From Xanthomonas sacchari (GTDB lineage: Bacteria > Pseudomonadota > Gammaproteobacteria > Xanthomonadales > Xanthomonadaceae), in the NCBI RefSeq assembly GCF_040529065.1, contig NZ_CP132343.1, positions 2,294,001 to 2,358,000 on the forward strand: a stretch of 64,000 bases of DNA, in the 5' to 3' direction. Positions within the stretch are counted from its first letter, which is position 1, and each line of letters opens with the position of its first letter. The notes beneath the pieces were generated by a model. That model saw only the letters and a list, made by a program, of their open reading frames with translations. It was not told the DNA's origin and made no database searches. Position numbers and translations under genes: made by a program. Positions 1-64,000 of the stretch are shown here, one piece after another.

Positions 1-58
1 CGCCGCCGGAATCGGTGCCGGCGATGCTCAGCGCGGAGACGACGGTGGGTTCGCTCAT
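1..58 (-). CDS. thiD: ThiD, hydroxymethylpyrimidine (phosphate) kinase, N-terminal fragment
   Basis: Only the first 19 codons lie in the window; the gene continues past its left edge. The reading is MSEPTVVSALSIAGTDSGG. The segment ALSIAGTDSGG is the N-terminal substrate-binding motif of ThiD-type kinases, which phosphorylate HMP and HMP-P in thiamine pyrophosphate synthesis. The ATG is at 58-56. The identification rests on this motif alone, but it is a very characteristic one. The neighbouring membrane protein gene at 106-774 runs in the same direction, with its stop about 47 bases upstream of the thiD start, so co-transcription is possible. Confidence 0.8.
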   Translation of the reverse strand, partial: MSEPTVVSALSIAGTDSGG

Positions 59-105
59 GCGCCGATTGTGCAGGGCTGGCGTCGCTTATGCACTCGGCCG
101 CACCT

Positions 106-774
106 TCAGCGTTCGCGGCTGCGGTAGTGCGCCTGCAGCGCGTATAGCGTGCCGACCGTGCCGGTCAGCAGGGCGGGGCCGAGCAGGGCGTCGAAGCCGA
201 CCTGCCGGTAGGCCCAGGCGCCGAGGACACCGCCGCACAGGAAGCCGCCGATGATCAGCAGGCTCAGACGGATGCGTCGGCGCGGCAGCGGCAGTCCACG
301 CAGCGCCTGGCCCAGGCCGATGCCCAGGTCGGTGAACATGCCGGTGAGGTGGGTGGTACGCACCACCGCGCCGCTGTAGACGGTGGTGGTGGCGTTCTGC
401 AGGCCGCAGGCGATCGCGGCGAGGACCGCGCCGGCGAGTTGCTGCTGCTTGAACGCCTGCATCGCCGCCAGCAGCAGCAGCGCTTCCAGCGCCAGCGCCA
501 CGCCGTAGCGGCGGCCCAGGCGCAGGCGGCTGTCCTGCACGATGAAGCCGCCGAGCATCGATCCGCCGAGGAACGCCAGCACCACGCCGACCAGTTGCGC
601 GATCGCGCGCGCGTCGCCGTCGGCCAGCGCGGCGCCGAGCAGGGTGGTGGTGCCGGTGAGGTGGGTGACCGCCTGATGCTCGAAGCCGAGATAGCCGACC
701 ACGTTGACCATGCCGGCGACGGCGGCCAGCGCCCCGGCGAAGGCCCAGGCCCAGCGTGGCAGTTCCAGGTTCAT
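106..774 (-). CDS. YoaK/DUF1275 family integral membrane protein
   Basis: A 222-residue hydrophobic protein with about six predicted membrane segments. The N-terminal GMVNVVGYLGFEHQAVTHLTG stretch, with a TGTTT repeat right after it, and the central GLQNATTTVYSGAVVRTTHLTG stretch are the two halves of the DUF1275 (YoaK) fold, each built around N-x-x-T...T-H-L-T-G. The molecular function of this family is not established; it is predicted to be an inner-membrane transporter-like protein. The start ATG at 774-772 gives the usual family length. It lies between thiD and the lipoprotein gene and on the same strand as both, without clear evidence of a shared operon. Confidence 0.85.
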   Translation of the reverse strand: MNLELPRWAWAFAGALAAVAGMVNVVGYLGFEHQAVTHLTGTTTLLGAALADGDARAIAQLVGVVLAFLGGSMLGGFIVQDSRLRLGRRYGVALALEALLLLAAMQAFKQQQLAGAVLAAIACGLQNATTTVYSGAVVRTTHLTGMFTDLGIGLGQALRGLPLPRRRIRLSLLIIGGFLCGGVLGAWAYRQVGFDALLGPALLTGTVGTLYALQAHYRSRER

Positions 775-858
775 GCCGTGCGCGAAGCAGCCGCGGCGCG
801 GCGGCCGCGGGATACAGCCGCCCCAGCGTGCCGCCGTTGGCGCCTGCCTGCGGCCATC

Positions 859-1353
859 TCAGCGTGCGCCGTTGACCGCGATCTCGGAGAAGCGGCCGCT
901 GGCCGGGTCGTAGACCGCGCCCCAGAAACGGCTGCCGCCGCCGCAGGCGCGGACCGCGTCGACCGTGGGGTCGCGCTCGCTACCGTCGTCCGGCGCGAAG
1001 GCGTTGACGTAGATCGCCTGCTTGCCGCGGTACAGGATGCCGACGTACTGGCGATCGGACGCGGTGGGGTCGGCGATCTGCGGCTGCAGTTGCGCCAGGT
1101 GCGCTTCCAGTTGCGCGATCTGTTCCGGGGTCGGGATCCAGTAGCCGGTCACCGCGCCGTCCTGGCGCGCCGGGCTGTCGCGCGCGCAGGTGTCGAGCAC
1201 CTGCGCGGCGGTGCTGTTGCGGGTGACGATCCACGACTGCCCGGCCTTGACCGCGGTCGGCACCATGGCCGGCCCGCGCGTGGTGGCGCAGGCGCCGAGC
1301 AGGGCCATGGCCAGCGCCGCGCCGGCCAGGCGCACGCCGGCCGCCGCGTTCAC
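859..1353 (-). CDS. Small lipoprotein of unknown function
   Basis: A 164-residue protein starting at GTG (1353-1351), which overlaps the TGA stop of the upstream phoH-type gene, so translation is probably coupled. It has a short hydrophobic signal ending in a lipobox (ALLGAC, Cys about residue 22), followed by a mature domain containing two further cysteines. The mature part has motifs such as VGILYRGKQAIYVNAF and GGGSRFWGAVYDPASG, which I do not recognise as a named domain. The GTG start is chosen because it begins directly at the signal peptide; longer versions of this frame run back into the phoH gene. Location is probably the outer or inner membrane facing the periplasm. Confidence 0.7.
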   Translation of the reverse strand: MNAAAGVRLAGAALAMALLGACATTRGPAMVPTAVKAGQSWIVTRNSTAAQVLDTCARDSPARQDGAVTGYWIPTPEQIAQLEAHLAQLQPQIADPTASDRQYVGILYRGKQAIYVNAFAPDDGSERDPTVDAVRACGGGSRFWGAVYDPASGRFSEIAVNGAR

Positions 1354-2753
1354 AGCACCTCCGAGGCGTAGTCGGCCAGGCGCGAGCGCTCGCCGCGGCG
1401 CAGGGTGATGTGCGCGCTGTGCGGCCAGGCCTTGAAGCGGTCCACCGCGTAGGTCAGGCCGGAGGTGGTCTCGGTCAGGTAGGGCGTGTCGATCTGTTCG
1501 ACGTTGCCCAGGCACACGATCTTGGTGCCGGGGCCGGCACGGGTGATCAGCGTCTTCATCTGCTTCGGCGTCAGGTTCTGCGCTTCGTCCAGGATCAGGT
1601 AGCGCGACAGGAAGGTGCGCCCGCGCATGAAGTTCATCGAGCGGATCTTGATGCGGCTGGCGAGCAGGTCGTTGGTGGCCTGGCGGCCCCAGGTGCCGCC
1701 TTCCTGGGTGTGGGTGAGCACTTCCAGGTTGTCGGTGAGCGCGCCCATCCACGGCGTCATCTTCTCTTCCTCGGTGCCGGGCAAAAAGCCGATGTCCTCG
1801 CCGACGCTCACCGTGGCGCGGGTCATGATGATCTCGCGGTAGCGCTGCTGGTCCATGGTCTGCGCCAGGCCCGCGGCCAGCGCCAGCAGGGTCTTGCCGG
1901 TACCGGCGGTGCCGAGCAGGGTGACGAAGTCGATTTCCGGATCCATCAGCGCGTTGAGCGCGAAGTTCTGCTCGCGGTTGCGCGCGGCGATGCCCCACAC
2001 CGCGTGCTGGCCGCTGCGGAAGTCGTCGACCAGCGCCAGCGTCGCCTTGCGCTCGGCGTTGACCTTGACCACGCGCAGTTCCACTTCGTCCTCGCCGGGC
2101 AGGTACAGGTACTGGTTCGGATACCAGTCCTCGTCGGCGGCCAGGGCGATCTCGTAGCAGGTGCGGCCCTTGTCGCTCCAGCTGCGCAGGTCCTGGTTGT
2201 GCTTCTGCCAGAAATTCTCCGGCAGCTCGATCGCGCCGGTGTAGAGCAGGCTGAAATCGTCGAGCGCGCGGTCGTTCTCGTAGTCCTCGGCGACCAGCCC
2301 GCTGATCGCCGCCTTGATCCGCAGGTTGATGTCCTTGGACACCAGGATCACCGGGATTTCCGGCTGCTCCTCGCGCAGCGCCAGCACCGCGGCCAGGATC
2401 TTGTTGTCCGGGGCGACGCTGCCGAAGCTGCGCCCCGGCTCGACCGGGCGCACCTGGAAGTACAGCCGGCCGATGCTGCCGGTGCTCTTGAGCTGGATGC
2501 CCTGCGGATGGCTGAGCGGGATGCCGGATTCGATCTGCTCGGCGCCGGCGCCCTCGATCAGCTCGTTGAGGAAACGGCTGACCTGGCGCGCGTTGCGGCT
2601 GACTTCGGACATGCCCTTCTTGGCATTGTCCAGTTCCTCGATCACCTGCATCGGCAGGAACACGTCGTGTTCCTCGAACTTGAACAGCGCGGTCGGATCG
2701 TGCATCAGCACGTTGGTATCCAGCACGTAGATGCGCTTGCCTCGGGTCATCAT
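1350..2753 (-). CDS. PIN-PhoH family ATPase (PhoH2/YlaK-like)
   Basis: A 467-residue protein. Residues about 8-140 form a PIN nuclease-like domain, opening with YVLDTNVLMHDPTALFKF and containing the acidic EELDNAKKG stretch. Residues about 250-467 form a PhoH P-loop ATPase with Walker A GTAGTGKT and a Walker B-like YLILDEAQNLTPKQ. Family members of this fused type are reported as RNA helicase/ribonucleases; the substrate here is unknown. Two adjacent ATG codons (2753 and 2750) are possible starts, with an AGGA just upstream. It lies 79 bases downstream of bcp on the same strand and overlaps the following lipoprotein gene by 4 bases. Confidence 0.9.
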   Translation of the reverse strand: MMTRGKRIYVLDTNVLMHDPTALFKFEEHDVFLPMQVIEELDNAKKGMSEVSRNARQVSRFLNELIEGAGAEQIESGIPLSHPQGIQLKSTGSIGRLYFQVRPVEPGRSFGSVAPDNKILAAVLALREEQPEIPVILVSKDINLRIKAAISGLVAEDYENDRALDDFSLLYTGAIELPENFWQKHNQDLRSWSDKGRTCYEIALAADEDWYPNQYLYLPGEDEVELRVVKVNAERKATLALVDDFRSGQHAVWGIAARNREQNFALNALMDPEIDFVTLLGTAGTGKTLLALAAGLAQTMDQQRYREIIMTRATVSVGEDIGFLPGTEEEKMTPWMGALTDNLEVLTHTQEGGTWGRQATNDLLASRIKIRSMNFMRGRTFLSRYLILDEAQNLTPKQMKTLITRAGPGTKIVCLGNVEQIDTPYLTETTSGLTYAVDRFKAWPHSAHITLRRGERSRLADYASEVL

Positions 2754-2832
2754 GGATTCCTGAAAGAGGAGCAGGGACGAACCATCGCTGCCTGCGGGGC
2801 AGGGCGATGCGGGGTGCGGGAAACGGCAGTGG

Positions 2833-3312
2833 TCACTGCTTGGCGGCGGCCTGCAGCGCGTCTAGCACGGCCTGGGCGTGGCCGGGGACCTTGACCTTGC
2901 GCCAGCTGCGGACCAGTTGGCCGGTCGGCGAGAGCAGGAAGGTGCTGCGCTCGATGCCCAGCACCTGGCGGCCGTACATGTTCTTTTCCTTGATCACGTC
3001 GAAGGCGCGGCACAGCGCTTCGTCGGCATCGCTGATCAGGGGGAAGCGGAAGCCCTGCTTGGCGCAGAAATTGTCGTGCGACTTCACCGAGTCGCGCGAC
3101 ACGCCCAGCACGGTGGCGCCGGCCTGTTCGAACTGCGGCAGCAACGCATTGAACTCGATGCCCTCGGTGGTGCAGCCGGGCGTGCTGTCCTTCGGATAGA
3201 AATACAGCACCAGCCAGCGGCCGGCGTAGTCGCCGAGCGTGGCGCTTGCGCCGCCGGACAGCGCCAGCGGCAAGGCCAGCGTGCTGCGGTCCAGGGTGTC
3301 GCCGTCCTTCAT
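2833..3312 (-). CDS. bcp: Thioredoxin-dependent peroxiredoxin Bcp (AhpC/TSA family)
   Basis: A 159-residue peroxiredoxin. The peroxidatic motif YPKDSTPGCTTEG carries the catalytic cysteine, and the later VSRDSVKSH segment is typical of the BCP/PrxQ group. There is no cysteine five residues after the peroxidatic one (a threonine-glutamate-glycine follows). The next cysteines are in NFCAKQ and EALCRAF, so the resolving residue is not obvious. The enzyme reduces hydrogen peroxide and organic hydroperoxides in the cytoplasm using thioredoxin. The ATG at 3312-3310 gives the normal length. It follows the gcvR-like gene by 65 bases, as in E. coli. Confidence 0.92.
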   Translation of the reverse strand: MKDGDTLDRSTLALPLALSGGASATLGDYAGRWLVLYFYPKDSTPGCTTEGIEFNALLPQFEQAGATVLGVSRDSVKSHDNFCAKQGFRFPLISDADEALCRAFDVIKEKNMYGRQVLGIERSTFLLSPTGQLVRSWRKVKVPGHAQAVLDALQAAAKQ

Positions 3313-3377
3313 GGGGTGTCCTCCGCGTGCATCGCCATCATCCGCGTTCGATTGCGTCGGTGTCCAGCGCGGCGCAC

Positions 3378-3953
3378 TCAGAACTTCATCGGATCCATGA
3401 TCGCGTCCAGGTTGAGGTGGTCGCAGAACTCGAGGAAGTCGTCGCGCAGCGCGGCGATGTGCATGTTCGCCGGCACCCCGATCGTCACCTGCGCCGAGAA
3501 CATCTCCGCGCCGGTCTGCATGGCGCGGTAGCGCGTGCTCTGCAGGTTCTCGATGGTGATGCCCTGGCGGTCGAAGAAGTCGGCCAACTGGAACAGGATG
3601 CCGGGTTTGTCGGCGGCGATGACTTCGACGATGTACGGCAGCAGGTTGGACTGCGCCTGCTTGGCGCCGGTGCGGTACCACACCAGCTTCATGCCTTCCT
3701 CGCGGTCGAGGCGGGTGAGCATGGCTTCGAGCTTGGCCACCGAGTCCCACGAGCCGGTCGCCAGCGCGGTCACCGACACGTCGCGGCCGACCGTGGCCAG
3801 GCGCGCATCGACGAGATTGCAGCCGCTGTCGGCGATGCGACGCGTCACCGGCAACAAGGGCGACTCCGGATGCGTCGTGTAGGCGTTGATCAGGAGGTGG
3901 TTTTCGGTCGGCGCGGGCCGGGGCGTGGTGTCAGTCAAAGGGGCTTCCGGCAT
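3378..3953 (-). CDS. gcvR: Glycine cleavage system regulator GcvR-like, double ACT domain protein
   Basis: A 191-residue protein with two ACT domains. The first is around residues 18-90 (LLINAYTTHPESPLLPVTRR...), the second around 105-180 (IVEVIAADKPGILFQLADFF). The length and two-ACT arrangement match GcvR, which in E. coli binds glycine and antagonises GcvA. The position supports this: it is divergent from dapA and directly upstream of bcp, the same neighbourhood as in E. coli. The ATG at 3953-3951 is used; longer in-frame extensions run through the dapA promoter region and look spurious. No gcvA-type gene is in the window, so the regulatory role is inferred. Confidence 0.78.
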   Translation of the reverse strand: MPEAPLTDTTPRPAPTENHLLINAYTTHPESPLLPVTRRIADSGCNLVDARLATVGRDVSVTALATGSWDSVAKLEAMLTRLDREEGMKLVWYRTGAKQAQSNLLPYIVEVIAADKPGILFQLADFFDRQGITIENLQSTRYRAMQTGAEMFSAQVTIGVPANMHIAALRDDFLEFCDHLNLDAIMDPMKF

Positions 3954-4119
3954 TGCGTAAGGCTGAACGGCATCCGGGCGGTCGCCCGGCATGGTGTGCA
4001 GCATACTTGCCCGCGCTTTCGGGCCGCAAGTAACATGCGGGGCGACCTTGCCGCGCGTGCGGGGCCGACCCGTCCGCGCAGCCTGCGCGGCCCTTTTCTC
4101 CCAGCGAGCACCCGGCATC

Positions 4120-5028
4120 TTGTCTCTCTCCGGCATCATCACCGCCCTGGCCACGCCCTTCCAGGGCAATGGCGACCTCGACCTCGACGCCTGGCAGCGG
4201 CTGCTCAAACGCCAGCTCGACGGCGGCGTGCAGGGGCTGGTGGTGGCGGGATCGACCGGCGAGGCGGCCACGCTGCTGGACGAGGAATACGACCGGATCC
4301 TGCGCGAAGCGGTGCAGGCGATCGGCGGGCGCGTGCCGGTGCTGGCCGGCACCGGCCTGTCCGGTACCGCCAAGACCGTGGCGCTGACCCAGCGCGCCGC
4401 CGCCGGTGGCGCGCAGTACGCGCTGGTGGTGACGCCGCCGTACGTGCGTCCGACCCAGGCCGGCCTGATCGCGCACTACACCCAGGTCGCCGAGCAGGGC
4501 GGCCTGCCGGTGCTGCTGTACAACGTGCCCGGCCGCACCGGCTGCGACCTGCTGCCGGAGACCGTGGCGCAACTGGCGCAGCATCCGAACATCGTCGGCA
4601 TCAAGGAAGCCGTGAGCGACCCGCAGCGCATCGCCGCGCTGGCGGCCCTGCGCAGCGACCAGTTCGCCGTGTTCAGTGGCGACGACGGCAGCGCCGCGCA
4701 GGCGATGCTGGCCGGCTTCGACGGGCTGATCTCGGTGGCCTCCAACGCGCTGCCGCGCGCCTACCGGCGCCTGTGCGACCTGGCGCGCGCGCGGCAGGCC
4801 GAGCCGGCGCAGGCCTGGGACGCGCGGCTGCAGCCGTTCCATGCGTTCTGCGGCATCGAATCCAACCCGATCCCGGTCAAGGCGCTACTGCAGCGCGCCG
4901 GGATCGGCCAGGGCCTGCGGCTGCCGCTGCTTCCGCTGTCCACGGCGCACCATGCCACGGCCGACCGACTTGCCGCCGACGCTGCCGCGTTGGAAGACCT
5001 ATCCAGCCGCGAAACGCTCGCGGCCTGA
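4120..5028 (+). CDS. dapA: 4-hydroxy-tetrahydrodipicolinate synthase DapA
   Basis: A 302-residue class I aldolase that condenses pyruvate with aspartate semialdehyde in lysine and peptidoglycan precursor synthesis. Landmarks are the GSTGEAATL substrate loop (residues 44-52), the catalytic tyrosine at about 134 in [10 protein letters not shown], and the Schiff-base lysine at about 162 in [10 protein letters not shown]. The best start is a TTG at 4120-4122, because the conserved N-terminus ([12 protein letters not shown]) begins right there. The in-frame ATG at 3991 would add 43 non-conserved residues running through the divergent promoter region. The next gene, a BamC-like lipoprotein, starts 17 bases after the stop, as in E. 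coli dapA-bamC. Confidence 0.94.
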
Positions 5029-5045
5029 CTCCAGGAGATTGATTG

Positions 5046-5570
5046 ATGCGTGCTTCCGTTCCCTACGTCCGCGTGCTGTCGGCCGCCGTGCTGGCGACCA
5101 CCCTGGTCGCGGCCACCAGCGGTTGCAGCTGGTTCCACAAGGGCAAGCCGCGCGGCGACTACGCGCTGGCGCCCGACATGCGCCCGCTGGAAGTGCCGCC
5201 GGATCTAACCTCGCCCGATACCTCGGCAGCGATGAAGGTGCCGGCGCTGGCCTCGGCGCAGCGGCCTGCGGCCCCGGCCGGCCAAGCCCCGGCGGCCTCG
5301 AACAGCGGCTTCGTGGTGCCGGGCACCCGCGACCAGGTGTTCGGCCAGGTCGGCGATGCGCTCGGCGGCATCGAAGGCGTCACCATCGCCAGCCGCGCGC
5401 AGTTGCTGGGCTCCTACGACGTGGCCTACGAAGGCAGCAACTTCCTGGTGCGCGTAGTGGCGGTGGATGCCGGCGTGTACGTCTCGGCGGTGGATCCGCG
5501 CGGCCTGCCGGCCACCGGCGAAGCGCCGGTCAAGCTGATCGCCGCGCTGAAGGCCAAGCTGGGTCATTGA
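5046..5570 (+). CDS. BamC-like outer-membrane lipoprotein, short form
   Basis: A 174-residue lipoprotein with a hydrophobic signal and lipobox ending ATSGC (Cys about 27). Just after it comes a proline-rich unstructured stretch containing RPLEVPPDLTSPD, which is the BamD-binding signature of BamC. The rest (FVVPGTRDQVFGQVGDAL to the end) looks like a single helix-grip domain. E. coli BamC has two such domains and about 344 residues, so this is a one-domain version. AGGAG at 5033-5037 is well placed for the ATG at 5046. Its position immediately after dapA matches the E. coli order and supports a role in outer-membrane protein assembly. Confidence 0.75.
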   Translation: MRASVPYVRVLSAAVLATTLVAATSGCSWFHKGKPRGDYALAPDMRPLEVPPDLTSPDTSAAMKVPALASAQRPAAPAGQAPAASNSGFVVPGTRDQVFGQVGDALGGIEGVTIASRAQLLGSYDVAYEGSNFLVRVVAVDAGVYVSAVDPRGLPATGEAPVKLIAALKAKLGH

Positions 5571-5615
5571 TCCGGTGTGGCCCGGCGCGTGCGCCGGATC
5601 TGGCTGCAGAATGCG

Positions 5616-5645
5616 AAACGGGCGCCTAGTGCGCCCGTTTTCGTT
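5616..5645 (+). terminator. Rho-independent terminator after the dapA-bamC-like operon
   Basis: A near-perfect hairpin with arms AAACGGGCGC (5616-5625) and GCGCCCGTTT (5631-5640), a 5-base loop, and a short T-rich tail. It lies 46 bases after the lipoprotein stop. This is a sequence-based call. Confidence 0.8.
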
Positions 5646-5704
5646 CCGCGAGAAAGGAGTGCAAGGGCAAGCGCCGTTCCTTGCTTCAGCGCCACGCTGG
5701 GCGC

Positions 5705-5803
5705 CGTACCCTCACCCCAACCCCTCTCCCGGAGGGAGAGGGACTTCGGCTTCTTCCTTCTCCCTCCGGGAGAAGGTGCCCCGCAGGGGCGGATGAGGGT
5801 ACG
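5705..5803 (+). repeat. Small inverted-repeat element, copy a
   Basis: A ~99-bp element with 10-base terminal inverted repeats CGTACCCTCA and TGAGGGTACG. It has two internal stems (CTCTCCC/GGGAGAG and TTCTCCC/GGGAGAA) and a GTGCCCCGCAGGGGC hairpin. It has no coding content. Near-identical copies are at 5991-6089 and 6278-6375; related ones are at 21757-21909 (inverted, longer) and 26877-26993. Confidence 0.85.
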
Positions 5804-5990
5804 GGCGAAGCCTCGCGCCTAGGAGGGTGTAACCGCGTATCCGGTCGAGCGGCGGCAACGCGAGTTGTCAGAGGCGCCCTGCGTGTGCAAGTAGCGGCGT
5901 TGGCCGCGATGGGCTCTGCAAGATGCGCGTCGCGGCTGATTCAAAAAAGGCAATAAGAGCCGCTCCTTGCTTCAGCGCGCTGCTGCGCGC

Positions 5991-6089
5991 CGTACCCTCA
6001 CCCCAACCCCTCTCCCGAGGGGAGAGGGGCTCCGGCTTCTTCCTTCTCCCCTCGGGAGAAGGTGCCCCGAAGGGGCGGATGAGGGTACG
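5991..6089 (+). repeat. Small inverted-repeat element, copy b
   Basis: Second copy of the element described at 5705-5803, with intact CGTACCCTCA/TGAGGGTACG ends. It carries CCCGAGGGG in place of CCCGGAGGG in the first stem. It is part of the tandem 287-bp array. Confidence 0.85.
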
Positions 6090-6277
6090 GGCGAAGCCTC
6101 GCGTCCTACGAGGGTGTAACCGCGTGTCCGGTCGAGCGGTGGCAACGCGAGTTGTCAGAGGTGCCCTGCGTATGCAAGTAGCGGCGTTGGCCGCGATAGG
6201 CTCTGCAAGATGCGCGTCGCGGCTGATTCAAAAAAGGCAATAAGAGCCGCTCCTTGCTTCAGCGCGCTGCTGGGCGC

Positions 6278-6375
6278 CGTACCTCACCCCAACCCCTCTC
6301 CCGAGGGGAGAGGGGCTTCGGCTTCTTCCTTCTCCCCTCGGGAGAAGGTGCCCCGCAGGGGCGGATGAGGGTACG
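6278..6375 (+). repeat. Small inverted-repeat element, copy c
   Basis: Third copy of the element described at 5705-5803. Its left end has lost one base (CGTACCTCA). It lies in the incomplete third unit of the tandem array. Confidence 0.82.
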
Positions 6376-6522
6376 GGCGAAGCCTCACGCCTAGGAGGGT
6401 GTAACCGCGTGTCCGGTCGAGCGGCGGCAACGCGAGTTGTCAGAGGCGCCCTGAAGCCGCAGCTTGTCTCTACGGTTTTGTACGGTCTGGCGGGCGGCGC
6501 CTGGGCAGAATCCGCGGCGCAG

Positions 6523-6846
6523 TTACTTCCGCAGCAGCGGCAGCTTGTTCGGCTTGCCGTCCCACTCGGCGGCGTCGGGCAGCGGTTCCTGGCGCGTGGT
6601 CAGGACCGGCCAGGCCTTGGCCAGTTCCGCGTTGAGTGCGACGAAGCCTTCCTGGCCTGCGGGCACGTCGTCTTCGGGGTAGATGGCGTTGGCCGGGCAT
6701 TCCGGCTCGCACAGCGTGCAGTCGATGCACTCGTCCGGATCGATCACCAGGAAGTTCGGGCCGGCGTGGAAGCAGTCCACGGGGCACACTTCCACGCAGT
6801 CGGTGTATTTGCACTTGATGCAGTTTTCGGTGACGACGAAAGGCAT
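6523..6846 (-). CDS. fdxA: Seven-iron ferredoxin FdxA
   Basis: A 107-residue ferredoxin of the [3Fe-4S][4Fe-4S] type. The first cluster motif is C-x2-C-x4-C-x3-C-P at residues 9-21 ([14 protein letters not shown]); the second is C40-x2-C43-x2-C46-x3-C50-P ([12 protein letters not shown]). The ~50-residue C-terminal extension ([17 protein letters not shown]...) is typical of the Azotobacter-type FdxA group. It acts as a cytoplasmic electron carrier; partners are not identifiable from the window. The ATG at 6846 gives the family length. It is a single gene, convergent with the dapA-bamC-like operon. Confidence 0.94.
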
Positions 6847-6944
6847 GGCGGGATCCGGCGATTAACCCGGCAATTCTAATGCAAAGCGGCCACCGCCGCC
6901 GTGTGTGCGGGGCAGCCGGGCAGGAGGCGGCCGGTGCACGCGGC

Positions 6945-7844
6945 TCAGCCGGCGAGGCCGCCGCGCTGCTGCGCCAGCCGATACAGGCCGCGTGCGGCCA
7001 GATCCTCCGGATGGGTGCGCACGCGGCTGCCGAGCGTGGCCAGCGCATGCGCATAGCGCGCCAGCAGGCCGCTGCCGCCGACCAGGTGCACCACCGGCGG
7101 CAAGGTGGGGTGCGCGCGCAGTTCGTGGCCGATCAGCAGGCCGGACAGATACGACGGTGCCGCGGCGGCGCTCAGGCGTTCGAACAGGCCCAGGCTGCGC
7201 ACGCCGAACAGATGGTGCAGCACCCCGCCGGGGTCGCCGCTGCGCTGCACGCCGGCGTCGAACGCGGCCGCATCGAAGACGCCGTCGTCGGCGTCCATCA
7301 GCCGCGCCAGCAGGCTGTGCGTGCGCAGCAGCGCGTACAGCTCGCCGGTCATCATCGTCGCCAGCGAGGCGATGCGCCCGTCCTGCAGGGTCACCCACTT
7401 GCTGTGCGTGCCGGGCAGGCAGACGTGGTGGACCTCGGTCGTCGGCGGTTCCTGCGCGAGCAACGCGAGCAGGCCGATCAGTTGGGTCTCTTCGCCGCGC
7501 ATCACGTCCGGCACGGCGTCGGCGTCGCTGGCCACGCCGGGCACGAACCACAGCGTGCGGCCGGGCAGCGCCGGATCCTGCAGTGGCTGCATCGCCGCGG
7601 CCAGGGCGGCAGCGTCGGCCGGGCAGGACGCGTACGGCAGTTCGATCCAGCCGTTGCGGCTGCCGATCATCCCGCACAGGACGATGTCGCCGTCCCAGCC
7701 GTCGATCAGGGTGGCCAGGGTCGCGGCGAAGCGGCCCTGGCAGGCGGCGATGCCCTGGTCGCTGCGGCGCTGGTCGAGAATGCCGCCGTCGGCATCGAGC
7801 CGATAGCCGCGCAGGCTGCTGGTCCCCCAATCGACGACGATCAT
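6945..7844 (-). CDS. dgoK: 2-dehydro-3-deoxygalactonokinase DgoK
   Basis: A 299-residue sugar-acid kinase that phosphorylates 2-keto-3-deoxygalactonate (KDGal), the second step after DgoD in D-galactonate breakdown. The N-terminus IVVDWGTSSLRGY is the ASKHA-fold phosphate-1 motif of DgoK. CLPGTHSKWV is the family signature, and VVHLVGGSGLLARYAHAL is the adenosine-binding segment. The start ATG (7844-7842) overlaps the stop of the upstream lactonase gene as ATGA, so translation is coupled. It is the last gene of the dgoA-dgoD-lactonase-dgoK operon. Confidence 0.92.
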   Translation of the reverse strand: MIVVDWGTSSLRGYRLDADGGILDQRRSDQGIAACQGRFAATLATLIDGWDGDIVLCGMIGSRNGWIELPYASCPADAAALAAAMQPLQDPALPGRTLWFVPGVASDADAVPDVMRGEETQLIGLLALLAQEPPTTEVHHVCLPGTHSKWVTLQDGRIASLATMMTGELYALLRTHSLLARLMDADDGVFDAAAFDAGVQRSGDPGGVLHHLFGVRSLGLFERLSAAAAPSYLSGLLIGHELRAHPTLPPVVHLVGGSGLLARYAHALATLGSRVRTHPEDLAARGLYRLAQQRGGLAG

Positions 7845-8764
7845 GCGCTGGCGATGCGTCCTTCGGGCAGGCCGGCGATGCCGACCGCGGCCACGTACAC
7901 GCCGCCGGCCTGCGGCGTGCGTGCCAGTTCGTCCTCGCTGTGATCCTGCCGCGAGGTGCTCAGGTACAGCGTGCCGCCGTCGGTGCCGCCCAGGGCGGGG
8001 CAGGTGGGATGCTTGACCGGCAGCGCGACACGGCGCTCGACGCTGCCGTCGGGGCGGTAGCGCACCACCTGCCAGGCGCGCCATTGCGCGTTCCACAGGT
8101 GGCCTTCGGCATCGACGATGGCGCCGTCCGGCTCGGCGCCGGCATGGTCCAGTTCGGCGAACACGCGGCTGTTGGCGGTGTGCGCGGTATCCGGGTCGTA
8201 GTCGCAGCACAGGATGCGCGGCTGCACCGAGTCGCAGTAGTACAGGGTGCGGCCGTCGGCGCTGAAGCAGATCGCGTTGGGGATGGCCACGCCCGGCAAC
8301 GGCAGGCGGCGCAGGCCGTAGCGCGCCGACCATTGGTAGAAGCTGCCGACCGGCGCCTGGTCCTCGCGTTCGCTCATGGTGCCGAACACGAAGTTGCCGT
8401 GGCGGTCGGCGCGGCCGTCGTTGCTGCGGGTGTCGTCGCGTTCCGGCTCCACGTCCGCCAGGTGCTGCAGCGGCAGCGCGCTGTCGGCCTCGGCGGCGGC
8501 ATCCGGATCGGCGACGTACACGCCCTTGGCCAGCGTCAGCAGCAGGCGGCCGTCTTCGAACAGGCCCAGGCAGCCGGGGCGGTCGGGCAGGTCCCAATGA
8601 CGGCTGACGTTGCTGGACGGATCGTGGCGCCACAGGCGGCGGCCGCTGATGTCGACCCAGAACAGCACGCCGCGGCGTTCGCACCACAGCATGCCTTCGC
8701 CATGCGCGCAGCGGCTGTCCACCGCCAGCGTGGCGGTGTGGCGGGGCGGAGTGGTGACGCTCAT
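7841..8764 (-). CDS. SMP-30/gluconolactonase family lactonase, probably galactonolactonase
   Basis: A 307-residue six-bladed propeller of the SMP-30/gluconolactonase/LRE family. Typical motifs are GEGMLWCERRGVLFWVDI, RSNDGRADRHGNFVFGTM and PNAICFSADGRTLYYCD, with metal-binding Glu, Asn and Asp residues in those positions. Family members open sugar lactones to aldonic acids. Lying between dgoD and dgoK, the likely substrate is D-galactonolactone, though arabinono- or gluconolactone cannot be excluded. The ATG at 8764 is preferred; a longer in-frame version would overlap the end of dgoD. It ends in an ATGA overlap with dgoK. Confidence 0.88.
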   Translation of the reverse strand: MSVTTPPRHTATLAVDSRCAHGEGMLWCERRGVLFWVDISGRRLWRHDPSSNVSRHWDLPDRPGCLGLFEDGRLLLTLAKGVYVADPDAAAEADSALPLQHLADVEPERDDTRSNDGRADRHGNFVFGTMSEREDQAPVGSFYQWSARYGLRRLPLPGVAIPNAICFSADGRTLYYCDSVQPRILCCDYDPDTAHTANSRVFAELDHAGAEPDGAIVDAEGHLWNAQWRAWQVVRYRPDGSVERRVALPVKHPTCPALGGTDGGTLYLSTSRQDHSEDELARTPQAGGVYVAAVGIAGLPEGRIASA

Positions 8765-8768
8765 CGGC

Positions 8769-9920
8769 TCACCACTCGGCGATGCTGCCGTCGGCGTGAC
8801 GCCAGATGGGGTTGTGCCAGTCGGGTGGGTTGGCGTTGGCATGGCGCAGGCGCTCCTCGTCGATTTCCACGCCGAGGCCCGGTTTGGGCAATGCGGCGAT
8901 GCTGCCGCCATTGTCGCAGGCGAAGTCGTCCTTGTTGAGCACGTAGTCGAGCAGGTCGGCGCCTTCGTTGTAGTGGATGCCGATGCTCTGTTCCTGCAGC
9001 ACCGCGTTGTGCGAGACGAAGTCCACCTGCAGGCAGGCGGCCAGCGCCACCGGGCCGAGCGGGCAGTGCGGCGCCAGGCCGACCTCGTAGGCCTCGGCCA
9101 TGCTGGCGATCTTCAGGCATTCGGTGATGCCGCCGGCGTGCGAGAGATCCGGCTGCAGCAGCGACAGGCCGCCGGCCTGCAGCACCGGCTTGAAGTCGAA
9201 GCGCGAGAACATGCGCTCGCCGGCCGCCAGCGGAATCGGCGTGGATGCGGCCAGCCGCGGGTAGTACTCGGCCTGCTCGGGCAGCACCGGCTCCTCGACG
9301 AACAGCGGCTTGAACGGCTCCAGTTCGCGCAGCAGCACGCGCGCCATCGGCGCGGCGACGCGGCCGTGGAAGTCGATGCCGAAGTCGATGGCGGTGCCGA
9401 ACGCCTCGCGGATCTGCGCCACCTTGGCCACCGCGGCATCCACCGCCCGTGGGCCGTCGATCAGCTTCATTTCCTCGGTGCCGTTGAACTTGAAGGTGTC
9501 GAAGCCGAGGTCGCGGTAGCCCTGGATCTGGGCGATGGTCGCCGCCGGGCGGTCGCCGCCGACCCAGCGGTAGGTCTTCATGCGGTCGCGCACGCGCCCG
9601 CCGAGCAGTTCGTACACCGGCACGCCCAGCGCCTTGCCCTTGATGTCCCACAGCGCCTGGTCGATGCCGGCGATGGCGCTCATCAGGATCGGGCCGCCGC
9701 GGTAGAAGCCGCCGCGGTAGAGCATCTGCCAGATGTCGTTGATCCGCGCCGGATCCTTGCCGATCAGGTTGTCGCCGAGTTCGCGCACCGCGGCCTCGAC
9801 GCTGCGCGCGCGGCCTTCGATGACCGGCTCGCCCCAGCCGGTGATGCCCTCGTCGGTCTCGATCTTCAGGAACAGCCAGCGCGGCGCGGCGTGGTAGGTG
9901 GTGAGGCGGACGATCTTCAT
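8769..9920 (-). CDS. dgoD: D-galactonate dehydratase DgoD
   Basis: A 383-residue enolase-superfamily enzyme, closely similar along its whole length to my recollection of E. coli DgoD. It starts MKIVRLTTY and has the lid segment [18 protein letters not shown]. Metal ligands fall in [19 protein letters not shown] and [10 protein letters not shown], and the catalytic histidine region is [15 protein letters not shown]. It dehydrates D-galactonate to 2-keto-3-deoxygalactonate. The ATG at 9920 overlaps the dgoA stop (ATGA) and the lactonase follows 4 bases downstream, so this is a compact operon. No DgoT-type galactonate transporter is in the window. Confidence 0.95.
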
Positions 9921-10537
9921 GCGCGGTCCAGATAGGCGTGGCGGAAGGCGGCGGCGTGCGCCTGGGTCTGTGCGAGCGACTGGCCGGGGCGGTACAACTC
10001 GCCGCCGATGCCGGCGCCGATCGCGCCCGCGCCGAGGTAGTCGTGCAGGGTCTCGGTGTTGACGCCGCCGACCACGAACAGCGGCACCTGCGCCGGCAGC
10101 ACCGCGCGCAGGGCGCGCACGTGGCCGGGGCCGTAGGTGGCGGCAGGGAACAGCTTGAGCATCTGCGCGCCGGCATCCAGCGCGTCGAACGCCTCGGTGG
10201 CGGTGGCGAAGCCGGCCACCACCTGCAGGCCGCGCGCGACCGCGTGGCGGATCACCGGCGGGCGCGTGTTGGGGGTGACGATGAAGCGTGCGCCGAGATC
10301 GGCCAGGGCGTCGACGTCGCCGATCTGCAGCACGGTGCCGCCGCCGATCCAGCAGCGCTGCCCGAACGCCTGCGCGGCCGGGCCGATGCTGTCGGCCCAG
10401 CGCGGCGAGTTGAGCGGGATCTCGATCGCGTCGTAGCCGGCATCGGCCAGCGCCCCGACGTGCGCCAGCGCGTCCTCGGGGGTGAGACCGCGCAGGATCG
10501 CGATCAGCGGGAGTCGGAACGGGGAAGCGGCGGACAT
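9917..10537 (-). CDS. dgoA: 2-dehydro-3-deoxy-6-phosphogalactonate aldolase DgoA
   Basis: A 206-residue class I KDPG/KDPGal-type aldolase. Motifs are [13 protein letters not shown] (with the conserved Arg), [19 protein letters not shown], and the Schiff-base lysine region [18 protein letters not shown], followed by [11 protein letters not shown]. The IPLNSP segment is characteristic of the galactonate rather than gluconate branch. It splits KDPGal into pyruvate and glyceraldehyde 3-phosphate. It is the first gene of the minus-strand dgo operon. The start at 10537 is used because upstream in-frame codons run into low-complexity GC-rich sequence. It is divergent from the LysR gene, with 280 bases between them. 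Confidence 0.93.
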
Positions 10538-10744
10538 CGGGATACCTGGCGGAAACGACGGTGACGGAGGCGCCGGGCCAGCGCGACGCCGCGGCGGGAC
10601 CGGAGGCGGGAGGCCGCGGTCCGCGCCCGTGCGTCGGCGCGCTGGCGCAACCCGCGGCATCCGCCGCGGCAGGCCGGTGCCCGACGAACGGCGACGCCGG
10701 CGGGGGCGCGATGGACCGTAGCCTGCGCGCGTGAGCTATGCTCT

Positions 10745-10760
10745 GCAAATGAAATTTTAG
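10745..10760 (+). promoter_or_regulatory. Candidate regulatory motif shared with the TonB-receptor upstream region
   Basis: GCAAATGAAATTTTAG lies in the dgoA-LysR divergent interval. The first ten bases recur in inverted orientation at 11880-11889, at the other end of the LysR gene and upstream of the TonB receptor. TGAAATTTT also recurs in direct orientation (10750-10758 and 11874-11882). Function is inferred. Confidence 0.45.
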
Positions 10761-10767
10761 GCATATT

Positions 10768-10786
10768 CTATTCCGCCGCCGAATAG
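10768..10786. promoter_or_regulatory. Candidate LysR-type operator between dgoA and the LysR gene
   Basis: A perfect inverted repeat, CTATTC-N7-GAATAG, containing the T-N11-A arrangement typical of LysR-family binding sites. It lies 32 bases upstream of the LysR start in the divergent promoter interval, which is the usual position for autoregulation plus activation of the divergent operon. Confidence 0.55.
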
Positions 10787-10817
10787 GCGGTTTCGCCTTC
10801 CAGGACGCCTGCCCACG

Positions 10818-11780
10818 ATGAACGCTTCCGCCAATCCCTGGTTCAACGCCGCGCGCCTGAAGACCCGGCATCTGTTGTTGCTGCTGCAGTTGCACGAGCA
10901 CCGTTCGGTGCTGCGCGCCGCCGAGGCGGCCAGCATGACCCAGCCGGCGGCGTCCAAGTTGCTGGCGGAAATGGAGGACCTGCTGGGCGTGAAGCTGTTC
11001 GAGCGCCACGCGCGCGGGGTCGAGCCGACCTGGTACGGGCAGGTGCTGATCCGCCGCGCGCGCGCGGCGATGTCCGAGATCGGCCGCGCCCAGGAAGAGA
11101 TCGCGGCGCTGTGCGAGGGGCGCATGGGCCAGGTCTCGATCGGCACCGTGGTCAACCCGGGCACCAATCTGGTGCCGCAGGCGATCGCCGAGGTCAAGCG
11201 CGAGTTCCCCGGCATCCTGGTGCGGGTGGAGATGGACTACAGCCGGCCGCTGGTGGCCAAGCTGCTCGACGGCCAGCTCGACATCGTGATCGGGCGCATC
11301 CTCGGCCCCTATGGTGCCGAGGCGTTGGAATTCGAGCCGCTGGCCGACGAGCCGCACTCGGTGATCGCCCGCGCCGGCCACCCGCTGTCCACCCGCGCCG
11401 ACCTGCGCCATGCCGACCTGGCCCGCTACGGCTGGGTGCTGCCGCCGGCCGACAGCGTGCTGCGCGCGCGCCTGGACGCGATGTTCCTGGAGCACGCGGT
11501 GCCCGCGCCGCAGAACGTCATCGAGACCTCGTCGCTGCCGGTGATGACCAGCCTGCTGCGCGGCAGCGACCTGCTGGCCGCGCTGCCGGCGGAGGCGGTG
11601 GCGCCGTACGTGCAGGCCAAGCTGTTGACGGTGTTGCCGATCACGCTGGGCGTGCGCATGGAGTCCTTCGGCATCGTGCGCCGCCGCGATTATCTGCTGC
11701 CGCCGGGCGCAGAACGCGTGTTGCTGGCGCTGCGCAACGCCGCCAAGCGGCTGTATCCCGAACGCGCGGCCAGCCTCTGA
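10818..11780 (+). CDS. LysR-family transcriptional regulator, likely of galactonate/galactose catabolism
   Basis: A 320-residue regulator. The N-terminal winged helix-turn-helix (residues about 15-75) contains [20 protein letters not shown]. The effector-binding domain follows from about residue 95 ([20 protein letters not shown]). The overall character ([20 protein letters not shown] at the start) resembles the GbpR-type subgroup that controls sugar uptake and degradation. It is divergent from dgoA and upstream of the TonB receptor gene, so both are candidate targets; two sequence motifs in the flanks support this. The effector (galactonate or a derivative) is an inference from context. Confidence 0.88.
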
Positions 11781-11874
11781 CTGTCATCGCTGGCGTTGTC
11801 ATGCTGGGAGTGGACGATTTCGTAGACATGCCGTGGTGTGCATCCCGCTAGTCTGGAATGGCATAGCTAGGCGT

Positions 11875-11889
11875 GAAATTTTCATTTGC
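11875..11889 (-). promoter_or_regulatory. Inverted copy of the dgo-upstream motif, upstream of the TonB receptor
   Basis: Read on the minus strand this is GCAAATGAAAATTTC, matching GCAAATGAAATTTT at 10745 apart from one A. It sits inside a GCGTGA...TCACGC inverted repeat (11871-11896), about 177 bases before the receptor start. It may be a shared operator; function is not shown. Confidence 0.4.
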
Positions 11890-12065
11890 GTCACGCGAAG
11901 TGCATTTCTAGTCTCGGCCGATCGCGGTCGCGACGCGCTTGCCTGACAGCAGCAGCGCCACCCGATACGGCAGAGGCTTTGGCCATGCCGTCACAACTCG
12001 CAGGACGGCGCCCTGGCGCGACCGTCACCCGTGTCTGTGTGCATGTCTCCTGGGAGGGAAACAGC

Positions 12066-14996
12066 ATGGCATCGCAGCATCCCCGTGGTCCGGCCTGGCC
12101 GACCGCAGCGTCGCGCCGCACCCGCGTTTTGCCGTATTCGCTCATCGCGCTGAGCATCGGCGTGTTGCTCAGCGCGCAGGCGCTGGCGCAGGACGCCGAA
12201 CCTGCCGCCAAACAGCCTGCCGCCAAGAAGAGCGATCCGGTCCAGCTCGATGCGATCGAGGTCAAGGGCGTGCGGGCGAGCCTGATCAAGTCGCAGTCGA
12301 TCAAGCACGACGCCGAGCAGATCGTTGATGCGGTCAGCGCCGAGGACATCGGCGCGCTGCCGGATCGCAGCGTCACCGAGACCCTGCAGCGGGTCAGCGG
12401 CGTGACCATCGATCACTTCATGGCGCGCAACGACCCGGATCACTTCTCGGCCGAAGGCAGCGGGGTGATGATCCGCGGCATGACCCAGGTGCGCGGCGAA
12501 CTCAACGGCCGCGACAGCTTCAGTGCCGCCAGCGGACGCGGTCTCAGCTTCGAGGACGTGCCGGCCGAACTGATGGCCGGCGTGGACGTGTACAAGAATC
12601 CCTCGGCGGAGATCATCGAAGGCGGCCTCGGCGGCACGGTCAACCTGCGCACGCGCATGCCGTTCGATCAGCCCGGCCGCGTGGTGGGCTTCACCGCCGA
12701 CGTCAACTACGGCGACCTGAGCAAGACCTACAAGCCGTCGGGCTCGTTCCTGTTCAGTGATCGCTGGAACACCGGCCTGGGCGAGATGGGCTTCATGCTC
12801 GATGTGGCGCATTCGGAACTGGCCACGCGTAGCGACGGCATCCAGGTGGAACCGTTCGTGCGCCGCACCGATCCAGCGCTGCTGGCCGGCACCAGCTTCG
12901 ACAAGGTCTACGTGCCCGGTGGCGTCAATTGGCGCCAGCTGGAGTTCGAACGCAAGCGCAAGGGCGTGGCGGCCGCCTTCCAGTGGCGGCCCAGCGACGC
13001 CACCGACCTCTACGTGCAATACCTGCGCTCGTCTTACGACATGAACTGGCAGGAGCGCGCGGCGTTCTTCAACGACGACACCAATGCGATCGCGCCGGCG
13101 CCGGGCACCACCTTCACCTACGACGATGCAGGCCGTTTCGTCAGCGGCTCGCCGGTGTCCAGTTCCTGGCGCGGCAACGTCACCGGCAACGACGGCGTGC
13201 GCTTCTACACCGACAACCGCTATGCCCGGCAGAGCACCACCACCTCCGATCTGTCCGGCGGCTTCACCCATCGCCTGACCGACCGGCTGACCGTGCGCGG
13301 CGACATGCAACTGGTGCAGTCGCAGAGCGATACCCTGGACTTCACTCTGTTCAGTTCGATCTATCTGCCGGGCCTGACCTTCGACCTCAGCGGCAAGTAC
13401 CCTGCGGTGACCCTGGCCGACCCGAGCTACACCGCCGACCCCTCCAACTACTTCTGGAGCGCGGCGATGGATCACCTGGCCAAGAACCGCGGCCGCGAGC
13501 TGGCCACGCGCTTCGACCTGGAGTACAGCTACGACGACAATCCGTGGCTGCGCACCTTCCGTGCCGGCATCCGCGCCACCGACCGCACCCAGACCAACAA
13601 GAATTCCGGCTACAACTGGGGCGTGATCAGCGACAACTGGGCGACCATCCCCGGCACCGCCACCGGCCTGGCCGACCTGGCCAGCTACATGACCGCGTCC
13701 TCGTCGCTGTATTCCTTTTCGAACCTGCTGCGCGGCAATGTGCGCGTGCCCAACAACCTGTACTTCCCGCGCAACAGCGCGGTCAAGGATTACGCCGGCA
13801 CCTCGGCGCTGATCGAGCAGATCGTCGCGCTGCGCGGCTATGGCTGGTCACCGGACCAGTACCAGTTGCAGGACACCAACCGCCAGTTCGAGCGCACCCA
13901 GGCCGCGTACATGGTGATGTACTTCGGCAACGACACCGCGCTGGGCGTGCCGGTGGACGGCAACATCGGCGTGCGGGTGGTGCAGACCAGGACCGAGGCC
14001 TCGGGCTACGGCCAGTATCCGGACCTGTCCGCCACCTCGGCCTCGGACGCGCTCAAGGCCCAGTACTACGGGCAGTACTTCCCGAACGACGCGCGCGGCA
14101 GCTACACCGACGTGCTGCCGAGCCTGAACCTGCGCTTCAAGTTCTCCGATGCGCTGCAACTGCGCCTGGCCGCGTCCAAGGCGATGGCGCGGCCGGACTA
14201 CACACAGTTGCAGCCGTATCTGCTGCTCACCGCCACCGTCAACGACGACGGCTCGCTGAAGGACTGGACCGGCTCCGCCGGCAACCCCAACCTCAAGCCG
14301 ATGAAGGCCGACCAGTACGACGCCGCGCTGGAGTGGTACTTCGACAGCAGCGACATGATGTACGTGACGCTGTTCTACAAGAGCGTCAAGGACTACTTCT
14401 CCAACCAGACCGTCACCGAGAACTACGGCGGCCAGGATTTCCTGGTGACGCGTCCGTACAACATGGACAAGGGCCGCATCCGCGGCTTCGAGTACGGTTA
14501 CACGCAGTTCTTCGATTCGCTGCCGGGCTGGATGAGCGGCTTCGGCGTCAATGCCAACTTCACCTTCGTCGACAGCAGCGGCGGCGTGAACACGGCCACA
14601 GATCCCTACACCAAGACCACCGTCACCGGCGTGGCGCTGCCGCTGGAAGGGCTGTCGCGGCGCAGCTACAACCTCGCCGGCATCTACGAGAAGGGTCCGC
14701 TGTCGGTGCGCCTGGCCTACAACTGGCGCTCGCGCTACCTGCTGACCGCCAGCGACGTGTCGACCAAGCTGCCGACCTGGTCGGACGACTACGGCCAGCT
14801 CGACGGCTCGGTGTTCTATCGGTTCACGCCGCACCTGCAACTGGGCATCCAGGCCAACAACATCACCAACGCGGAGACCAAGGTGCTGATGGGGCCGACC
14901 TCCTACAGCGATGGCGAGGTCGACAATCACCTGTACACGCGCAGTTGGTTCGTCAACGATCGTCGCTACTCGCTGGTGTTGCGCGCCAACTGGTAG
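12066..14996 (+). CDS. TonB-dependent receptor, Xanthomonas/Caulobacter type, probably for xyloglucan oligosaccharides
   Basis: A 976-residue outer-membrane receptor. It has a signal peptide (to about ALAQ, residue 38) and a probable TonB box near DAIEVKGVRASL. The plug domain starts with VVSAEDIGALPD-like sequence (VDAVSAEDIGALPDRSVTET). A 22-strand-type barrel ends in aromatic YSLVLRANW, with terminal Trp. The RASLIKSQSIKHDAEQIVDA segment marks the subfamily common in Xanthomonas carbohydrate loci. The ATG at 12066 is chosen because of the GGGAGGG upstream and the signal peptide directly after it. It leads the acetylesterase, GH35 and GH31 genes on the same strand, so import of the corresponding oligosaccharides is inferred. 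Confidence 0.92.
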   Translation: MASQHPRGPAWPTAASRRTRVLPYSLIALSIGVLLSAQALAQDAEPAAKQPAAKKSDPVQLDAIEVKGVRASLIKSQSIKHDAEQIVDAVSAEDIGALPDRSVTETLQRVSGVTIDHFMARNDPDHFSAEGSGVMIRGMTQVRGELNGRDSFSAASGRGLSFEDVPAELMAGVDVYKNPSAEIIEGGLGGTVNLRTRMPFDQPGRVVGFTADVNYGDLSKTYKPSGSFLFSDRWNTGLGEMGFMLDVAHSELATRSDGIQVEPFVRRTDPALLAGTSFDKVYVPGGVNWRQLEFERKRKGVAAAFQWRPSDATDLYVQYLRSSYDMNWQERAAFFNDDTNAIAPAPGTTFTYDDAGRFVSGSPVSSSWRGNVTGNDGVRFYTDNRYARQSTTTSDLSGGFTHRLTDRLTVRGDMQLVQSQSDTLDFTLFSSIYLPGLTFDLSGKYPAVTLADPSYTADPSNYFWSAAMDHLAKNRGRELATRFDLEYSYDDNPWLRTFRAGIRATDRTQTNKNSGYNWGVISDNWATIPGTATGLADLASYMTASSSLYSFSNLLRGNVRVPNNLYFPRNSAVKDYAGTSALIEQIVALRGYGWSPDQYQLQDTNRQFERTQAAYMVMYFGNDTALGVPVDGNIGVRVVQTRTEASGYGQYPDLSATSASDALKAQYYGQYFPNDARGSYTDVLPSLNLRFKFSDALQLRLAASKAMARPDYTQLQPYLLLTATVNDDGSLKDWTGSAGNPNLKPMKADQYDAALEWYFDSSDMMYVTLFYKSVKDYFSNQTVTENYGGQDFLVTRPYNMDKGRIRGFEYGYTQFFDSLPGWMSGFGVNANFTFVDSSGGVNTATDPYTKTTVTGVALPLEGLSRRSYNLAGIYEKGPLSVRLAYNWRSRYLLTASDVSTKLPTWSDDYGQLDGSVFYRFTPHLQLGIQANNITNAETKVLMGPTSYSDGEVDNHLYTRSWFVNDRRYSLVLRANW

Positions 14997-15080
14997 GTGC
15001 ACAGCCGTCTCCGGCGCGCGGTCCGCCTGCGGCGAGGCGGGTGGCTGCCGCCGGCTTTCCCCCCGACGCAGGAACCGCTC

Positions 15081-17015
15081 ATGGCAAGACCGCTGCATCC
15101 CACCGTTCGCCTGGCGCTGCTGGCGCTGGCGTTCGCGTCATGGCCGGCCGCGGCGGAACTGCAACTGCCGTTGCTGTTCGCCGACGGCGCCGTCCTGCAG
15201 CGCGATGCGCCGATTCCGGTGTGGGGCTGGGCCTCGCCTGGCGCACGCATCCAGGCGCGCCTGGACGGAGCCAGCGCCAGTGCGGTCGCAGGCCGCGATG
15301 GCCGCTGGCAACTGCAGTTGCCGGCGCATGCGGCCGGTGGCCCGTACGTGCTGGACGTGCAGGGCGACGGCAGCCAGCGCCGCATCGGCGACGTGCTGAT
15401 CGGCGACGTGTGGCTGGCCAGCGGCCAGTCCAACATGGAGTGGCCGCTGGCGCAGGCGCGCGACGGCGCGCGCGAAGTGGCGGCGGCAACGGATCCGCAA
15501 CTGCGCAACTTCAAGGTGCCCAAGGCCTGGGCGGCGCAGCCGCAGCCGCGGCTGCCCGGGGGCAGTTGGGTCGCGGCCACGCCGGCCACTGCCGGCGCGT
15601 TCTCGGCTGTGGCGTACTTCTTCGCGCGCGAGCTGCGCCAGCGCACCGGCGTGCCGATCGGCATCATCGACAGCACCTGGGGCGGCAGCGCGATCGAGAC
15701 CTGGATGGACGCGGCCTCGCCGGGCGTGGACGCGGCGCAGGTGCGCACGCGCATCGCGCAGATGCAGGCCAAGGACGCACAGGACCTCGGCGAGACCCGG
15801 CGGCGCCTGGCGCGCTGGCCGCAGCCGACCACCGCGGATGCGGATGCCGGCTGGGCCGCCGCCGATCTGGACGACCGCGACTGGGACCGCCAGCCGCTGC
15901 CGGGGCTGTGGGAACAGCATGGCTACGTCGGCATGGACGGCGTCGCCTGGTACCGCAGCACTTTCACCCTCAGCGCGGCCGAAGCCAAGGCCGGCGCCGT
16001 CGTGGGCATCGGCCCGGCCGACGATGCCGACACCACCTACGTCAATGGCGTGGAGGTCGGCCACACCGAAGGGCGCTACACCGAACCGCGCCGCTACCGC
16101 GTGCCGCCGGCAGCGCTGCGCGCCGGCGTCAACCACATCGCGATCCGCATTCTGGATACCGGCGGCTTCGGCGGCATTCCCGGCGATGCGGCGGCGTTCT
16201 TCGTGCAGCCCGACGGCGGTCGGCCGCGCTCGCTGGCCGGCGACTGGCAGTTCCGCCCGGGCAAGGTCACGCTGGCCGCCAACGACGACAAGAACCAGGT
16301 GCCGACGCTGCTGTACAACGCGATGATCCATCCCTTGCAGCCGTTTCCGGTCAAGGGCGTGATCTGGTACCAGGGCGAGAGCAACGCCTACCCGTATGGC
16401 GCGCTGCGCTACCGCGAGCAGTTCGCCTCGCTGATCGGGCGCTGGCGGCAGGAGCGCGGACAGCCGCAGCTGCCGTTCCTGTGGGTGCAACTGGCCAACT
16501 GGAAGGCCGGCAACGATCAGGGCGACCTGAGTCCGTGGGCGCAACTGCGCGAATCGCAGACCAGGACGCTGGCGCTGCCGGCCACCGGGCAGGCGGTGAC
16601 CATCGACATCGGCACGCCGGACAACATCCATCCCCCCAACAAGCAGGACGTGGGGCATCGCCTGGCGCTGGTCGCACGGCACGTGGCCTACGGCGAAACC
16701 CTGGTCTACAGCGCGCCGATGTTCGCGCGCGCCACGTTCGCCGATGGACAGGCACGGGTGATGTTCGACCTGATGGGCAGCACCCTGGCGTTGCGCGGCG
16801 GCGGCACTGAGGTGCGTGGCTTCGCCCTGGCCGGCGCCGATCGCCGCTTCCATCCGGCGCAGGCACGGATCGAGGGCGACCAGGTGGTGGTCCGCAGCGA
16901 CGCGGTGCCGCAGCCGCAGGCAGTGCGCTACGCCTGGAGCGAAAACCCCGAGGACGCCAATTTGGTCAACCGCGAGCAGTTGCCGGTGGGCCCGTTCCGC
17001 AGCGACGATTGGTGA
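15081..17015 (+). CDS. Secreted SGNH acetylesterase (sialate O-acetylesterase-like, CE20 type)
   Basis: A 644-residue protein with a Sec signal (cleavage near WPAAA-E, residue 25). SGNH hydrolase motifs are split by an insert: block I is [10 protein letters not shown] (catalytic Ser about 117), a later block is [14 protein letters not shown], and the Asp-x-x-His pair is in [10 protein letters not shown]. The insert (about residues 255-400, with [15 protein letters not shown] and [10 protein letters not shown]) looks like a jelly-roll binding domain. This interrupted layout is that of the CE20 xyloglucan acetylesterases known from Xanthomonas. Expected role: remove acetyl groups from galactosyl residues so that the neighbouring GH35 enzyme can act. 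It starts 84 bases after the receptor gene. Confidence 0.87.
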
Positions 17016-17032
17016 GGCAGGGCACCTGCCCC

Positions 17033-18718
17033 ATGCGAAGAACCGAATCGCCGTTGCGCGCGTTGCGCACCGCATGGCGGCTGCCGGTCCTGCTATCGCT
17101 GCTGCTGAGCGGTTGCCAGGCCGCGCCGGATGCAGCGTCGGGTGGTAGGCACACGCCTGCTGCCGCGACATCGGCGCCGGCCCAGGCACCGATCCCGCGC
17201 CTGGTGAGCACCGACGGTCGGCATGCCTTGTTGGTCGACGGCGCACCGTTCCTGATCCTCGGTGCGCAGGTCAACAACTCCAGCAACTATCCGGCGGCGC
17301 TGGCGCAGGTGTGGCCGGCGATCCGCGCGCTGGGGCCGAACACGGTGCAGGTGCCGATCGCCTGGGAGCAGGTGGAACCGGAAGAGGGCCGCTTCGATTT
17401 CTCCTTCGTCGACACGCTGCTGGCGCAGGCGCGCATGCAACGGGTGCGGCTGGTGCTGCTGTGGTTCGGCACCTGGAAGAACAACGGCCCCAACTACGCG
17501 CCGCACTGGGTCAAGACCGACGATGCGCGCTTCCCGCGCGTGGTCGCGCGCGACGGGCGACGCCTGGGTTCGCTGTCGCCGCTGGCGCCGGCCACGCTGC
17601 AAGCCGACCGCACCGCGTTCGTTGCCTTCATGCGGCATCTGCGCCAGGCCGATCCGCAGCGCACCGTGATCATGGTGCAGGCCGAGAACGAGCCCGGCAC
17701 CTACGGCAGTGCGCGCGATTTCTCGCCGATGGCGCAGCGCGTGTTCGACGGCCCGGTGCCGCAGGCATTGCTGCAGCGGCTCGGCAAGTCGCCGGGCAGC
17801 TGGGCGCAGGTGTTCGGCGCCGATGCCGACGAGATCTTCCACGCCTGGCACATCGCGCACTTCATCGACCGTATCGCCGAGGCTGGCAAGGCCGCGTATC
17901 CCTTGCCGATCTACGTCAATGCGGCGTTGCGCGGCCCGTTCAATCCGGGCCAGCCCGGGCAGTACGCCAGCGGCGGCCCCACCGACAACGTGCTGGACGT
18001 GTGGAAGGCGGCGGCGCTGCACATCGATCTGCTGGCGCCGGACATCTACATGCCCGAGTACCCGCTGTACACCACGGTGCTGCAACGCTACGCGCGGCCC
18101 GACAACGCGCTGTTCGTCGCCGAGACCGGCAACCGCCCCGAGTACGCGCGCTACCTGTATCCGGCGCTGGGTCACGACGGCATCGGCTGGTCCACCTTCG
18201 GCATCGACTACAGCGGCTACTCCAACTATCCGCTCGGCGCCAAGCGCGTGGATGCGCAGGCGCTGGCGCCGTTCGCGCTGGGCTATCGGGCGGTGGGCAT
18301 GGGCATGCGCGTGTTCGCCCGCGCCGCGGCCGCCGGCAAGCTGCACGGCACCGCCGAGGCGCCGGGCCAGGCGGTGCAGGAACTGCCGCTCAACGCGCGC
18401 TGGAGCGCCACCGTCACCTACGGCGTGCCGCAGTTCTGGTTCCAGGGCGAGCCGCCCGGCAATCCCGCGCCGATCGGTGCGGCGCTGATCGCCGAACTCG
18501 GCCCGGACACCTTCCTGATCACCGCCCAGCACGCGCGGGTGACCCTGCACCCAGCCAGCGCCGCGACCGCCAACATGCTCTACGACCGGGTCGAGGAGGG
18601 CGTGTACGACGGCGAGCAGTGGCGGTTCCGGCGCAACTGGAACGGCGACCAGACCGATTACGGACTCAATTTCTCCGACGTGCCGCAATTGCTGCGCGTC
18701 ACCCTGGCGACCTATTGA
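17033..18718 (+). CDS. GH35 beta-galactosidase (Bgl35A-like), lipoprotein
   Basis: A 561-residue protein with a lipoprotein signal (LLLSGC, Cys about 26) and a TIM-barrel of clan GH-A. The opening [17 protein letters not shown] and [18 protein letters not shown] is typical of the bacterial Bgl35A group. The acid/base glutamate is in [12 protein letters not shown] and the nucleophile glutamate in [12 protein letters not shown]. Characterised Bgl35A enzymes release galactose from xyloglucan side chains, which fits the adjacent GH31 and CE20 genes. The ATG at 17033 is preferred over a TTG at 17009 because it gives a proper signal peptide. It follows the esterase by 17 bases and precedes GH31 by 53. 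Confidence 0.9.
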
Positions 18719-18771
18719 CGACGCGGCGGCGCCAGACGCGCCGTGCCGCGTGACTTTCCAAGGGAGTGAAC

Positions 18772-21654
18772 ATGCACCGCGCCAACCATTGCCTGCCGCC
18801 TTCGTTGCTACGCCTGTTGGCGCTGGCGTTGCTCGCGGTCGCCGCATCCGCCGCCGCGCAGCAGGTGACCCGCGATGCCGACGGCGTCACCGTGCATCCC
18901 AGCGCCAAGGGCGCGGCGCCGGTACGCCTGCAGGTGATCGACCGCGGCATCGTCCGGGTCAGCGCCGATCCCACCGGTACGTTCCAGCGCACGCCCAGCC
19001 TGATGCGGGTGCCGGTGCAGGGCGACACCGGCTTTACGCTGGAGCAGCGCGGCGACACGGTGCAGCTCAAGACCGCGCGGATGACCGCGCAGGTGTCCAC
19101 CGTCGATGGCCATGTCGGCTTCACCGATGCGCAGGGCACGCCGCTACTGGCGGAAGTGGCGGGCGGGCGCAGCTTCGCGCCGTTGCAGGTCGAGGGCCGC
19201 CACTACCTGAGCCTGCGCCAGCGCTTCGTCTCGCCGCCCGACGAGGCCTTCTACGGGTTCGGCCAGCACCAGCAGGGCTGGATGAACCAGAAGGGCCACG
19301 ACATCGAACTGCTGCAGAGCAATCTCGACATGGCGGTGCCGTACCTCGTGTCCAGCCGCAACTACGGCATCCTGTGGGACAACAACGCGATCACCCGCTT
19401 CGGCGATCCGCGCGGGCTGCAGCCGCTGCCGGCGACACTGCGCCTGTACGACGCGCACGGCAAGCCCGGAGCGCTGACCGCGCACTACGCGATCGACGGC
19501 AAGCCGGTGCTGGAGCGTCGCGAAGCCGACATCGACTATCAGTACATCAAGGACCTGGCGAAATTCCCCGCCGCGGCCAAGCCGGGCGACAAGCGCCGCA
19601 TGCAGGTGCGCTGGGAAGGCCAGATCGAGGCCGAACGCGGCGGCACGCATACCTTCTCGCTCTACGCCAGCGAGTACGCCAGGCTGTGGGTCGACGGCAA
19701 GCTGCTGGTCGACCGCTGGCGGCAGAACTGGAACCCCTGGCACCACGAGTTCGCGCTGCAGCTGCAGCCCGGCCAACGGCATACCCTCAAGGTCGAATGG
19801 GACCTGATCGATCCCAGCTACATCGCGCTGCTGCATCGCGACCCGCTGCCGGCGGCCGAAGCCGGCGACCTGTCGCTGTGGTCCGAAGCGGGGCAGATGA
19901 TCGACTACTACGTCGTCGCCGGCGACAACGCCGACCAGGTCATCGCCGGCTACCGCACGCTGACCGGCAAGGCGGTGTTGCTGCCGAAGTGGGCCTACGG
20001 CTTCTGGCAGAGCCGCGAGCGCTACAAGACCCAGGACGAACTGCTCGGCGCGCTGGCCGAGTACCGTCGGCGGCAATTGCCGATCGACAACATCGTGCTC
20101 GACTGGTCGTACTGGCCGGAGAACGCCTGGGGCTCGCACGATTTCGACCGCGCGCGCTTTCCGGATCCGGACGGCATGGTCAAGGCGGTGCACGCCAGCC
20201 ACGCGCAACTGATGATCTCGGTCTGGCCGAAGTTCTATCCGAGCACTGCCCACTACAAGGAACTGGACGCGGCCGGGCACATCTACCGGCGCAACGTCGA
20301 GGTGGGCGAACTGGACTGGATCGGCAAGGGCTACACCAACGCATTCTACGACCCATATGCGGCCGATGCGCAGGCGATCTACTGGCGGCAGATCGACGAG
20401 ACGCTCAACCGCAAGGGCATCGATGCCTGGTGGCTGGATGCCGACGAGCCCGACGTGCACTCCAACCTGGACATCGCCGAGCGCAAGGCGCGCACCACGC
20501 CGACCGCGCTGGGGCCTTCCACCGAGTTCTTCAATTCCTACCCGTTGCCGCACACCCACGGCGTCTATGCCGGCGACCGCGCCGCCGACGGCAAGCGCGT
20601 GTTCATCCTCTCGCGCAAGGGCTACGCCGGCATCCAGCGCAACGCCGTGGCGGTGTGGAGCGGCGACATCGCCTCGCGCTGGGAGGACATGCGCGAGCAG
20701 ATCTCCGCCGGCGTCAACCTGTCGATGTCGGGCCTGCCGAACTGGACCTTCGACATCGGCGGCTTCGCCGTGGAGAAGCGCTACGAAAGCCAGGACCCGG
20801 CGCACCTGCCGGAGTGGCGCGAACTCAACACGCGCTGGTTCCAGTTCGGCGCCTTCGTGCCGCTGTTCCGCTCGCACGGCCAGTTCCCGTACCGCGAGAT
20901 CTGGAACATCGCGCCGGAAGGCACGCCGTACTACGCCAGCATGGCCTACTACAGCCGCCTGCGTTACGCGCTGCTGCCCTACATCTACACGCTCGCCGGC
21001 GACACCTATCACCACGACGGGGTGATGATGCGCGGTCTGCCGATGGACTTCCCGCACGACCCCAAGGTCGCCGACATCGACGACGAGTACCTGTTCGGCC
21101 CGGCGTTCCTGGTCGCGCCGGTGACCCGCTTCGGTGCGACCTCGCGCAAGGTCTACCTGCCGGCCGGTACCGACTGGATCGACTTCAACAGTGGCGCGCG
21201 CCACGCCGGTGGCCAGACCATCGACGCCGCCGCGCCGCTGCAGCGCATGCCGCTGTTCGTGCGCGCCGGCGCCATCGTGCCGATGACCCAAGTGCAGCAG
21301 TACGTCGACCAGATCCCGGACGCACCGCTGACCGTGGTGGTCTATACCGGCGCCGACGGCCGCTTCTCGCTGTACGAGGACGACGGCACCGGCTACGGCT
21401 ACGAGAAGGGCGAGTTCAGCCGCATCCCGTTGCAGTGGGACCAGGCCAGCGGCGTGCTGCGCATCGGCGCGCGCGAGGGGCGCTGGCCAGGGATGCAGGA
21501 CCGGCGCACCCTCCATGTGCGCTTCGTCGATGGTCCACGCGACGATGCCGGCGCGCTCGAACCCGCGGCCGACGCCAGTGTGGAGTATCGCGGCCAACCC
21601 CTGGAGGTGCCGCGCAAGGGAACCGGCCATGCCGTCGCGGCGCGGGCAGGATGA
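18772..21654 (+). CDS. GH31 alpha-xylosidase with PA14 insert (Xyl31-like)
   Basis: A 960-residue secreted enzyme with signal peptide MHRANHC...AASAAAQ. The N-terminal beta-sandwich includes FYGFGQHQQGWMNQKG. It is followed by a PA14-type insert at about residues 265-355 (WEGQIEAERGGTHTFSLYAS, LWVDGKLLVDRW), then the catalytic barrel. The nucleophile Asp is about residue 556 in WWLDADEPD, and the acid/base Asp is about 632 in VWSGDIASRW. A PA14 insert in GH31 is known from xyloglucan-specific alpha-xylosidases such as Cellvibrio Xyl31A. The enzyme would remove xylose from the non-reducing end of xyloglucan oligosaccharides, feeding the XylA/XylB genes downstream. Confidence 0.92.
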   Translation: MHRANHCLPPSLLRLLALALLAVAASAAAQQVTRDADGVTVHPSAKGAAPVRLQVIDRGIVRVSADPTGTFQRTPSLMRVPVQGDTGFTLEQRGDTVQLKTARMTAQVSTVDGHVGFTDAQGTPLLAEVAGGRSFAPLQVEGRHYLSLRQRFVSPPDEAFYGFGQHQQGWMNQKGHDIELLQSNLDMAVPYLVSSRNYGILWDNNAITRFGDPRGLQPLPATLRLYDAHGKPGALTAHYAIDGKPVLERREADIDYQYIKDLAKFPAAAKPGDKRRMQVRWEGQIEAERGGTHTFSLYASEYARLWVDGKLLVDRWRQNWNPWHHEFALQLQPGQRHTLKVEWDLIDPSYIALLHRDPLPAAEAGDLSLWSEAGQMIDYYVVAGDNADQVIAGYRTLTGKAVLLPKWAYGFWQSRERYKTQDELLGALAEYRRRQLPIDNIVLDWSYWPENAWGSHDFDRARFPDPDGMVKAVHASHAQLMISVWPKFYPSTAHYKELDAAGHIYRRNVEVGELDWIGKGYTNAFYDPYAADAQAIYWRQIDETLNRKGIDAWWLDADEPDVHSNLDIAERKARTTPTALGPSTEFFNSYPLPHTHGVYAGDRAADGKRVFILSRKGYAGIQRNAVAVWSGDIASRWEDMREQISAGVNLSMSGLPNWTFDIGGFAVEKRYESQDPAHLPEWRELNTRWFQFGAFVPLFRSHGQFPYREIWNIAPEGTPYYASMAYYSRLRYALLPYIYTLAGDTYHHDGVMMRGLPMDFPHDPKVADIDDEYLFGPAFLVAPVTRFGATSRKVYLPAGTDWIDFNSGARHAGGQTIDAAAPLQRMPLFVRAGAIVPMTQVQQYVDQIPDAPLTVVVYTGADGRFSLYEDDGTGYGYEKGEFSRIPLQWDQASGVLRIGAREGRWPGMQDRRTLHVRFVDGPRDDAGALEPAADASVEYRGQPLEVPRKGTGHAVAARAG

Positions 21655-22396
21655 GCCTGGGATGGCGCGCGAGATGGTGCCAGCGTTGGTTGCCCCATGC
21701 TGGCGGTCGTGGCGTGCTGGCTGGTTTGCGATGCAGCGAAACAGGCGCGCTACGCCCGTACCCTCATCCGCCCCTTCGGGGCACCTTCTCCCAATGGGAG
21801 AAGGGAAGCATGTTCGCTGGCGCGGGCACGATCGTGACGTCCGCAAAGAAGCGGCCGCGGCGCGCTTGAGCCCCTCTCCCGTCGGGAGAGGGGTTGGGGT
21901 GAGGGTACGGAGCGCAGCGCTTCATCTGCTCCCTGGGGTACTTCCCCGAGGAGGACCATGGTCCACGGGGAGAAGGGATGCATCGAATGCGCAACGGTGC
22001 AACATGCGCACGCCTTGCGCGCAAGTTTGATGCAGCGCATCAAGATGGTGCCGTGTGTAGACACATCCTGCGCAGAGTCGAGACCGCGCCAGTCGCCAGC
22101 GTGTCGCGCATGCGACGGGCCATCACTGCCCGCAATGACATGCGTTGGCTCGATCCGTGTCCCGCTTCTGCATGCGTTGACCATGAATTGGCTGCAGGGC
22201 GGCAGGATCCATTGCGTGCGTAAGCCATCGCTCGGGCCGCCCTGGCAGCGCGCGACGCGCAACGTCATCATGCGCCGCTGCGTGATGCGTGCAGTGCGCA
22301 CTACACTCGGCGTCACGGCGGGCGGTCCCCGCACGCCGGCCTTTCTCCTGGAGCGATGATGGAACTGGGTGTGTGCACGATGTGGCGGGTAGCGCA
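21655..22396. other. Gene-free interval between GH31 and xylB, with one repeat element
   Basis: About 740 bases without a convincing gene. It contains the inverted-repeat element at 21757-21909. The open frames across 21958-22360 overlap one another on both strands and have no recognisable motifs or ribosome binding sites. The promoter for xylB-xylA is expected here, but no clear -35/-10 pair or known xylose-regulator palindrome was found by eye. Confidence 0.65.
21757..21909 (-). repeat. Small inverted-repeat element, copy d (inverted, long form)
   Basis: The element has ends CGTACCCTCA and TGAGGGTACG with internal stems CTTCTCCC/GGGAGAAG and CCCCTCTCCCG/CGGGAGAGGGG. Relative to the copies at 5.7-6.4 kb it is inverted, and about 55 extra bases separate the two stems, including a GCGGCCGCGGCGCGC run. 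This long form suggests the two stems are independent units that can be spaced apart. Confidence 0.8.
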
Positions 22397-23890
22397 ATGA
22401 GTCTGTACATCGGCCTGGACGTGGGCACGCAGAGCGTCAAGCTGCTCGCCTACGATGCCGACAGCCGGCAGGTGGTGGCCACCCACGGCCACGCGCTGGA
22501 GCTGATCAGCCGCGACGACGGCACCCGCGAGCAGCAGGCGCAGTGGTGGATCGACGGCATCGTCGCCTGTTTCGCCGCACTCAGCGCCGAACAGCGGGCG
22601 CAGGTGCGGGCCATCGCGGTGTCCGGGCAGCAGCACGGCTTCGTGCCGCTGGATGCGCAGGGCCAGGTCACCGCGCCGGTGAAGCTGTGGTGCGACACCA
22701 GCACCCAGCGCGAGTGCGAGGAGATCATGGACGCGGTCGGCGGCGCGCAGCGCTGCGTGGAACTGGCTGGCAATCCGATCCTGGCCGGCTACACCGCCTC
22801 CAAGCTGCCGTGGACGCGCAAGCATCGTCCCGATGCCTACGCGGCGATGACGACGGTGCTGCTGCCGCACGACTACGTCAACTTCTGGCTCACCGGCGAG
22901 CGCTACGCCGAAGTCGGCGATGCCTCCGGCAGCGGCTGGCTGGACGTGCGCACCCGGCAATGGTCGGCGCCGCTGCTGCAGGCGATCGATCCGCAGCGCG
23001 ACCTGGCCGCGGCGCTGCCGCCGCTGGTGCCGACCGAGACCAGTTTCCTTCTCTCCGCCGCCGCGGCGCAGACCTTGGGTCTGCCGCGCGAGGTGCGCGT
23101 GGCCACCGGCGGCGGCGACAACATGATGGCGGCGATCGGCACCGGCAACGTGGTGCCGGGACGCCTGAGCATGAGCCTGGGTACCTCCGGCACGCTGTTC
23201 GCCTACGCAGAGCGCCCGGTGGTGGACCCGGACGCACGCTGGGCCGCATTCTGCTCTTCCAGCGGCGGTTGGCTGCCACTGATCTGCACCATGAACTGCA
23301 CGGTGGCCACCGAGACCATCGCGCGCCTGTTCGGCATCAAGACCGGGCAGGGCGAGGCCTTGCTCGCCGCCACCGCGCCCGGTGCGGATGGACTGGTCCT
23401 GCTGCCGTTCTTCAACGGCGAACGCACCCCGAACCTGCCGGCCGCGCGCGGCTGCCTGACCGGCATGGACCTGCACAACACCACGCCGGCGCATTTCTAT
23501 CGCGCGGCGATGGAGGGCGCCAGCTACAGCCTGCGCAACGGTTTCGACGCCTTCGTCGACGCCGGGCTGCAGTTCGATGCCATCTCCCTCACCGGCGGCG
23601 GCAGCAACAGCGCCGGCTGGCGCCAGCTCGTCGCCGACCTGTTCGGGCTGCCGGTGCACGTGCCGGCGCAGGCCGAGGGCGCGGCATTCGGCGCCGCGCT
23701 GCAGGCGCTGTGGGCCGACGCCTGGGCGCAGGGCGAGCGCGCCAGCCTGGCCGAGGTGGTGCTGCAGCACCAGCAGGACGACCCGGCGCGGTCCGCGCAG
23801 CCGGATGCGCAACGCGGTGCGCAGTACCAGGCGCACTACCAGAGCTTCCAGCGGCATCTGCAGGCCATCGGCCCGCTGTACGCCGCGTGA
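22397..23890 (+). CDS. xylB: Xylulokinase XylB
   Basis: A 497-residue FGGY-family kinase converting D-xylulose to xylulose 5-phosphate with ATP. It starts MSLYIGLDVGTQSVKLLAYD (phosphate-1 motif). The catalytic Asp lies in the ATGGGDNMMAAIGTG region, MSLGTSGTLFAY is the phosphate-2 motif, and the C-terminal signature is SLTGGGSNSAGWRQLVADL. The ATG at 22397 is chosen because the conserved N-terminus begins there. xylA starts 34 bases downstream on the same strand, and the xylose transporter follows that, giving a xylose-use unit directly behind the GH31 alpha-xylosidase. Confidence 0.94.
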   Translation: MSLYIGLDVGTQSVKLLAYDADSRQVVATHGHALELISRDDGTREQQAQWWIDGIVACFAALSAEQRAQVRAIAVSGQQHGFVPLDAQGQVTAPVKLWCDTSTQRECEEIMDAVGGAQRCVELAGNPILAGYTASKLPWTRKHRPDAYAAMTTVLLPHDYVNFWLTGERYAEVGDASGSGWLDVRTRQWSAPLLQAIDPQRDLAAALPPLVPTETSFLLSAAAAQTLGLPREVRVATGGGDNMMAAIGTGNVVPGRLSMSLGTSGTLFAYAERPVVDPDARWAAFCSSSGGWLPLICTMNCTVATETIARLFGIKTGQGEALLAATAPGADGLVLLPFFNGERTPNLPAARGCLTGMDLHNTTPAHFYRAAMEGASYSLRNGFDAFVDAGLQFDAISLTGGGSNSAGWRQLVADLFGLPVHVPAQAEGAAFGAALQALWADAWAQGERASLAEVVLQHQQDDPARSAQPDAQRGAQYQAHYQSFQRHLQAIGPLYAA

Positions 23891-23924
23891 TTCCCTTTCC
23901 CCCGCAACGCACTAGGACTTCGTG

Positions 23925-25265
23925 ATGAGCACTTCCGTCTACACCGGCGCCAAGGAGTTTTTCCCGGGCATCGGCCGCATCCCGTTCGAAGGCAAGGCCT
24001 CGGACAATCCGCTGGCGTTCAAGGTCTACGACGCCGGCAAGCGCATCGGCGACAAGACCATGGCCGAGCACCTGCGCTTCGCCGTGGCCTACTGGCACAG
24101 CTTCTGCGGCAACGGCGCCGATCCGTTCGGCCCCGGCACCCGCGCCTATCCCTGGGACGCCGGCAGCGATGCGCTGGGCCGCGCCGAGGCCAAGGCCGAT
24201 GCCGCGTTCGAGTTCTTCACCAAGCTCGGCGTGCCGTACTACTGCTTCCACGACGTCGATCTGGCGCCGGACGCGGAGGATGTCGGCCAGTACGAGAAGA
24301 ACCTCAAGCACATGGTCGGCATCGCCAGGCAGCGTCAGGCCGACACCGGGGTCAAGTTGCTGTGGGGCACCGCCAACCTGTTCTCGCATCCGCGTTACAT
24401 GAACGGTGCGGCGACCAACCCGGACTTCGACGTGGTTGCGCGCGCGGCGGTGCAGGTCAAGGCCGCGCTGGAAGCGACGGTGGAACTGGGCGGCGAGAAC
24501 TACGTGTTCTGGGGCGGCCGCGAAGGCTACGCCTGCTTGCACAACACGCAGATGCGACGCGAGCAGGAGCACCTGGCGCGGTTTTTGACCCTGGCCCGCG
24601 ACTACGGGCGCAGCATCGGCTTCAAGGGCAATTTCCTGATCGAGCCCAAGCCGATGGAGCCGATGAAGCACCAGTACGACTTCGACAGCGCCACCGTGGT
24701 CGGCTTCCTGCGCCAGCACGGCCTGGACCAGGACTTCAAGCTCAACATCGAGGCCAACCACGCCACCCTGTCCGGGCACAGCTTCGAACACGACCTGCAG
24801 GTGGCCAGCGACGCCGGCCTGCTCGGCAGCATCGACGCCAACCGCGGCAATCCGCAGAACGGCTGGGACACCGACCAGTTCCCGGTCGACCTGTACGACA
24901 CGGTGGGCGCGATGCTGGTGGTGCTGCGGCAGGGCGGGCTGGCCCCGGGCGGACTTAACTTCGACGCCAAGGTGCGCCGCGAGTCGTCCGATCCGCAGGA
25001 CCTGTTCATCGCCCACATCGGCGGCATGGACGCGTTCGCGCGCGGCCTGGAAGTCGCCCACGCGCTGCTCACCGCCTCGCCGCTGGAGCAGTGGCGCCGC
25101 GAGCGCTACGCCAGCTTCGACAGCGGTGCCGGTGCGGCCTTCGCCGCTGGCAGGAGCACGCTGGCCGACCTGGCCGCGCACGCCGCGCAGGCCGGCGAGC
25201 CGACCCAGCGCAGCGGCCGCCAGGAAGCCTACGAGAACCTGATCAACCAGTACCTGCTGCGCTGA
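23925..25265 (+). CDS. xylA: Xylose isomerase XylA
   Basis: A 446-residue group II xylose isomerase. Active-site landmarks are [12 protein letters not shown], the catalytic His region [17 protein letters not shown], the metal ligands in [27 protein letters not shown] and SIDANRG, and the Asp in [11 protein letters not shown]. It interconverts D-xylose and D-xylulose with Mg2+ or Mn2+. The ATG at 23925 is directly preceded by an in-frame GTG that adds one residue; ATG is preferred. It forms a transcription unit with xylB upstream and a sugar porter 91 bases downstream. Confidence 0.96.
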
Positions 25266-25356
25266 ACCGGTGCGCGGCGGCGGCCCGGTGCCGCCGCTGC
25301 GCACGCTCCTTCCCGCGCGCCGGCCGTCTTCCTCTTGCACGCCACCAGGTGAACCC

Positions 25357-26784
25357 ATGTCCAGTGTTCCGATCGATCGCCACGCCGACGCCGGCGAGAA
25401 CACCCGCCTCATCATCCTGATCAGCTGCGTCGCCACCATCGGCGGCTTCCTGTTCGGCTTCGACAGCGGGGTCATCAACGGTACTGTCGATGGCCTCAAG
25501 CAGACCTTCCAGTCCAGTTCCGCCGGCACTGGCTTCGAAGTCGCCTCGATGCTGCTGGGCTGCGCGTTCGGCGCGTTCCTGGCCGGTTCGCTCGCCGATC
25601 GCTGGGGCCGGCGCACGGTGCTGATCGTCTCGGCGGCGCTGTTCCTGCTGTCGGCGCTGGGCGCCGGCGCGGCGCACAACTCGGTGGTGTTCGTGCTGGC
25701 GCGGATGATGGGCGGTTTCGCGGTGGGCGCAGCCAGCGTGATGTCGCCGGCCTACATCGCCGAGGTCGCCTCGGCGCGCTACCGCGGGCGCCTGGCCACG
25801 GTGCAGCAGATCGCCATCATCGGCGGCCTGTTCTGCGCCTTCCTCAGCAACTATCTGCTGGCCAAGGCGGCCGGCGCGTCCACCGAGGCGCTGTGGCTGG
25901 GGCAGCCGGCCTGGCGCTGGATGTTCTGGATGCAGGCGCTGCCGTCCACCGCGTTCCTGCTGCTGTTGCTGGCGATTCCGGAGAGCCCGCGCTTCCTGGT
26001 GGTGAAGGGCCGCCGCGAGCAGGCGCTGGCGGTGCTGACCCGGCTGTACGGCGCCGGCACCGCGCAGACCAAGCTGACCGAAATCTCCGCCTCGCTCTCT
26101 GCCGACCAGCACAAGCCGCGGCTGTCCGACCTGGTCAGCAAGGTCACCGGCAAGGTCCGCCCGATCGTGTGGATCGGCATCGGCCTGGCCACCTTCCAGC
26201 AACTGGTCGGCATCAACGTGGTGTTCTACTACGGCGCGGTGCTGTGGCAGGCGGTGGGCTTCTCCGAGAGCGATGCGCTGTTGATCAACGTGCTGTCCGG
26301 CGCGTTGAGCATCGGCGCCTGCCTGGTCACGGTGGTGCTGATCGACCGGATCGGGCGCAAGCCGCTGCTGTGGATCGGCTCGGCCGGCATGGCGGTGTCG
26401 CTGGCGCTGGTCACCATCGCCTTCGCCAGCGCCTCGCTGGATGCGGCCGGCAAGCTGGCGCTGTCGCCGGGCATGGGCCGGCTAGCGCTGATCGCGGCCA
26501 ATGTCTACGTGGTCTTCTTCAACATGTCCTGGGGCCCGGTGATGTGGGTGATGCTGGGCGAGATGTTCCCCAACCAGATCCGCGGCTCCGGCCTGGCCGT
26601 GGCCGGCGCGGCGCAGTGGATGTCCAACTTCGCCATCACCGTGACCTTCCCGATCCTGCTCGGCAGCATCGGCCTGGCCGGTGCCTACGGCATCTACACC
26701 GTCGCTGCGTTCCTGTCGGTGTTCTTCGTGCTGCGCTACGTGTACGAGACCAAGGGCAAGGAACTGGAGCAGATGCAGGGCTGA
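25357..26784 (+). CDS. MFS sugar porter, probably xylose/proton symporter
   Basis: A 475-residue, 12-segment major facilitator of the sugar porter family. Signatures are GGFLFGFDSGVINGTVDGL in helix 1, DRWGRR in loop 2-3, PESPRFLVVKGRREQAL at the start of the central loop, QQLVGINVVFYYGAVLWQ in helix 7, and DRIGRKPLL in loop 8-9. XylE-type xylose/H+ symporters share these. Specificity is inferred from its place after xylB and xylA; glucose or other pentoses are possible. The ATG at 25357 gives the normal N-terminus. A copy of the dispersed repeat element follows about 90 bases after the stop. Confidence 0.88.
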   Translation: MSSVPIDRHADAGENTRLIILISCVATIGGFLFGFDSGVINGTVDGLKQTFQSSSAGTGFEVASMLLGCAFGAFLAGSLADRWGRRTVLIVSAALFLLSALGAGAAHNSVVFVLARMMGGFAVGAASVMSPAYIAEVASARYRGRLATVQQIAIIGGLFCAFLSNYLLAKAAGASTEALWLGQPAWRWMFWMQALPSTAFLLLLLAIPESPRFLVVKGRREQALAVLTRLYGAGTAQTKLTEISASLSADQHKPRLSDLVSKVTGKVRPIVWIGIGLATFQQLVGINVVFYYGAVLWQAVGFSESDALLINVLSGALSIGACLVTVVLIDRIGRKPLLWIGSAGMAVSLALVTIAFASASLDAAGKLALSPGMGRLALIAANVYVVFFNMSWGPVMWVMLGEMFPNQIRGSGLAVAGAAQWMSNFAITVTFPILLGSIGLAGAYGIYTVAAFLSVFFVLRYVYETKGKELEQMQG

Positions 26785-26876
26785 GGCCGATGCGCACGCG
26801 CGTGCCGTGTCCGGATCGAGGTGTCTGTAGTGAGCGGCTGAAGGCATTGCCGGATCGGTGGCGGCGCTGCGCGTGC

Positions 26877-26993
26877 CGTACCCTCACCCCAACCCCTCTC
26901 CCGGTGGGAGAGGGGCTTTGGCCTCTCCCTTCTCCCACCGGGGCCATGGCCCCCTTCTTGGGGAAGGTGCCCCGCAGGGGCGGACGAGGGTCC
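26877..26993 (+). repeat. Small inverted-repeat element, copy e (diverged)
   Basis: Starts CGTACCCTCACCCCAACCCC like the other copies, with stems CCTCTCCCGG/GGGAGAGG and CTTCTCCCACCGG. The right half has GTGCCCCGCAGGGGCGGACGAGGGTCC, so the terminal repeat is degenerate. An extra GGGGCCATGGCCCCC palindrome is inserted in the second stem. Confidence 0.75.
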
Positions 26994-27086
26994 AGGCGAA
27001 TCCTTGCGAGCAGGTCCGCGCAGCCCATAGGCATTCATTGATTCCTTATGTCTGCGAAGGGCGGTCCCATCGGCACGCGCTTGTTG

Positions 27087-27101
27087 TGTTATTTTATAAC
27101 A
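27087..27101. promoter_or_regulatory. Probable Zur box upstream of folE2
   Basis: TGTTAT-TTT-ATAACA is a perfect inverted repeat, 57 bases before the folE2 start. It agrees with the core of the gammaproteobacterial Zur operator (TGTTATAnTATAACA). Zinc-regulated expression of folE2 under Zur is established in several bacteria. The same AT-rich stretch could contain the -10 region, so repressor and polymerase would compete. Confidence 0.68.
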
Positions 27102-27157
27102 ATTGTCACTTTGCCTTGCTTGCCCTCCCTCGCTCCCTTGCCGCTCCCGCCGATCCG

Positions 27158-28120
27158 ATGAACCTGCAGATCCCCTCGCCATTGCCCGATGTCGCCGCCG
27201 ACGAACCGTCGCAGATCGCCGCTCCCCTGAACTGGGTGGGCATGGACGGCATCGCGCTGCCGATCAGTCTGGAAATGGGCGAGGGCGCGCCTGCGGCACC
27301 CGTGCCGGCGCAGGCCGCGCTCGCCGTCGACCTGCCGTCGGCGCAGGTCAAGGGCATTCATATGTCGCGGCTGTACCGCCTCCTCGACGAGAGCGCGCAG
27401 CAGCCGTTGTCGCCGTCGCGCCTGTCGCAGTTGCTGCGGGCGATGGTGCACAGCCATGCCGATTGCGCCTCGACCGCGGCGCGGGTGTCGCTGCGCCTGG
27501 AGCTGCTGCGTCGCAGCCCGGCGCTGCGCAGTGTGGGGCTGGCCGGCTGGCGGGCGTATCCGCTGCGGATCGACGCCGAGTTGCGCGGCGGCGTGGTCCG
27601 CCTGGGGCTGGGCGTGGAGTTGTTATATTCCTCGACCTGTCCATGCTCGGCGGCGCTGGCGCGGCAACTGCTCAGCGAGGCTTTCGTGCAGCAGCACGTG
27701 GACCAGGCCTCGGTCCCGCGCGAGGCGGTCGCGGACTGGCTGCTCCGGCACGGCAGCCATGCCACCCCGCATAGCCAGCGCAGCGTGGCCTCGGTGCGGG
27801 TCGGCGTGTCGGCCCGCGCGGTGCGTTTCGACGCCGAGGGAGTGATCGTGCTGGCCGAGCAGGCCCTGGCCACGCCGGTGCAGGCGGCGGTGCGCCGCGC
27901 CGACGAACAGGCGTTCGCGCGCCGCAACGGCGAGAACCTGATGTACGTGGAGGACGCCGCGCGGCGCCTGCAACAGGCGCTGGGCACACGCTACGCCGAC
28001 GTGCAGGTGCAGGTGCGGCATCTGGAAAGCCTGCATGCGCACGACGCGGTGGCGGAGACTGCATCGGCGCCGGTGGCCGTCATGGCCGGGGAGGCCGCCC
28101 CTGACTTGGCGCAGGCCTGA
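27158..28120 (+). CDS. folE2: GTP cyclohydrolase FolE2 (type IB)
   Basis: A 320-residue protein of the COG1469/FolE2 family, which converts GTP to 7,8-dihydroneopterin triphosphate for folate synthesis without needing zinc. Family signatures are APLNWVGMDGIALPI near the N-terminus, KGIHMSRLYRLLDE, the active-site Cys region LLYSSTCPCSAALARQL and HATPHSQRSVASVRV, and ENLMYVEDAARRLQQAL near the C-terminus. The ATG at 27158 follows the AT-rich regulatory segment described as a Zur box. It stands alone between the repeat element and tRNA-Glu; folK lies 1.8 kb downstream but in a different unit. Confidence 0.92.
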   Translation: MNLQIPSPLPDVAADEPSQIAAPLNWVGMDGIALPISLEMGEGAPAAPVPAQAALAVDLPSAQVKGIHMSRLYRLLDESAQQPLSPSRLSQLLRAMVHSHADCASTAARVSLRLELLRRSPALRSVGLAGWRAYPLRIDAELRGGVVRLGLGVELLYSSTCPCSAALARQLLSEAFVQQHVDQASVPREAVADWLLRHGSHATPHSQRSVASVRVGVSARAVRFDAEGVIVLAEQALATPVQAAVRRADEQAFARRNGENLMYVEDAARRLQQALGTRYADVQVQVRHLESLHAHDAVAETASAPVAVMAGEAAPDLAQA

Positions 28121-28306
28121 CCGCGAGCTGCGGGTGGTCGGCAAGTGCGCACCGATGCCGACCGGATCGCGCACGTCGCCCGGGCAGCCTCGGCGTTCCG
28201 GGTAGGCTTGGATGGGCGTGCCGGCGTCTGCAGCCGTCTGGCCGAGGGCGATCGACGCCCGCCCAATCAGGAGTGAGGCACGTCGGGCCGGCCGGCCCCA
28301 GAACGC

Positions 28307-28333
28307 AAAAAACCCCGCCAAGGCGGGGTTTTT
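28307..28333. terminator. Bidirectional terminator between folE2 and tRNA-Glu
   Basis: The stem CCCCGCC (28313-28319), a 2-base AA loop and GGCGGGG (28322-28328) are flanked by six A on the left and five T on the right. It can stop transcription both of tRNA-Glu from the right and of read-through from folE2. Confidence 0.85.
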
Positions 28334-28362
28334 GCTGTGTCGCGCTGCAGGCGAGGCGAGGA

Positions 28363-28437
28363 TGGCGCTCCCTAGGGGACTCGAACCCCTGTTTTAGCCT
28401 TGAGAGGGCCACGTCCTAACCACTAGACGAAGGGAGC
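28363..28437 (-). tRNA. tRNA-Glu (anticodon CTC)
   Basis: On the minus strand the 75-base cloverleaf has acceptor GCTCCCT paired with AGGGAGC and a D-arm TCGTCTAGTGGTTAGGA. The anticodon stem-loop is TGGCC-CTCTCAA-GGCTA, giving anticodon CTC, and the T-arm is CAGGGGTTCGAGTCCCCTA. Discriminator G is followed by an encoded CCA. The sequence closely parallels bacterial tRNA-Glu. It is divergent from pcnB. Confidence 0.95.
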
Positions 28438-28464
28438 GTTTGGTCGCGTCGATTGCAGCGCGCT

Positions 28465-28493
28465 AGTATATGGGTCTCGCCGCCCTTCGGCAA
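28465..28493 (-). promoter_or_regulatory. Promoter of tRNA-Glu
   Basis: TTGCCG (28493-28488) and TATACT (28470-28465) on the minus strand are separated by exactly 17 bases. The transcript would begin about 20 bases before the mature tRNA 5' end at 28437. Confidence 0.7.
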
Positions 28494-28521
28494 TCCCGCA
28501 ACCCGATACGGAAGCGCCATC

Positions 28522-29886
28522 ATCAATCCGCCAGTTCCATCGCCATTCACCCTGCGCGCGATCCCGCGCGATCAGCACCCCATCTCGCGCAAGGACATCA
28601 GCCCCAACGCCCTGCGCGTGCTGTACCGCCTGCGCGAGGCCGGCTTCGGCGCCTACCTGGTCGGCGGCGCGGTCCGCGACCTGCTGGTCCAGGTCCAGCC
28701 CAAGGATTTCGACGTCGCCACCGACGCCACGCCCGAGCAGGTCAAGCAGTTGTTCCGCAACTGCCGCCTGATCGGCCGCCGCTTCCGCCTGGCGCACGTG
28801 GTCTACGGCCGCGAGATCATCGAGGTGGCCACCTTCCGCGCCAACGTCGACGACGGCAGCGGCGACCGCGAAGTGGACAACGGCCGCCTGGTCCGCGACA
28901 ACGTCTACGGCAGCATCGAGGACGATGCGGTGCGCCGCGACTTCACCTGCAACGCCCTGTACTACGCCATCGAGGACTTCTCGGTGCGCGACTACGTCGG
29001 CGGCTTCGAGGACGTGCAGGCGCGGCTGATGAAGCTGATCGGCGACCCGGAGCAGCGCTATCGCGAGGACCCGGTGCGCATGCTGCGCGCGGTGCGCCTG
29101 GCGGCCAAGCTCGATTTCGAGATCGAGGCCGGTACCGCCGAGCCGATCCCGCGCCTGGCCGGGCTGCTGGCCGAGGCCGCGCCGGCGCGGCTGTTCGAGG
29201 AAGTGCTCAAGCTGTTCCTGTCCGGCCATGGCGTGGCCAGCTTCGAGGGCCTGGAGCGGCACGGTCTGCTCGCCGCGCTGTTCCCGGAGAGCGCGGCGGC
29301 GCTGCGCTCCAACCGCAGCGGCGCGCTGCGGCGGATGCTGATCGAAGGCCTGCGCAACACCGACAACCGCGTCGCCAACGACGAGCCGGTGTCGCCGGCG
29401 TTCCTGTTCGCGCTGCTGCTGTGGCCGGCCTACTGCCGCGCGTTGATGACCCTGCAGAAACAGGGCATGCAGATGGAGGAGGCGCAACGCCGCGCCGCCG
29501 ACCGGGTGACCTTGCACCAACTCAGCACCGTGGCGCTGCCGCGGCGTTTCTCGCTGCCGATGCAGGAGATCTGGCTGCTGCAGTCGCGCTTCACCTCGCG
29601 CCAGCGCAAGCGGGTAGTGCGCACGCTGTCGCATCCGCGCTTCCGCGCTGCGTTCGATTTCCTGATCGTGCGCCAGTCCGCGTCGGACGAGCATGCGGCC
29701 GACATCGCCTACTGGCGCGAACTGCAGCAGCAGCCCGGCTACGCGCCGCCGCCCCGCGGCTTCGACCCGGAGGTGGACTACGCCGGCGACGAACTGGCGT
29801 TCGCGCCGCCGGCCGACAGCGAAGAGACCCCCAAGCGCCGCCGGCGCCGGCGCCGCCGTCCGGACGCCGCCACGCCCGTCGAGTGA
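28522..29886 (+). CDS. pcnB: Poly(A) polymerase I PcnB, probable non-canonical ATC start
   Basis: About 454 residues. The nucleotidyltransferase head contains YLVGGAVRDLL and KDFDVATDATPEQV with the catalytic Asp pair. It continues with FEDVQARLMKLIGDPEQRYREDPVRMLRA (in parts) and ends in an arginine-rich tail (KRRRRRRRR). It adds 3' poly(A) tails to RNA. No ATG, GTG or TTG lies near the expected N-terminus (INPPVPSPFTLRAIPRD). The only canonical in-frame start is a TTG at 28453, just upstream of the tRNA-Glu gene. Two ATC codons at 28519 and 28522 follow a GGAAG at 28510-28514; E. coli pcnB uses AUU. The start is therefore uncertain. The TGA overlaps folK. Confidence 0.88.
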   Translation: MNPPVPSPFTLRAIPRDQHPISRKDISPNALRVLYRLREAGFGAYLVGGAVRDLLVQVQPKDFDVATDATPEQVKQLFRNCRLIGRRFRLAHVVYGREIIEVATFRANVDDGSGDREVDNGRLVRDNVYGSIEDDAVRRDFTCNALYYAIEDFSVRDYVGGFEDVQARLMKLIGDPEQRYREDPVRMLRAVRLAAKLDFEIEAGTAEPIPRLAGLLAEAAPARLFEEVLKLFLSGHGVASFEGLERHGLLAALFPESAAALRSNRSGALRRMLIEGLRNTDNRVANDEPVSPAFLFALLLWPAYCRALMTLQKQGMQMEEAQRRAADRVTLHQLSTVALPRRFSLPMQEIWLLQSRFTSRQRKRVVRTLSHPRFRAAFDFLIVRQSASDEHAADIAYWRELQQQPGYAPPPRGFDPEVDYAGDELAFAPPADSEETPKRRRRRRRRPDAATPVE

Positions 29887-30392
29887 GCGCCGCGACACCG
29901 GCGCCGGTCCAGGCCTGCATCGGCCTGGGCGGCAACCTCGGCGACGCCGCGGCGACCCTGCGCGCGGCCATGGCCGCGCTCGACACGCTGCCGCAGACCC
30001 GCCTGCTGCGCGCCTCGCAGCTGTACCGCAGCCCGGCCTGGGGCCGCGAGGACCAGCCGGACTTCATCAACGCCGCGGCGCTGGTGAGCACCGCGCTGCC
30101 GGCGCCGGATCTGTTGCAGGCGCTGCTGGACCTGGAACACCGCCACGGCCGCCAGCGCCTGCCTGGCGAACGCTGGGGCCCGCGCACCCTGGACCTGGAC
30201 CTGCTGCTGTACGCGCAGGCGACGATCGACCTGCCCGGGCTGCAGGTGCCGCATCCGTATCTGCACCAGCGCGCCTTCGTGCTGCTGCCGTTGGCCGAGA
30301 TCGCCGCCGACGTGGTGATTCCGGGGCATGGAACGGTGCGTGACGTACGCGACCGCATCGAAACCGGCGGGATCGCGCCAATCGGTAGATAA
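29883..30392 (+). CDS. folK: HPPK, 2-amino-4-hydroxy-6-hydroxymethyldihydropteridine diphosphokinase FolK
   Basis: A 169-residue protein. [17 protein letters not shown] is the N-terminal HPPK signature, [20 protein letters not shown] the substrate loop, and [12 protein letters not shown] the Mg-binding RxxDxD motif, with [19 protein letters not shown] following. It pyrophosphorylates hydroxymethyl-dihydropterin in folate synthesis. The GTG start (29883) overlaps the pcnB stop by 4 bases, as in the common pcnB-folK pair. panB begins 31 bases after its stop, so the pteridine and pantothenate genes probably share a transcript. Confidence 0.94.
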
Positions 30393-30423
30393 TGCTCGGC
30401 TCATTACCGCCGCACATGAGCTT

Positions 30424-31238
<815 letters not shown>

Positions 31239-31242
<4 letters not shown>

Positions 31243-32078
31243 TCGAGACCATCACCGACCTGGCACGACTGCGCGCCACCGTCTCCGGCTGGAAGCGGCA
31301 GGGCCTGCGCGTGGCCTTCGTGCCGACCATGGGCAACCTGCACGCCGGGCATTTCTCGCTGGTGATGCTGGCGCGGCAGTACGCCGACCGCGTGGTTTCC
31401 AGCGTCTTCGTCAATCCGACCCAGTTCGGTCCGAACGAGGATTTCACCCGCTATCCGCGCACGCCCGAGGCAGACACCAGTGGCCTGGAAGGCGCCGGCT
31501 GCGACGTGCTGTGGCTGCCAACGGTGGAGAGCATGTATCCGCTGGGCGTGGAGCTGGCGCTGCGCATGCACACCCCGGGCGTCAGCGAGGTGCTGGAAGG
31601 CGCCTGCCGGCCCGGCCATTTCGACGGCGTCTGCACCGTGGTCGCGCGCCTGTTCAACCAGGTGCAGCCGGACCTGGCGGCGTTCGGCAAGAAGGACTAC
31701 CAGCAACTGGCGGTGATCCGGCAGATGGTCGCCGACCTGGCGTTCCCGATCGAGATCCTCGGCGGCAGCATCGTGCGCGAGGCCGACGGCCTGGCGATGA
31801 GCTCGCGCAACCAGTACCTGTCGGCGGAGGAGCGGCCGCGCGCGGCGCAGATCCATCGCACCCTGCGGGCGATGCGCGACGGTCACCTGGCTGGGCGCCC
31901 ACGCGCGCAGGTGGAGGCGGAGGCGACCGCGCAGCTGCAGGCGGCCGGCTTCGAGGTCGACTACAGCGTGCTGCGGACGCCCGACCTGAGCGAGCCGCAG
32001 GACGCCACCGGCCCGCGCGTGGCGCTGATCGCCGCGCGCCTGGGCCGCACCCGGCTGATCGACAACCTGGAATTCTGA
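31239..32078 (+). CDS. panC: Pantothenate synthetase PanC
   Basis: A 279-residue nucleotidyltransferase-fold enzyme joining pantoate and beta-alanine with ATP. It carries [16 protein letters not shown] (HxGH motif), [35 protein letters not shown] and [14 protein letters not shown] (KMSKS-like). The ATG at 31239 overlaps the panB stop. A palindromic repeat fills the 171-base gap to panD, so panD may be partly separated in expression from panBC. Confidence 0.96.
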
Positions 32079-32095
32079 GCGCGGTAGGTCGCCGT

Positions 32096-32170
32096 CGTCG
32101 TAGGAGCGGCTTCAGCCGCGACCGGGCTTCCCCGTGAACGCCTGTCGCGGCTGAAGCCGCTCCTACGACG
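32096..32170. repeat. REP-like palindrome between panC and panD
   Basis: Two perfect 27-base inverted arms (32096-32122 and 32144-32170) are centred on a 21-base spacer. The arm core GTAGGAGCGGCTTCAGCCGC is the well-known extragenic palindrome of Xanthomonas, Stenotrophomonas and Pseudomonas genomes. It could act as an mRNA stabiliser or attenuator between panC and panD. Confidence 0.9.
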
Positions 32171-32249
32171 GTCTGAGGCCGCCCCTCACCACCGCCACCT
32201 AACCCTCGGCTGCTAAACTGCGCTTCTTTCCTGACCGCAGTCCCGCCCC

Positions 32250-32630
32250 ATGCAACTGAGCCTGTTGAAGACCAAGATCCACCGCGCCACCGTCACCCAT
32301 TCCGAGCTGAACTACGAAGGCTCGATCGCCATCGACGGGCTGCTGCTGGAGGCGACCGGCATCCGCGAGTTCGAGCAGGTGCATATCTGGGACGTGACCA
32401 ACGGCGCGCGTTTCAGCACCTACGCGATCTGCGCCGAAGAGGGCAGCGGCATCATCTCGCTCAACGGCGGCGCCGCGCGCCACGTGCAGGTCGGCGACCT
32501 GATCATCATCGCCGCCTTCGCCGGCATGAGCGAAGAGGAAGCCGCGCGCTTCCAGCCGACCCTGGTCTACGTGGACGGCAACAACCAGATCACCCACACC
32601 AACACCACCATCCCAAAGCAGGCCGCATGA
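32250..32630 (+). CDS. panD: Aspartate 1-decarboxylase PanD
   Basis: A 126-residue pyruvoyl enzyme precursor. The self-cleavage site is Gly24-Ser25 in [10 protein letters not shown], which creates the pyruvoyl group. Other conserved parts are [29 protein letters not shown] and [17 protein letters not shown]. It makes beta-alanine from aspartate for PanC. Length and cleavage-site position are exactly those of the family. The stop overlaps the pgi start (ATGA). Confidence 0.96.
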
Positions 32631-34141
32631 CACAGTCCACCGGTTTCGACGCACTGCATTCCCACGCCCAGCGCTTGCGCGGGGCGCGCCTTCCCGACCT
32701 GCTGGCGGCCGAACCCGGCCGTGCCGAGACGTTGGCGCTGCAGGTCGGACCGCTGTACTTCAATTTCGCGCGGCAGAAGTACGACCGCGCCGCGCTCGAC
32801 GCGCTGCTGGCGCTGGCCGCCGACCACGACCTGGCCGGCGCCTTCCAGCGCCTGTTCCGCGGCGAGACGGTCAACGTCACCGAAGGCCGCGCCGCGCTGC
32901 ATACCGCGCTGCGCGGCGACCTCACCGACGCGCCGGTGGCCAGCCAGGCCCACGCCAGCGCGCGCGAGGTGCAGCAGCGCATGCGCGCGCTGATCGACGC
33001 CCTGGCGCAGACCGATGTCACCGACATCGTCAGCGTCGGCATCGGCGGCTCCGATCTCGGCCCGCGCCTGGTCGCCGACGCGCTGCGTCCGGTCACCGGC
33101 GCGCGCTTCCGCGTGCACTTCGTCTCCAACGTGGACGGCGCGGCGATGCAGCGCACCCTGGCCACGCTGGATCCGGCGCGTACCGCCGGCGTGCTGATCT
33201 CCAAGACCTTCGGCACCCAGGAAACCCTGCTCAACGGCCAGATCCTGCGCGACTGGCTGGGCGGCAGCGAGCGCCTGTACGCGGTCAGCGCCAACCCCGA
33301 GCGCGCCGCCAAGGCCTTCGACATCGCCGCCGGCCGCGTGCTGCCGATGTGGGACTGGGTCGGCGGCCGCTATTCGCTGTGGTCGGCGGTGGGCTTCCCA
33401 ATCGCGCTGGCGATCGGCGCCGACGCCTTCGAGCAGTTGCTTGAAGGCGGCGCGCAGTTCGACGAACACGCCTTGACCGCGCCGCTGGAGCGCAACGTGG
33501 CCGTGCTGCATGGCCTGACCACGCTGTGGAACCGCAACCTGCTCGGCTACGCGACGCAGGCGGTGATGACCTACGACCAGCGCCTGGCGCTGCTGCCGGC
33601 CTACCTGCAGCAGCTGGTGATGGAGAGCCTGGGCAAGCGCGTGCGCCTGGACGGCAGCCCGGTCGAGGCCGACACCGTGCCGGTGTGGTGGGGCGGCGCC
33701 GGCACCGACGTGCAGCACAGCTTCTTCCAGGCGCTGCACCAGGGCACCAGCATCGTGCCGGCCGACTTCATCGGCTGCATCCGCAACGACGACCCGTACA
33801 CCGTCAACCACCAGGCGCTGCTGGCCAACCTGCTGGCGCAGACCGAAGCGCTGGCGAACGGGCAGGGCAGCGACGATCCGGCCCGCGACTACCCGGGCGG
33901 CCGCCCGAGCACGCTGATCCTGCTCGACGCGCTGACCCCGCAGGCGCTGGGCGCGCTGATCGCGATGTACGAGCACAGCGTGTACGTGCAGTCGGTGGTC
34001 TGGGGCATCAACGCCTTCGACCAGTTCGGCGTGGAACTGGGCAAGCAGCTGGCGAGCCAGTTGCTGCCGGCGCTGCAGGGCCAGTCCACCGAGATCGCCG
34101 ACCCGGTGACGCGCGCGGTGCTGGCGCGGTTGCAGGGCTGA
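32627..34141 (+). CDS. pgi: Glucose-6-phosphate isomerase Pgi
   Basis: A 504-residue phosphoglucose isomerase interconverting glucose 6-phosphate and fructose 6-phosphate. Signatures are [31 protein letters not shown], the PGI signature [20 protein letters not shown], and the later active-site segments [20 protein letters not shown] and [20 protein letters not shown]. It is somewhat shorter than the E. coli enzyme, in line with xanthomonad homologues. The ATG at 32627 overlaps the panD stop by 4 bases. It ends the pcnB-folK-pan-pgi run. Confidence 0.96.
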
Positions 34142-34152
34142 GCGAAGCGAAG

Positions 34153-34177
34153 CGCACGGGGCATTCGCTCCCGTGCG
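34153..34177 (+). terminator. Possible hairpin terminator after pgi
   Basis: The inverted repeat CGCACGGG (34153-34160) and CCCGTGCG (34170-34177) with a 9-base loop lies 12 bases after the pgi stop. No T-run follows, so it may be only an mRNA 3' stabilising hairpin. Confidence 0.4.
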
Positions 34178-34246
34178 TCCGCGAGGAACGATGCGGTCTG
34201 CGCGCGTGTATCGCAATGGCGATCGCCGATCAGGGAGGAAACAGGG

Positions 34247-34696
34247 ATGATGAACGCGAAAAGGATGGTGTGTTGGATGTTGCTGCCGGCGCTGGTGTGC
34301 TTGGGGGCGTGCCAGCGGCAAGCGCCGGAGCGCAATTCGGGCGAGGTAGCGGAACCGCTGCACGTCGTCGAGGTCCGGATCGGTGCAATGCGCGACGGAA
34401 GGCCCGTGCCGCAGACCAGCGATGCGCCGATCCTGGCCACCGTCGCCCTGCGCGGCACTGCCCAGGGACACGTGCTGAAAGCGCGCTTGCTTGACCTGCG
34501 CGATGGTCGTCAGGTCGGGTTGGTGGAGCGTGCCATGACCCGCTCCGATCAGGTCCAGTCGCTGCGTTTCGACAACGCGGCCGGCTGGCAGCCGGGGCGT
34601 TACATGCTTGAGGTAACGCTTGATGGCAAGCTCGCCTCGCAGCAGGACGTCGACGTGATGGAGCCGGCGAAAGGTGCGCCGCGCACGGGCTCCTAG
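34247..34696 (+). CDS. Small lipoprotein of unknown function
   Basis: A 149-residue protein with a lipoprotein signal (lipobox CLGAC, Cys about 22 when counted from the first of two adjacent ATGs) and a GGGAGG ribosome binding site. The mature part reads as a beta-sandwich-like domain: ATVALRGTAQGHVLKARLLD, SLRFDNAAGWQPGRYMLEV and TLDGKLASQQDVDV. This resembles small proteins with immunoglobulin-like folds, but no family is recognised. It converges on the cytochrome c peroxidase gene; the two stop codons overlap on a shared CTAG. Confidence 0.72.
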   Translation: MMNAKRMVCWMLLPALVCLGACQRQAPERNSGEVAEPLHVVEVRIGAMRDGRPVPQTSDAPILATVALRGTAQGHVLKARLLDLRDGRQVGLVERAMTRSDQVQSLRFDNAAGWQPGRYMLEVTLDGKLASQQDVDVMEPAKGAPRTGS

Positions 34697-35748
34697 CGCG
34701 GCGCGGCGTCCGTGCTGGACAGCGCCTGCAGGAACAGCACCAGCTTGTGCTTCTCCTCTGCGGTCAGGCTGATCGGCCGATTGCGGGCGAGGTTGCGATA
34801 GTAGACCTCGTGTTCCACCGCCGCCGGCAGATCGGCGATGCTGCCGTCGTGCATGTACGGCGCGGTATCGGCCACCGTCCGTAGCGACGGGGTGCGGAAG
34901 GCGCCCAGATCCTGGGGCGCGCGCGTCACCGCAAAACGGCCCAGTTCCGCCACGCGCACGTCCGAGAGGATGGAGTCGCCTAGGCTCCTGCCTTCGCGGT
35001 TTTGCCGCTCGAGCACGTCGAGCAGCGCGGCGACGTTGCCGGCGACCTGATTGAAACCGATGCCGGCGTGATGGAAGCGCTGATCGCTTGTGGTCGCGGG
35101 CGTGCCATCCAGCTTGTGGCAATCGATGCAGCCGGCCTTGCCGGAAAACAGTACCAATCCCTCGCGTTCGTCCTCGCTCAGCGAAGCTTGCGCGCCACGC
35201 GTCGTCCGGTAAGTTTCGTAGCGCGTCGGCGGTGCGGGCAACGCGCGGATGTAGGCGGCGAGCGCGGCGGCCACGACCTGGATGTCGCTGCCGTCTTCGC
35301 CGGCGGCTGCACGCAACAGCGGCGCGTAGCGCGGGTCGCGGGCGAGGTGGGCCAGCACGGCTTGCCGATCGGGCAGGCCCATCTCGCGTGGGTTGGTCAA
35401 TGGTTGCAGGACCGCGTCTTCCAGCGTCGCTGCGCGCCCATCCCAGAAAAAGTGCGTCATGAAGCGGCTGTCGAGCAGGCTGGGCGCGTTGCGTGTGCCG
35501 TGCTGGCCGCCTGTCCCGGTGGACACTGCGGCACCATCGGTATAGGCCAACTCGGCGCGATGGCAGCTTGCGCAACTGGTCTTGCCGTCCGCGCTGAGCC
35601 GCGTGTCATGGAACAGGGCCTGGCCAAGCGTGATGCGCGCCGCCGCTGTGTCGTGCTGGCCACCGCCACACCCGGTCAGCACCAGAACGAGGGTGGCCGA
35701 CCACAGACGCATGCAGATGACAATGTAATGACGCCAGTTCCTTGGCAT
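34693..35748 (-). CDS. Di-heme cytochrome c peroxidase, lipoprotein form
   Basis: About 351 residues. It has two haem-binding motifs: CASCH (residues about 59-63) in the N-terminal domain and CIDCH in the C-terminal domain. FFWDGRAATLEDAVLQPL and APYMHDGSIADLPAAV are typical of the CcpA/MauG family. A signal ending in VLVLTGC suggests a lipid anchor facing the periplasm. The start is uncertain: the ATG at 35748 has AGGAG upstream, but an ATG at 35712 begins directly at the signal and a GTG at 35772 is also in frame. The expected role is periplasmic peroxide reduction. It is divergent from the large repeat protein. Confidence 0.87.
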   Translation of the reverse strand: MPRNWRHYIVICMRLWSATLVLVLTGCGGGQHDTAAARITLGQALFHDTRLSADGKTSCASCHRAELAYTDGAAVSTGTGGQHGTRNAPSLLDSRFMTHFFWDGRAATLEDAVLQPLTNPREMGLPDRQAVLAHLARDPRYAPLLRAAAGEDGSDIQVVAAALAAYIRALPAPPTRYETYRTTRGAQASLSEDEREGLVLFSGKAGCIDCHKLDGTPATTSDQRFHHAGIGFNQVAGNVAALLDVLERQNREGRSLGDSILSDVRVAELGRFAVTRAPQDLGAFRTPSLRTVADTAPYMHDGSIADLPAAVEHEVYYRNLARNRPISLTAEEKHKLVLFLQALSSTDAAPR

Positions 35749-35861
35749 GACGCTGTTGACTCCTGTCCCCACTGTCGGATATCTATATCCAGGCTGAATG
35801 CACGACGCAAGGTCAGCATACGGACAGCCGGCTATCGTGGCCAGCCTTCAGGGATGAGAGC

Positions 35862-38800
35862 ATGGAACGTCGCGGCGCAGGGATGGGCTCGGTCGTGGGT
35901 TTGCTGAAGCGGGCGGCGCATGCGCCCGCGCAGGGTTGGCGGCGCATCGTGGGCAGAACGGTGGCGGCCTTGTTGCTGACCCTTCTGGCCTGCACGTCTG
36001 GCGCCACGTCCTACGTTTACGACGCGCAGGGGCGTCTGGTCGCCGTGAGCAACGATGCCGGTGCCAGTGCCCGCTATCGCTACGACACGATGGGCAATAT
36101 CGTCGCTGTCGAACGCGTCTCCAGCGGAACCTTGGCAGTGCTGGGCTTCAGTCCGGCGCGCGGTGCGGCGGGCGATCGCGTGCGGATCCAGGGGCAGGGA
36201 TTTTCCACCGCTGCGTCTGCCAACAGCGTGACCTTCAATGGACAGGCAGCGACGGTGCTGGCCGCCAGCGCACGCGAGTTGACGGTCCTGGTGCCTGCCA
36301 CTGCCAGTACCGGTCCGATCTCCGTGGCCGTGGCCGGGCAGAGCGCAAGCAGTGCGCAGCAGTTCCTGGTCGATGCCAACCTGCGTCAGCCGACCATTAC
36401 GGGCGTATCGCCGTTGATCGCCAGCGCAGGTACGGCGATCACCGTCGATGGGCAGAACCTGGCGCCGGTCGCCGGGCAGACCACGGCGAAGCTGGATCGC
36501 AAGACCGCGGTGCTCTCGAGCGCCACCGGCACGCGCCTGGTCTTTCCGGTGCCGGGCAGGAGCGGCAGCGGTCCGGTGACCGTCACCACGCCTTACGGCA
36601 GCGCCACGAGCAGCCAGGATGTGCTGGTGGTGCCGAGCAGTGTGTCGTCCGTCGGCATCGCCAGCGTCACGCGCCTAACCCTGGATGCCGCCGCCGTCGA
36701 CGTGGCGGTCGCCAACGCGGGTGGGTCTGCCGCGGTCCTGTTCACCGGCATGGCCGGTGATTACCTCAGCGCTCAGTTCCAGTCGCTGGGGTCCACGACG
36801 TTGAACTACCTGGTGTTCGGCACCGATAACGTGGAGATTGCCAGTGGACTGGTGAATGCGAACCAGCCCACCCTGCATCTGCCGCGATTGAAGGTGGGCG
36901 GCACCTATCTGTTGCTGCTTACACCGAGCACCTCTTCCGCCAGTTGGAAGATGGCAGTGGAGCATGCCGGAGTGCTTGCGTTGGACGGCGCCGAAACCAG
37001 CGTTGCCACGTCGCTCGCCGCGCAATCGAAGCGCTACACCTTTCTTGCCCAGGCCGGAAGCAGGCTGGGCCTGGCGGTGGCCGAGCAGACGCCGGCCGGC
37101 AGCGGCTGGGGAACCGCCTTGGTGCAGGTGTTCGACGCCGACGGCGTCAATCTGGGCTATCAGTACTGCAACCAGGCCAACAACGGCTGCGCACTCAACA
37201 TCGCCGCGCCCAGGACCGGCGTGTATCAGGTGTTGCTGACGCCCGGCACCAGCGGTGCACGCACCCTGCGTCTGAATCTGTGGCTGTCCTCGGATCTATT
37301 GCAGGCATTGCCGAAGGACCAGGACGTGCTGGCCGAAACGTCGCGTCGAGGACAGAACCTGCGTCTGTCGTTCGGTGCCGTGGCCGGCGATGCCTTTGCG
37401 TTGCAGGTAGCCGCCCAGACAACCGTGCCCGCTGGCCGTGATGTGTACTACCGCGTTTACGCGCCTGATGGCACCAGTGTTGCCTCGATGGCGGTGCGCG
37501 CAGCAGGCACCACCTATGTGACGGCGAAGACAAGCGGCACCTATCAGGTACTGGTGGATCCCGGGTTCGGAGAAACCGTGCGGTTGCAGATGCGGCTCAG
37601 CACTGGAAACGTGGGTAGTGGCGGTGGTGGGCTCGATGACGCCACCAGCGCATTCGCCACGCAATTGCCGGGCGACAGCGTGTACTTCACTTTCTCCGCG
37701 ACCGCCGGGCAGAGCCTGGGACTCGGCATCAGCGAGCTGCAGTCCAACGAAAGCGGCCCGCTCAACCTCACTATCTATGGCCCTGCAGGCGCGCCGATGG
37801 CCGGTGCCGCCTGCGAGGTGGCCAATGACGGATGTGATGTGAATCTGCCGCAACTGGCGGCGGGTCGTTACGGAGTCCTGGTCGCTCCTGCCACGACGAC
37901 GCAGACGATGCGCTTCAAGGCGACCCTGTCCACCGACCTGGCGCTTTCCTTGACGCGGGATGCGGTCAGCCAGGTCAGCATCGGCCGGCGCGGGCAGAAC
38001 GCAGTGCTGTCGTTCCAGGCGGGTGCCGGCGACGCACTGGCAGTGCAGGTGTCGGAGCAGACCACGACTCCGGCGAACGGCACGGTCTACTACCGGGTGT
38101 ACCAGCCTGATGGCACGGCCTTGTCGTCGATGGCGGTCTCCGGTTCGGGCACCCTGACGATGAACACACCTGTCGCCGGGGCTTACCGACTGTTCGTCGA
38201 TCCGCGCAATGGCGCCACCATGTCCGCCAAGGTGCTGGTGACCACCGGGAGCGCGGGCGGGCTGCAACTGGATGGCAGCAGCGGCGTGTACAGCGGCGCC
38301 GCCGGTCAAAGCGTGTTCTTCAGTTTCAGCGCAGCGGCCTCGCAGAATCTGGGATTGGGCATCGGCGATCTGAACCTGAGCAGCGGGACCTATGTCAACG
38401 TCAAGATCGCCAATCCCAACGGCTCCACGCTCACGACCGCGACCTGCTACGCCGCCAGTGGCTGCGCCTTCAATCTGCTCAACCTCACCGCGGGCAACTA
38501 TGGTGTGACCGTGAGTCCGCAATCGGGCTCCCAGAGCATCGCGTTCAAGGCGACTCTGTCCACAGAGGTCACTGGCTTCCTGCAGAAAGATGCGTCGAGT
38601 TCCGTGGACATCTCGCGCTATGCCCAGAATGCGCGCCTGACGTTCACCGGGACCGCCGGCGAGAGCCTGGCCTTGCTCGCCGCCGACGTCGCGACCAGGC
38701 CGGCAGGCCGCGACGTGGTCTATGCGGTGTATCGGCCGAACGGCGCGTTGTGGAAGAACGTGACGGCCAGCGGCAATGTCATTCTGGCCATGCCCAATCT

Positions 38801-40796
38801 CCCTGAGACGGGAAGCTATCGGGTGTTCGTCGATCCGGCGGGCGGCGCGTTGTGGTCGGCACGCTTGAAACTCTCCACGGGCCAGGACGGCAATGTCGAA
38901 CTGGACGGCGCAGGTGGCAGCTATCAGACGCCTGCAGGCCAGGGCGTACATTTCTCCATCGACACCCAGGCCGGCCAGAATCTGGGGCTGGGGATCACCG
39001 ACATTGCGGTGAGTTCGGGCAATTACTTCAATATCGCCGTCTACAGCCCGAACGGTACGACCTTGTACAGCGGCAGCTGCTACGTCCAGGATGGCTGTTC
39101 GTTGCCGCTGAGGAACACCTTGGCGGGACGCTACAGCGTGGTGGCGACACCGGCCTCGGCGAGCCAGACGATCCAGTTCCGCGCCGTGCTGTCGTCCGAA
39201 TTGCTGGATCAGCTGACCCGCGATCAGCCCTTGCATCTGGCGCTGGCCCGGTATGGGCAGAATGCGCGGCTCCGCTTCCAGGCGCAGGCGGGCGAGTCGT
39301 TGATGCTGCTGGTCGCGGCGCAGACGACACTACCCTCCGGTCGTGATGTGGTATATCGCGTGCTACGGCCGGATGGTGCTGTCTGGAAGGCGGCGACTAT
39401 CAAGGTGGGCGATGCCATCAATCTGATCAGTATCCCGACGTCTGGCGAGTATGCAATCCAGGTCGAGAGCAGGACCGGAAGTCCCCTGGAATCGGACATC
39501 ACCCTTTCCTCCGGAATCTCGCTGCCGATCGATGGCCCTCCGTCGCATGTGGTGACACGCTTGCCGGCGCAATACAAGCACTTCTCCTTCATCGCCAGTC
39601 AGGGCCAGAACCTGGGACTGGGCATCAGCGGCATCCAGATCGTGGGCTCAGGGTGGCAGCGCGTCGTTGCGTCCGTCTACAAGGCGGATGGCAGCACGCT
39701 GGCGAGCGGATACTGCGACGTGGAGCGCGGCGGCTGCGATTTCGATCTCGTCAACCTCGCTGCAGGCAAGTACGCAGTACTGATCACTCAAGAAGAGGAG
39801 CAGGCAGCAACGTACGACGTGACGCTTTCCAGCGATCTCGCCTTGAACCTGCAGCGCGACACGCCGCTGGCCGTCTCCGTCGCCAGACGCGGGCAGAACG
39901 CCCGGTTGAGCTTCCAGGGGCAGGCGGGCGACAAACTCGCCGTGCTGGTGCAGAACCAGGCGACCACGCCCGCGGATGGCACCAGCTATTACAGCGTCTA
40001 CCAGCCGAATGGCACCCTGCTCACGTCCGGATCGACGCGTACCGGTACTGCGATCGGCCTGGGCAGCCTGCCGACGACCGGCCAGTACAGCGTGGTGGTC
40101 GATCCGCAGTATGGGCAGACGATCGACACCACGGTCGCCTTGTCCACCGGCACGTCAGTGGCCGTGGACAGCAGTCGCACGTTCGCTGCGGGTCCGCCTG
40201 GCGCGGGCATTTTCTTCTGGTTCGATGCGCAGGCCGGGCAGAAGCTCGATTTCGGACTCGATCAGATCGCACTATCAGGCAACGGCTACGCTTGGGTCTA
40301 TGCGACGTTCTATCGTCCGGATGGCAGCAAGGTCTTCTCCAACACGAATTGCTTCCGTACCTACGGCTGCGGATTCTCCATCGATGCCGCGCAAGCCGGA
40401 CGCTACGGCGTCGTGGTCGTTCCTTCGTCGGAAGACCAGAGTTTCGCTCTGACCGCCTCGGTATCCAGCACCGTCGTTGGCACCTTGGCGTGGGATGTCC
40501 CGCAATCGATCGCCCTGGACAGGCACGGCAAGACTGCCACGCTGTCCTTCAGCGGCACGGCAGGGCAGGGCGTGCTGCTGCGGGTGGTCAATCAGACGAC
40601 CACGCCGGTCGGACGGTCGGTGACCTATGCGCTGTATCGGCCTGACGGACAGTCGTACAGATCGCTCAGCGCCAGCGCCGGCAGCAGCGACCTGAGCTTC
40701 CCGGCGCTCCCGACGAGCGGCACCTATCGATTGCGGATCGTGCCCGAGGACGGCGTCACTGCGGCGATGGACATCACTTTGGACAGTACGCCCTAG
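35862..40796 (+). CDS. Giant secreted protein: YD pair, two IPT/TIG-like domains, six ~211-residue repeats
   Basis: 1644 residues. The hydrophobic signal ends LLTLLACTSG, so it may be a lipoprotein. Residues 51-88 hold a single RHS-type YD pair (YVYDAQGRLVAVSND, YRYDTMGNIVAVER). Two IPT/TIG-like domains follow at about 92-175 (VLGFSPARGAAGDRVRIQG) and 177-262 (ITGVSPLIASAGTAITVDG). From about residue 374 to the end there are six repeats with starts at nt 36981, 37632, 38268, 38901, 39528 and 40164. Each has an A half (GQNLGLGI) and a B half (RxGQNARLSFxGxAGD, QTTxPAGRDVxYxVYxPDG, GTYxVxVDP) resembling pre-peptidase C-terminal beta-sandwiches. There is no catalytic motif. The RHS toxin gene follows 63 bases later; a structural or surface-partner role is inferred. 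Confidence 0.8.
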   Translation: MERRGAGMGSVVGLLKRAAHAPAQGWRRIVGRTVAALLLTLLACTSGATSYVYDAQGRLVAVSNDAGASARYRYDTMGNIVAVERVSSGTLAVLGFSPARGAAGDRVRIQGQGFSTAASANSVTFNGQAATVLAASARELTVLVPATASTGPISVAVAGQSASSAQQFLVDANLRQPTITGVSPLIASAGTAITVDGQNLAPVAGQTTAKLDRKTAVLSSATGTRLVFPVPGRSGSGPVTVTTPYGSATSSQDVLVVPSSVSSVGIASVTRLTLDAAAVDVAVANAGGSAAVLFTGMAGDYLSAQFQSLGSTTLNYLVFGTDNVEIASGLVNANQPTLHLPRLKVGGTYLLLLTPSTSSASWKMAVEHAGVLALDGAETSVATSLAAQSKRYTFLAQAGSRLGLAVAEQTPAGSGWGTALVQVFDADGVNLGYQYCNQANNGCALNIAAPRTGVYQVLLTPGTSGARTLRLNLWLSSDLLQALPKDQDVLAETSRRGQNLRLSFGAVAGDAFALQVAAQTTVPAGRDVYYRVYAPDGTSVASMAVRAAGTTYVTAKTSGTYQVLVDPGFGETVRLQMRLSTGNVGSGGGGLDDATSAFATQLPGDSVYFTFSATAGQSLGLGISELQSNESGPLNLTIYGPAGAPMAGAACEVANDGCDVNLPQLAAGRYGVLVAPATTTQTMRFKATLSTDLALSLTRDAVSQVSIGRRGQNAVLSFQAGAGDALAVQVSEQTTTPANGTVYYRVYQPDGTALSSMAVSGSGTLTMNTPVAGAYRLFVDPRNGATMSAKVLVTTGSAGGLQLDGSSGVYSGAAGQSVFFSFSAAASQNLGLGIGDLNLSSGTYVNVKIANPNGSTLTTATCYAASGCAFNLLNLTAGNYGVTVSPQSGSQSIAFKATLSTEVTGFLQKDASSSVDISRYAQNARLTFTGTAGESLALLAADVATRPAGRDVVYAVYRPNGALWKNVTASGNVILAMPNLPETGSYRVFVDPAGGALWSARLKLSTGQDGNVELDGAGGSYQTPAGQGVHFSIDTQAGQNLGLGITDIAVSSGNYFNIAVYSPNGTTLYSGSCYVQDGCSLPLRNTLAGRYSVVATPASASQTIQFRAVLSSELLDQLTRDQPLHLALARYGQNARLRFQAQAGESLMLLVAAQTTLPSGRDVVYRVLRPDGAVWKAATIKVGDAINLISIPTSGEYAIQVESRTGSPLESDITLSSGISLPIDGPPSHVVTRLPAQYKHFSFIASQGQNLGLGISGIQIVGSGWQRVVASVYKADGSTLASGYCDVERGGCDFDLVNLAAGKYAVLITQEEEQAATYDVTLSSDLALNLQRDTPLAVSVARRGQNARLSFQGQAGDKLAVLVQNQATTPADGTSYYSVYQPNGTLLTSGSTRTGTAIGLGSLPTTGQYSVVVDPQYGQTIDTTVALSTGTSVAVDSSRTFAAGPPGAGIFFWFDAQAGQKLDFGLDQIALSGNGYAWVYATFYRPDGSKVFSNTNCFRTYGCGFSIDAAQAGRYGVVVVPSSEDQSFALTASVSSTVVGTLAWDVPQSIALDRHGKTATLSFSGTAGQGVLLRVVNQTTTPVGRSVTYALYRPDGQSYRSLSASAGSSDLSFPALPTSGTYRLRIVPEDGVTAAMDITLDSTP
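36981..40793 (+). repeat. Six tandem ~633-bp coding repeats
   Basis: Unit starts at 36981, 37632, 38268, 38901, 39528 and 40164 are marked by an (L/I/V)D(G/D/S) codon triplet. Spacings are 651, 636, 633, 627 and 636 bases. The units are diverged in sequence but keep the Gly-Gln-x-Leu and Tyr-x-Val-x-x-Pro landmarks, so this is an old protein-level duplication rather than a recent DNA repeat. Confidence 0.82.
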
Positions 40797-40859
40797 AACA
40801 CCGACGCGATTTCAACGAACGGACGCAGATCGGCGGCAGGCATGGAGCGGAGCGAGCAT

Positions 40860-43800
40860 ATGACGTGGTTCAACAGCGCATGGAAAAGCGTGATCCTGGG
40901 TGGGGTACTGGGCGCGCTGGCGTCGACGGCCGCCTCCCAACAGCTGGTCTGGTCGACGGCGGCCATGCCGGCTGTCGGCGTTGGCGCTGTCCCTGCAGTG
41001 ATCGGGCAGTGGCATACGACCGCATTGGCCGATGGCAGCGAGTTGGCGCTGGCGCCCGACGGGCGTTTCCTGCGCCATCGCGTGCCCGGTCGGCGTGCGC
41101 GCGAGATCGCGCTGCCATCGGCGCGCATCGACGCCAGCGTCACCTTGCTGCCGAGCGGGCGCGTGCTGGTCTGGGGAGGGCGCGATGCCAGGGGCCGACT
41201 GCAGGACGGCGGCGCGTGGTTCGATCCCACGAGCCTTTCCGTGCAGCCCGCGACGGGACTGAGCCTGCGCGCGCGCTATGGACACACCGCCACGGTACTG
41301 ACCGATGGTCGCCTCCTGCTGGCCGGCGGCACCGGCGATGGCGCCGGCGCGCAGGTGTGGGACGAAGCCAGCGATCGGGCGATCACCCTGCCTGCGGATC
41401 TGCCGGGTGGCGGCAACGCAAGCTCGCGCCTGCTTGCTGATGGCCGTGTGGCGTTGCCGGCGTCTCGAAGCGCCCAGCGCATCACCAGCGATGCGGTGTT
41501 CGATCCGCTCGCGGGGGCGTTTCTTCCGTATCCGGCCAGCATCGCGGAGCAGCCAGGCGCGCCGCGGCTCGCCGGCAGCGTGCCGGTGCAGGGGGCAGCG
41601 GGCGTTGCGCCGACCGCGCGGCTCGCGTTGCGCTTCTCGCGTCCGCTGCACATGCCCACGTTGTCCGCGCGCACCGTCACCCTGGTCGGTCCGGAGGGAC
41701 GCGTCGCGGTGCGCATCGCGCCGGTGGAGCAGGGCCGTCTGCTGTTCGTGCAGCCGCGTCAGGCCTTGTTCCCGGATTCCCATTATACCTTGATGGTCGA
41801 GGGCGCGCGTGCCGCATCGGGCGATGCCGTTCCGCTGATCGCCCTGGATTTCCGCACCACCGCCTACGACAGCAACGGAAATCCGGTGGCGCATGCAATG
41901 ACCACGCCGACACAAGCAGGCGCTGCACCCAGCGTGCAGATGACTGGTGCAGGCACGTCGGCCTCCTGTGCCAATGACGGTGTGCCGTGCCGCGCGCACG
42001 GCCTGTTGGTGGACGGCGTCTGGTACCCGGGACAGGACAATACCGACAGCCGCTGGCGCATCTATGGCGCCTCGCAACAGCCGGAACACAACGCCCGCAT
42101 TGCGCGGATCGCCGCGACCTTCCACGTGACGATGGTGCGCGGGCGTGTGGTGCGGGTGGACCAACAACCCGTGGCCGGGGTCGAGGTCAGCATCGGCAAG
42201 GAGCGCGCGCTTACCGACAAGAACGGCTGGTTCACCCTGTTCGATGTGCCGGCGGGGCACCAGGAACTCTACGTCGACGGCAGCACGGCCAACACGGCCG
42301 GCGCCGAATACGGTCAATTCGTCGTCGGCACCGAAGTCGCCGCCGGCCGATTGAACGAACTCGGCTATCTGCTGCATCTGCCACGCATCGCAGCGCGCGA
42401 CAAGATCCGGATCCCGTCGCCGACCGTCCAGGACATGGTCGTTGGCCACCCGGATATTCCCGGCCTGCAATTGCGCATTCCCAAGGGCACCGTCGTGCTG
42501 GACCGCAAGGGCCGCCTGGTGACCGAACTGGCGATCGTGCCGACGCCGGTCAATCGGGCGCCGTTCCCGGTCACCGAAAACCATCCGATGGCGTTCACGG
42601 TCGAGCCGGGCGGCGCGCAGATCCGCGGACTCGACCCCGGCGCCAACAACGGCATCCAGGTCTACTACCCCAACTACGACGGCTACGCCGCGGGTACCCA
42701 GGCCAATTTCTGGATGTACGACCCGCGCGATGGCTGGCGCGTCTACGGCAAGGGCACCGTTTCGGCCGACGGCAAGCATTTCGTTCCCGAGCCTGGCGTG
42801 GCCTTGCACCAGACCATGGGCGGCATGTACAGCGTGCCCAGCAACGACCCGCCCAGCGAGGCCGGGTTGCCGCCGGATGGGCATTGTTGCGGCACCCCCG
42901 GCAGCGGCGGCGTCGCCAATGCGGCCGATCCCATCGACCTGAAGACCGGCGAATTTGTTCATTCGGAAACCGACCTGCAGATCGCGGACGTGACGGCGCT
43001 GAGCCTCTCGCGCAGCTACCGTCCCCACGACATGAAGCAGCGTGAGTTCGGCATCGGCACCGCGTCCAACTGGGGCTACTATCTCCACAATCCGGGCGGC
43101 ACCTACGATTCGCTCGATCTGGTGCTGCCGACCGGCGCCTATATCCGCTTCGATCGGGCCTCCGGTTCCGGCCCGCGTGGCGAGTGGCGCCAAGCCGGTT
43201 CGACCACACAGTATGCGGGCGCCGTGCTGCAGTCGGTCTACGATTCGGACCCGTTGCAGCCGTGGGGCCGCGGCTTCCGCATCACCCTGCGCGACGGCAG
43301 CCGCATGCAGTTCTCCAGCTACATGGACACCCGCCTGCGCTGGCTGGAAGACCGCTATGGCAACCGCACCACGCTGCTCTACGATGCCGGCTTGGTCGCG
43401 CGCATCGTCTCGCCCAGCGGGCGCTACATTGGTCTGGAGTACGACACCCGCAATCGCGTTGCAGCGGCGACCGACAACGCCGGCAACCGCTGGACCTATG
43501 CCTACGACAGCAATGGCTTGCTCGCCACGGTGGGATATCCGGATGGCGGCAGCAAGACATACGCGTATCAGACCAGGACCCAGAACAACGCGCTGGCGCA
43601 GCACCGGATGCAGTCCATCACCGACGCCCGCGGCAAGCGCGTTCTGCTCAACGAGTTCGAGGTTGTCAACGGTGTTTCCACGGGCAGGGTAATCAAGCAG
43701 ACCCAGGCCGACGGCGGCGTCTTCGTCATCGACTATGCGCATGTCGACGTCGGCAGTACCGGCGTGCTCGTCACCAGTCCCGACGGCAGCAAGCGCCGCG

Positions 43801-46286
43801 TCGTGTTCGACGGCAACAGTGCCTACCCGAAGACCGACATCCTGGCCTACGGCACCGACAAGCAACAGACGTACAGTTTTGAGCGCAACGTCTACGGGCA
43901 GGTCACCGCCAGTATCGACCCGCTCGGCCGTCGCACCGAGTATCGCTACGACGCGGGCGGGCGACCGCTGCAGGTCACGCTGCTGGCGGGCACCACACAG
44001 GCGCGCGTGTCCAGCCTCAGCTACACCAGTGACGGCGACCTGCAATCGGCGACGGATCCGCTCGGGCGGGTCACGCGCCTGGACTACGGCGCCAACCGCT
44101 GCCTGACCGCGGTCACCGATCCTGGCGGCCGCACGGCGCGCTTCGCCTGCGATGGCGCGGGCCTGCCGTTGAGCGCGACCAATGCGATCGGCCAGACGAT
44201 CGCCTTCCAGTACGCTGGCTACGATCTGGCCGGCATGGTCGATCCGTTGGGGCGCAGCACCCGCTTCCAGTACGACAGCCTCGGCAGGGTAACCGGCAGC
44301 CGCGACGACCTGGGCAACGCCACGCGCCAGGAATACGACGCGCTTGGCCGTGTCAGCAAGGCCTACGACGCCGCCGGCAATGTGACCGAATTCGGCTACG
44401 ACAAGAACGGCAACGTCGTGGCGGTCCTGTTGCCGCACGGCAACGGCATCACCTATACCTACGACGAGCGCAACCGTCCGCTGACCCGTACCGACGCGCT
44501 GGGCCAGTCCGAGACCTGGACCTACGACACCATGGACCGTGTCGCCAGCTACACCGATCGCAAGAGCCAGAAAAAGACCTTCACCTACGACGTGCTCGGG
44601 CGCCTGTCGGTGGTCACCGAGGCCGACGGGCGTACCCAGACCTTCACTTACGACGCCGGCAACCGCCGTGTCGCGCTGGTCGATTCGGCAGCGGGAACCC
44701 TGAGCTGGGAATACGACCTGTTCGACCAGGTCATCAAGGCCATCACACCGCAAGGCAACATCGTCTACGAATACGACGCCGCGGGCCGCCGTACCAAGAT
44801 GATCGCGGCCAACCAGGCGGCACTGGAATACCGCTACGACGACGTCGACCGCTTGCGCGGCCTGCTGCAGGGGAGCGAGACCGTGGCGTTCGATTACGAC
44901 GCCGCCGATCGCCTCACCGAGACCACGCTGCCCAACGGCGTCAAGACCGGGTATGCCTACAACACCGCCAACCAGAACACTGGCATCGCCTGGCTCAAGC
45001 CGGACGGCACGGCCCTGGGCGAGATCGGCTACGGCTACGACCAGGTCGGCCGCCTGGTGGCGCAGACCGGCAGCTTTGCCCCGCAGGCGCTGCCGGCGGC
45101 CCGCAGCGGCAGCTTCGACGACAACAACCGGCAAACCCAGGCCGATGGACAGGCGCTCAGCTACGACGCCAACGGGAACCTGGTCTCCGACGGCGTGCGC
45201 ACCTACGTCTGGAACGCACGCGACCAATTGGTCGAGATCAAACAGGGAACGGCAAGCATCGCCAGCTTCGGCTACGACCCGCTGGGCCGAAGAGTAAGCA
45301 AGACCGAAGGCGGACAGACGATCAGCTATCTGTACGATGGGCTGGACGCGGTGCAAGAAACCCAGGGTGGCGCCGTCAACCCGATCCTGACCGGGCTGGG
45401 CATCGACGAGCGCTATGCGCGGAACGAAGCCAGCGGACGTGCGTATTTCCTGAGCGATGCGCTTGGCAGCACGCGTGCACTTACCAATGCCAGCGGTTCC
45501 TTGATCCAGCGCTACGACTACACCCCTTACGGACAGACCAGTCAAGCCAGCGCAGGGACCACCAACCCGTATCAGTACACGGGGCGGGAGAGGGATGCGA
45601 GTGGGCTTTATTACTACCGTGCACGTTACTACTCCTCCAGCGTTGGACGCTTCTTGAGTGAGGATTCGATTGGACTGGCTGGAGGAGTGAATCCATATGC
45701 TTATGTGAATGGTGATCCCTTGAGCTATCGGGACCCTTCCGGTAACTGTCCAATGTGCTTGATTCCCGTTGTTTGGGGGCTCATTGAAATTGGGTTGAGC
45801 ATTTATGATATTTATGACACCGGTAAGACATTGCTAGATCCATGTGTTGGTCGTGGCGAAAAAGCCGCCTCTGTGGGTCTCCTGCTGGTGGGGATGGCTT
45901 TGCCTGGAGGTGGCTATGGTGCGATTGGTAGAAAAGTCTCAAAGAAGGCAATAGGTTTTGCTTCTGGACTGGCAGATACTGCTATGTCAGGTATGAGAGG
46001 TGGGGGTGGACACGCAATTCGTCATCTTGAGGGAGTGGTAATACCGAATGTAGGTTCACTTCAGTCTAGAGTTGATGCATTTAAAAATATCGCTAGGCCT
46101 ATTTTGGAAAATCCAACACATACTGCTGATTGGAAGATCGGCGCTACCCAAGGTAGAGCATTTCTTGGTAACGTGGGTGGCCATGATGTTGTAATTGTGG
46201 TGGCAAAAGATGGTCCACTTGAAGGTAAGGTTATCTCGTCATTTATTCCAGATGCAAATCAACTTAAGATAATTTTGGAGAGGTAG
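40860..46286 (+). CDS. RHS-repeat polymorphic toxin with variable C-terminal tip
   Basis: About 1808 residues from the ATG at 40860, which has GGAG upstream and begins a Sec signal; 40842 is an alternative. Kelch-like motifs lie at about 100-215, an Ig-like segment at about 237-334, a carboxypeptidase-regulatory-like domain at about 428-475, and the RHS N-terminal module at about 690 (DPIDLKTGEFVHSETDL). YD repeats run from about 824 to 1480, and the RHS core spans about 1517-1628 (YFLSDALGSTRALT, YQYTGRERDASGLYYYRARY, GRFLSEDSIGLAGG, DPSG). The last ~180 residues are a unique tip containing GGGGHAIRHLEG and GKVISSFIPD, suggestive of an RNase-type toxin. Coding GC drops sharply from about 45590. 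The next gene is a candidate immunity protein. Confidence 0.88.
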   Translation: MTWFNSAWKSVILGGVLGALASTAASQQLVWSTAAMPAVGVGAVPAVIGQWHTTALADGSELALAPDGRFLRHRVPGRRAREIALPSARIDASVTLLPSGRVLVWGGRDARGRLQDGGAWFDPTSLSVQPATGLSLRARYGHTATVLTDGRLLLAGGTGDGAGAQVWDEASDRAITLPADLPGGGNASSRLLADGRVALPASRSAQRITSDAVFDPLAGAFLPYPASIAEQPGAPRLAGSVPVQGAAGVAPTARLALRFSRPLHMPTLSARTVTLVGPEGRVAVRIAPVEQGRLLFVQPRQALFPDSHYTLMVEGARAASGDAVPLIALDFRTTAYDSNGNPVAHAMTTPTQAGAAPSVQMTGAGTSASCANDGVPCRAHGLLVDGVWYPGQDNTDSRWRIYGASQQPEHNARIARIAATFHVTMVRGRVVRVDQQPVAGVEVSIGKERALTDKNGWFTLFDVPAGHQELYVDGSTANTAGAEYGQFVVGTEVAAGRLNELGYLLHLPRIAARDKIRIPSPTVQDMVVGHPDIPGLQLRIPKGTVVLDRKGRLVTELAIVPTPVNRAPFPVTENHPMAFTVEPGGAQIRGLDPGANNGIQVYYPNYDGYAAGTQANFWMYDPRDGWRVYGKGTVSADGKHFVPEPGVALHQTMGGMYSVPSNDPPSEAGLPPDGHCCGTPGSGGVANAADPIDLKTGEFVHSETDLQIADVTALSLSRSYRPHDMKQREFGIGTASNWGYYLHNPGGTYDSLDLVLPTGAYIRFDRASGSGPRGEWRQAGSTTQYAGAVLQSVYDSDPLQPWGRGFRITLRDGSRMQFSSYMDTRLRWLEDRYGNRTTLLYDAGLVARIVSPSGRYIGLEYDTRNRVAAATDNAGNRWTYAYDSNGLLATVGYPDGGSKTYAYQTRTQNNALAQHRMQSITDARGKRVLLNEFEVVNGVSTGRVIKQTQADGGVFVIDYAHVDVGSTGVLVTSPDGSKRRVVFDGNSAYPKTDILAYGTDKQQTYSFERNVYGQVTASIDPLGRRTEYRYDAGGRPLQVTLLAGTTQARVSSLSYTSDGDLQSATDPLGRVTRLDYGANRCLTAVTDPGGRTARFACDGAGLPLSATNAIGQTIAFQYAGYDLAGMVDPLGRSTRFQYDSLGRVTGSRDDLGNATRQEYDALGRVSKAYDAAGNVTEFGYDKNGNVVAVLLPHGNGITYTYDERNRPLTRTDALGQSETWTYDTMDRVASYTDRKSQKKTFTYDVLGRLSVVTEADGRTQTFTYDAGNRRVALVDSAAGTLSWEYDLFDQVIKAITPQGNIVYEYDAAGRRTKMIAANQAALEYRYDDVDRLRGLLQGSETVAFDYDAADRLTETTLPNGVKTGYAYNTANQNTGIAWLKPDGTALGEIGYGYDQVGRLVAQTGSFAPQALPAARSGSFDDNNRQTQADGQALSYDANGNLVSDGVRTYVWNARDQLVEIKQGTASIASFGYDPLGRRVSKTEGGQTISYLYDGLDAVQETQGGAVNPILTGLGIDERYARNEASGRAYFLSDALGSTRALTNASGSLIQRYDYTPYGQTSQASAGTTNPYQYTGRERDASGLYYYRARYYSSSVGRFLSEDSIGLAGGVNPYAYVNGDPLSYRDPSGNCPMCLIPVVWGLIEIGLSIYDIYDTGKTLLDPCVGRGEKAASVGLLLVGMALPGGGYGAIGRKVSKKAIGFASGLADTAMSGMRGGGGHAIRHLEGVVIPNVGSLQSRVDAFKNIARPILENPTHTADWKIGATQGRAFLGNVGGHDVVIVVAKDGPLEGKVISSFIPDANQLKIILER

Positions 46287-46287
46287 T

Positions 46288-46746
46288 GTGGATTTTTTTG
46301 AATTTATTTCCGTGTATGGTAGTGATGGTATGTCAGTAATTTGCTATGGGGTTTTTGATGGGGATGACCTGAATGCGGCCTATGTCAAGTTAAAGGATCA
46401 AAATAGCTTTGTCGGGAAATCTAGTGAGTACTGCATGATTGATGATGATTGGCCTAATGGAGTATTGCTCATAGATAATGTAGTAGATTCTAAGGAGGAA
46501 GTAATGCTGGCAATCAGTGATGGGTTTACAAGGATGTTTAATGCTGGTCCATGTAAATTTTCTTTATTGATGTATGATGGTGCTTTTAACGGTTATGAGA
46601 GTTTGTTTTCCGAGAATATTTTTGAGCAAATTTATGCATTTTCATTTGGTGAAAATAAGTGTGTAATCAATCTTGATGCCTCATTGCTGTCTTCCGAGCT
46701 ATGGAAGAATGTGGTTGCCAACTGTCGCCTAAGAGCTGCATCATAA
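46288..46746 (+). CDS. Candidate immunity protein for the RHS toxin tip
   Basis: A 152-residue acidic protein starting at GTG (46288), 1 base after the RHS stop, with GGAGAGG upstream. It has no signal or membrane segment, so it is probably cytoplasmic. Sequence such as YGVFDGDDLNAAYVKL, EYCMIDDDWPNGVLLIDN and FSENIFEQIYAFSFGENK matches no family I know. The codon use is markedly AT-rich, like the toxin tip and unlike the rest of the window. Small size, acidic composition, location and shared atypical base composition are the usual hallmarks of an immunity gene. The function is inferred from these only. Confidence 0.68.
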   Translation: MDFFEFISVYGSDGMSVICYGVFDGDDLNAAYVKLKDQNSFVGKSSEYCMIDDDWPNGVLLIDNVVDSKEEVMLAISDGFTRMFNAGPCKFSLLMYDGAFNGYESLFSENIFEQIYAFSFGENKCVINLDASLLSSELWKNVVANCRLRAAS

Positions 46747-46829
46747 GAACCGATAGTTTCATCTTGTAGACGCATCTTGCGGCGTCTCCGTGTTATCTCT
46801 GATGACAACAGTTCAAGATCCACGCCGGG

Positions 46830-46935
46830 GCGGCTGGCGCTCTGTTACGACACCAATGGCAACTTGGTCCAATGGCTTAGGTACCTGCGTCTAGAACGAT
46901 TGCGACCTCAAGCAGGGAACGGCGAGCGAGGTGAT
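46830..46935 (+). pseudogene. Decayed RHS core remnant 1
   Basis: GGCGCTCTGTTACGACACC and AATGGCAACTTGGTC, followed by TACCTGCGTCTAGAACG and AGCAGGGAACGGC, align with the intact RHS gene at 45149-45256 (coding QALSYDANGNLVSDG...VWNARDQLVEIKQGTAS). There are many substitutions and small indels. The frame carries ALCYDTNGNLVQ and then runs into unrelated AT-richer sequence ending at 47034 (FDAFEIVNDEYIAGRK), possibly the tail of a lost toxin or immunity gene. Confidence 0.7.
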
Positions 46936-47072
46936 TCTGTCAATGGTAGGCGCTGGATGCTCGAGGCAGCGGTCCTCGGTGATTTTGATGCGTTCGAAAT
47001 AGTTAATGATGAATACATAGCAGGGCGCAAGTGATGTCGATGGCTTGATATAACGATTGACTTTTGGGCATG

Positions 47073-47490
47073 GCAGCTTCGCCCCGCAGGCGCTGCCGGC
47101 GGCCCGCAGCGGCAGCTTCGACGACAACAATCGGCAAACCCAGGCCGATGGACAGGCGCTCAGCTACGACGCCAACGGGAACCTGGTCTCCGACGGCGTG
47201 CGCACCTACGTCTGGAACGCACGCGACCAATGGTCGAGATCAAACAGGGACGGCGAGCATCGCCAGCTTCGGCTATGACTCACTTGGCCGAAGAGTGAGC
47301 AAGACCGAAGGCGGGTGGACGATCAACCATCTGTACGATGGGCTGGACGCGGTGCAGAAGTCCCAGGGCGGCACCGTCAACCCGATCCTGACCGGGCTTC
47401 GCATCGACTAGCAAGATCTGCGTCGTGAGGCCGATGGACTTGCCCGCCTCCTGGGCGACGCGCTTGGCACCCGGCAGTCTCTACGGCACG
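47073..47490 (+). pseudogene. Frameshifted RHS core duplicate (remnant 2)
   Basis: This segment is nearly identical to 45070-45410 of the intact RHS gene, from GGCAGCTTCGCCCCGCAGGC to CCGGGCTTCGCATCGACTAG. It has two single-base losses, in GACCAATGGTCGAG (one T) and AACAGGGACGGC (one A), and a stop after GLRID. Beyond the stop the homology continues in weaker form: DGLARLLGDALGTRQSL corresponds to SGRAYFLSDALGSTRAL. No start codon or tip follows. It is a displaced, inactive piece of an earlier RHS 3' end. Confidence 0.85.
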
Positions 47491-47779
47491 ACTCTCCATT
47501 TGCGCAGGGCGCGATATCGAGTCTATTGCGGTGCAGCAAATCTCCTGTCGCAACGCTGCCGAGTGTCGTAGTGAAAGCTGAGCAGACGCCAGCCGCCACA
47601 AGCGCAGCCGGTATTCCATCGCTATAGCGTCAGTCGATATCCGTGCGGCATCGAGGCATACCTTGCGCCGCGGTTGACAGGCTTGGGGCGATTCGGGAAG
47701 CGTAGGCGCCGGCCGCACCTCGGCGTGTGCGGTCCGGCCGCGACATGGCATGCGTTCGCCGTTCCTGGGAGGGAGTCTC
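47491..47779. other. Interval between RHS remnants and the GH3 gene
   Basis: No gene is seen. A TTGACA at 47674-47679 could be the -35 of the GH3 promoter, but no convincing -10 follows at the right spacing. GGGAGGG at 47767-47773 is the ribosome binding site of the GH3 gene. Confidence 0.5.
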
Positions 47780-50368
<2,589 letters not shown>

Positions 50369-50472
50369 GCGGCGGCGCAGGCGGCGAACGGGTTATCGAA
50401 CGAGCGGCGCCGCCCACGCGGGCGGCGTCATGGACAACGGTGCGACAGGGCTGCGGCCCGTAGGAGAAGGCA

Positions 50473-52035
50473 GTGGGGTTGGCGACGTTGGATGTGGCGA
50501 TCGTGGTGGTCTACCTGGCGGGCATCTTCCTGCTCGCGCAGTGGGTGTCGCGGGAGAAGGCCGGGCACCGCAAGAGCGCGGAAGATTACTTCCTGGCCAG
50601 CAAGACCCTGCCGTGGTGGGCGATCGGCGCCTCGCTGATTGCGGCGAACATTTCCGCCGAGCAGATCATCGGCATGGCCGGTTCCGGCTATGCGATCGGC
50701 CTGGCGATCGCCTCCTACGAGTGGATGGCGGCGCTGACCCTGCTGATCGTCGGCAAGTTCTTCCTGCCGATCTTCCTGCGCAACGGCATCTACACCATGC
50801 CGCAGTTCCTGGAGCAGCGCTACGGCAAGTGGATCCGCACGCTGATGGCGGTGTTCTGGCTGCTGCTGTACGTGTTCGTCAACCTGACCTCGATCCTGTG
50901 GCTGGGGTCGATCGCGGTGAGCCAGGTCACCGGCATGGACCAGACTTTGGCGCTGGCGCTGATCGGCGTGTTCGCGCTGGTCTACCAGCTCTACGGCGGG
51001 CTGAAGGCGGTGGCGCTGACCGACATCGTGCAGGTCACCCTGCTTGTGCTGGGCGGCCTGCTGGTCGCCGGCCTGACCCTGTCGAAGATCGGCGACGGCG
51101 CCGGTGTGCTCGCTGGCTTCCGGCATCTGTGGAACGCGCACCCCGAGCACTTCCACATGATCCTGTCCAAGGACAACCCGTTCTACAAGGACCTGCCGGG
51201 CCTGAGCGTGCTGCTTGGCGGCCTGTGGGTGATGAACATCAGCTACTGGGGCTTCAACCAGTACATCATCCAGCGCGCGCTGGCGGCCAAGAACATCGGC
51301 GAGGCGCAGAAGGGCATGGTGTTCGCCGCGTTCCTGAAGCTGCTGATGCCGGTAGTGGTGGTGGTGCCGGGCATCGCCGCGGTGGTGCTGGCGCCGGACC
51401 TGGCCAAGCCCGACCAGGCCTATCCGACCATGATGCAGTTGCTGCCCAGCGGCATCCTCGGCCTGGTGTTCGCCGCGCTGGTGGCGGCGATCGTGGCCTC
51501 GCTGGCGTCCAAGATCAATTCGGTGGCGACCATCTTCACCCTGGACTTCTACGCCAAGTTCCGCCCGCAGGCCGACCAGCCGCAGCTGGTGCGGGTCGGC
51601 CGCGTGGCCGCGGTGACCTCAGTACTGATCGGCATCCTCACCGCGCGGCCGCTGCTGGGCAATTTCGACCAGGGCTTCCAGTTCATCCAGGAATTCACCG
51701 GCTTCTTCACCCCGGGCGTGGTGGTGATCTTCATGCTCGGCCTGTTCTGGAAGCGCGCCAACGAGGCCGGCGCGCTGACCGCGGCGATCGGTTCGGTGCT
51801 GCTGTCGTTCGCGCTGAAGAAGCTGTGGCCGGAACTGCCGTTCATGGACCGCATCGGCCTGGTGTTCGTGCTGTCGCTGGTGGCGGCGGTGGTGGTGTCG
51901 CTGCTCACCCCGCTGGCGCCGGCGCGCGACCTGATCCGCACCGACGATGTGCGCTACGGCACCACACTGGGCTTCAAGCTCGGCGCCGCCGTGGTGATCG
52001 CGATCCTGGTGGCGCTGTACGCGGTGTTCTGGTGA
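50473..52035 (+). CDS. Sodium/sugar symporter (SSS family, SGLT-like)
   Basis: A 520-residue membrane protein with about 14 helices. AEDYFLASKTLPWWAIGASL and IAANISAEQIIGMAGSGYAI are the N-terminal Na+-binding and sugar-binding region of the vSGLT type. LYGGLKAVALTDIVQV is the SSS signature, and MNISYWGFNQYIIQRALAAK is the sugar-site helix typical of SGLT-like members. It starts at GTG 50473 with AGGAGAAGG upstream. Glucose or galactose is the probable substrate given the GH3 enzyme before it. It converges with the EAL-domain gene. Confidence 0.9.
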   Translation: MGLATLDVAIVVVYLAGIFLLAQWVSREKAGHRKSAEDYFLASKTLPWWAIGASLIAANISAEQIIGMAGSGYAIGLAIASYEWMAALTLLIVGKFFLPIFLRNGIYTMPQFLEQRYGKWIRTLMAVFWLLLYVFVNLTSILWLGSIAVSQVTGMDQTLALALIGVFALVYQLYGGLKAVALTDIVQVTLLVLGGLLVAGLTLSKIGDGAGVLAGFRHLWNAHPEHFHMILSKDNPFYKDLPGLSVLLGGLWVMNISYWGFNQYIIQRALAAKNIGEAQKGMVFAAFLKLLMPVVVVVPGIAAVVLAPDLAKPDQAYPTMMQLLPSGILGLVFAALVAAIVASLASKINSVATIFTLDFYAKFRPQADQPQLVRVGRVAAVTSVLIGILTARPLLGNFDQGFQFIQEFTGFFTPGVVVIFMLGLFWKRANEAGALTAAIGSVLLSFALKKLWPELPFMDRIGLVFVLSLVAAVVVSLLTPLAPARDLIRTDDVRYGTTLGFKLGAAVVIAILVALYAVFW

Positions 52036-52054
52036 GCCACGGGCCGGCCGTGGC
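52036..52054. terminator. Hairpin between the convergent symporter and EAL genes
   Basis: Inverted repeat GCCACGG (52036-52042) and CCGTGGC (52048-52054) with a 5-base loop directly at the symporter stop. It has no T-run. It fills most of the 28-base convergent gap and could serve both genes. Confidence 0.4.
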
Positions 52055-52063
52055 GCGGTGCGC

Positions 52064-53857
52064 TCAGGCGTCGCCGCCCTGCCACGGCTCGGCCAGCCAG
52101 GCGTCGAGCGCCTCGGCCGGCATCGGCCGCGCGATCCAGTAGCCCTGGCCTTCGTCGCAGCCCCACTCGCGCAGCATCCGATACACGGTTTCGCTCTCGA
52201 TGCCTTCGGCCACCACCTGCTGGCCGAAGTCGTGGCCGAGATGGATCATCGACGGCACCAGCATGCCGTCGCTGCGGCTGCCGGGCAGGGCGCGGATGAA
52301 CGACTGGTCGATCTTCAGCGCGCTGGCCGGGATGTTCTTCAGGTAACCGAGGTTGCTGTAGCCGGTGCCGAAGTCGTCGATGGCGATCTTCACCCCGAGC
52401 GCGCTGATCTGCTGCAGCTGTTCGGCGACCCGCTGCGGATCGCGGATCATCGCGCTCTCGGTGAATTCGATCTCCAGCGCGCCAGGGGCCAGCGCGTGCT
52501 GCTGCAGCAGCGCCTGCAGGCGAACGATGAAGTCGACCTGCTCCAGGTCCACCGCCGACACGTTCAGCGAGACGCTGAAGCGATAGCCGCGCTGCTGCCA
52601 CAGCGCCGCCTGGGCGATGCCGGTGCGCAGCACCCAGGCGGTGATGCGGCTCATCAGTGCGGTCTTTTCCGCCAGCGGGATGAAGTCGTTCGGCGCCACC
52701 GTCCCGAGCAAGGGATGCCGCCAGCGCAGCAGCGCTTCCACGCCGACGCATTCGCCGCTGCGCAGGCTCACCCGCGGCTGGTAGTGCAGGCTCAGCTGGT
52801 CTCTGGCGTCCAGCGCCTCGGGCAAGGCGGCGAGGATGCGGAAGGCGTTGCGCTGGTTGGCGTCGTGGTTGCGCTCGTACAGGCTCCAGCGCTGGCCGCG
52901 TTGGCGCGCCATGTCCACCGCGGTGGTCAGCGAGCGCACCGTGTGGTTGGCGCTGAGCGCACCATCCAGGCGCACCGCGCCCAGCGAGGGGCTGGCCGCG
53001 TGCGGAATGCCCTGGTGGTCGATCGCCGCGGCGAAGGCGTCGCAGACGTGCTCGCACCAGTACTCCAGATGTGCGGTGTCGCTGCCTTCCATGATGAACA
53101 CGAAGCTGGTGGTGTCGATGCGGTACAGCGGCAGGGTGCCCAGCGCCTTGCGCAGGCGGTCGCGCGCGGCCAGCAGGTAACCTTCTGCGTACTCCCAGCC
53201 CAGCGCCTTGACCATGTCGCGGAAATAGTCGATGCCGCATACGTCGATCGCCACCGCGGTGTCGTGCTGGTCGGCGGTCTGCAGCGACAGCCACATGGTC
53301 AGGTCGTCGTTGAAGCGGCTGCGGTTGGGCAGGCCGGTCAGCGCGTCGACGAAGCCAGTGTTGCGCAGGGTGTCGATGCGCACCATCAGCAGGTCGCGCA
53401 GGTCCTGCAGGGTGCGGCGCGCGACATCATCGAACTCGTGGCGCGGCTCGCTGTCGATCACGCACAGCGTGCCGAGGCTGGCGCCGTCGGCCATCAGCAG
53501 CGGCGCGCCGGCGTAGAAGCGGATGAACGGCGGTCCGGTGACCAGCGGGTTGTCGCAAAATCGCGGATCCTGGCGCGCGTCGGGCACCACCATCAGTTCC
53601 GGGCTGTGGATCGCGTAGGCGCAGAACGCCTGGCTGCGCGGCGTCTGCGGCACCTCCAGACCGACCCGGGACTTGAACCACTGGCGATGTTCGTCGATCA
53701 GCGAGACCAGCGCGATCGGCACCCGCAGGTAGCGGGACGCCAGTTGCGTGACCAGATCGAAGACCTGGTCGGCCGGCGTGTCCAGCAGGCACAGCTGGCG
53801 CAGGGCACTGAGCCGTTGCGGCTCGTCCAGCAAGGCGGGTGGGGGAGACTTCAGCAT
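52064..53857 (-). CDS. GAF-GGDEF(degenerate)-EAL protein, probable c-di-GMP phosphodiesterase
   Basis: A 597-residue cytoplasmic protein. The N-terminal GAF domain covers about residues 20-165 (VFDLVTQLASRYLRVPIALV, APLLMADGASLGTLCVID). The GGDEF-like domain at about 170-330 has the entry DALTGLPNRSRFNDDL, but its active-site loop reads RIDTTSFVF instead of GGDEF, so cyclase activity is unlikely. The EAL domain starts near 345 (YQPRVSLRSGECVGVEALLRW in parts) and keeps the metal and catalytic residues: EFTES, DDFGTGYSNL, KIDQSFI and EGIE. Hydrolysis of c-di-GMP under control of a GAF ligand is expected. It lies upstream of regA on the same strand. Confidence 0.9.
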   Translation of the reverse strand: MLKSPPPALLDEPQRLSALRQLCLLDTPADQVFDLVTQLASRYLRVPIALVSLIDEHRQWFKSRVGLEVPQTPRSQAFCAYAIHSPELMVVPDARQDPRFCDNPLVTGPPFIRFYAGAPLLMADGASLGTLCVIDSEPRHEFDDVARRTLQDLRDLLMVRIDTLRNTGFVDALTGLPNRSRFNDDLTMWLSLQTADQHDTAVAIDVCGIDYFRDMVKALGWEYAEGYLLAARDRLRKALGTLPLYRIDTTSFVFIMEGSDTAHLEYWCEHVCDAFAAAIDHQGIPHAASPSLGAVRLDGALSANHTVRSLTTAVDMARQRGQRWSLYERNHDANQRNAFRILAALPEALDARDQLSLHYQPRVSLRSGECVGVEALLRWRHPLLGTVAPNDFIPLAEKTALMSRITAWVLRTGIAQAALWQQRGYRFSVSLNVSAVDLEQVDFIVRLQALLQQHALAPGALEIEFTESAMIRDPQRVAEQLQQISALGVKIAIDDFGTGYSNLGYLKNIPASALKIDQSFIRALPGSRSDGMLVPSMIHLGHDFGQQVVAEGIESETVYRMLREWGCDEGQGYWIARPMPAEALDAWLAEPWQGGDA

Positions 53858-53939
53858 GCCGGGTTATCGGCCCGGTAGCAGGGGACTTGAGCGCTGGCCG
53901 GACGGGCGGTTCAGGCTGCCGCGGCGCCGCGCCGCACGC

Positions 53940-54506
53940 TCAGCGCGGCGGATCGCGCTGCGGGCTGGGCCGCTTGGCCAGCTTGCGCTGCAGCGAGCGG
54001 CGGTGCATGCCGAGCAGGCGCGCGGCCGCGGACACGTTGCCGCCGGTCTCGTGCATGGCCTGCTGGATGTGCTCCCACTGCAGGCGGCTGAGCGGGGTCA
54101 TCGCGTCCGGCACGTCGCTGCCGTCCTCGTCTTCGTCCTCCTCGGCCTCCAGGCCGATCGCGCGCAGGATCATCGGCACGGTGGCCGGCTTGGGCAGGTA
54201 GTCGTCGGCGCCGAGCTTGATCGCCTCCACCGCGGTGGCGATGCTGGCGTAGCCGGTGACCAGCAGGATCTGCATGTCGGCGCGGATCGCGCGCAGCGGC
54301 TGGATCAGCGCCAGGCCGGATTCGTCGCCGAGCTTGAGATCGATCAGCGCGTAGTCCGGCGGCGACTCGGCGGCAAGCGCCAGCGCGGCGGCGGCGCTGT
54401 CGGCGGTGCGCGTCTCCAGGCCGCGGCGGGCGAGGGTGCGCTGCAGGGTGCGCAGGTACAGCGGATCGTCGTCGACCAGCAGGCCCAGCGGGGTCTCGGT
54501 GTTCAT
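53940..54506 (-). CDS. RegA/PrrA/ActR-type response regulator
   Basis: A 188-residue regulator. The receiver domain has LLVDDDPLYLRTL at the start, the phospho-acceptor Asp in YALIDLKLGDESGL, the conserved Thr in LLVTGYASIATA and Lys in DDYLPKPA. An acidic linker (EAEEDEDEDGSD) leads to a Fis-type helix-turn-helix with GNVSAAARLLGMHRRSLQRK, where the LxMHRRxLQRxLAKR motif is characteristic of RegA. The ATG (54506) overlaps the kinase stop by 4 bases. Family members control redox-dependent respiration and carbon metabolism genes. Confidence 0.9.
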   Translation of the reverse strand: MNTETPLGLLVDDDPLYLRTLQRTLARRGLETRTADSAAAALALAAESPPDYALIDLKLGDESGLALIQPLRAIRADMQILLVTGYASIATAVEAIKLGADDYLPKPATVPMILRAIGLEAEEDEDEDGSDVPDAMTPLSRLQWEHIQQAMHETGGNVSAAARLLGMHRRSLQRKLAKRPSPQRDPPR

Positions 54507-55735
54507 GCGGAGGTCTCCAGGGCGAGCAGCGGCAGGCGGAAGCCGACCCGGGCGCCATGGTCCGGCGCCGGCTCGGTCCACAGTTCGCCGCCCAGGCGTT
54601 CGATGGTCGCATGCGACAGCGCCAGGCCCACGCCCATGCTCTCGGGCTTGCCGCTGCGGAACAGGGTGGCCGGCAGGCCGACCTGGTTGGCGTCGAAGCC
54701 GCCGCCGTAGTCGCGTACCTCGCCGACCAGTTCGCTGCCGGTGACCCGCACGTTCAGGTCCACCTGCGGATGGCCGGCGCGTTCGCCGGCGTCGGCGGCG
54801 TTGTTCAGCAGGACCTGCAGCAGGTGGCCGATGGCGCTTTCCATGCGCAGCTGCAGCGGCGCGTCGTCGTTGCGGCGCAGGCGCACGGTGGGCCGCACCA
54901 GTTGCCACTGGTGCAGCACCTGCGCCAGCGACACCGTCTGCCCGCCGGCGCGCTGCGCCGGCGCGGCCAGCGCCAGTACCCGCTCGCGGCACTGCACCAG
55001 CAGTTCGCGCAGGGTGTCCAGGTCTTCGCGCAGTTCCGGCTGGGTGCTCTGTTCGGCGATGTCGTCGGTGAGCAGGGTCATCGTCGCCAGCGGCGTGTTC
55101 AGCTCGTGCGCCACCGAGGCGGCATGGGTGGCCAGGGCGACGATGCCTTCGTTGCGGGTGAAGCGCTCGCGCAGCAGCGCCAGTTCGCGCTCGCGTTCGC
55201 GCATGGCCATCGCCAGGCGGGTGGAGAACACCAGCACCACCACCGTGGACAGCAGGAAGTTGGCGGCCATGCCCCAGCGCTGCAGGTCCAGCGCCCGGTA
55301 GGGGCCGTGCGGCAGCGGCAGGCCGAAGACGGCGCTGACCGTATAGCCGGCCACGCAGGCCAGCGCCACCGCCAGCGCCCAGCGCAGCGGCAGCGCCAGC
55401 ACCGCCAGCGCGATGAGCACCAGGAACAGCGAGCCGAAGGCGTTGCCGATGCCGCCGCTCCAGCCGACCATCCAGGTCAGCACCGTCACGTCGACCAGGA
55501 TGTGGCCGAAGGCGGTGGCCGGGGCGGCCGAGTCGGCATGGCGCAGGCGCAGCTGCGCGTACAGGTTGAACAGCGCCAGCACCGCCACGCCGGCCCACAG
55601 CGGCGCCTGCGGCAGCGGCAACTGCAGCGGCCAGGTCGCCACCAGGATCGTCGCGGCCTGGCCGGCGGTGGCCAGCCAGCGCAGGCTGCACAGGGTGCGC
55701 AGGAAGGAGGCGTCGGTGGAATCCATGCTGCGCAT
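54503..55735 (-). CDS. RegB/PrrB-type redox sensor histidine kinase
   Basis: A 410-residue membrane kinase with about six N-terminal helices. The membrane part holds GGIGNAFGSLFLVL, matching the quinone-interaction motif GGxxNPF of RegB except that Pro is Ala. The H-box is VALATHAASVAHELNTPLAT, with its His-Glu-Leu-Asn-Thr-Pro core. The ATP-binding domain contains LLQVLLNNAADAGERAG, RDYGGGFD and GVGLALSHATIERLGG. It phosphorylates the RegA-like protein encoded by the overlapping next gene. Start 55735 or an in-frame ATG at 55726; neither has a strong ribosome binding site. It is divergent from ispG. Confidence 0.9.
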   Translation of the reverse strand: MRSMDSTDASFLRTLCSLRWLATAGQAATILVATWPLQLPLPQAPLWAGVAVLALFNLYAQLRLRHADSAAPATAFGHILVDVTVLTWMVGWSGGIGNAFGSLFLVLIALAVLALPLRWALAVALACVAGYTVSAVFGLPLPHGPYRALDLQRWGMAANFLLSTVVVLVFSTRLAMAMRERERELALLRERFTRNEGIVALATHAASVAHELNTPLATMTLLTDDIAEQSTQPELREDLDTLRELLVQCRERVLALAAPAQRAGGQTVSLAQVLHQWQLVRPTVRLRRNDDAPLQLRMESAIGHLLQVLLNNAADAGERAGHPQVDLNVRVTGSELVGEVRDYGGGFDANQVGLPATLFRSGKPESMGVGLALSHATIERLGGELWTEPAPDHGARVGFRLPLLALETSA

Positions 55736-55850
55736 CGTATGCGCTGGGCCGGGGGCCTGCCTGCGACAAACCGTCGCAGCGGCGCCGCCTCGCTGAATCG
55801 GAGGTGCCGGCGCATGCGGAAGGAGGCGCTGCGCAGGCTAAAATGGGCGC

Positions 55851-57116
55851 ATGTACGATGCCGTCAGCCGCCCCACGCCCCCCGCCGATGCCGCGCCCTG
55901 GGCGCGCCGTCTCACCCAGCCGGTCCGCATCGGCGGCGTCACCATGGGCGGCGGCAAGCCAGTGGTGGTGCAGTCGATGACCAACACCGACACCGCCGAC
56001 GTCGCCTCCTCGGTCAAGCAGGTGGCCGAACTGTGGCGCGCCGGCTCGGAACTGGTGCGCCTGACCGTCAACACCCCCGAGTCGGCCGCAGCGATCCCGC
56101 GCATCGTCGACAAGCTGCGGATGATGGGCATCGAGGTGCCGCTGATCGGCGACTTCCACTACAACGGCCACCAGTTGCTGGCCGCCGAGCCGGCCTGCGC
56201 CGAGGCGCTGGCCAAGTACCGGATCAATCCCGGCAATGTCGGCTTCGGCAAGAAGAAGGACACCCAGTTCGCGCAGCTGATCGAGTTCGCGCTGAAATAC
56301 GACAAGCCGGTGCGTATCGGCGCCAACTGGGGCTCGCTGGACCAGGCGCTGGCGGCGCAGCTGATGGACGAGAACTCGCGGCGCGAGGTGCCGTGGGATG
56401 CCGGCCGGGTGCTGCGCGAGGCGTTGATCCGCTCGGCGCTGGACTCGGCCGAGCGCGCGGTGGAACTGGGCCTGGGCCGCGACCGTATCGTGCTCAGTTG
56501 CAAGGTCAGCGGCGTGCAGGAACTGATCGCGGTGTACCGCGACCTGGCGCAGCGCTCGGACTTCGCCCTGCACCTGGGCCTGACCGAGGCCGGCATCGGC
56601 AGCAAGGGCATCGTCGCCTCGGCGGCCGCGCTGGCGGTGCTGCTCCAGGAAGGCATCGGCGACACCATCCGCATCTCGCTGACCCCCGAGCCGGGGCAGT
56701 CGCGCACGCAGGAAGTGATCGTCGCCCAGGAGTTGCTGCAGACCACCGGCCAGCGCGCCTTCACTCCGCTGGTTACCGCCTGCCCGGGCTGCGGCCGCAC
56801 CACCTCCGAGTTCTTCCAGGAGCTGGCCAAGGTGGTGCAGAACCACGTCCGCGCGAAGATGCCGGAGTGGAAGGTGAGCCATCCCGGCGCCGAGAGCATG
56901 ACCCTGGCGGTGATGGGCTGCGTGGTCAACGGACCGGGCGAGTCGCGCCACGCCAACATCGGCATCTCCTTGCCCGGCACCGGCGAGGCGCCGGCCGCGC
57001 CGGTATTCATCGACGGCGAGAAGAAGGTGACCCTGCGCGGCGAGAACATCGCCCAGGAGTTCGTGGCGCTGATCGACGAGTACGTCGAACGGACCTATGT
57101 CCGCCGCACCGGGTGA
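55851..57116 (+). CDS. ispG: 4-hydroxy-3-methylbut-2-enyl diphosphate synthase IspG (GcpE)
   Basis: A 421-residue iron-sulfur enzyme of the MEP isoprenoid pathway. [20 protein letters not shown] and [15 protein letters not shown] open the TIM-barrel. The [4Fe-4S] cluster ligands are in [17 protein letters not shown] and [19 protein letters not shown]. It converts MEcPP to HMBPP. The ATG at 55851 gives the expected length, and an AAATGGGCGC context precedes it. The 3' end overlaps the PAP2 phosphatase gene by 20 bases in another frame, so the two are probably coupled, joining isoprenoid synthesis to a lipid-phosphate phosphatase. Confidence 0.96.
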
Positions 57117-57807
57117 GTCCGCCGCGGAGGCGGCCGGGCTGCGCCGCTGGTTGCGGCTGAATGCCTGGCGCATCGTCCTGCTGTTCGCCGGGGTGCTGCT
57201 GCCGCTGGGCGTGTTCGTGGCCCTTGCCGAGGACGTGCACGCACTCGAAGACCTGTATTTCGACGAGCCGTTGCTGTGGAGCATGCGCGGCCTGACCAGC
57301 CCGGGCTGGGACCGCTTCTTCACCGTGGTCACCGAGGCCGGCTACCAGTACGGGGTGATCCCGCTGGACACGCTGATCGTGCTGGTGCTGCTGGGCCTGC
57401 GCCGCTGGCGCGAAGCGCTGTTCGCCGCGCTGTCCTTCATCGGCTCGGCGCTGCTGAACATGGGCGCCAAGCAGTTCTTCCAGCGCGACCGGCCGAGCCT
57501 GTGGGAATCGATCGCGCCCGAGCACCACACCTTCAGTTTCCCCAGCGGCCACGCGATGGGTTCGATGACCCTGGCCGCGGTGCTGATCGCGCTCAGCTGG
57601 CGTACCCGCTGGCGCTGGCCGGTGTTGTGGCTGGCCGGCAGCTTCACCCTGCTGGTCGGCATCTCGCGGGTGTACCTGGGCGTGCATTACCCCTCCGATA
57701 TCCTCGGCGGCTGGAGCGCGGCGCTGGTGTGGGTGGTGGGACTGTACCTGCTGCTGTTCCGCGGCGCGCGCCGGCCGCGCTGGCGTGTGCGGCGCGCCGT
57801 GTCCTAG
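57097..57807 (+). CDS. PAP2-superfamily membrane phosphatase
   Basis: A 236-residue integral membrane protein with about six helices. It carries all three PAP2 motifs: KQFFQRDRP (K-x6-RP), [10 protein letters not shown] (PSGH) and [12 protein letters not shown] (SR-x5-H-x3-D). These are diagnostic of lipid-phosphate phosphatases acting on phosphatidic acid, undecaprenyl diphosphate or phosphatidylglycerophosphate. The ATG at 57097 lies inside the 3' end of ispG. Because ispG supplies isoprenoid precursors, undecaprenyl diphosphate is an attractive but untested substrate. Confidence 0.9.
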
Positions 57808-58588
57808 CGGCGCCGTTCGATGCGTGGCGACGCACCGTAGCGCAGCGCGCTCAAGTTCAGGCGGCAGTCGCCGATAACGCGATCTTGCAGGGATAGGGGG
57901 CAAGCAGGGGGATGGACGTCGAACGGCGCAGCGTTGCGGCGGCGAAGCTTGGTCGATGAGGCGCTGGAACTGCCGCCCGATGCGGCCGCGCGCGATCAAG
58001 CGCGCCTACGCGCTGCGCTTGAAGAAAACCCGGCCCGACGACGACCCGGTCGCGTTCCAGCAGTTGTACGCGACCTATCGGGCGGCACTGGCCTGGGCGG
58101 AAGCGCCGACGTGGCCGCAGCACGCGCGCGCCACGATCGATGACCTGCAGGTAGACGTGTCGCTGGTGCCACCGGCGGCAGTGCCTCCGCTGGTCGTGGG
58201 TCCCTGGCCGATCTCGTGCACGCCCCGGTGTTGAAGGCCGAACTGATGCCTCGCGCATTGCTGGGTGGTTGCTTCGGCCAGTATCGTCATCCTGTCGGAA
58301 TGCGTAGCGGCGGATGGGGGGGGGCGTCGGTTCCGCGCTCGCCTACGTCGCGACATCCCGCATGGCAGGTTGCATGCAGACCGAATCCCGAAAGGCGATC
58401 CCTCCTGGGCTTGGCGTGGTGGGTGTGCTGTGCGTACCTCTGGTCGTCATGATCCAGGCCGGTGCCTGGCCCGGCACGTGGTCGCGCTGTTGTTCCAGGC
58501 CCTCTCGCTGATCCAGGACATCCAGCATCGCGCCCTGCACACGCACGTCTAGAATTTTCATAATGGATAGGGACACAAGGATCCGCAC
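57808..58588. other. Interval between the PAP2 gene and hscC
   Basis: Apart from the J-domain pseudogene at 57947-58200, nothing coding is supported in these ~780 bases. CATAAT at 58559-58564 could be the -10 of hscC; no good -35 was found. AAGGA at 58577-58581 is the hscC ribosome binding site. Confidence 0.6.
57947..58200 (+). pseudogene. Frameshifted J-like domain gene fragment
   Basis: DEALELPPDAAA in one frame continues, after a shift near 57987, as AIKRAYALRLKKTRPDDDPV followed by AFQQLYATYRAALAWA in another. Together these align with the N-terminus of the intact J-like protein at 60277 (AALGLDEDADERAIKRAYAA, RLKVTRPDEDPAGFQQL). The intact gene's ~450 further residues are absent here; the sequence after about 58200 is unrelated. 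It looks like a broken paralogue left upstream of hscC. Confidence 0.75.
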
Positions 58589-60280
58589 ATGATCGTAGGT
58601 ATCGACCTCGGCACCACCCACTCGCTGATCGGCATCCACGACGCCGACGGTGGGCGCCTGTTCGCCAATCCACACGGCGGCCTGTTGACCCCGTCGGTGG
58701 TCAGCGTCGACGACGATGGCAACCTACTGGTCGGCCAGCCCGCCCGCGATCGCCTGGTGACCCATCCGGGCCACAGCGTGGCCGCGTTCAAGCGCTGGAT
58801 GGGCAGCCCGCGCGAGACCAGGTTGGGGCAGCGCAGTTTCCGTCCGGAAGAGTTGTCCGCGCTGATCCTGCGCTCCCTGATCGCCGACGCCGAGGCCGCG
58901 CTGGGTGAGAAGGTGGAGGAAGCGGTCATCAGCGTGCCTGCCTATTTCTCCGACGCGCAACGCAAGGCCACCCGGGTGGCCGGCGAACTGGCCGGCATCC
59001 GCGTCGAACGCTTGATCAACGAGCCGACCGCCGCCGCGCTGGCCTATGGGCTGCAGGAGCGCGGGGGAGAAGGCCGCGTGCTGGTGCTCGATCTTGGTGG
59101 CGGCACGTTCGACGTGTCGCTGTTGGAAATGTTCGACGGCGTGGTGGAAGTGCATGCGAGCGCAGGCGACAACTTCCTCGGTGGCGAAGACTTCCTGCAG
59201 GTGCTGGTGGACGGTTTCTGTAGCGAGCATCGGCTCGATCCGGCCAAGCTCGCGCCCAGCGACAGCGCGCAGTTGCGGCGACGGATCGAGCAACTCAAGC
59301 GCGAACTGAGCACCCAGGCGCAGGCCGCAGTGAGCCTGAGCATCGCCGGGCAGACGTACAGCTGGGACATCGACGAGTCGCGCTTCGCGCAGCTGGCCGA
59401 GCCCTTGCTGCAGCGCATGCGCGCCCCGATCGAACGTGCGCTGCGCGATGCCAAGCTGCGGCCGTCGGAGCTGGACGACATCGTGCTGGTCGGCGGCGCG
59501 GTGCGCATGCCGATGATCAGCCGTCTGGCCACGCGCATGCTCGGCCGCCTGCCGCTGCGTCATGTCAATCCCGACCATGCGATCGCCCTGGGAGCGGTGG
59601 TGGCGGCCGGCCTGAAGAGCCGCGACGAGAGCCTGCGCGAGGTGGTGTTGACCGATGTCTGTCCTTATACGCTGGGAACGCAGGTGTCGCGCCGCGGCGG
59701 CGATGGACAACTGCGCAACGGGTATTTCCATCCGATCATTCCGCGCAACAGCGTGGTGCCGGTCAGTCGCGAAGACACCTTCTATCCCATCCACGAGCGC
59801 CAGACCGAAGTGGTCATCGATGTCTACCAGGGCGAGAACCCGATGGTCGAGCGCAACATCAAGCTGGGCGAAGTGCGGGTGGCGCTGGATCCCAAGCGCC
59901 CGCGCAACGAGCAGAGCGTGCTGACCCGATTCACCTATGACGTGGACGGATTGCTGCAGGTCGAGGTCGTCGAGGAGGCCACCGGCAAGCGGCACGAATT
60001 GATCCTCGAACAGAATCCCGGGTTGCTCGACCGCGACGAAATCGCCCGGCGCTTGCTGGCCCTGGCCGAACTGAAGGTGCACCCGCGCGACCAGCAGCAG
60101 AACCTGGCGATGCTGGCACGCATCGAGCGCGTCTACGAGGAGTACATCGACGAACGCCAGACGCTGCAGCATTGGCTCGACCAGTTCCGCGCGGTGCTCG
60201 AAAGCCAGGAGACGGTCCGTATCGAACGCCATCGCCAGGAACTGGCCCAGGCACTGGACGAGCTGGAAGCGCGCGCATGA
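58589..60280 (+). CDS. hscC: Hsp70-family chaperone HscC
   Basis: A 563-residue Hsp70. The ATPase domain has MIVGIDLGTTHSLIGIHD at the start, NEPTAAALAYGL, LVLDLGGGTFDVSLLEMFDG, and the adenosine motif IVLVGGAVRMPMISRL. The substrate-binding domain follows (LTDVCPYTLGTQVSRRG, NSVVPVSREDTFYP). The lid is short, ending at 563 residues rather than the ~640 of DnaK, and there is no EEVD-like tail. This fits the HscC subfamily. The ATG at 58589 follows AAGGA. The overlapping next gene encodes a J-like membrane protein, equivalent to the E. coli hscC/djlC neighbourhood, and is its likely co-chaperone. Confidence 0.92.
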   Translation: MIVGIDLGTTHSLIGIHDADGGRLFANPHGGLLTPSVVSVDDDGNLLVGQPARDRLVTHPGHSVAAFKRWMGSPRETRLGQRSFRPEELSALILRSLIADAEAALGEKVEEAVISVPAYFSDAQRKATRVAGELAGIRVERLINEPTAAALAYGLQERGGEGRVLVLDLGGGTFDVSLLEMFDGVVEVHASAGDNFLGGEDFLQVLVDGFCSEHRLDPAKLAPSDSAQLRRRIEQLKRELSTQAQAAVSLSIAGQTYSWDIDESRFAQLAEPLLQRMRAPIERALRDAKLRPSELDDIVLVGGAVRMPMISRLATRMLGRLPLRHVNPDHAIALGAVVAAGLKSRDESLREVVLTDVCPYTLGTQVSRRGGDGQLRNGYFHPIIPRNSVVPVSREDTFYPIHERQTEVVIDVYQGENPMVERNIKLGEVRVALDPKRPRNEQSVLTRFTYDVDGLLQVEVVEEATGKRHELILEQNPGLLDRDEIARRLLALAELKVHPRDQQQNLAMLARIERVYEEYIDERQTLQHWLDQFRAVLESQETVRIERHRQELAQALDELEARA

Positions 60281-61836
60281 GCTGGGCTTTGGCGGCATTG
60301 GGGCTGGATGAGGACGCCGACGAGCGTGCCATCAAGCGGGCGTACGCCGCGCGCCTGAAGGTGACCCGTCCGGACGAAGATCCGGCCGGCTTTCAGCAAC
60401 TCCACGAGACCTACCAGGCGGCGCTTGGCTGGGCGCGGCACTTCGCCGCTGAGCATCGCCCGGCAGAGCCGGCCGTCGAGGGCCTGGAACACCAGGATGA
60501 TGTACTGCAGGCGCAGGCGGATGTCGGGTTTGCACGGGCTTCCTTGGCGCAGGAAGCCGTGCCGGCGCCCACGCAGCGCGATGCCGACGTGCTTCAGCCT
60601 GCCGACGTCTCGGAAGCGCCCGAACGCTTCGCAGAGCCTGAGGCGGCCGAAACGCCAGCCATCCGTCTTCCTGCTGTCGCATCAAGGATCGCGTTTGCCG
60701 AGACGGAGCCCCCGTCCGTGGACATGGCGCAGATGCAGTTGCGCATCCTGCATCAAGCGCAGCAACTGGAACCGGCAGCGCTGCACACCTGGCTGCTCGC
60801 GCAACCGGAGCTGTGGTCGCTGGACCACAAGCCGCAGATCGGTGCCGAGCTGCAGCGCCATCTGCTCGAACACGAGGAAACGCTCAGCCTCTACCACTAC
60901 GAGGTACTTGCCGATTTCTTCGACTGGGAGCAGGCGCTGGACGCGCCCGATCCCTATTTCGTGCAGCATGCCTGCGCACGGATGCACCAGCGTTGGCGGC
61001 TGCAACCGTCCGGCCATGGAGAGCTGAGCGAGGCGCTGCGGCGGCGCGGCGACCCAGACGCATCGGTTCCCTATGTGCGCAAGTTGTTGGCGTTGCTGGG
61101 CCCGACGGCGTCCGACAGTGCGGTGTTCGCGGCGATGCTGTGGCCAGGCCGGCCCACCCGCATGCGGCGACTGCTTGAACTGATCGGCTACGTGCCGGAC
61201 GGTCGCAAGCCACCACCGCCGTTGCAGCGAGAGCGTGCCAACACCTGGTATCTGGCCGGCGAACGGCACATGTTCAATCCGATTGCCTTCATGGTCGGAG
61301 TGGCGCGTAGCCTGATCGCGGCAGCAGCCTTCCTGCTTCTGTGCCTCTTGTTGGCGATGCTCGATCGCAATCCGGCACCCGGGATCTCGCCGATGCTGAA
61401 GGCCGGCGGCATCGGCGCCGCTGTCATCGTTGGTGGTTGGCTTGCCTGGGATTGCTTCGCTTCGCTGCTGCGTTGGCAGTCCCGACACGAAACCGATGCC
61501 TGCGTCAGACGCCCGCTGTTGCAGCGCTTCTTCATCCCGATGATCGGCATGGTCGCCATTGCATGCATTGCAGCGGACAAGTCCTGGGCTGCCGCAGCCA
61601 TCGCCTTGCCACTGTTGCTGATCGCGGTTGTACGCTGGATGCGCCGTGCTGGATACCGGCTTCAGCTGGAATGGGGTTGGGGCTGGGTGTGGGCTGGATT
61701 CTTCGTGCTCAAGGCTGCTTTCTTGGGAGTCGGGATGTTGGTCCTCTACCCGCAGGTCGCGCTCGGCGGTACCGCGATCGCCTGGCTTGGCGATCTGATC
61801 TCGCAGTGGAGAGCCAGAAAGAGGGCGGTGGCCTGA
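60277..61836 (+). CDS. J-like domain membrane protein (DjlB/DjlC-type HscC partner)
   Basis: A 519-residue protein. Residues 1-50 form a J-like domain (ALGLDEDADERAIKRAYAAR, then TRPDEDPAGFQQLHETYQAAL) in which the canonical HPD is RPD. A Glu/Ala/Pro-rich linker (about 55-145) leads to an alpha-helical region (about 150-340), then four or five hydrophobic segments from about 345 (LIAAAAFLLLCLLLAMLD, AAVIVGGWLAWDCFASLL, IAADKSWAAAAIALPLLLIA) near the C-terminus. The J-domain faces the cytoplasm if the tail is membrane-embedded. The ATG overlaps the hscC stop, so the two are translated together. Confidence 0.82.
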   Translation: MSWALAALGLDEDADERAIKRAYAARLKVTRPDEDPAGFQQLHETYQAALGWARHFAAEHRPAEPAVEGLEHQDDVLQAQADVGFARASLAQEAVPAPTQRDADVLQPADVSEAPERFAEPEAAETPAIRLPAVASRIAFAETEPPSVDMAQMQLRILHQAQQLEPAALHTWLLAQPELWSLDHKPQIGAELQRHLLEHEETLSLYHYEVLADFFDWEQALDAPDPYFVQHACARMHQRWRLQPSGHGELSEALRRRGDPDASVPYVRKLLALLGPTASDSAVFAAMLWPGRPTRMRRLLELIGYVPDGRKPPPPLQRERANTWYLAGERHMFNPIAFMVGVARSLIAAAAFLLLCLLLAMLDRNPAPGISPMLKAGGIGAAVIVGGWLAWDCFASLLRWQSRHETDACVRRPLLQRFFIPMIGMVAIACIAADKSWAAAAIALPLLLIAVVRWMRRAGYRLQLEWGWGWVWAGFFVLKAAFLGVGMLVLYPQVALGGTAIAWLGDLISQWRARKRAVA

Positions 61837-61840
61837 TCGG

Positions 61841-63013
61841 TTACCAGCTCGAACTGGCGCCGCCGCCGCCGGAGCTGCCGCCGCCGGAGGACGAGTCGCT
61901 GCTGGAGGACGAAGACGAAGACGAGGAGGACGATCCTGCGGACTCGGCCGCGGCGCGTTCCTTGGCGGCCTGGGCGGCGTAGTAGCTGGCGGTGTAGGCA
62001 AACACGCCGGGCGCGGTCTCGGCGATGTGGCCCTTGCGGATCAGCGCGTTGCGCCGCCGTGCGAGCGCCTGCAGGAAGCGGCTGTAGCGCTGCGGCGAGC
62101 GGTAGCGCTGCGTGGCGACGGCCAGGGTCAGCACCAGGATCAGCAGTTCCAGCGCCAGGAAGATCACGTACATGGTCATCGACCTGGCCGACAGCAGGAA
62201 CACGAAGATGCCGGGGTTGGCGCTCAGGAACAGGCGGATGAACCACGCCCAGAAGCCGCCACGTGCGGTGTCCTGCACCAGTTCCTCGGGCTTGCCCGCC
62301 AGGCGTGGGTGCAGCCGCAGCAGGCGCCTGCGCAGGATGCCAGTCCAGGCACTGCGCAGCGGCAGCAGCAGCCACACCAGCACCAGCAGGCCCACCCAGG
62401 CGATGGCGCCGCGCCGCCAGTGCATGCCGTCGTCGGCCGGTTGCGCCAGTTCGGCGACGGCTTCGGGATCCTGCGCCGCGGCGCGGCCCATGAAGTCGAA
62501 GGCGGCCACGATGGCGTCGGCGGTGTCGCCCTGGCGCAGGCGCGGGGCCAGGTAATCGTCCAGCGCGTGCCGCGCGACCAAGTCGGGCAGCACGCCTTCC
62601 AGGCCGTAGCCGACCTCGAAGCGCAAACGCCGGTCCTGCATCGCCAGCACCAGCAGCAGGCCGTTGTCCGTGCCCTTCTGACCGAGCCGCCAGGTGCGGA
62701 AGGCGCGCTCGGCCAGGCGCTCGATCGGTTCGTCCTGCAGCGATGGCACGATGTAGACCGCGCCCCAGATGTGCTGGCGCTCGCGCAGGCGCTGCAGCGC
62801 CGCGTTGATCCGCTGCGTGTCCTCCGCGCTGAGCGTGCCGGCGGGATCGACCACGTTCGGCGTGTAGGGTGGAATGGCGACGGCGCCGCGGCCGAGCGCC
62901 GGCCACAGCAGCAGGGCCAGGAGCAGCAGCGTACCGAGCCGGAACGGCGCCCAGGTGCGCAGTGTGTCGGGGCTGCGGCGCGGGGTGGTGACGTGTGGAC
63001 GCTGCTTGCGCAT
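61841..63013 (-). CDS. TPM-domain membrane protein with Ser/Gly-rich tail
   Basis: A 390-residue protein. The signal/anchor helix is TLLLLALLLWPALGRGAVA. The TPM domain at about residues 48-180 has NVVDPAGTLSAEDTQRINAA, IWGAVYIVPSLQDEPIERLA, TDNGLLLVLAMQDRRLRFEV and GYGLEGVLPD. Two or three transmembrane segments follow (AWVGLLVLVWLLLPL, MYVIFLALELLILVLTLAV), and the tail is rich in Ser then Gly (12 consecutive Ser codons, then GGG/GGGG runs). Family roles range from phosphatase to photosystem repair; the function here is unknown. The ATG at 63013 is used because longer frames overlap the racemase gene. Confidence 0.82.
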   Translation of the reverse strand: MRKQRPHVTTPRRSPDTLRTWAPFRLGTLLLLALLLWPALGRGAVAIPPYTPNVVDPAGTLSAEDTQRINAALQRLRERQHIWGAVYIVPSLQDEPIERLAERAFRTWRLGQKGTDNGLLLVLAMQDRRLRFEVGYGLEGVLPDLVARHALDDYLAPRLRQGDTADAIVAAFDFMGRAAAQDPEAVAELAQPADDGMHWRRGAIAWVGLLVLVWLLLPLRSAWTGILRRRLLRLHPRLAGKPEELVQDTARGGFWAWFIRLFLSANPGIFVFLLSARSMTMYVIFLALELLILVLTLAVATQRYRSPQRYSRFLQALARRRNALIRKGHIAETAPGVFAYTASYYAAQAAKERAAAESAGSSSSSSSSSSSSDSSSGGGSSGGGGASSSW

Positions 63014-63015
63014 CG

Positions 63016-63705
63016 CTAGGCCAGGCTGTGCAGGGCCGCGGCCCGCGCGTGCAGCACGGTCGTGTCGAACAGCGGCACCGCCGCATCGGCGGGGCCGACC
63101 AGCAAGCCGATCTCGGTGCACCCCAGGATCACCGCCTCGGCGCCCTGCGCCTGCAGCCCCGCGATCACCTCGCGGTAGCGCAGCCGCGACGACGTCTGCA
63201 CCACGCCCTGGCACAGTTCCTCGTAGATGATGCGGTGCACGTCCTCGCGCGCCGGCGCATCCGGGATCAGCACCTCGAAGCCGCGCCGCTGCAATCGTTC
63301 GCGGTAGAACGCCTGCTCCATGGTGAAGCGGGTGCCGAGCAGACCGACGCGGACGATGCCGGCGGCCTGCAGCGCATCGGCGGTGGCATCGGCGATGTGC
63401 AGCAGCGGCAGCGGCACTGCGGCGGCGATCGCGTCGGCGACGCAGTGCATGGTGTTGGTGCACAACACCAGGAAATCGGCGCCGCCGGCCTGCAGTGCGC
63501 GCGCCGACGCCGCCAGTGCGGCGCCGGCCGCATTCCAGTCGCCGTCGCGCTGGTACTGCGCGATCTCGTGGAAGTCCACGCTGTGCAGCAGCAGCTTGGC
63601 CGAATGCAGCCCGCCCAGCTGTGCGCGCACCTTCTCGTTGATGTGCCGGTAGTAGGGCAGGGTGGATTCCCAGCTCATGCCGCCGATCATGCCGATGGTC
63701 TTCAT
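63016..63705 (-). CDS. Aspartate/glutamate racemase family protein (YgeA-like)
   Basis: A 229-residue enzyme of the Asp/Glu racemase superfamily. MKTIGMIGGMSWESTLPYYR is the diagnostic N-terminus. The two catalytic cysteines are in FLVLCTNTMHCVAD and VILGCTEIGLLVG. Broad-specificity amino-acid racemases and aspartate racemases share this pattern. The ATG at 63705 gives normal length; the stop lies 2 bases from the start of the TPM gene, so the two are probably one operon. The physiological substrate cannot be told from sequence. Confidence 0.9.
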   Translation of the reverse strand: MKTIGMIGGMSWESTLPYYRHINEKVRAQLGGLHSAKLLLHSVDFHEIAQYQRDGDWNAAGAALAASARALQAGGADFLVLCTNTMHCVADAIAAAVPLPLLHIADATADALQAAGIVRVGLLGTRFTMEQAFYRERLQRRGFEVLIPDAPAREDVHRIIYEELCQGVVQTSSRLRYREVIAGLQAQGAEAVILGCTEIGLLVGPADAAVPLFDTTVLHARAAALHSLA

Positions 63706-63782
63706 CCTGGGTCGCTTGCTGCCGTCTTGAGTGCGCGAGGATGGTAGCGGCATCGGCCACACGCAGCGACCGCGCGTGGCAC

Positions 63783-64000
63783 TCAGGCGTCCAGCGTCGG
63801 GGGCGTGCCGGCGCCGGCGCGTGCCGCGCGCCGCGCCAGCACCGCCTCGCGATGGGCGATGTAGGCGTTGGCGCCGAGGATCACCACTGCGCCGAGTACG
63901 GTGCCGCCGTCCGGTGTTTCGTCGAACAGCCACCAGCCGAACAGCGCCACCAACGGCAGTTGGGTGAAGCTGATCGGGGTCAGTGCGGAGACCTCGCCGA
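63783..64000 (-). CDS. EamA/DMT-type transporter, C-terminal fragment
   Basis: The last 72 codons of a minus-strand gene that continues past the right edge. The reading GEVSALTPISFTQLPLVALF, then GWWLFDETPD and GTVLGAVVILGANAYIAHRE, is the typical ninth and tenth helix region of an EamA-domain drug/metabolite exporter. The tail after the last helix is Ala/Arg-rich. The substrate is unknown. Confidence 0.8.
   Translation of the reverse strand, partial: GEVSALTPISFTQLPLVALFGWWLFDETPDGGTVLGAVVILGANAYIAHREAVLARRAARAGAGTPPTLDA

What the first reader, a model, noticed from the sequence alone, without database searches (positions are those of the whole stretch)
45590..46746. AT-rich toxin tip and candidate immunity gene at the end of an RHS protein
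The RHS core ends with a DSIG...DPSG pair and is followed by ~180 residues found nowhere else in the window. These comprise two hydrophobic stretches, then a final ~95 residues beginning GGGGHAIRHLEG and ending KVISSFIPDANQLKIIL. A His-rich GGHxxxRH entry with a late basic/Ser strand is typical of small RNase-type polymorphic toxins, but I cannot assign a family. A 152-residue acidic gene starts one base after the stop. Both are far more AT-rich than their surroundings. Seen: layout, composition, motifs. Known: RHS toxins carry exchangeable C-terminal toxins with adjacent immunity genes. Inferred: toxin type and immunity role.
Basis: partly seen in the sequence, partly recalled or inferred. 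Interest (0 to 1): 0.78.

Follow-up and report, generated by a model that had tools for sequence, protein, structure and literature searches.

The report
Swappable RHS toxin tip with immunity
A large bacterial protein ends in an interchangeable, probably RNA-cutting toxin, followed at once by the gene that probably protects its owner; the same pair sits on a different delivery protein in Neisseria and matched no catalogued toxin family searched, although this kind of system is well known.

Summary
The RHS gene (40842-46286) ends in a 180-residue tip that occurs once in this genome. A 152-residue acidic gene starts one base after its stop. This is the most AT-rich stretch of the window.

Comparison supports the toxin-immunity reading. 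The 96-residue end domain recurs full-length in a Lysobacterales MAG (on another RHS protein, 72%) and in Neisseria bergeri (on a PT-VENN protein, 67% over 93 residues); a truncated copy lies in a fourth genome. A relative of the downstream gene follows directly in 4 of 4 (weakly supported in the fourth). In a sister species the same locus carries other tips but keeps a 51% immunity relative without the toxin. A congener shares only the hydrophobic pre-toxin segment. A decayed RHS-core copy (47072-47413) lies behind the pair, as tip displacement predicts.

No meaningful match to toxin or immunity came from Pfam, NCBIfam, PHROGs, PADLOC or PDB sequences. The toxin model (pLDDT 84) is helices, four strands, helix, with only weak hits to BECR ribonucleases, so the RNase mechanism is likely but unproven.

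Verdict: a real, apparently uncatalogued toxin/immunity family within a well-known kind of system.

The parts
40842..46286 (+). RHS polymorphic toxin gene (1814 aa); N-terminus looks like a Sec signal by eye (no predictor run)
   Evidence: YD/RHS repeats, DUF6531, Big_5 and weaker Kelch-like matches
45519..45743 (+). RHS-associated core ending in DPSG (residues 1560-1634), the likely junction with the exchangeable tip
   Evidence: TIGR03696, E 2.7e-24, residues 1560-1634; DPSG at 1631-1634
45744..45995 (+). Hydrophobic pre-toxin segment (residues 1635-1718), shared with a congener's RHS that ends in another toxin
   Evidence: 52% over 54 aa, 58.5 bits, with the tip of G238/L016; GC about 48%
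45996..46283 (+). Toxin domain (residues 1719-1814), predicted BECR-like RNase; H..RH near its start, SSFxPD near its end
   Evidence: 72% in L022 and 65-67% in L023; model pLDDT 83.6; no profile match
46288..46746 (+). Candidate immunity gene (152 aa, GTG start, pI 4.1)
   Evidence: Linked homologues in L022, L023 and, weakly, L027; orphan 51-52% homologue in L015
47072..47413 (+). Decayed copy of RHS core 45069-45412 (two one-base deletions, in-frame stop), relic of an earlier end of the gene; weaker similarity reaches 47469

Best explanation
This is the business end of an RHS polymorphic toxin plus its immunity gene, acquired as one AT-rich block. Recombination in the RHS core put a new pre-toxin/toxin/immunity block onto the gene and shunted an older end downstream, where a decayed core copy remains. 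The RHS shell would be exported (probably by Sec), and the tip freed near DPSG and passed into a competing bacterium with help from the hydrophobic pre-toxin. The 96-residue basic domain would act in the cytosol, most likely as a small metal-independent ribonuclease of the BECR type, with the conserved H..RH helix near its start and the serine strand near its end lining the active site. The acidic 152-residue protein would bind the basic face and block it in the producing cell. Shown by sequence: block structure, exchange, toxin-immunity linkage, core relic. Inferred: export route, cleavage, entry, RNase chemistry, neutralisation by binding.
For: The toxin domain occurs on three carriers and its homology starts sharply where the tip's end domain starts. 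A downstream-gene homologue follows at 1, 10 and 0 bases in the three full-length loci and overlaps a truncated toxin in a fourth. N. bergeri carrier has PT-VENN and a ShlB-type transporter nearby; the MAG carrier is RHS. Orphan immunity relative and different tips at the same locus of the sister species. Pre-toxin shared with a different toxin in G238. Core relic. Basic toxins pI 9.4-11.2, linked partners pI 4.1-4.6 in the three full-length loci. Model pLDDT 83.6, pTM 0.79: helices, four strands, helix; weak fold hits to BrnT, CdiA-CT BWH57 and a sequence-specific RNase and to phage minor capsid/nuclease tips.
Against: No fold match at E 0.001 in the PDB or viral library; PDB rank 1-3 and 5 are designed curved-sheet proteins and rank 4 a PC4 homologue. 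The helix holding H..RH is the weakest part of the model (residues 9-12 under 50, block 11-20 mean 64). The alignment had only three sequences. No profile names the domain. The sister's orphan immunity relative is less acidic, pI 5.0. The immunity model is poor (pLDDT 64.8). Activity was not testable.
Confidence: 0.7

Rival explanations
1. A real toxin-immunity pair, but the toxin is not a BECR RNase: another enzyme (a DNase, or one that modifies nucleotides or proteins) with an alpha+beta fold of its own.
For: No fold match at E 0.001 and no profile match; top PDB ranks are unrelated folds.
Against: Order of elements, small size, basic charge and conserved His/Arg/Ser fit BECR RNases; three BECR-type toxins among the 50 listed PDB hits.
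Confidence: 0.22
2. The hydrophobic pre-toxin is the toxic part (membrane pore or ionophore) and the end domain is an accessory.
For: One strongly hydrophobic stretch in the tip; ionophoric CDI toxins exist (PMC11630599, abstract start in the listing only).
Against: The pre-toxin occurs with a different end domain and a different downstream gene in G238, whereas the immunity homologue travels with the end domain, also in N. bergeri where similarity begins only at the end domain.
Confidence: 0.03
3. The downstream gene is not an immunity gene and the RHS tip acts on eukaryotic (host) cells.
For: Zhang et al. 2012 suggest that Ntox43 RHS toxins, which lack adjacent immunity genes, mainly target eukaryotes (PMC3482391, passage); the bacterium's lifestyle is unknown here.
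Against: The gene is linked to the toxin in 4 of 4 loci (the fourth weakly) and is kept without the toxin in the sister species.
Confidence: 0.04
4. The tip is an inactive relic.
For: The locus already holds a decayed core copy, and a truncated toxin exists in G1038.
Against: The frame is intact and 51 of 96 positions are invariant across three distant full-length copies, including the H..RH motif; the start of the partner gene is one base behind.
Confidence: 0.04

Closest known systems
RHS tip displacement (Jackson et al. 2009, PMC2935791; passages)
   Same: New AT-rich end on a conserved core, older core fragment displaced downstream, different ends at the same locus of relatives
   Different: Their loci are enterobacterial; this toxin domain is not named in the passages seen
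TpsA/TpsC toxin exchange in Neisseria (Arenas et al. 2013, PMC3848433; passages)
   Same: The N. bergeri copy sits at the end of a PT-VENN protein with a small ORF directly behind it
   Different: The window's copy rides on an RHS protein; whether this toxin is one of their 11 C-terminal groups was not seen (figures and supplements not read)
CdiA-CT/CdiI of Serratia marcescens BWH57 (PDB 7m5f; PMC8616854, passages)
   Same: BECR RNase-type toxin with H, E, H in one helix proposed as active site; acidic partner surface against a basic toxin; weak Foldseek hit (rank 13)
   Different: No detectable sequence similarity; E 0.52, TMq 0.33
Ntox41, predicted BECR clade (Zhang et al. 2012, PMC3482391; table passage)
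   Same: Signature [RK]H, [KR], [ST]xxP is met by RH, several K/R and SFxP/SSFIP
   Different: Alignment not available; a three-part signature is weak; no immunity family is listed for it there

Membership tests
RHS polymorphic toxin system | YD/RHS repeats and RHS-associated core followed by a variable tip | tested here: met
RHS polymorphic toxin system | Small gene directly behind the tip, linked to the same toxin elsewhere | tested here: met
   weaker in the fourth locus
RHS polymorphic toxin system | Displaced core fragments or orphan immunity genes | tested here: met
RHS polymorphic toxin system | Toxicity of the tip and neutralisation by the partner | not testable with these tools
   needs expression
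BECR ribonuclease fold | Helices then a four-stranded antiparallel sheet; significant structural match | tested here: inconclusive
   Order of elements fits; no PDB or viral match at E 0.001, weak BECR hits at ranks 12, 13 and 25; sheet orientation not inspected
BECR ribonuclease fold | RNase activity | not testable with these tools
   needs biochemistry
Ntox35 (PF15534) and Ntox50 (PF15542) | Match to the family profile | tested here: not met
   No Pfam match at E 10; one Ntox50 sequence compared by hhalign, probability 0.4%; no Ntox35 sequence obtained
Ntox41 | Residue signature [RK]H, [KR], [ST]xxP | tested here: inconclusive
   Present by eye; no profile or alignment known to be held to test it
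CDI/two-partner-secretion toxin (N. bergeri copy only) | PT-VENN pre-toxin domain with toxin and immunity ORF behind it | tested here: met
   PF04829 E 1e-9; the N-terminus lies off the contig

The most novel reading that the evidence does not exclude
An uncatalogued BECR-type RNase toxin clade (H..RH first helix, S-x-F-x-P-D last strand) with its own immunity family, rare but exchanged between two delivery systems and two bacterial lineages: RHS proteins of Lysobacterales and VENN two-partner-secretion proteins of Neisseria, leaving orphan immunity genes behind.
Probability: 0.5. Interest if true: 0.5.

Novelty: new member of a known kind. Interest (0 to 1): 0.38.

Why it matters
It adds a toxin/immunity pair that the profile libraries searched do not hold. 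One toxin domain is seen on two carrier systems, with a readable record of tip displacement and an orphan immunity gene at the same locus of a sister species. That makes the locus a clean test case for how toxin ends move between delivery systems and how lineages may stay protected after losing the toxin. The kind of system itself is well established.

Tried and rejected
Weak hits dropped as chance: G192 (E 0.007, 30% over 61 aa; no RHS-like frame in the stretch by eye); G601 and G469 (E 0.001-0.005, stops inside); PDB sequence hits at E 0.08 or worse; sub-threshold family hits such as NOGCT, Frankia-40 and polynucleotide kinase.

Searches without a relative: viral contigs (each rests on two short peptide patterns), plasmids, phages, E. 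coli genomes with the N. bergeri DNA (DNA only). A text search of the held papers for GGHAIRH, HAIRHLE and SSFIPD gave one unrelated paper.

Ntox35 sequences could not be obtained: 0 of 200 and 0 of 83 genomes, controls silent too. Ntox50: 1 of 200 genomes, no similarity to the toxin.

The immunity model (pLDDT 64.8, pTM 0.64) gave only PII-like and similar weak fold hits, none at E 0.001; not used.

A type VI route was set aside: the 13 Pfam matches of the RHS protein include no PAAR or VgrG domain. T6SS genes in the genome were not searched. A toxin-immunity complex was not modelled. No signal-peptide predictor was run.
Full report
What was checked. The RHS ORF runs 40842-46286 (+), 1814 residues. 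Family profiles find RHS repeats, DUF6531, Big_5 and weaker Kelch and carboxypeptidase-regulatory-like matches, and the RHS-associated core at residues 1560-1634. DPSG is residues 1631-1634; exactly 180 residues follow. The last 186 residues match only themselves in the own genome. A 152-residue ORF starts with GTG at 46288, one base after the stop. Toxin domain and downstream gene have 43% and 38% GC in a window of 68%; the lowest 1-kb GC of the window is here, 0.417, against 0.621 for the next lowest at least 1.2 kb away.

Behind the pair, 47072-47413 is a decayed copy of RHS core 45069-45412: 99% identical over its first 160 bases, with two one-base deletions and, at its end, an in-frame stop. 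Between lies an 85-residue ORF without a convincing family (46777-47034). Jackson et al. 2009 (PMC2935791, passages) explain strings of core fragments behind an intact rhs gene by displacement of an old tip by a new one.

Relatives of the toxin domain (residues 1719-1814). In 297 genomes of the family, 3 matched at E <= 0.01: the own, G061 (72% over 96 aa) and one weak hit dropped as chance. In 398 genomes of the phylum, 3 matched: the own and two weak hits with stops inside, dropped (this used the two-row alignment A1). In 397 genomes of the order, 2 matched at E <= 0.001: the own and a partial match in G1038 (columns 39-90, E 1.5e-9). These samples overlap and are drawn from larger groups. 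A pattern scan of one genome per species (84,980 species by the tool's description) gave 31 stretches, of which 2 encode relatives: the same MAG as G061, and Neisseria bergeri (67% over 93 aa). Among 83 genomes of the N. bergeri family 1 matched, N. bergeri itself. Plasmid, phage, viral and E. coli collections gave none (immunity protein also none). The domain is rare in what was searched; the pattern scans rest on two short motifs each.

Linkage with the downstream gene. In the window, the MAG and N. bergeri a homologue of the 152-residue protein starts 1, 10 and 0 bases after the toxin stop, taking the ATG at 6302 as the MAG's start. Window versus N. bergeri: 27% over 137 aa, 54 bits; MAG versus N. 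bergeri: 32% over 151 aa, 63 bits. In G1038 only the C-terminal part of the domain is left, and the gene overlapping its stop is weakly similar (28% over 69 aa, 27 bits; hhalign probability 84.7%). So 4 of 4 toxin-bearing loci have the partner, the fourth on weaker evidence. The partner searched in 297 genomes of the family gave 3 matches: own, G061 and G281.

The sister species. G281 is 95% identical over the N-terminal RHS query (where 6 of 20 genus genomes matched). At the same place, beside a GH3 gene with the same start as the window's, it carries an RHS with a different end, two displaced core pieces with other ends, and last in the row a relative of the immunity gene (51%; 52% over 147 aa, 159 bits) with no toxin match in that genome. 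Of the 18 genus genomes listed, only the own has the toxin. The orthologous protein of G238 shares the pre-toxin (52% over 54 aa) but ends in another domain with another gene behind it. In a local BLAST of the window's tip against 7 tips from five loci, 2 matched: the MAG (the toxin) and G238 (the pre-toxin only). One of the two G202 tips printed was not in that set; by eye it lacks the motif. Pre-toxin and toxin-plus-immunity are thus separable modules, and an orphan immunity relative remains where the toxin is absent.

A second carrier. In N. bergeri the domain ends a protein with a PT-VENN pre-toxin domain (E 1e-9; its N-terminus lies off the contig), and a ShlB-type transporter gene lies at 2329-4116 of the same locus. 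Similarity between window and N. bergeri starts sharply at residue 85 of the 186-residue tip and runs to its end (66% over 99 aa). The MAG's carrier has the RHS-associated core (E 6.7e-18). Arenas et al. 2013 (PMC3848433, passages) showed exchange of toxic ends on such proteins in meningococci; whether this toxin is one of their groups was not seen.

What the toxin may do. No profile of Pfam, NCBIfam, PHROGs or PADLOC and no PDB sequence matches toxin or immunity meaningfully. An AlphaFold2 model from three sequences has mean pLDDT 83.6 and pTM 0.79, with a short helix, a long helix, four strands and a last helix. Foldseek against the PDB lists 557 matches at E <= 10, none at 0.001. Of the 50 shown, the first ranks are designed curved-sheet proteins and a PC4 homologue; BrnT is rank 12, CdiA-CT BWH57 rank 13 and a sequence-specific ribonuclease domain rank 25. 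I count these three as BECR: the first two are described so, or as structural homologues, in PMC8616854 (passages), the third by recall. In the viral library phage minor capsid proteins (ranks 1 and 5) and a phage nuclease (rank 6) match with probability 0.94-1.00 but E 0.018-0.092. In the three full-length copies 51 of 96 positions are invariant, among them H6, R9, H10, H42 and S82; H42 is also kept in the G1038 fragment, S82 is not marked invariant there. The review PMC9086364 (passages) states that most structurally characterised BECR CDI toxins were recognised from structure only. Basic toxins (pI 9.4-11.2) with acidic linked partners (pI 4.1-4.6) fit a partner that covers an RNA-binding face; the sister's orphan relative is less acidic (5.0). 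I put a toxin-immunity pair at about 0.93 and, given that, a BECR-type RNase at about 0.7. The helix with the H..RH motif is the least certain part of the model, which limits any active-site claim.

Novelty. The kind of system is well known. Toxin and immunity are not in the profile libraries searched, and their motif strings do not occur in relevant held papers. The short published signature of Ntox41 (PMC3482391, table passage; the only held paper with that word) is present, so this may be a branch of that predicted clade; that could not be tested. I file it as a new member of a known kind.

Noticed in passing
window 35862-40796 (+): A 1644-aa gene ending 45 bases before the RHS gene, with TIG and PPC domains and an RHS-repeat match; a possible partner in export or display.
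   Followed up: partly
window 46777-47034 (+): An 85-aa ORF between the immunity gene and the core relic, at intermediate GC, without a convincing family; perhaps the rest of an older immunity gene.
   Followed up: partly
L015 1-9500 (genome G281): RHS array with three different ends: the attached one, an HNH-like one (LHHWFTPRSAGG, by eye) and a short broken-looking one, with small genes between.
   Followed up: partly
L016, tip of the RHS ending at 6086 (genome G238): Same pre-toxin as the window followed by another end domain (VWKFGTTQNPNKRYPKQYL...) and another small gene.
   Followed up: partly
L027 1498-2150 (genome G1038): A truncated toxin end with an overlapping immunity-like gene; the script saw no RHS-repeat-like motif in the 14 kb around it: a stranded remnant of the same module.
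   Followed up: yes
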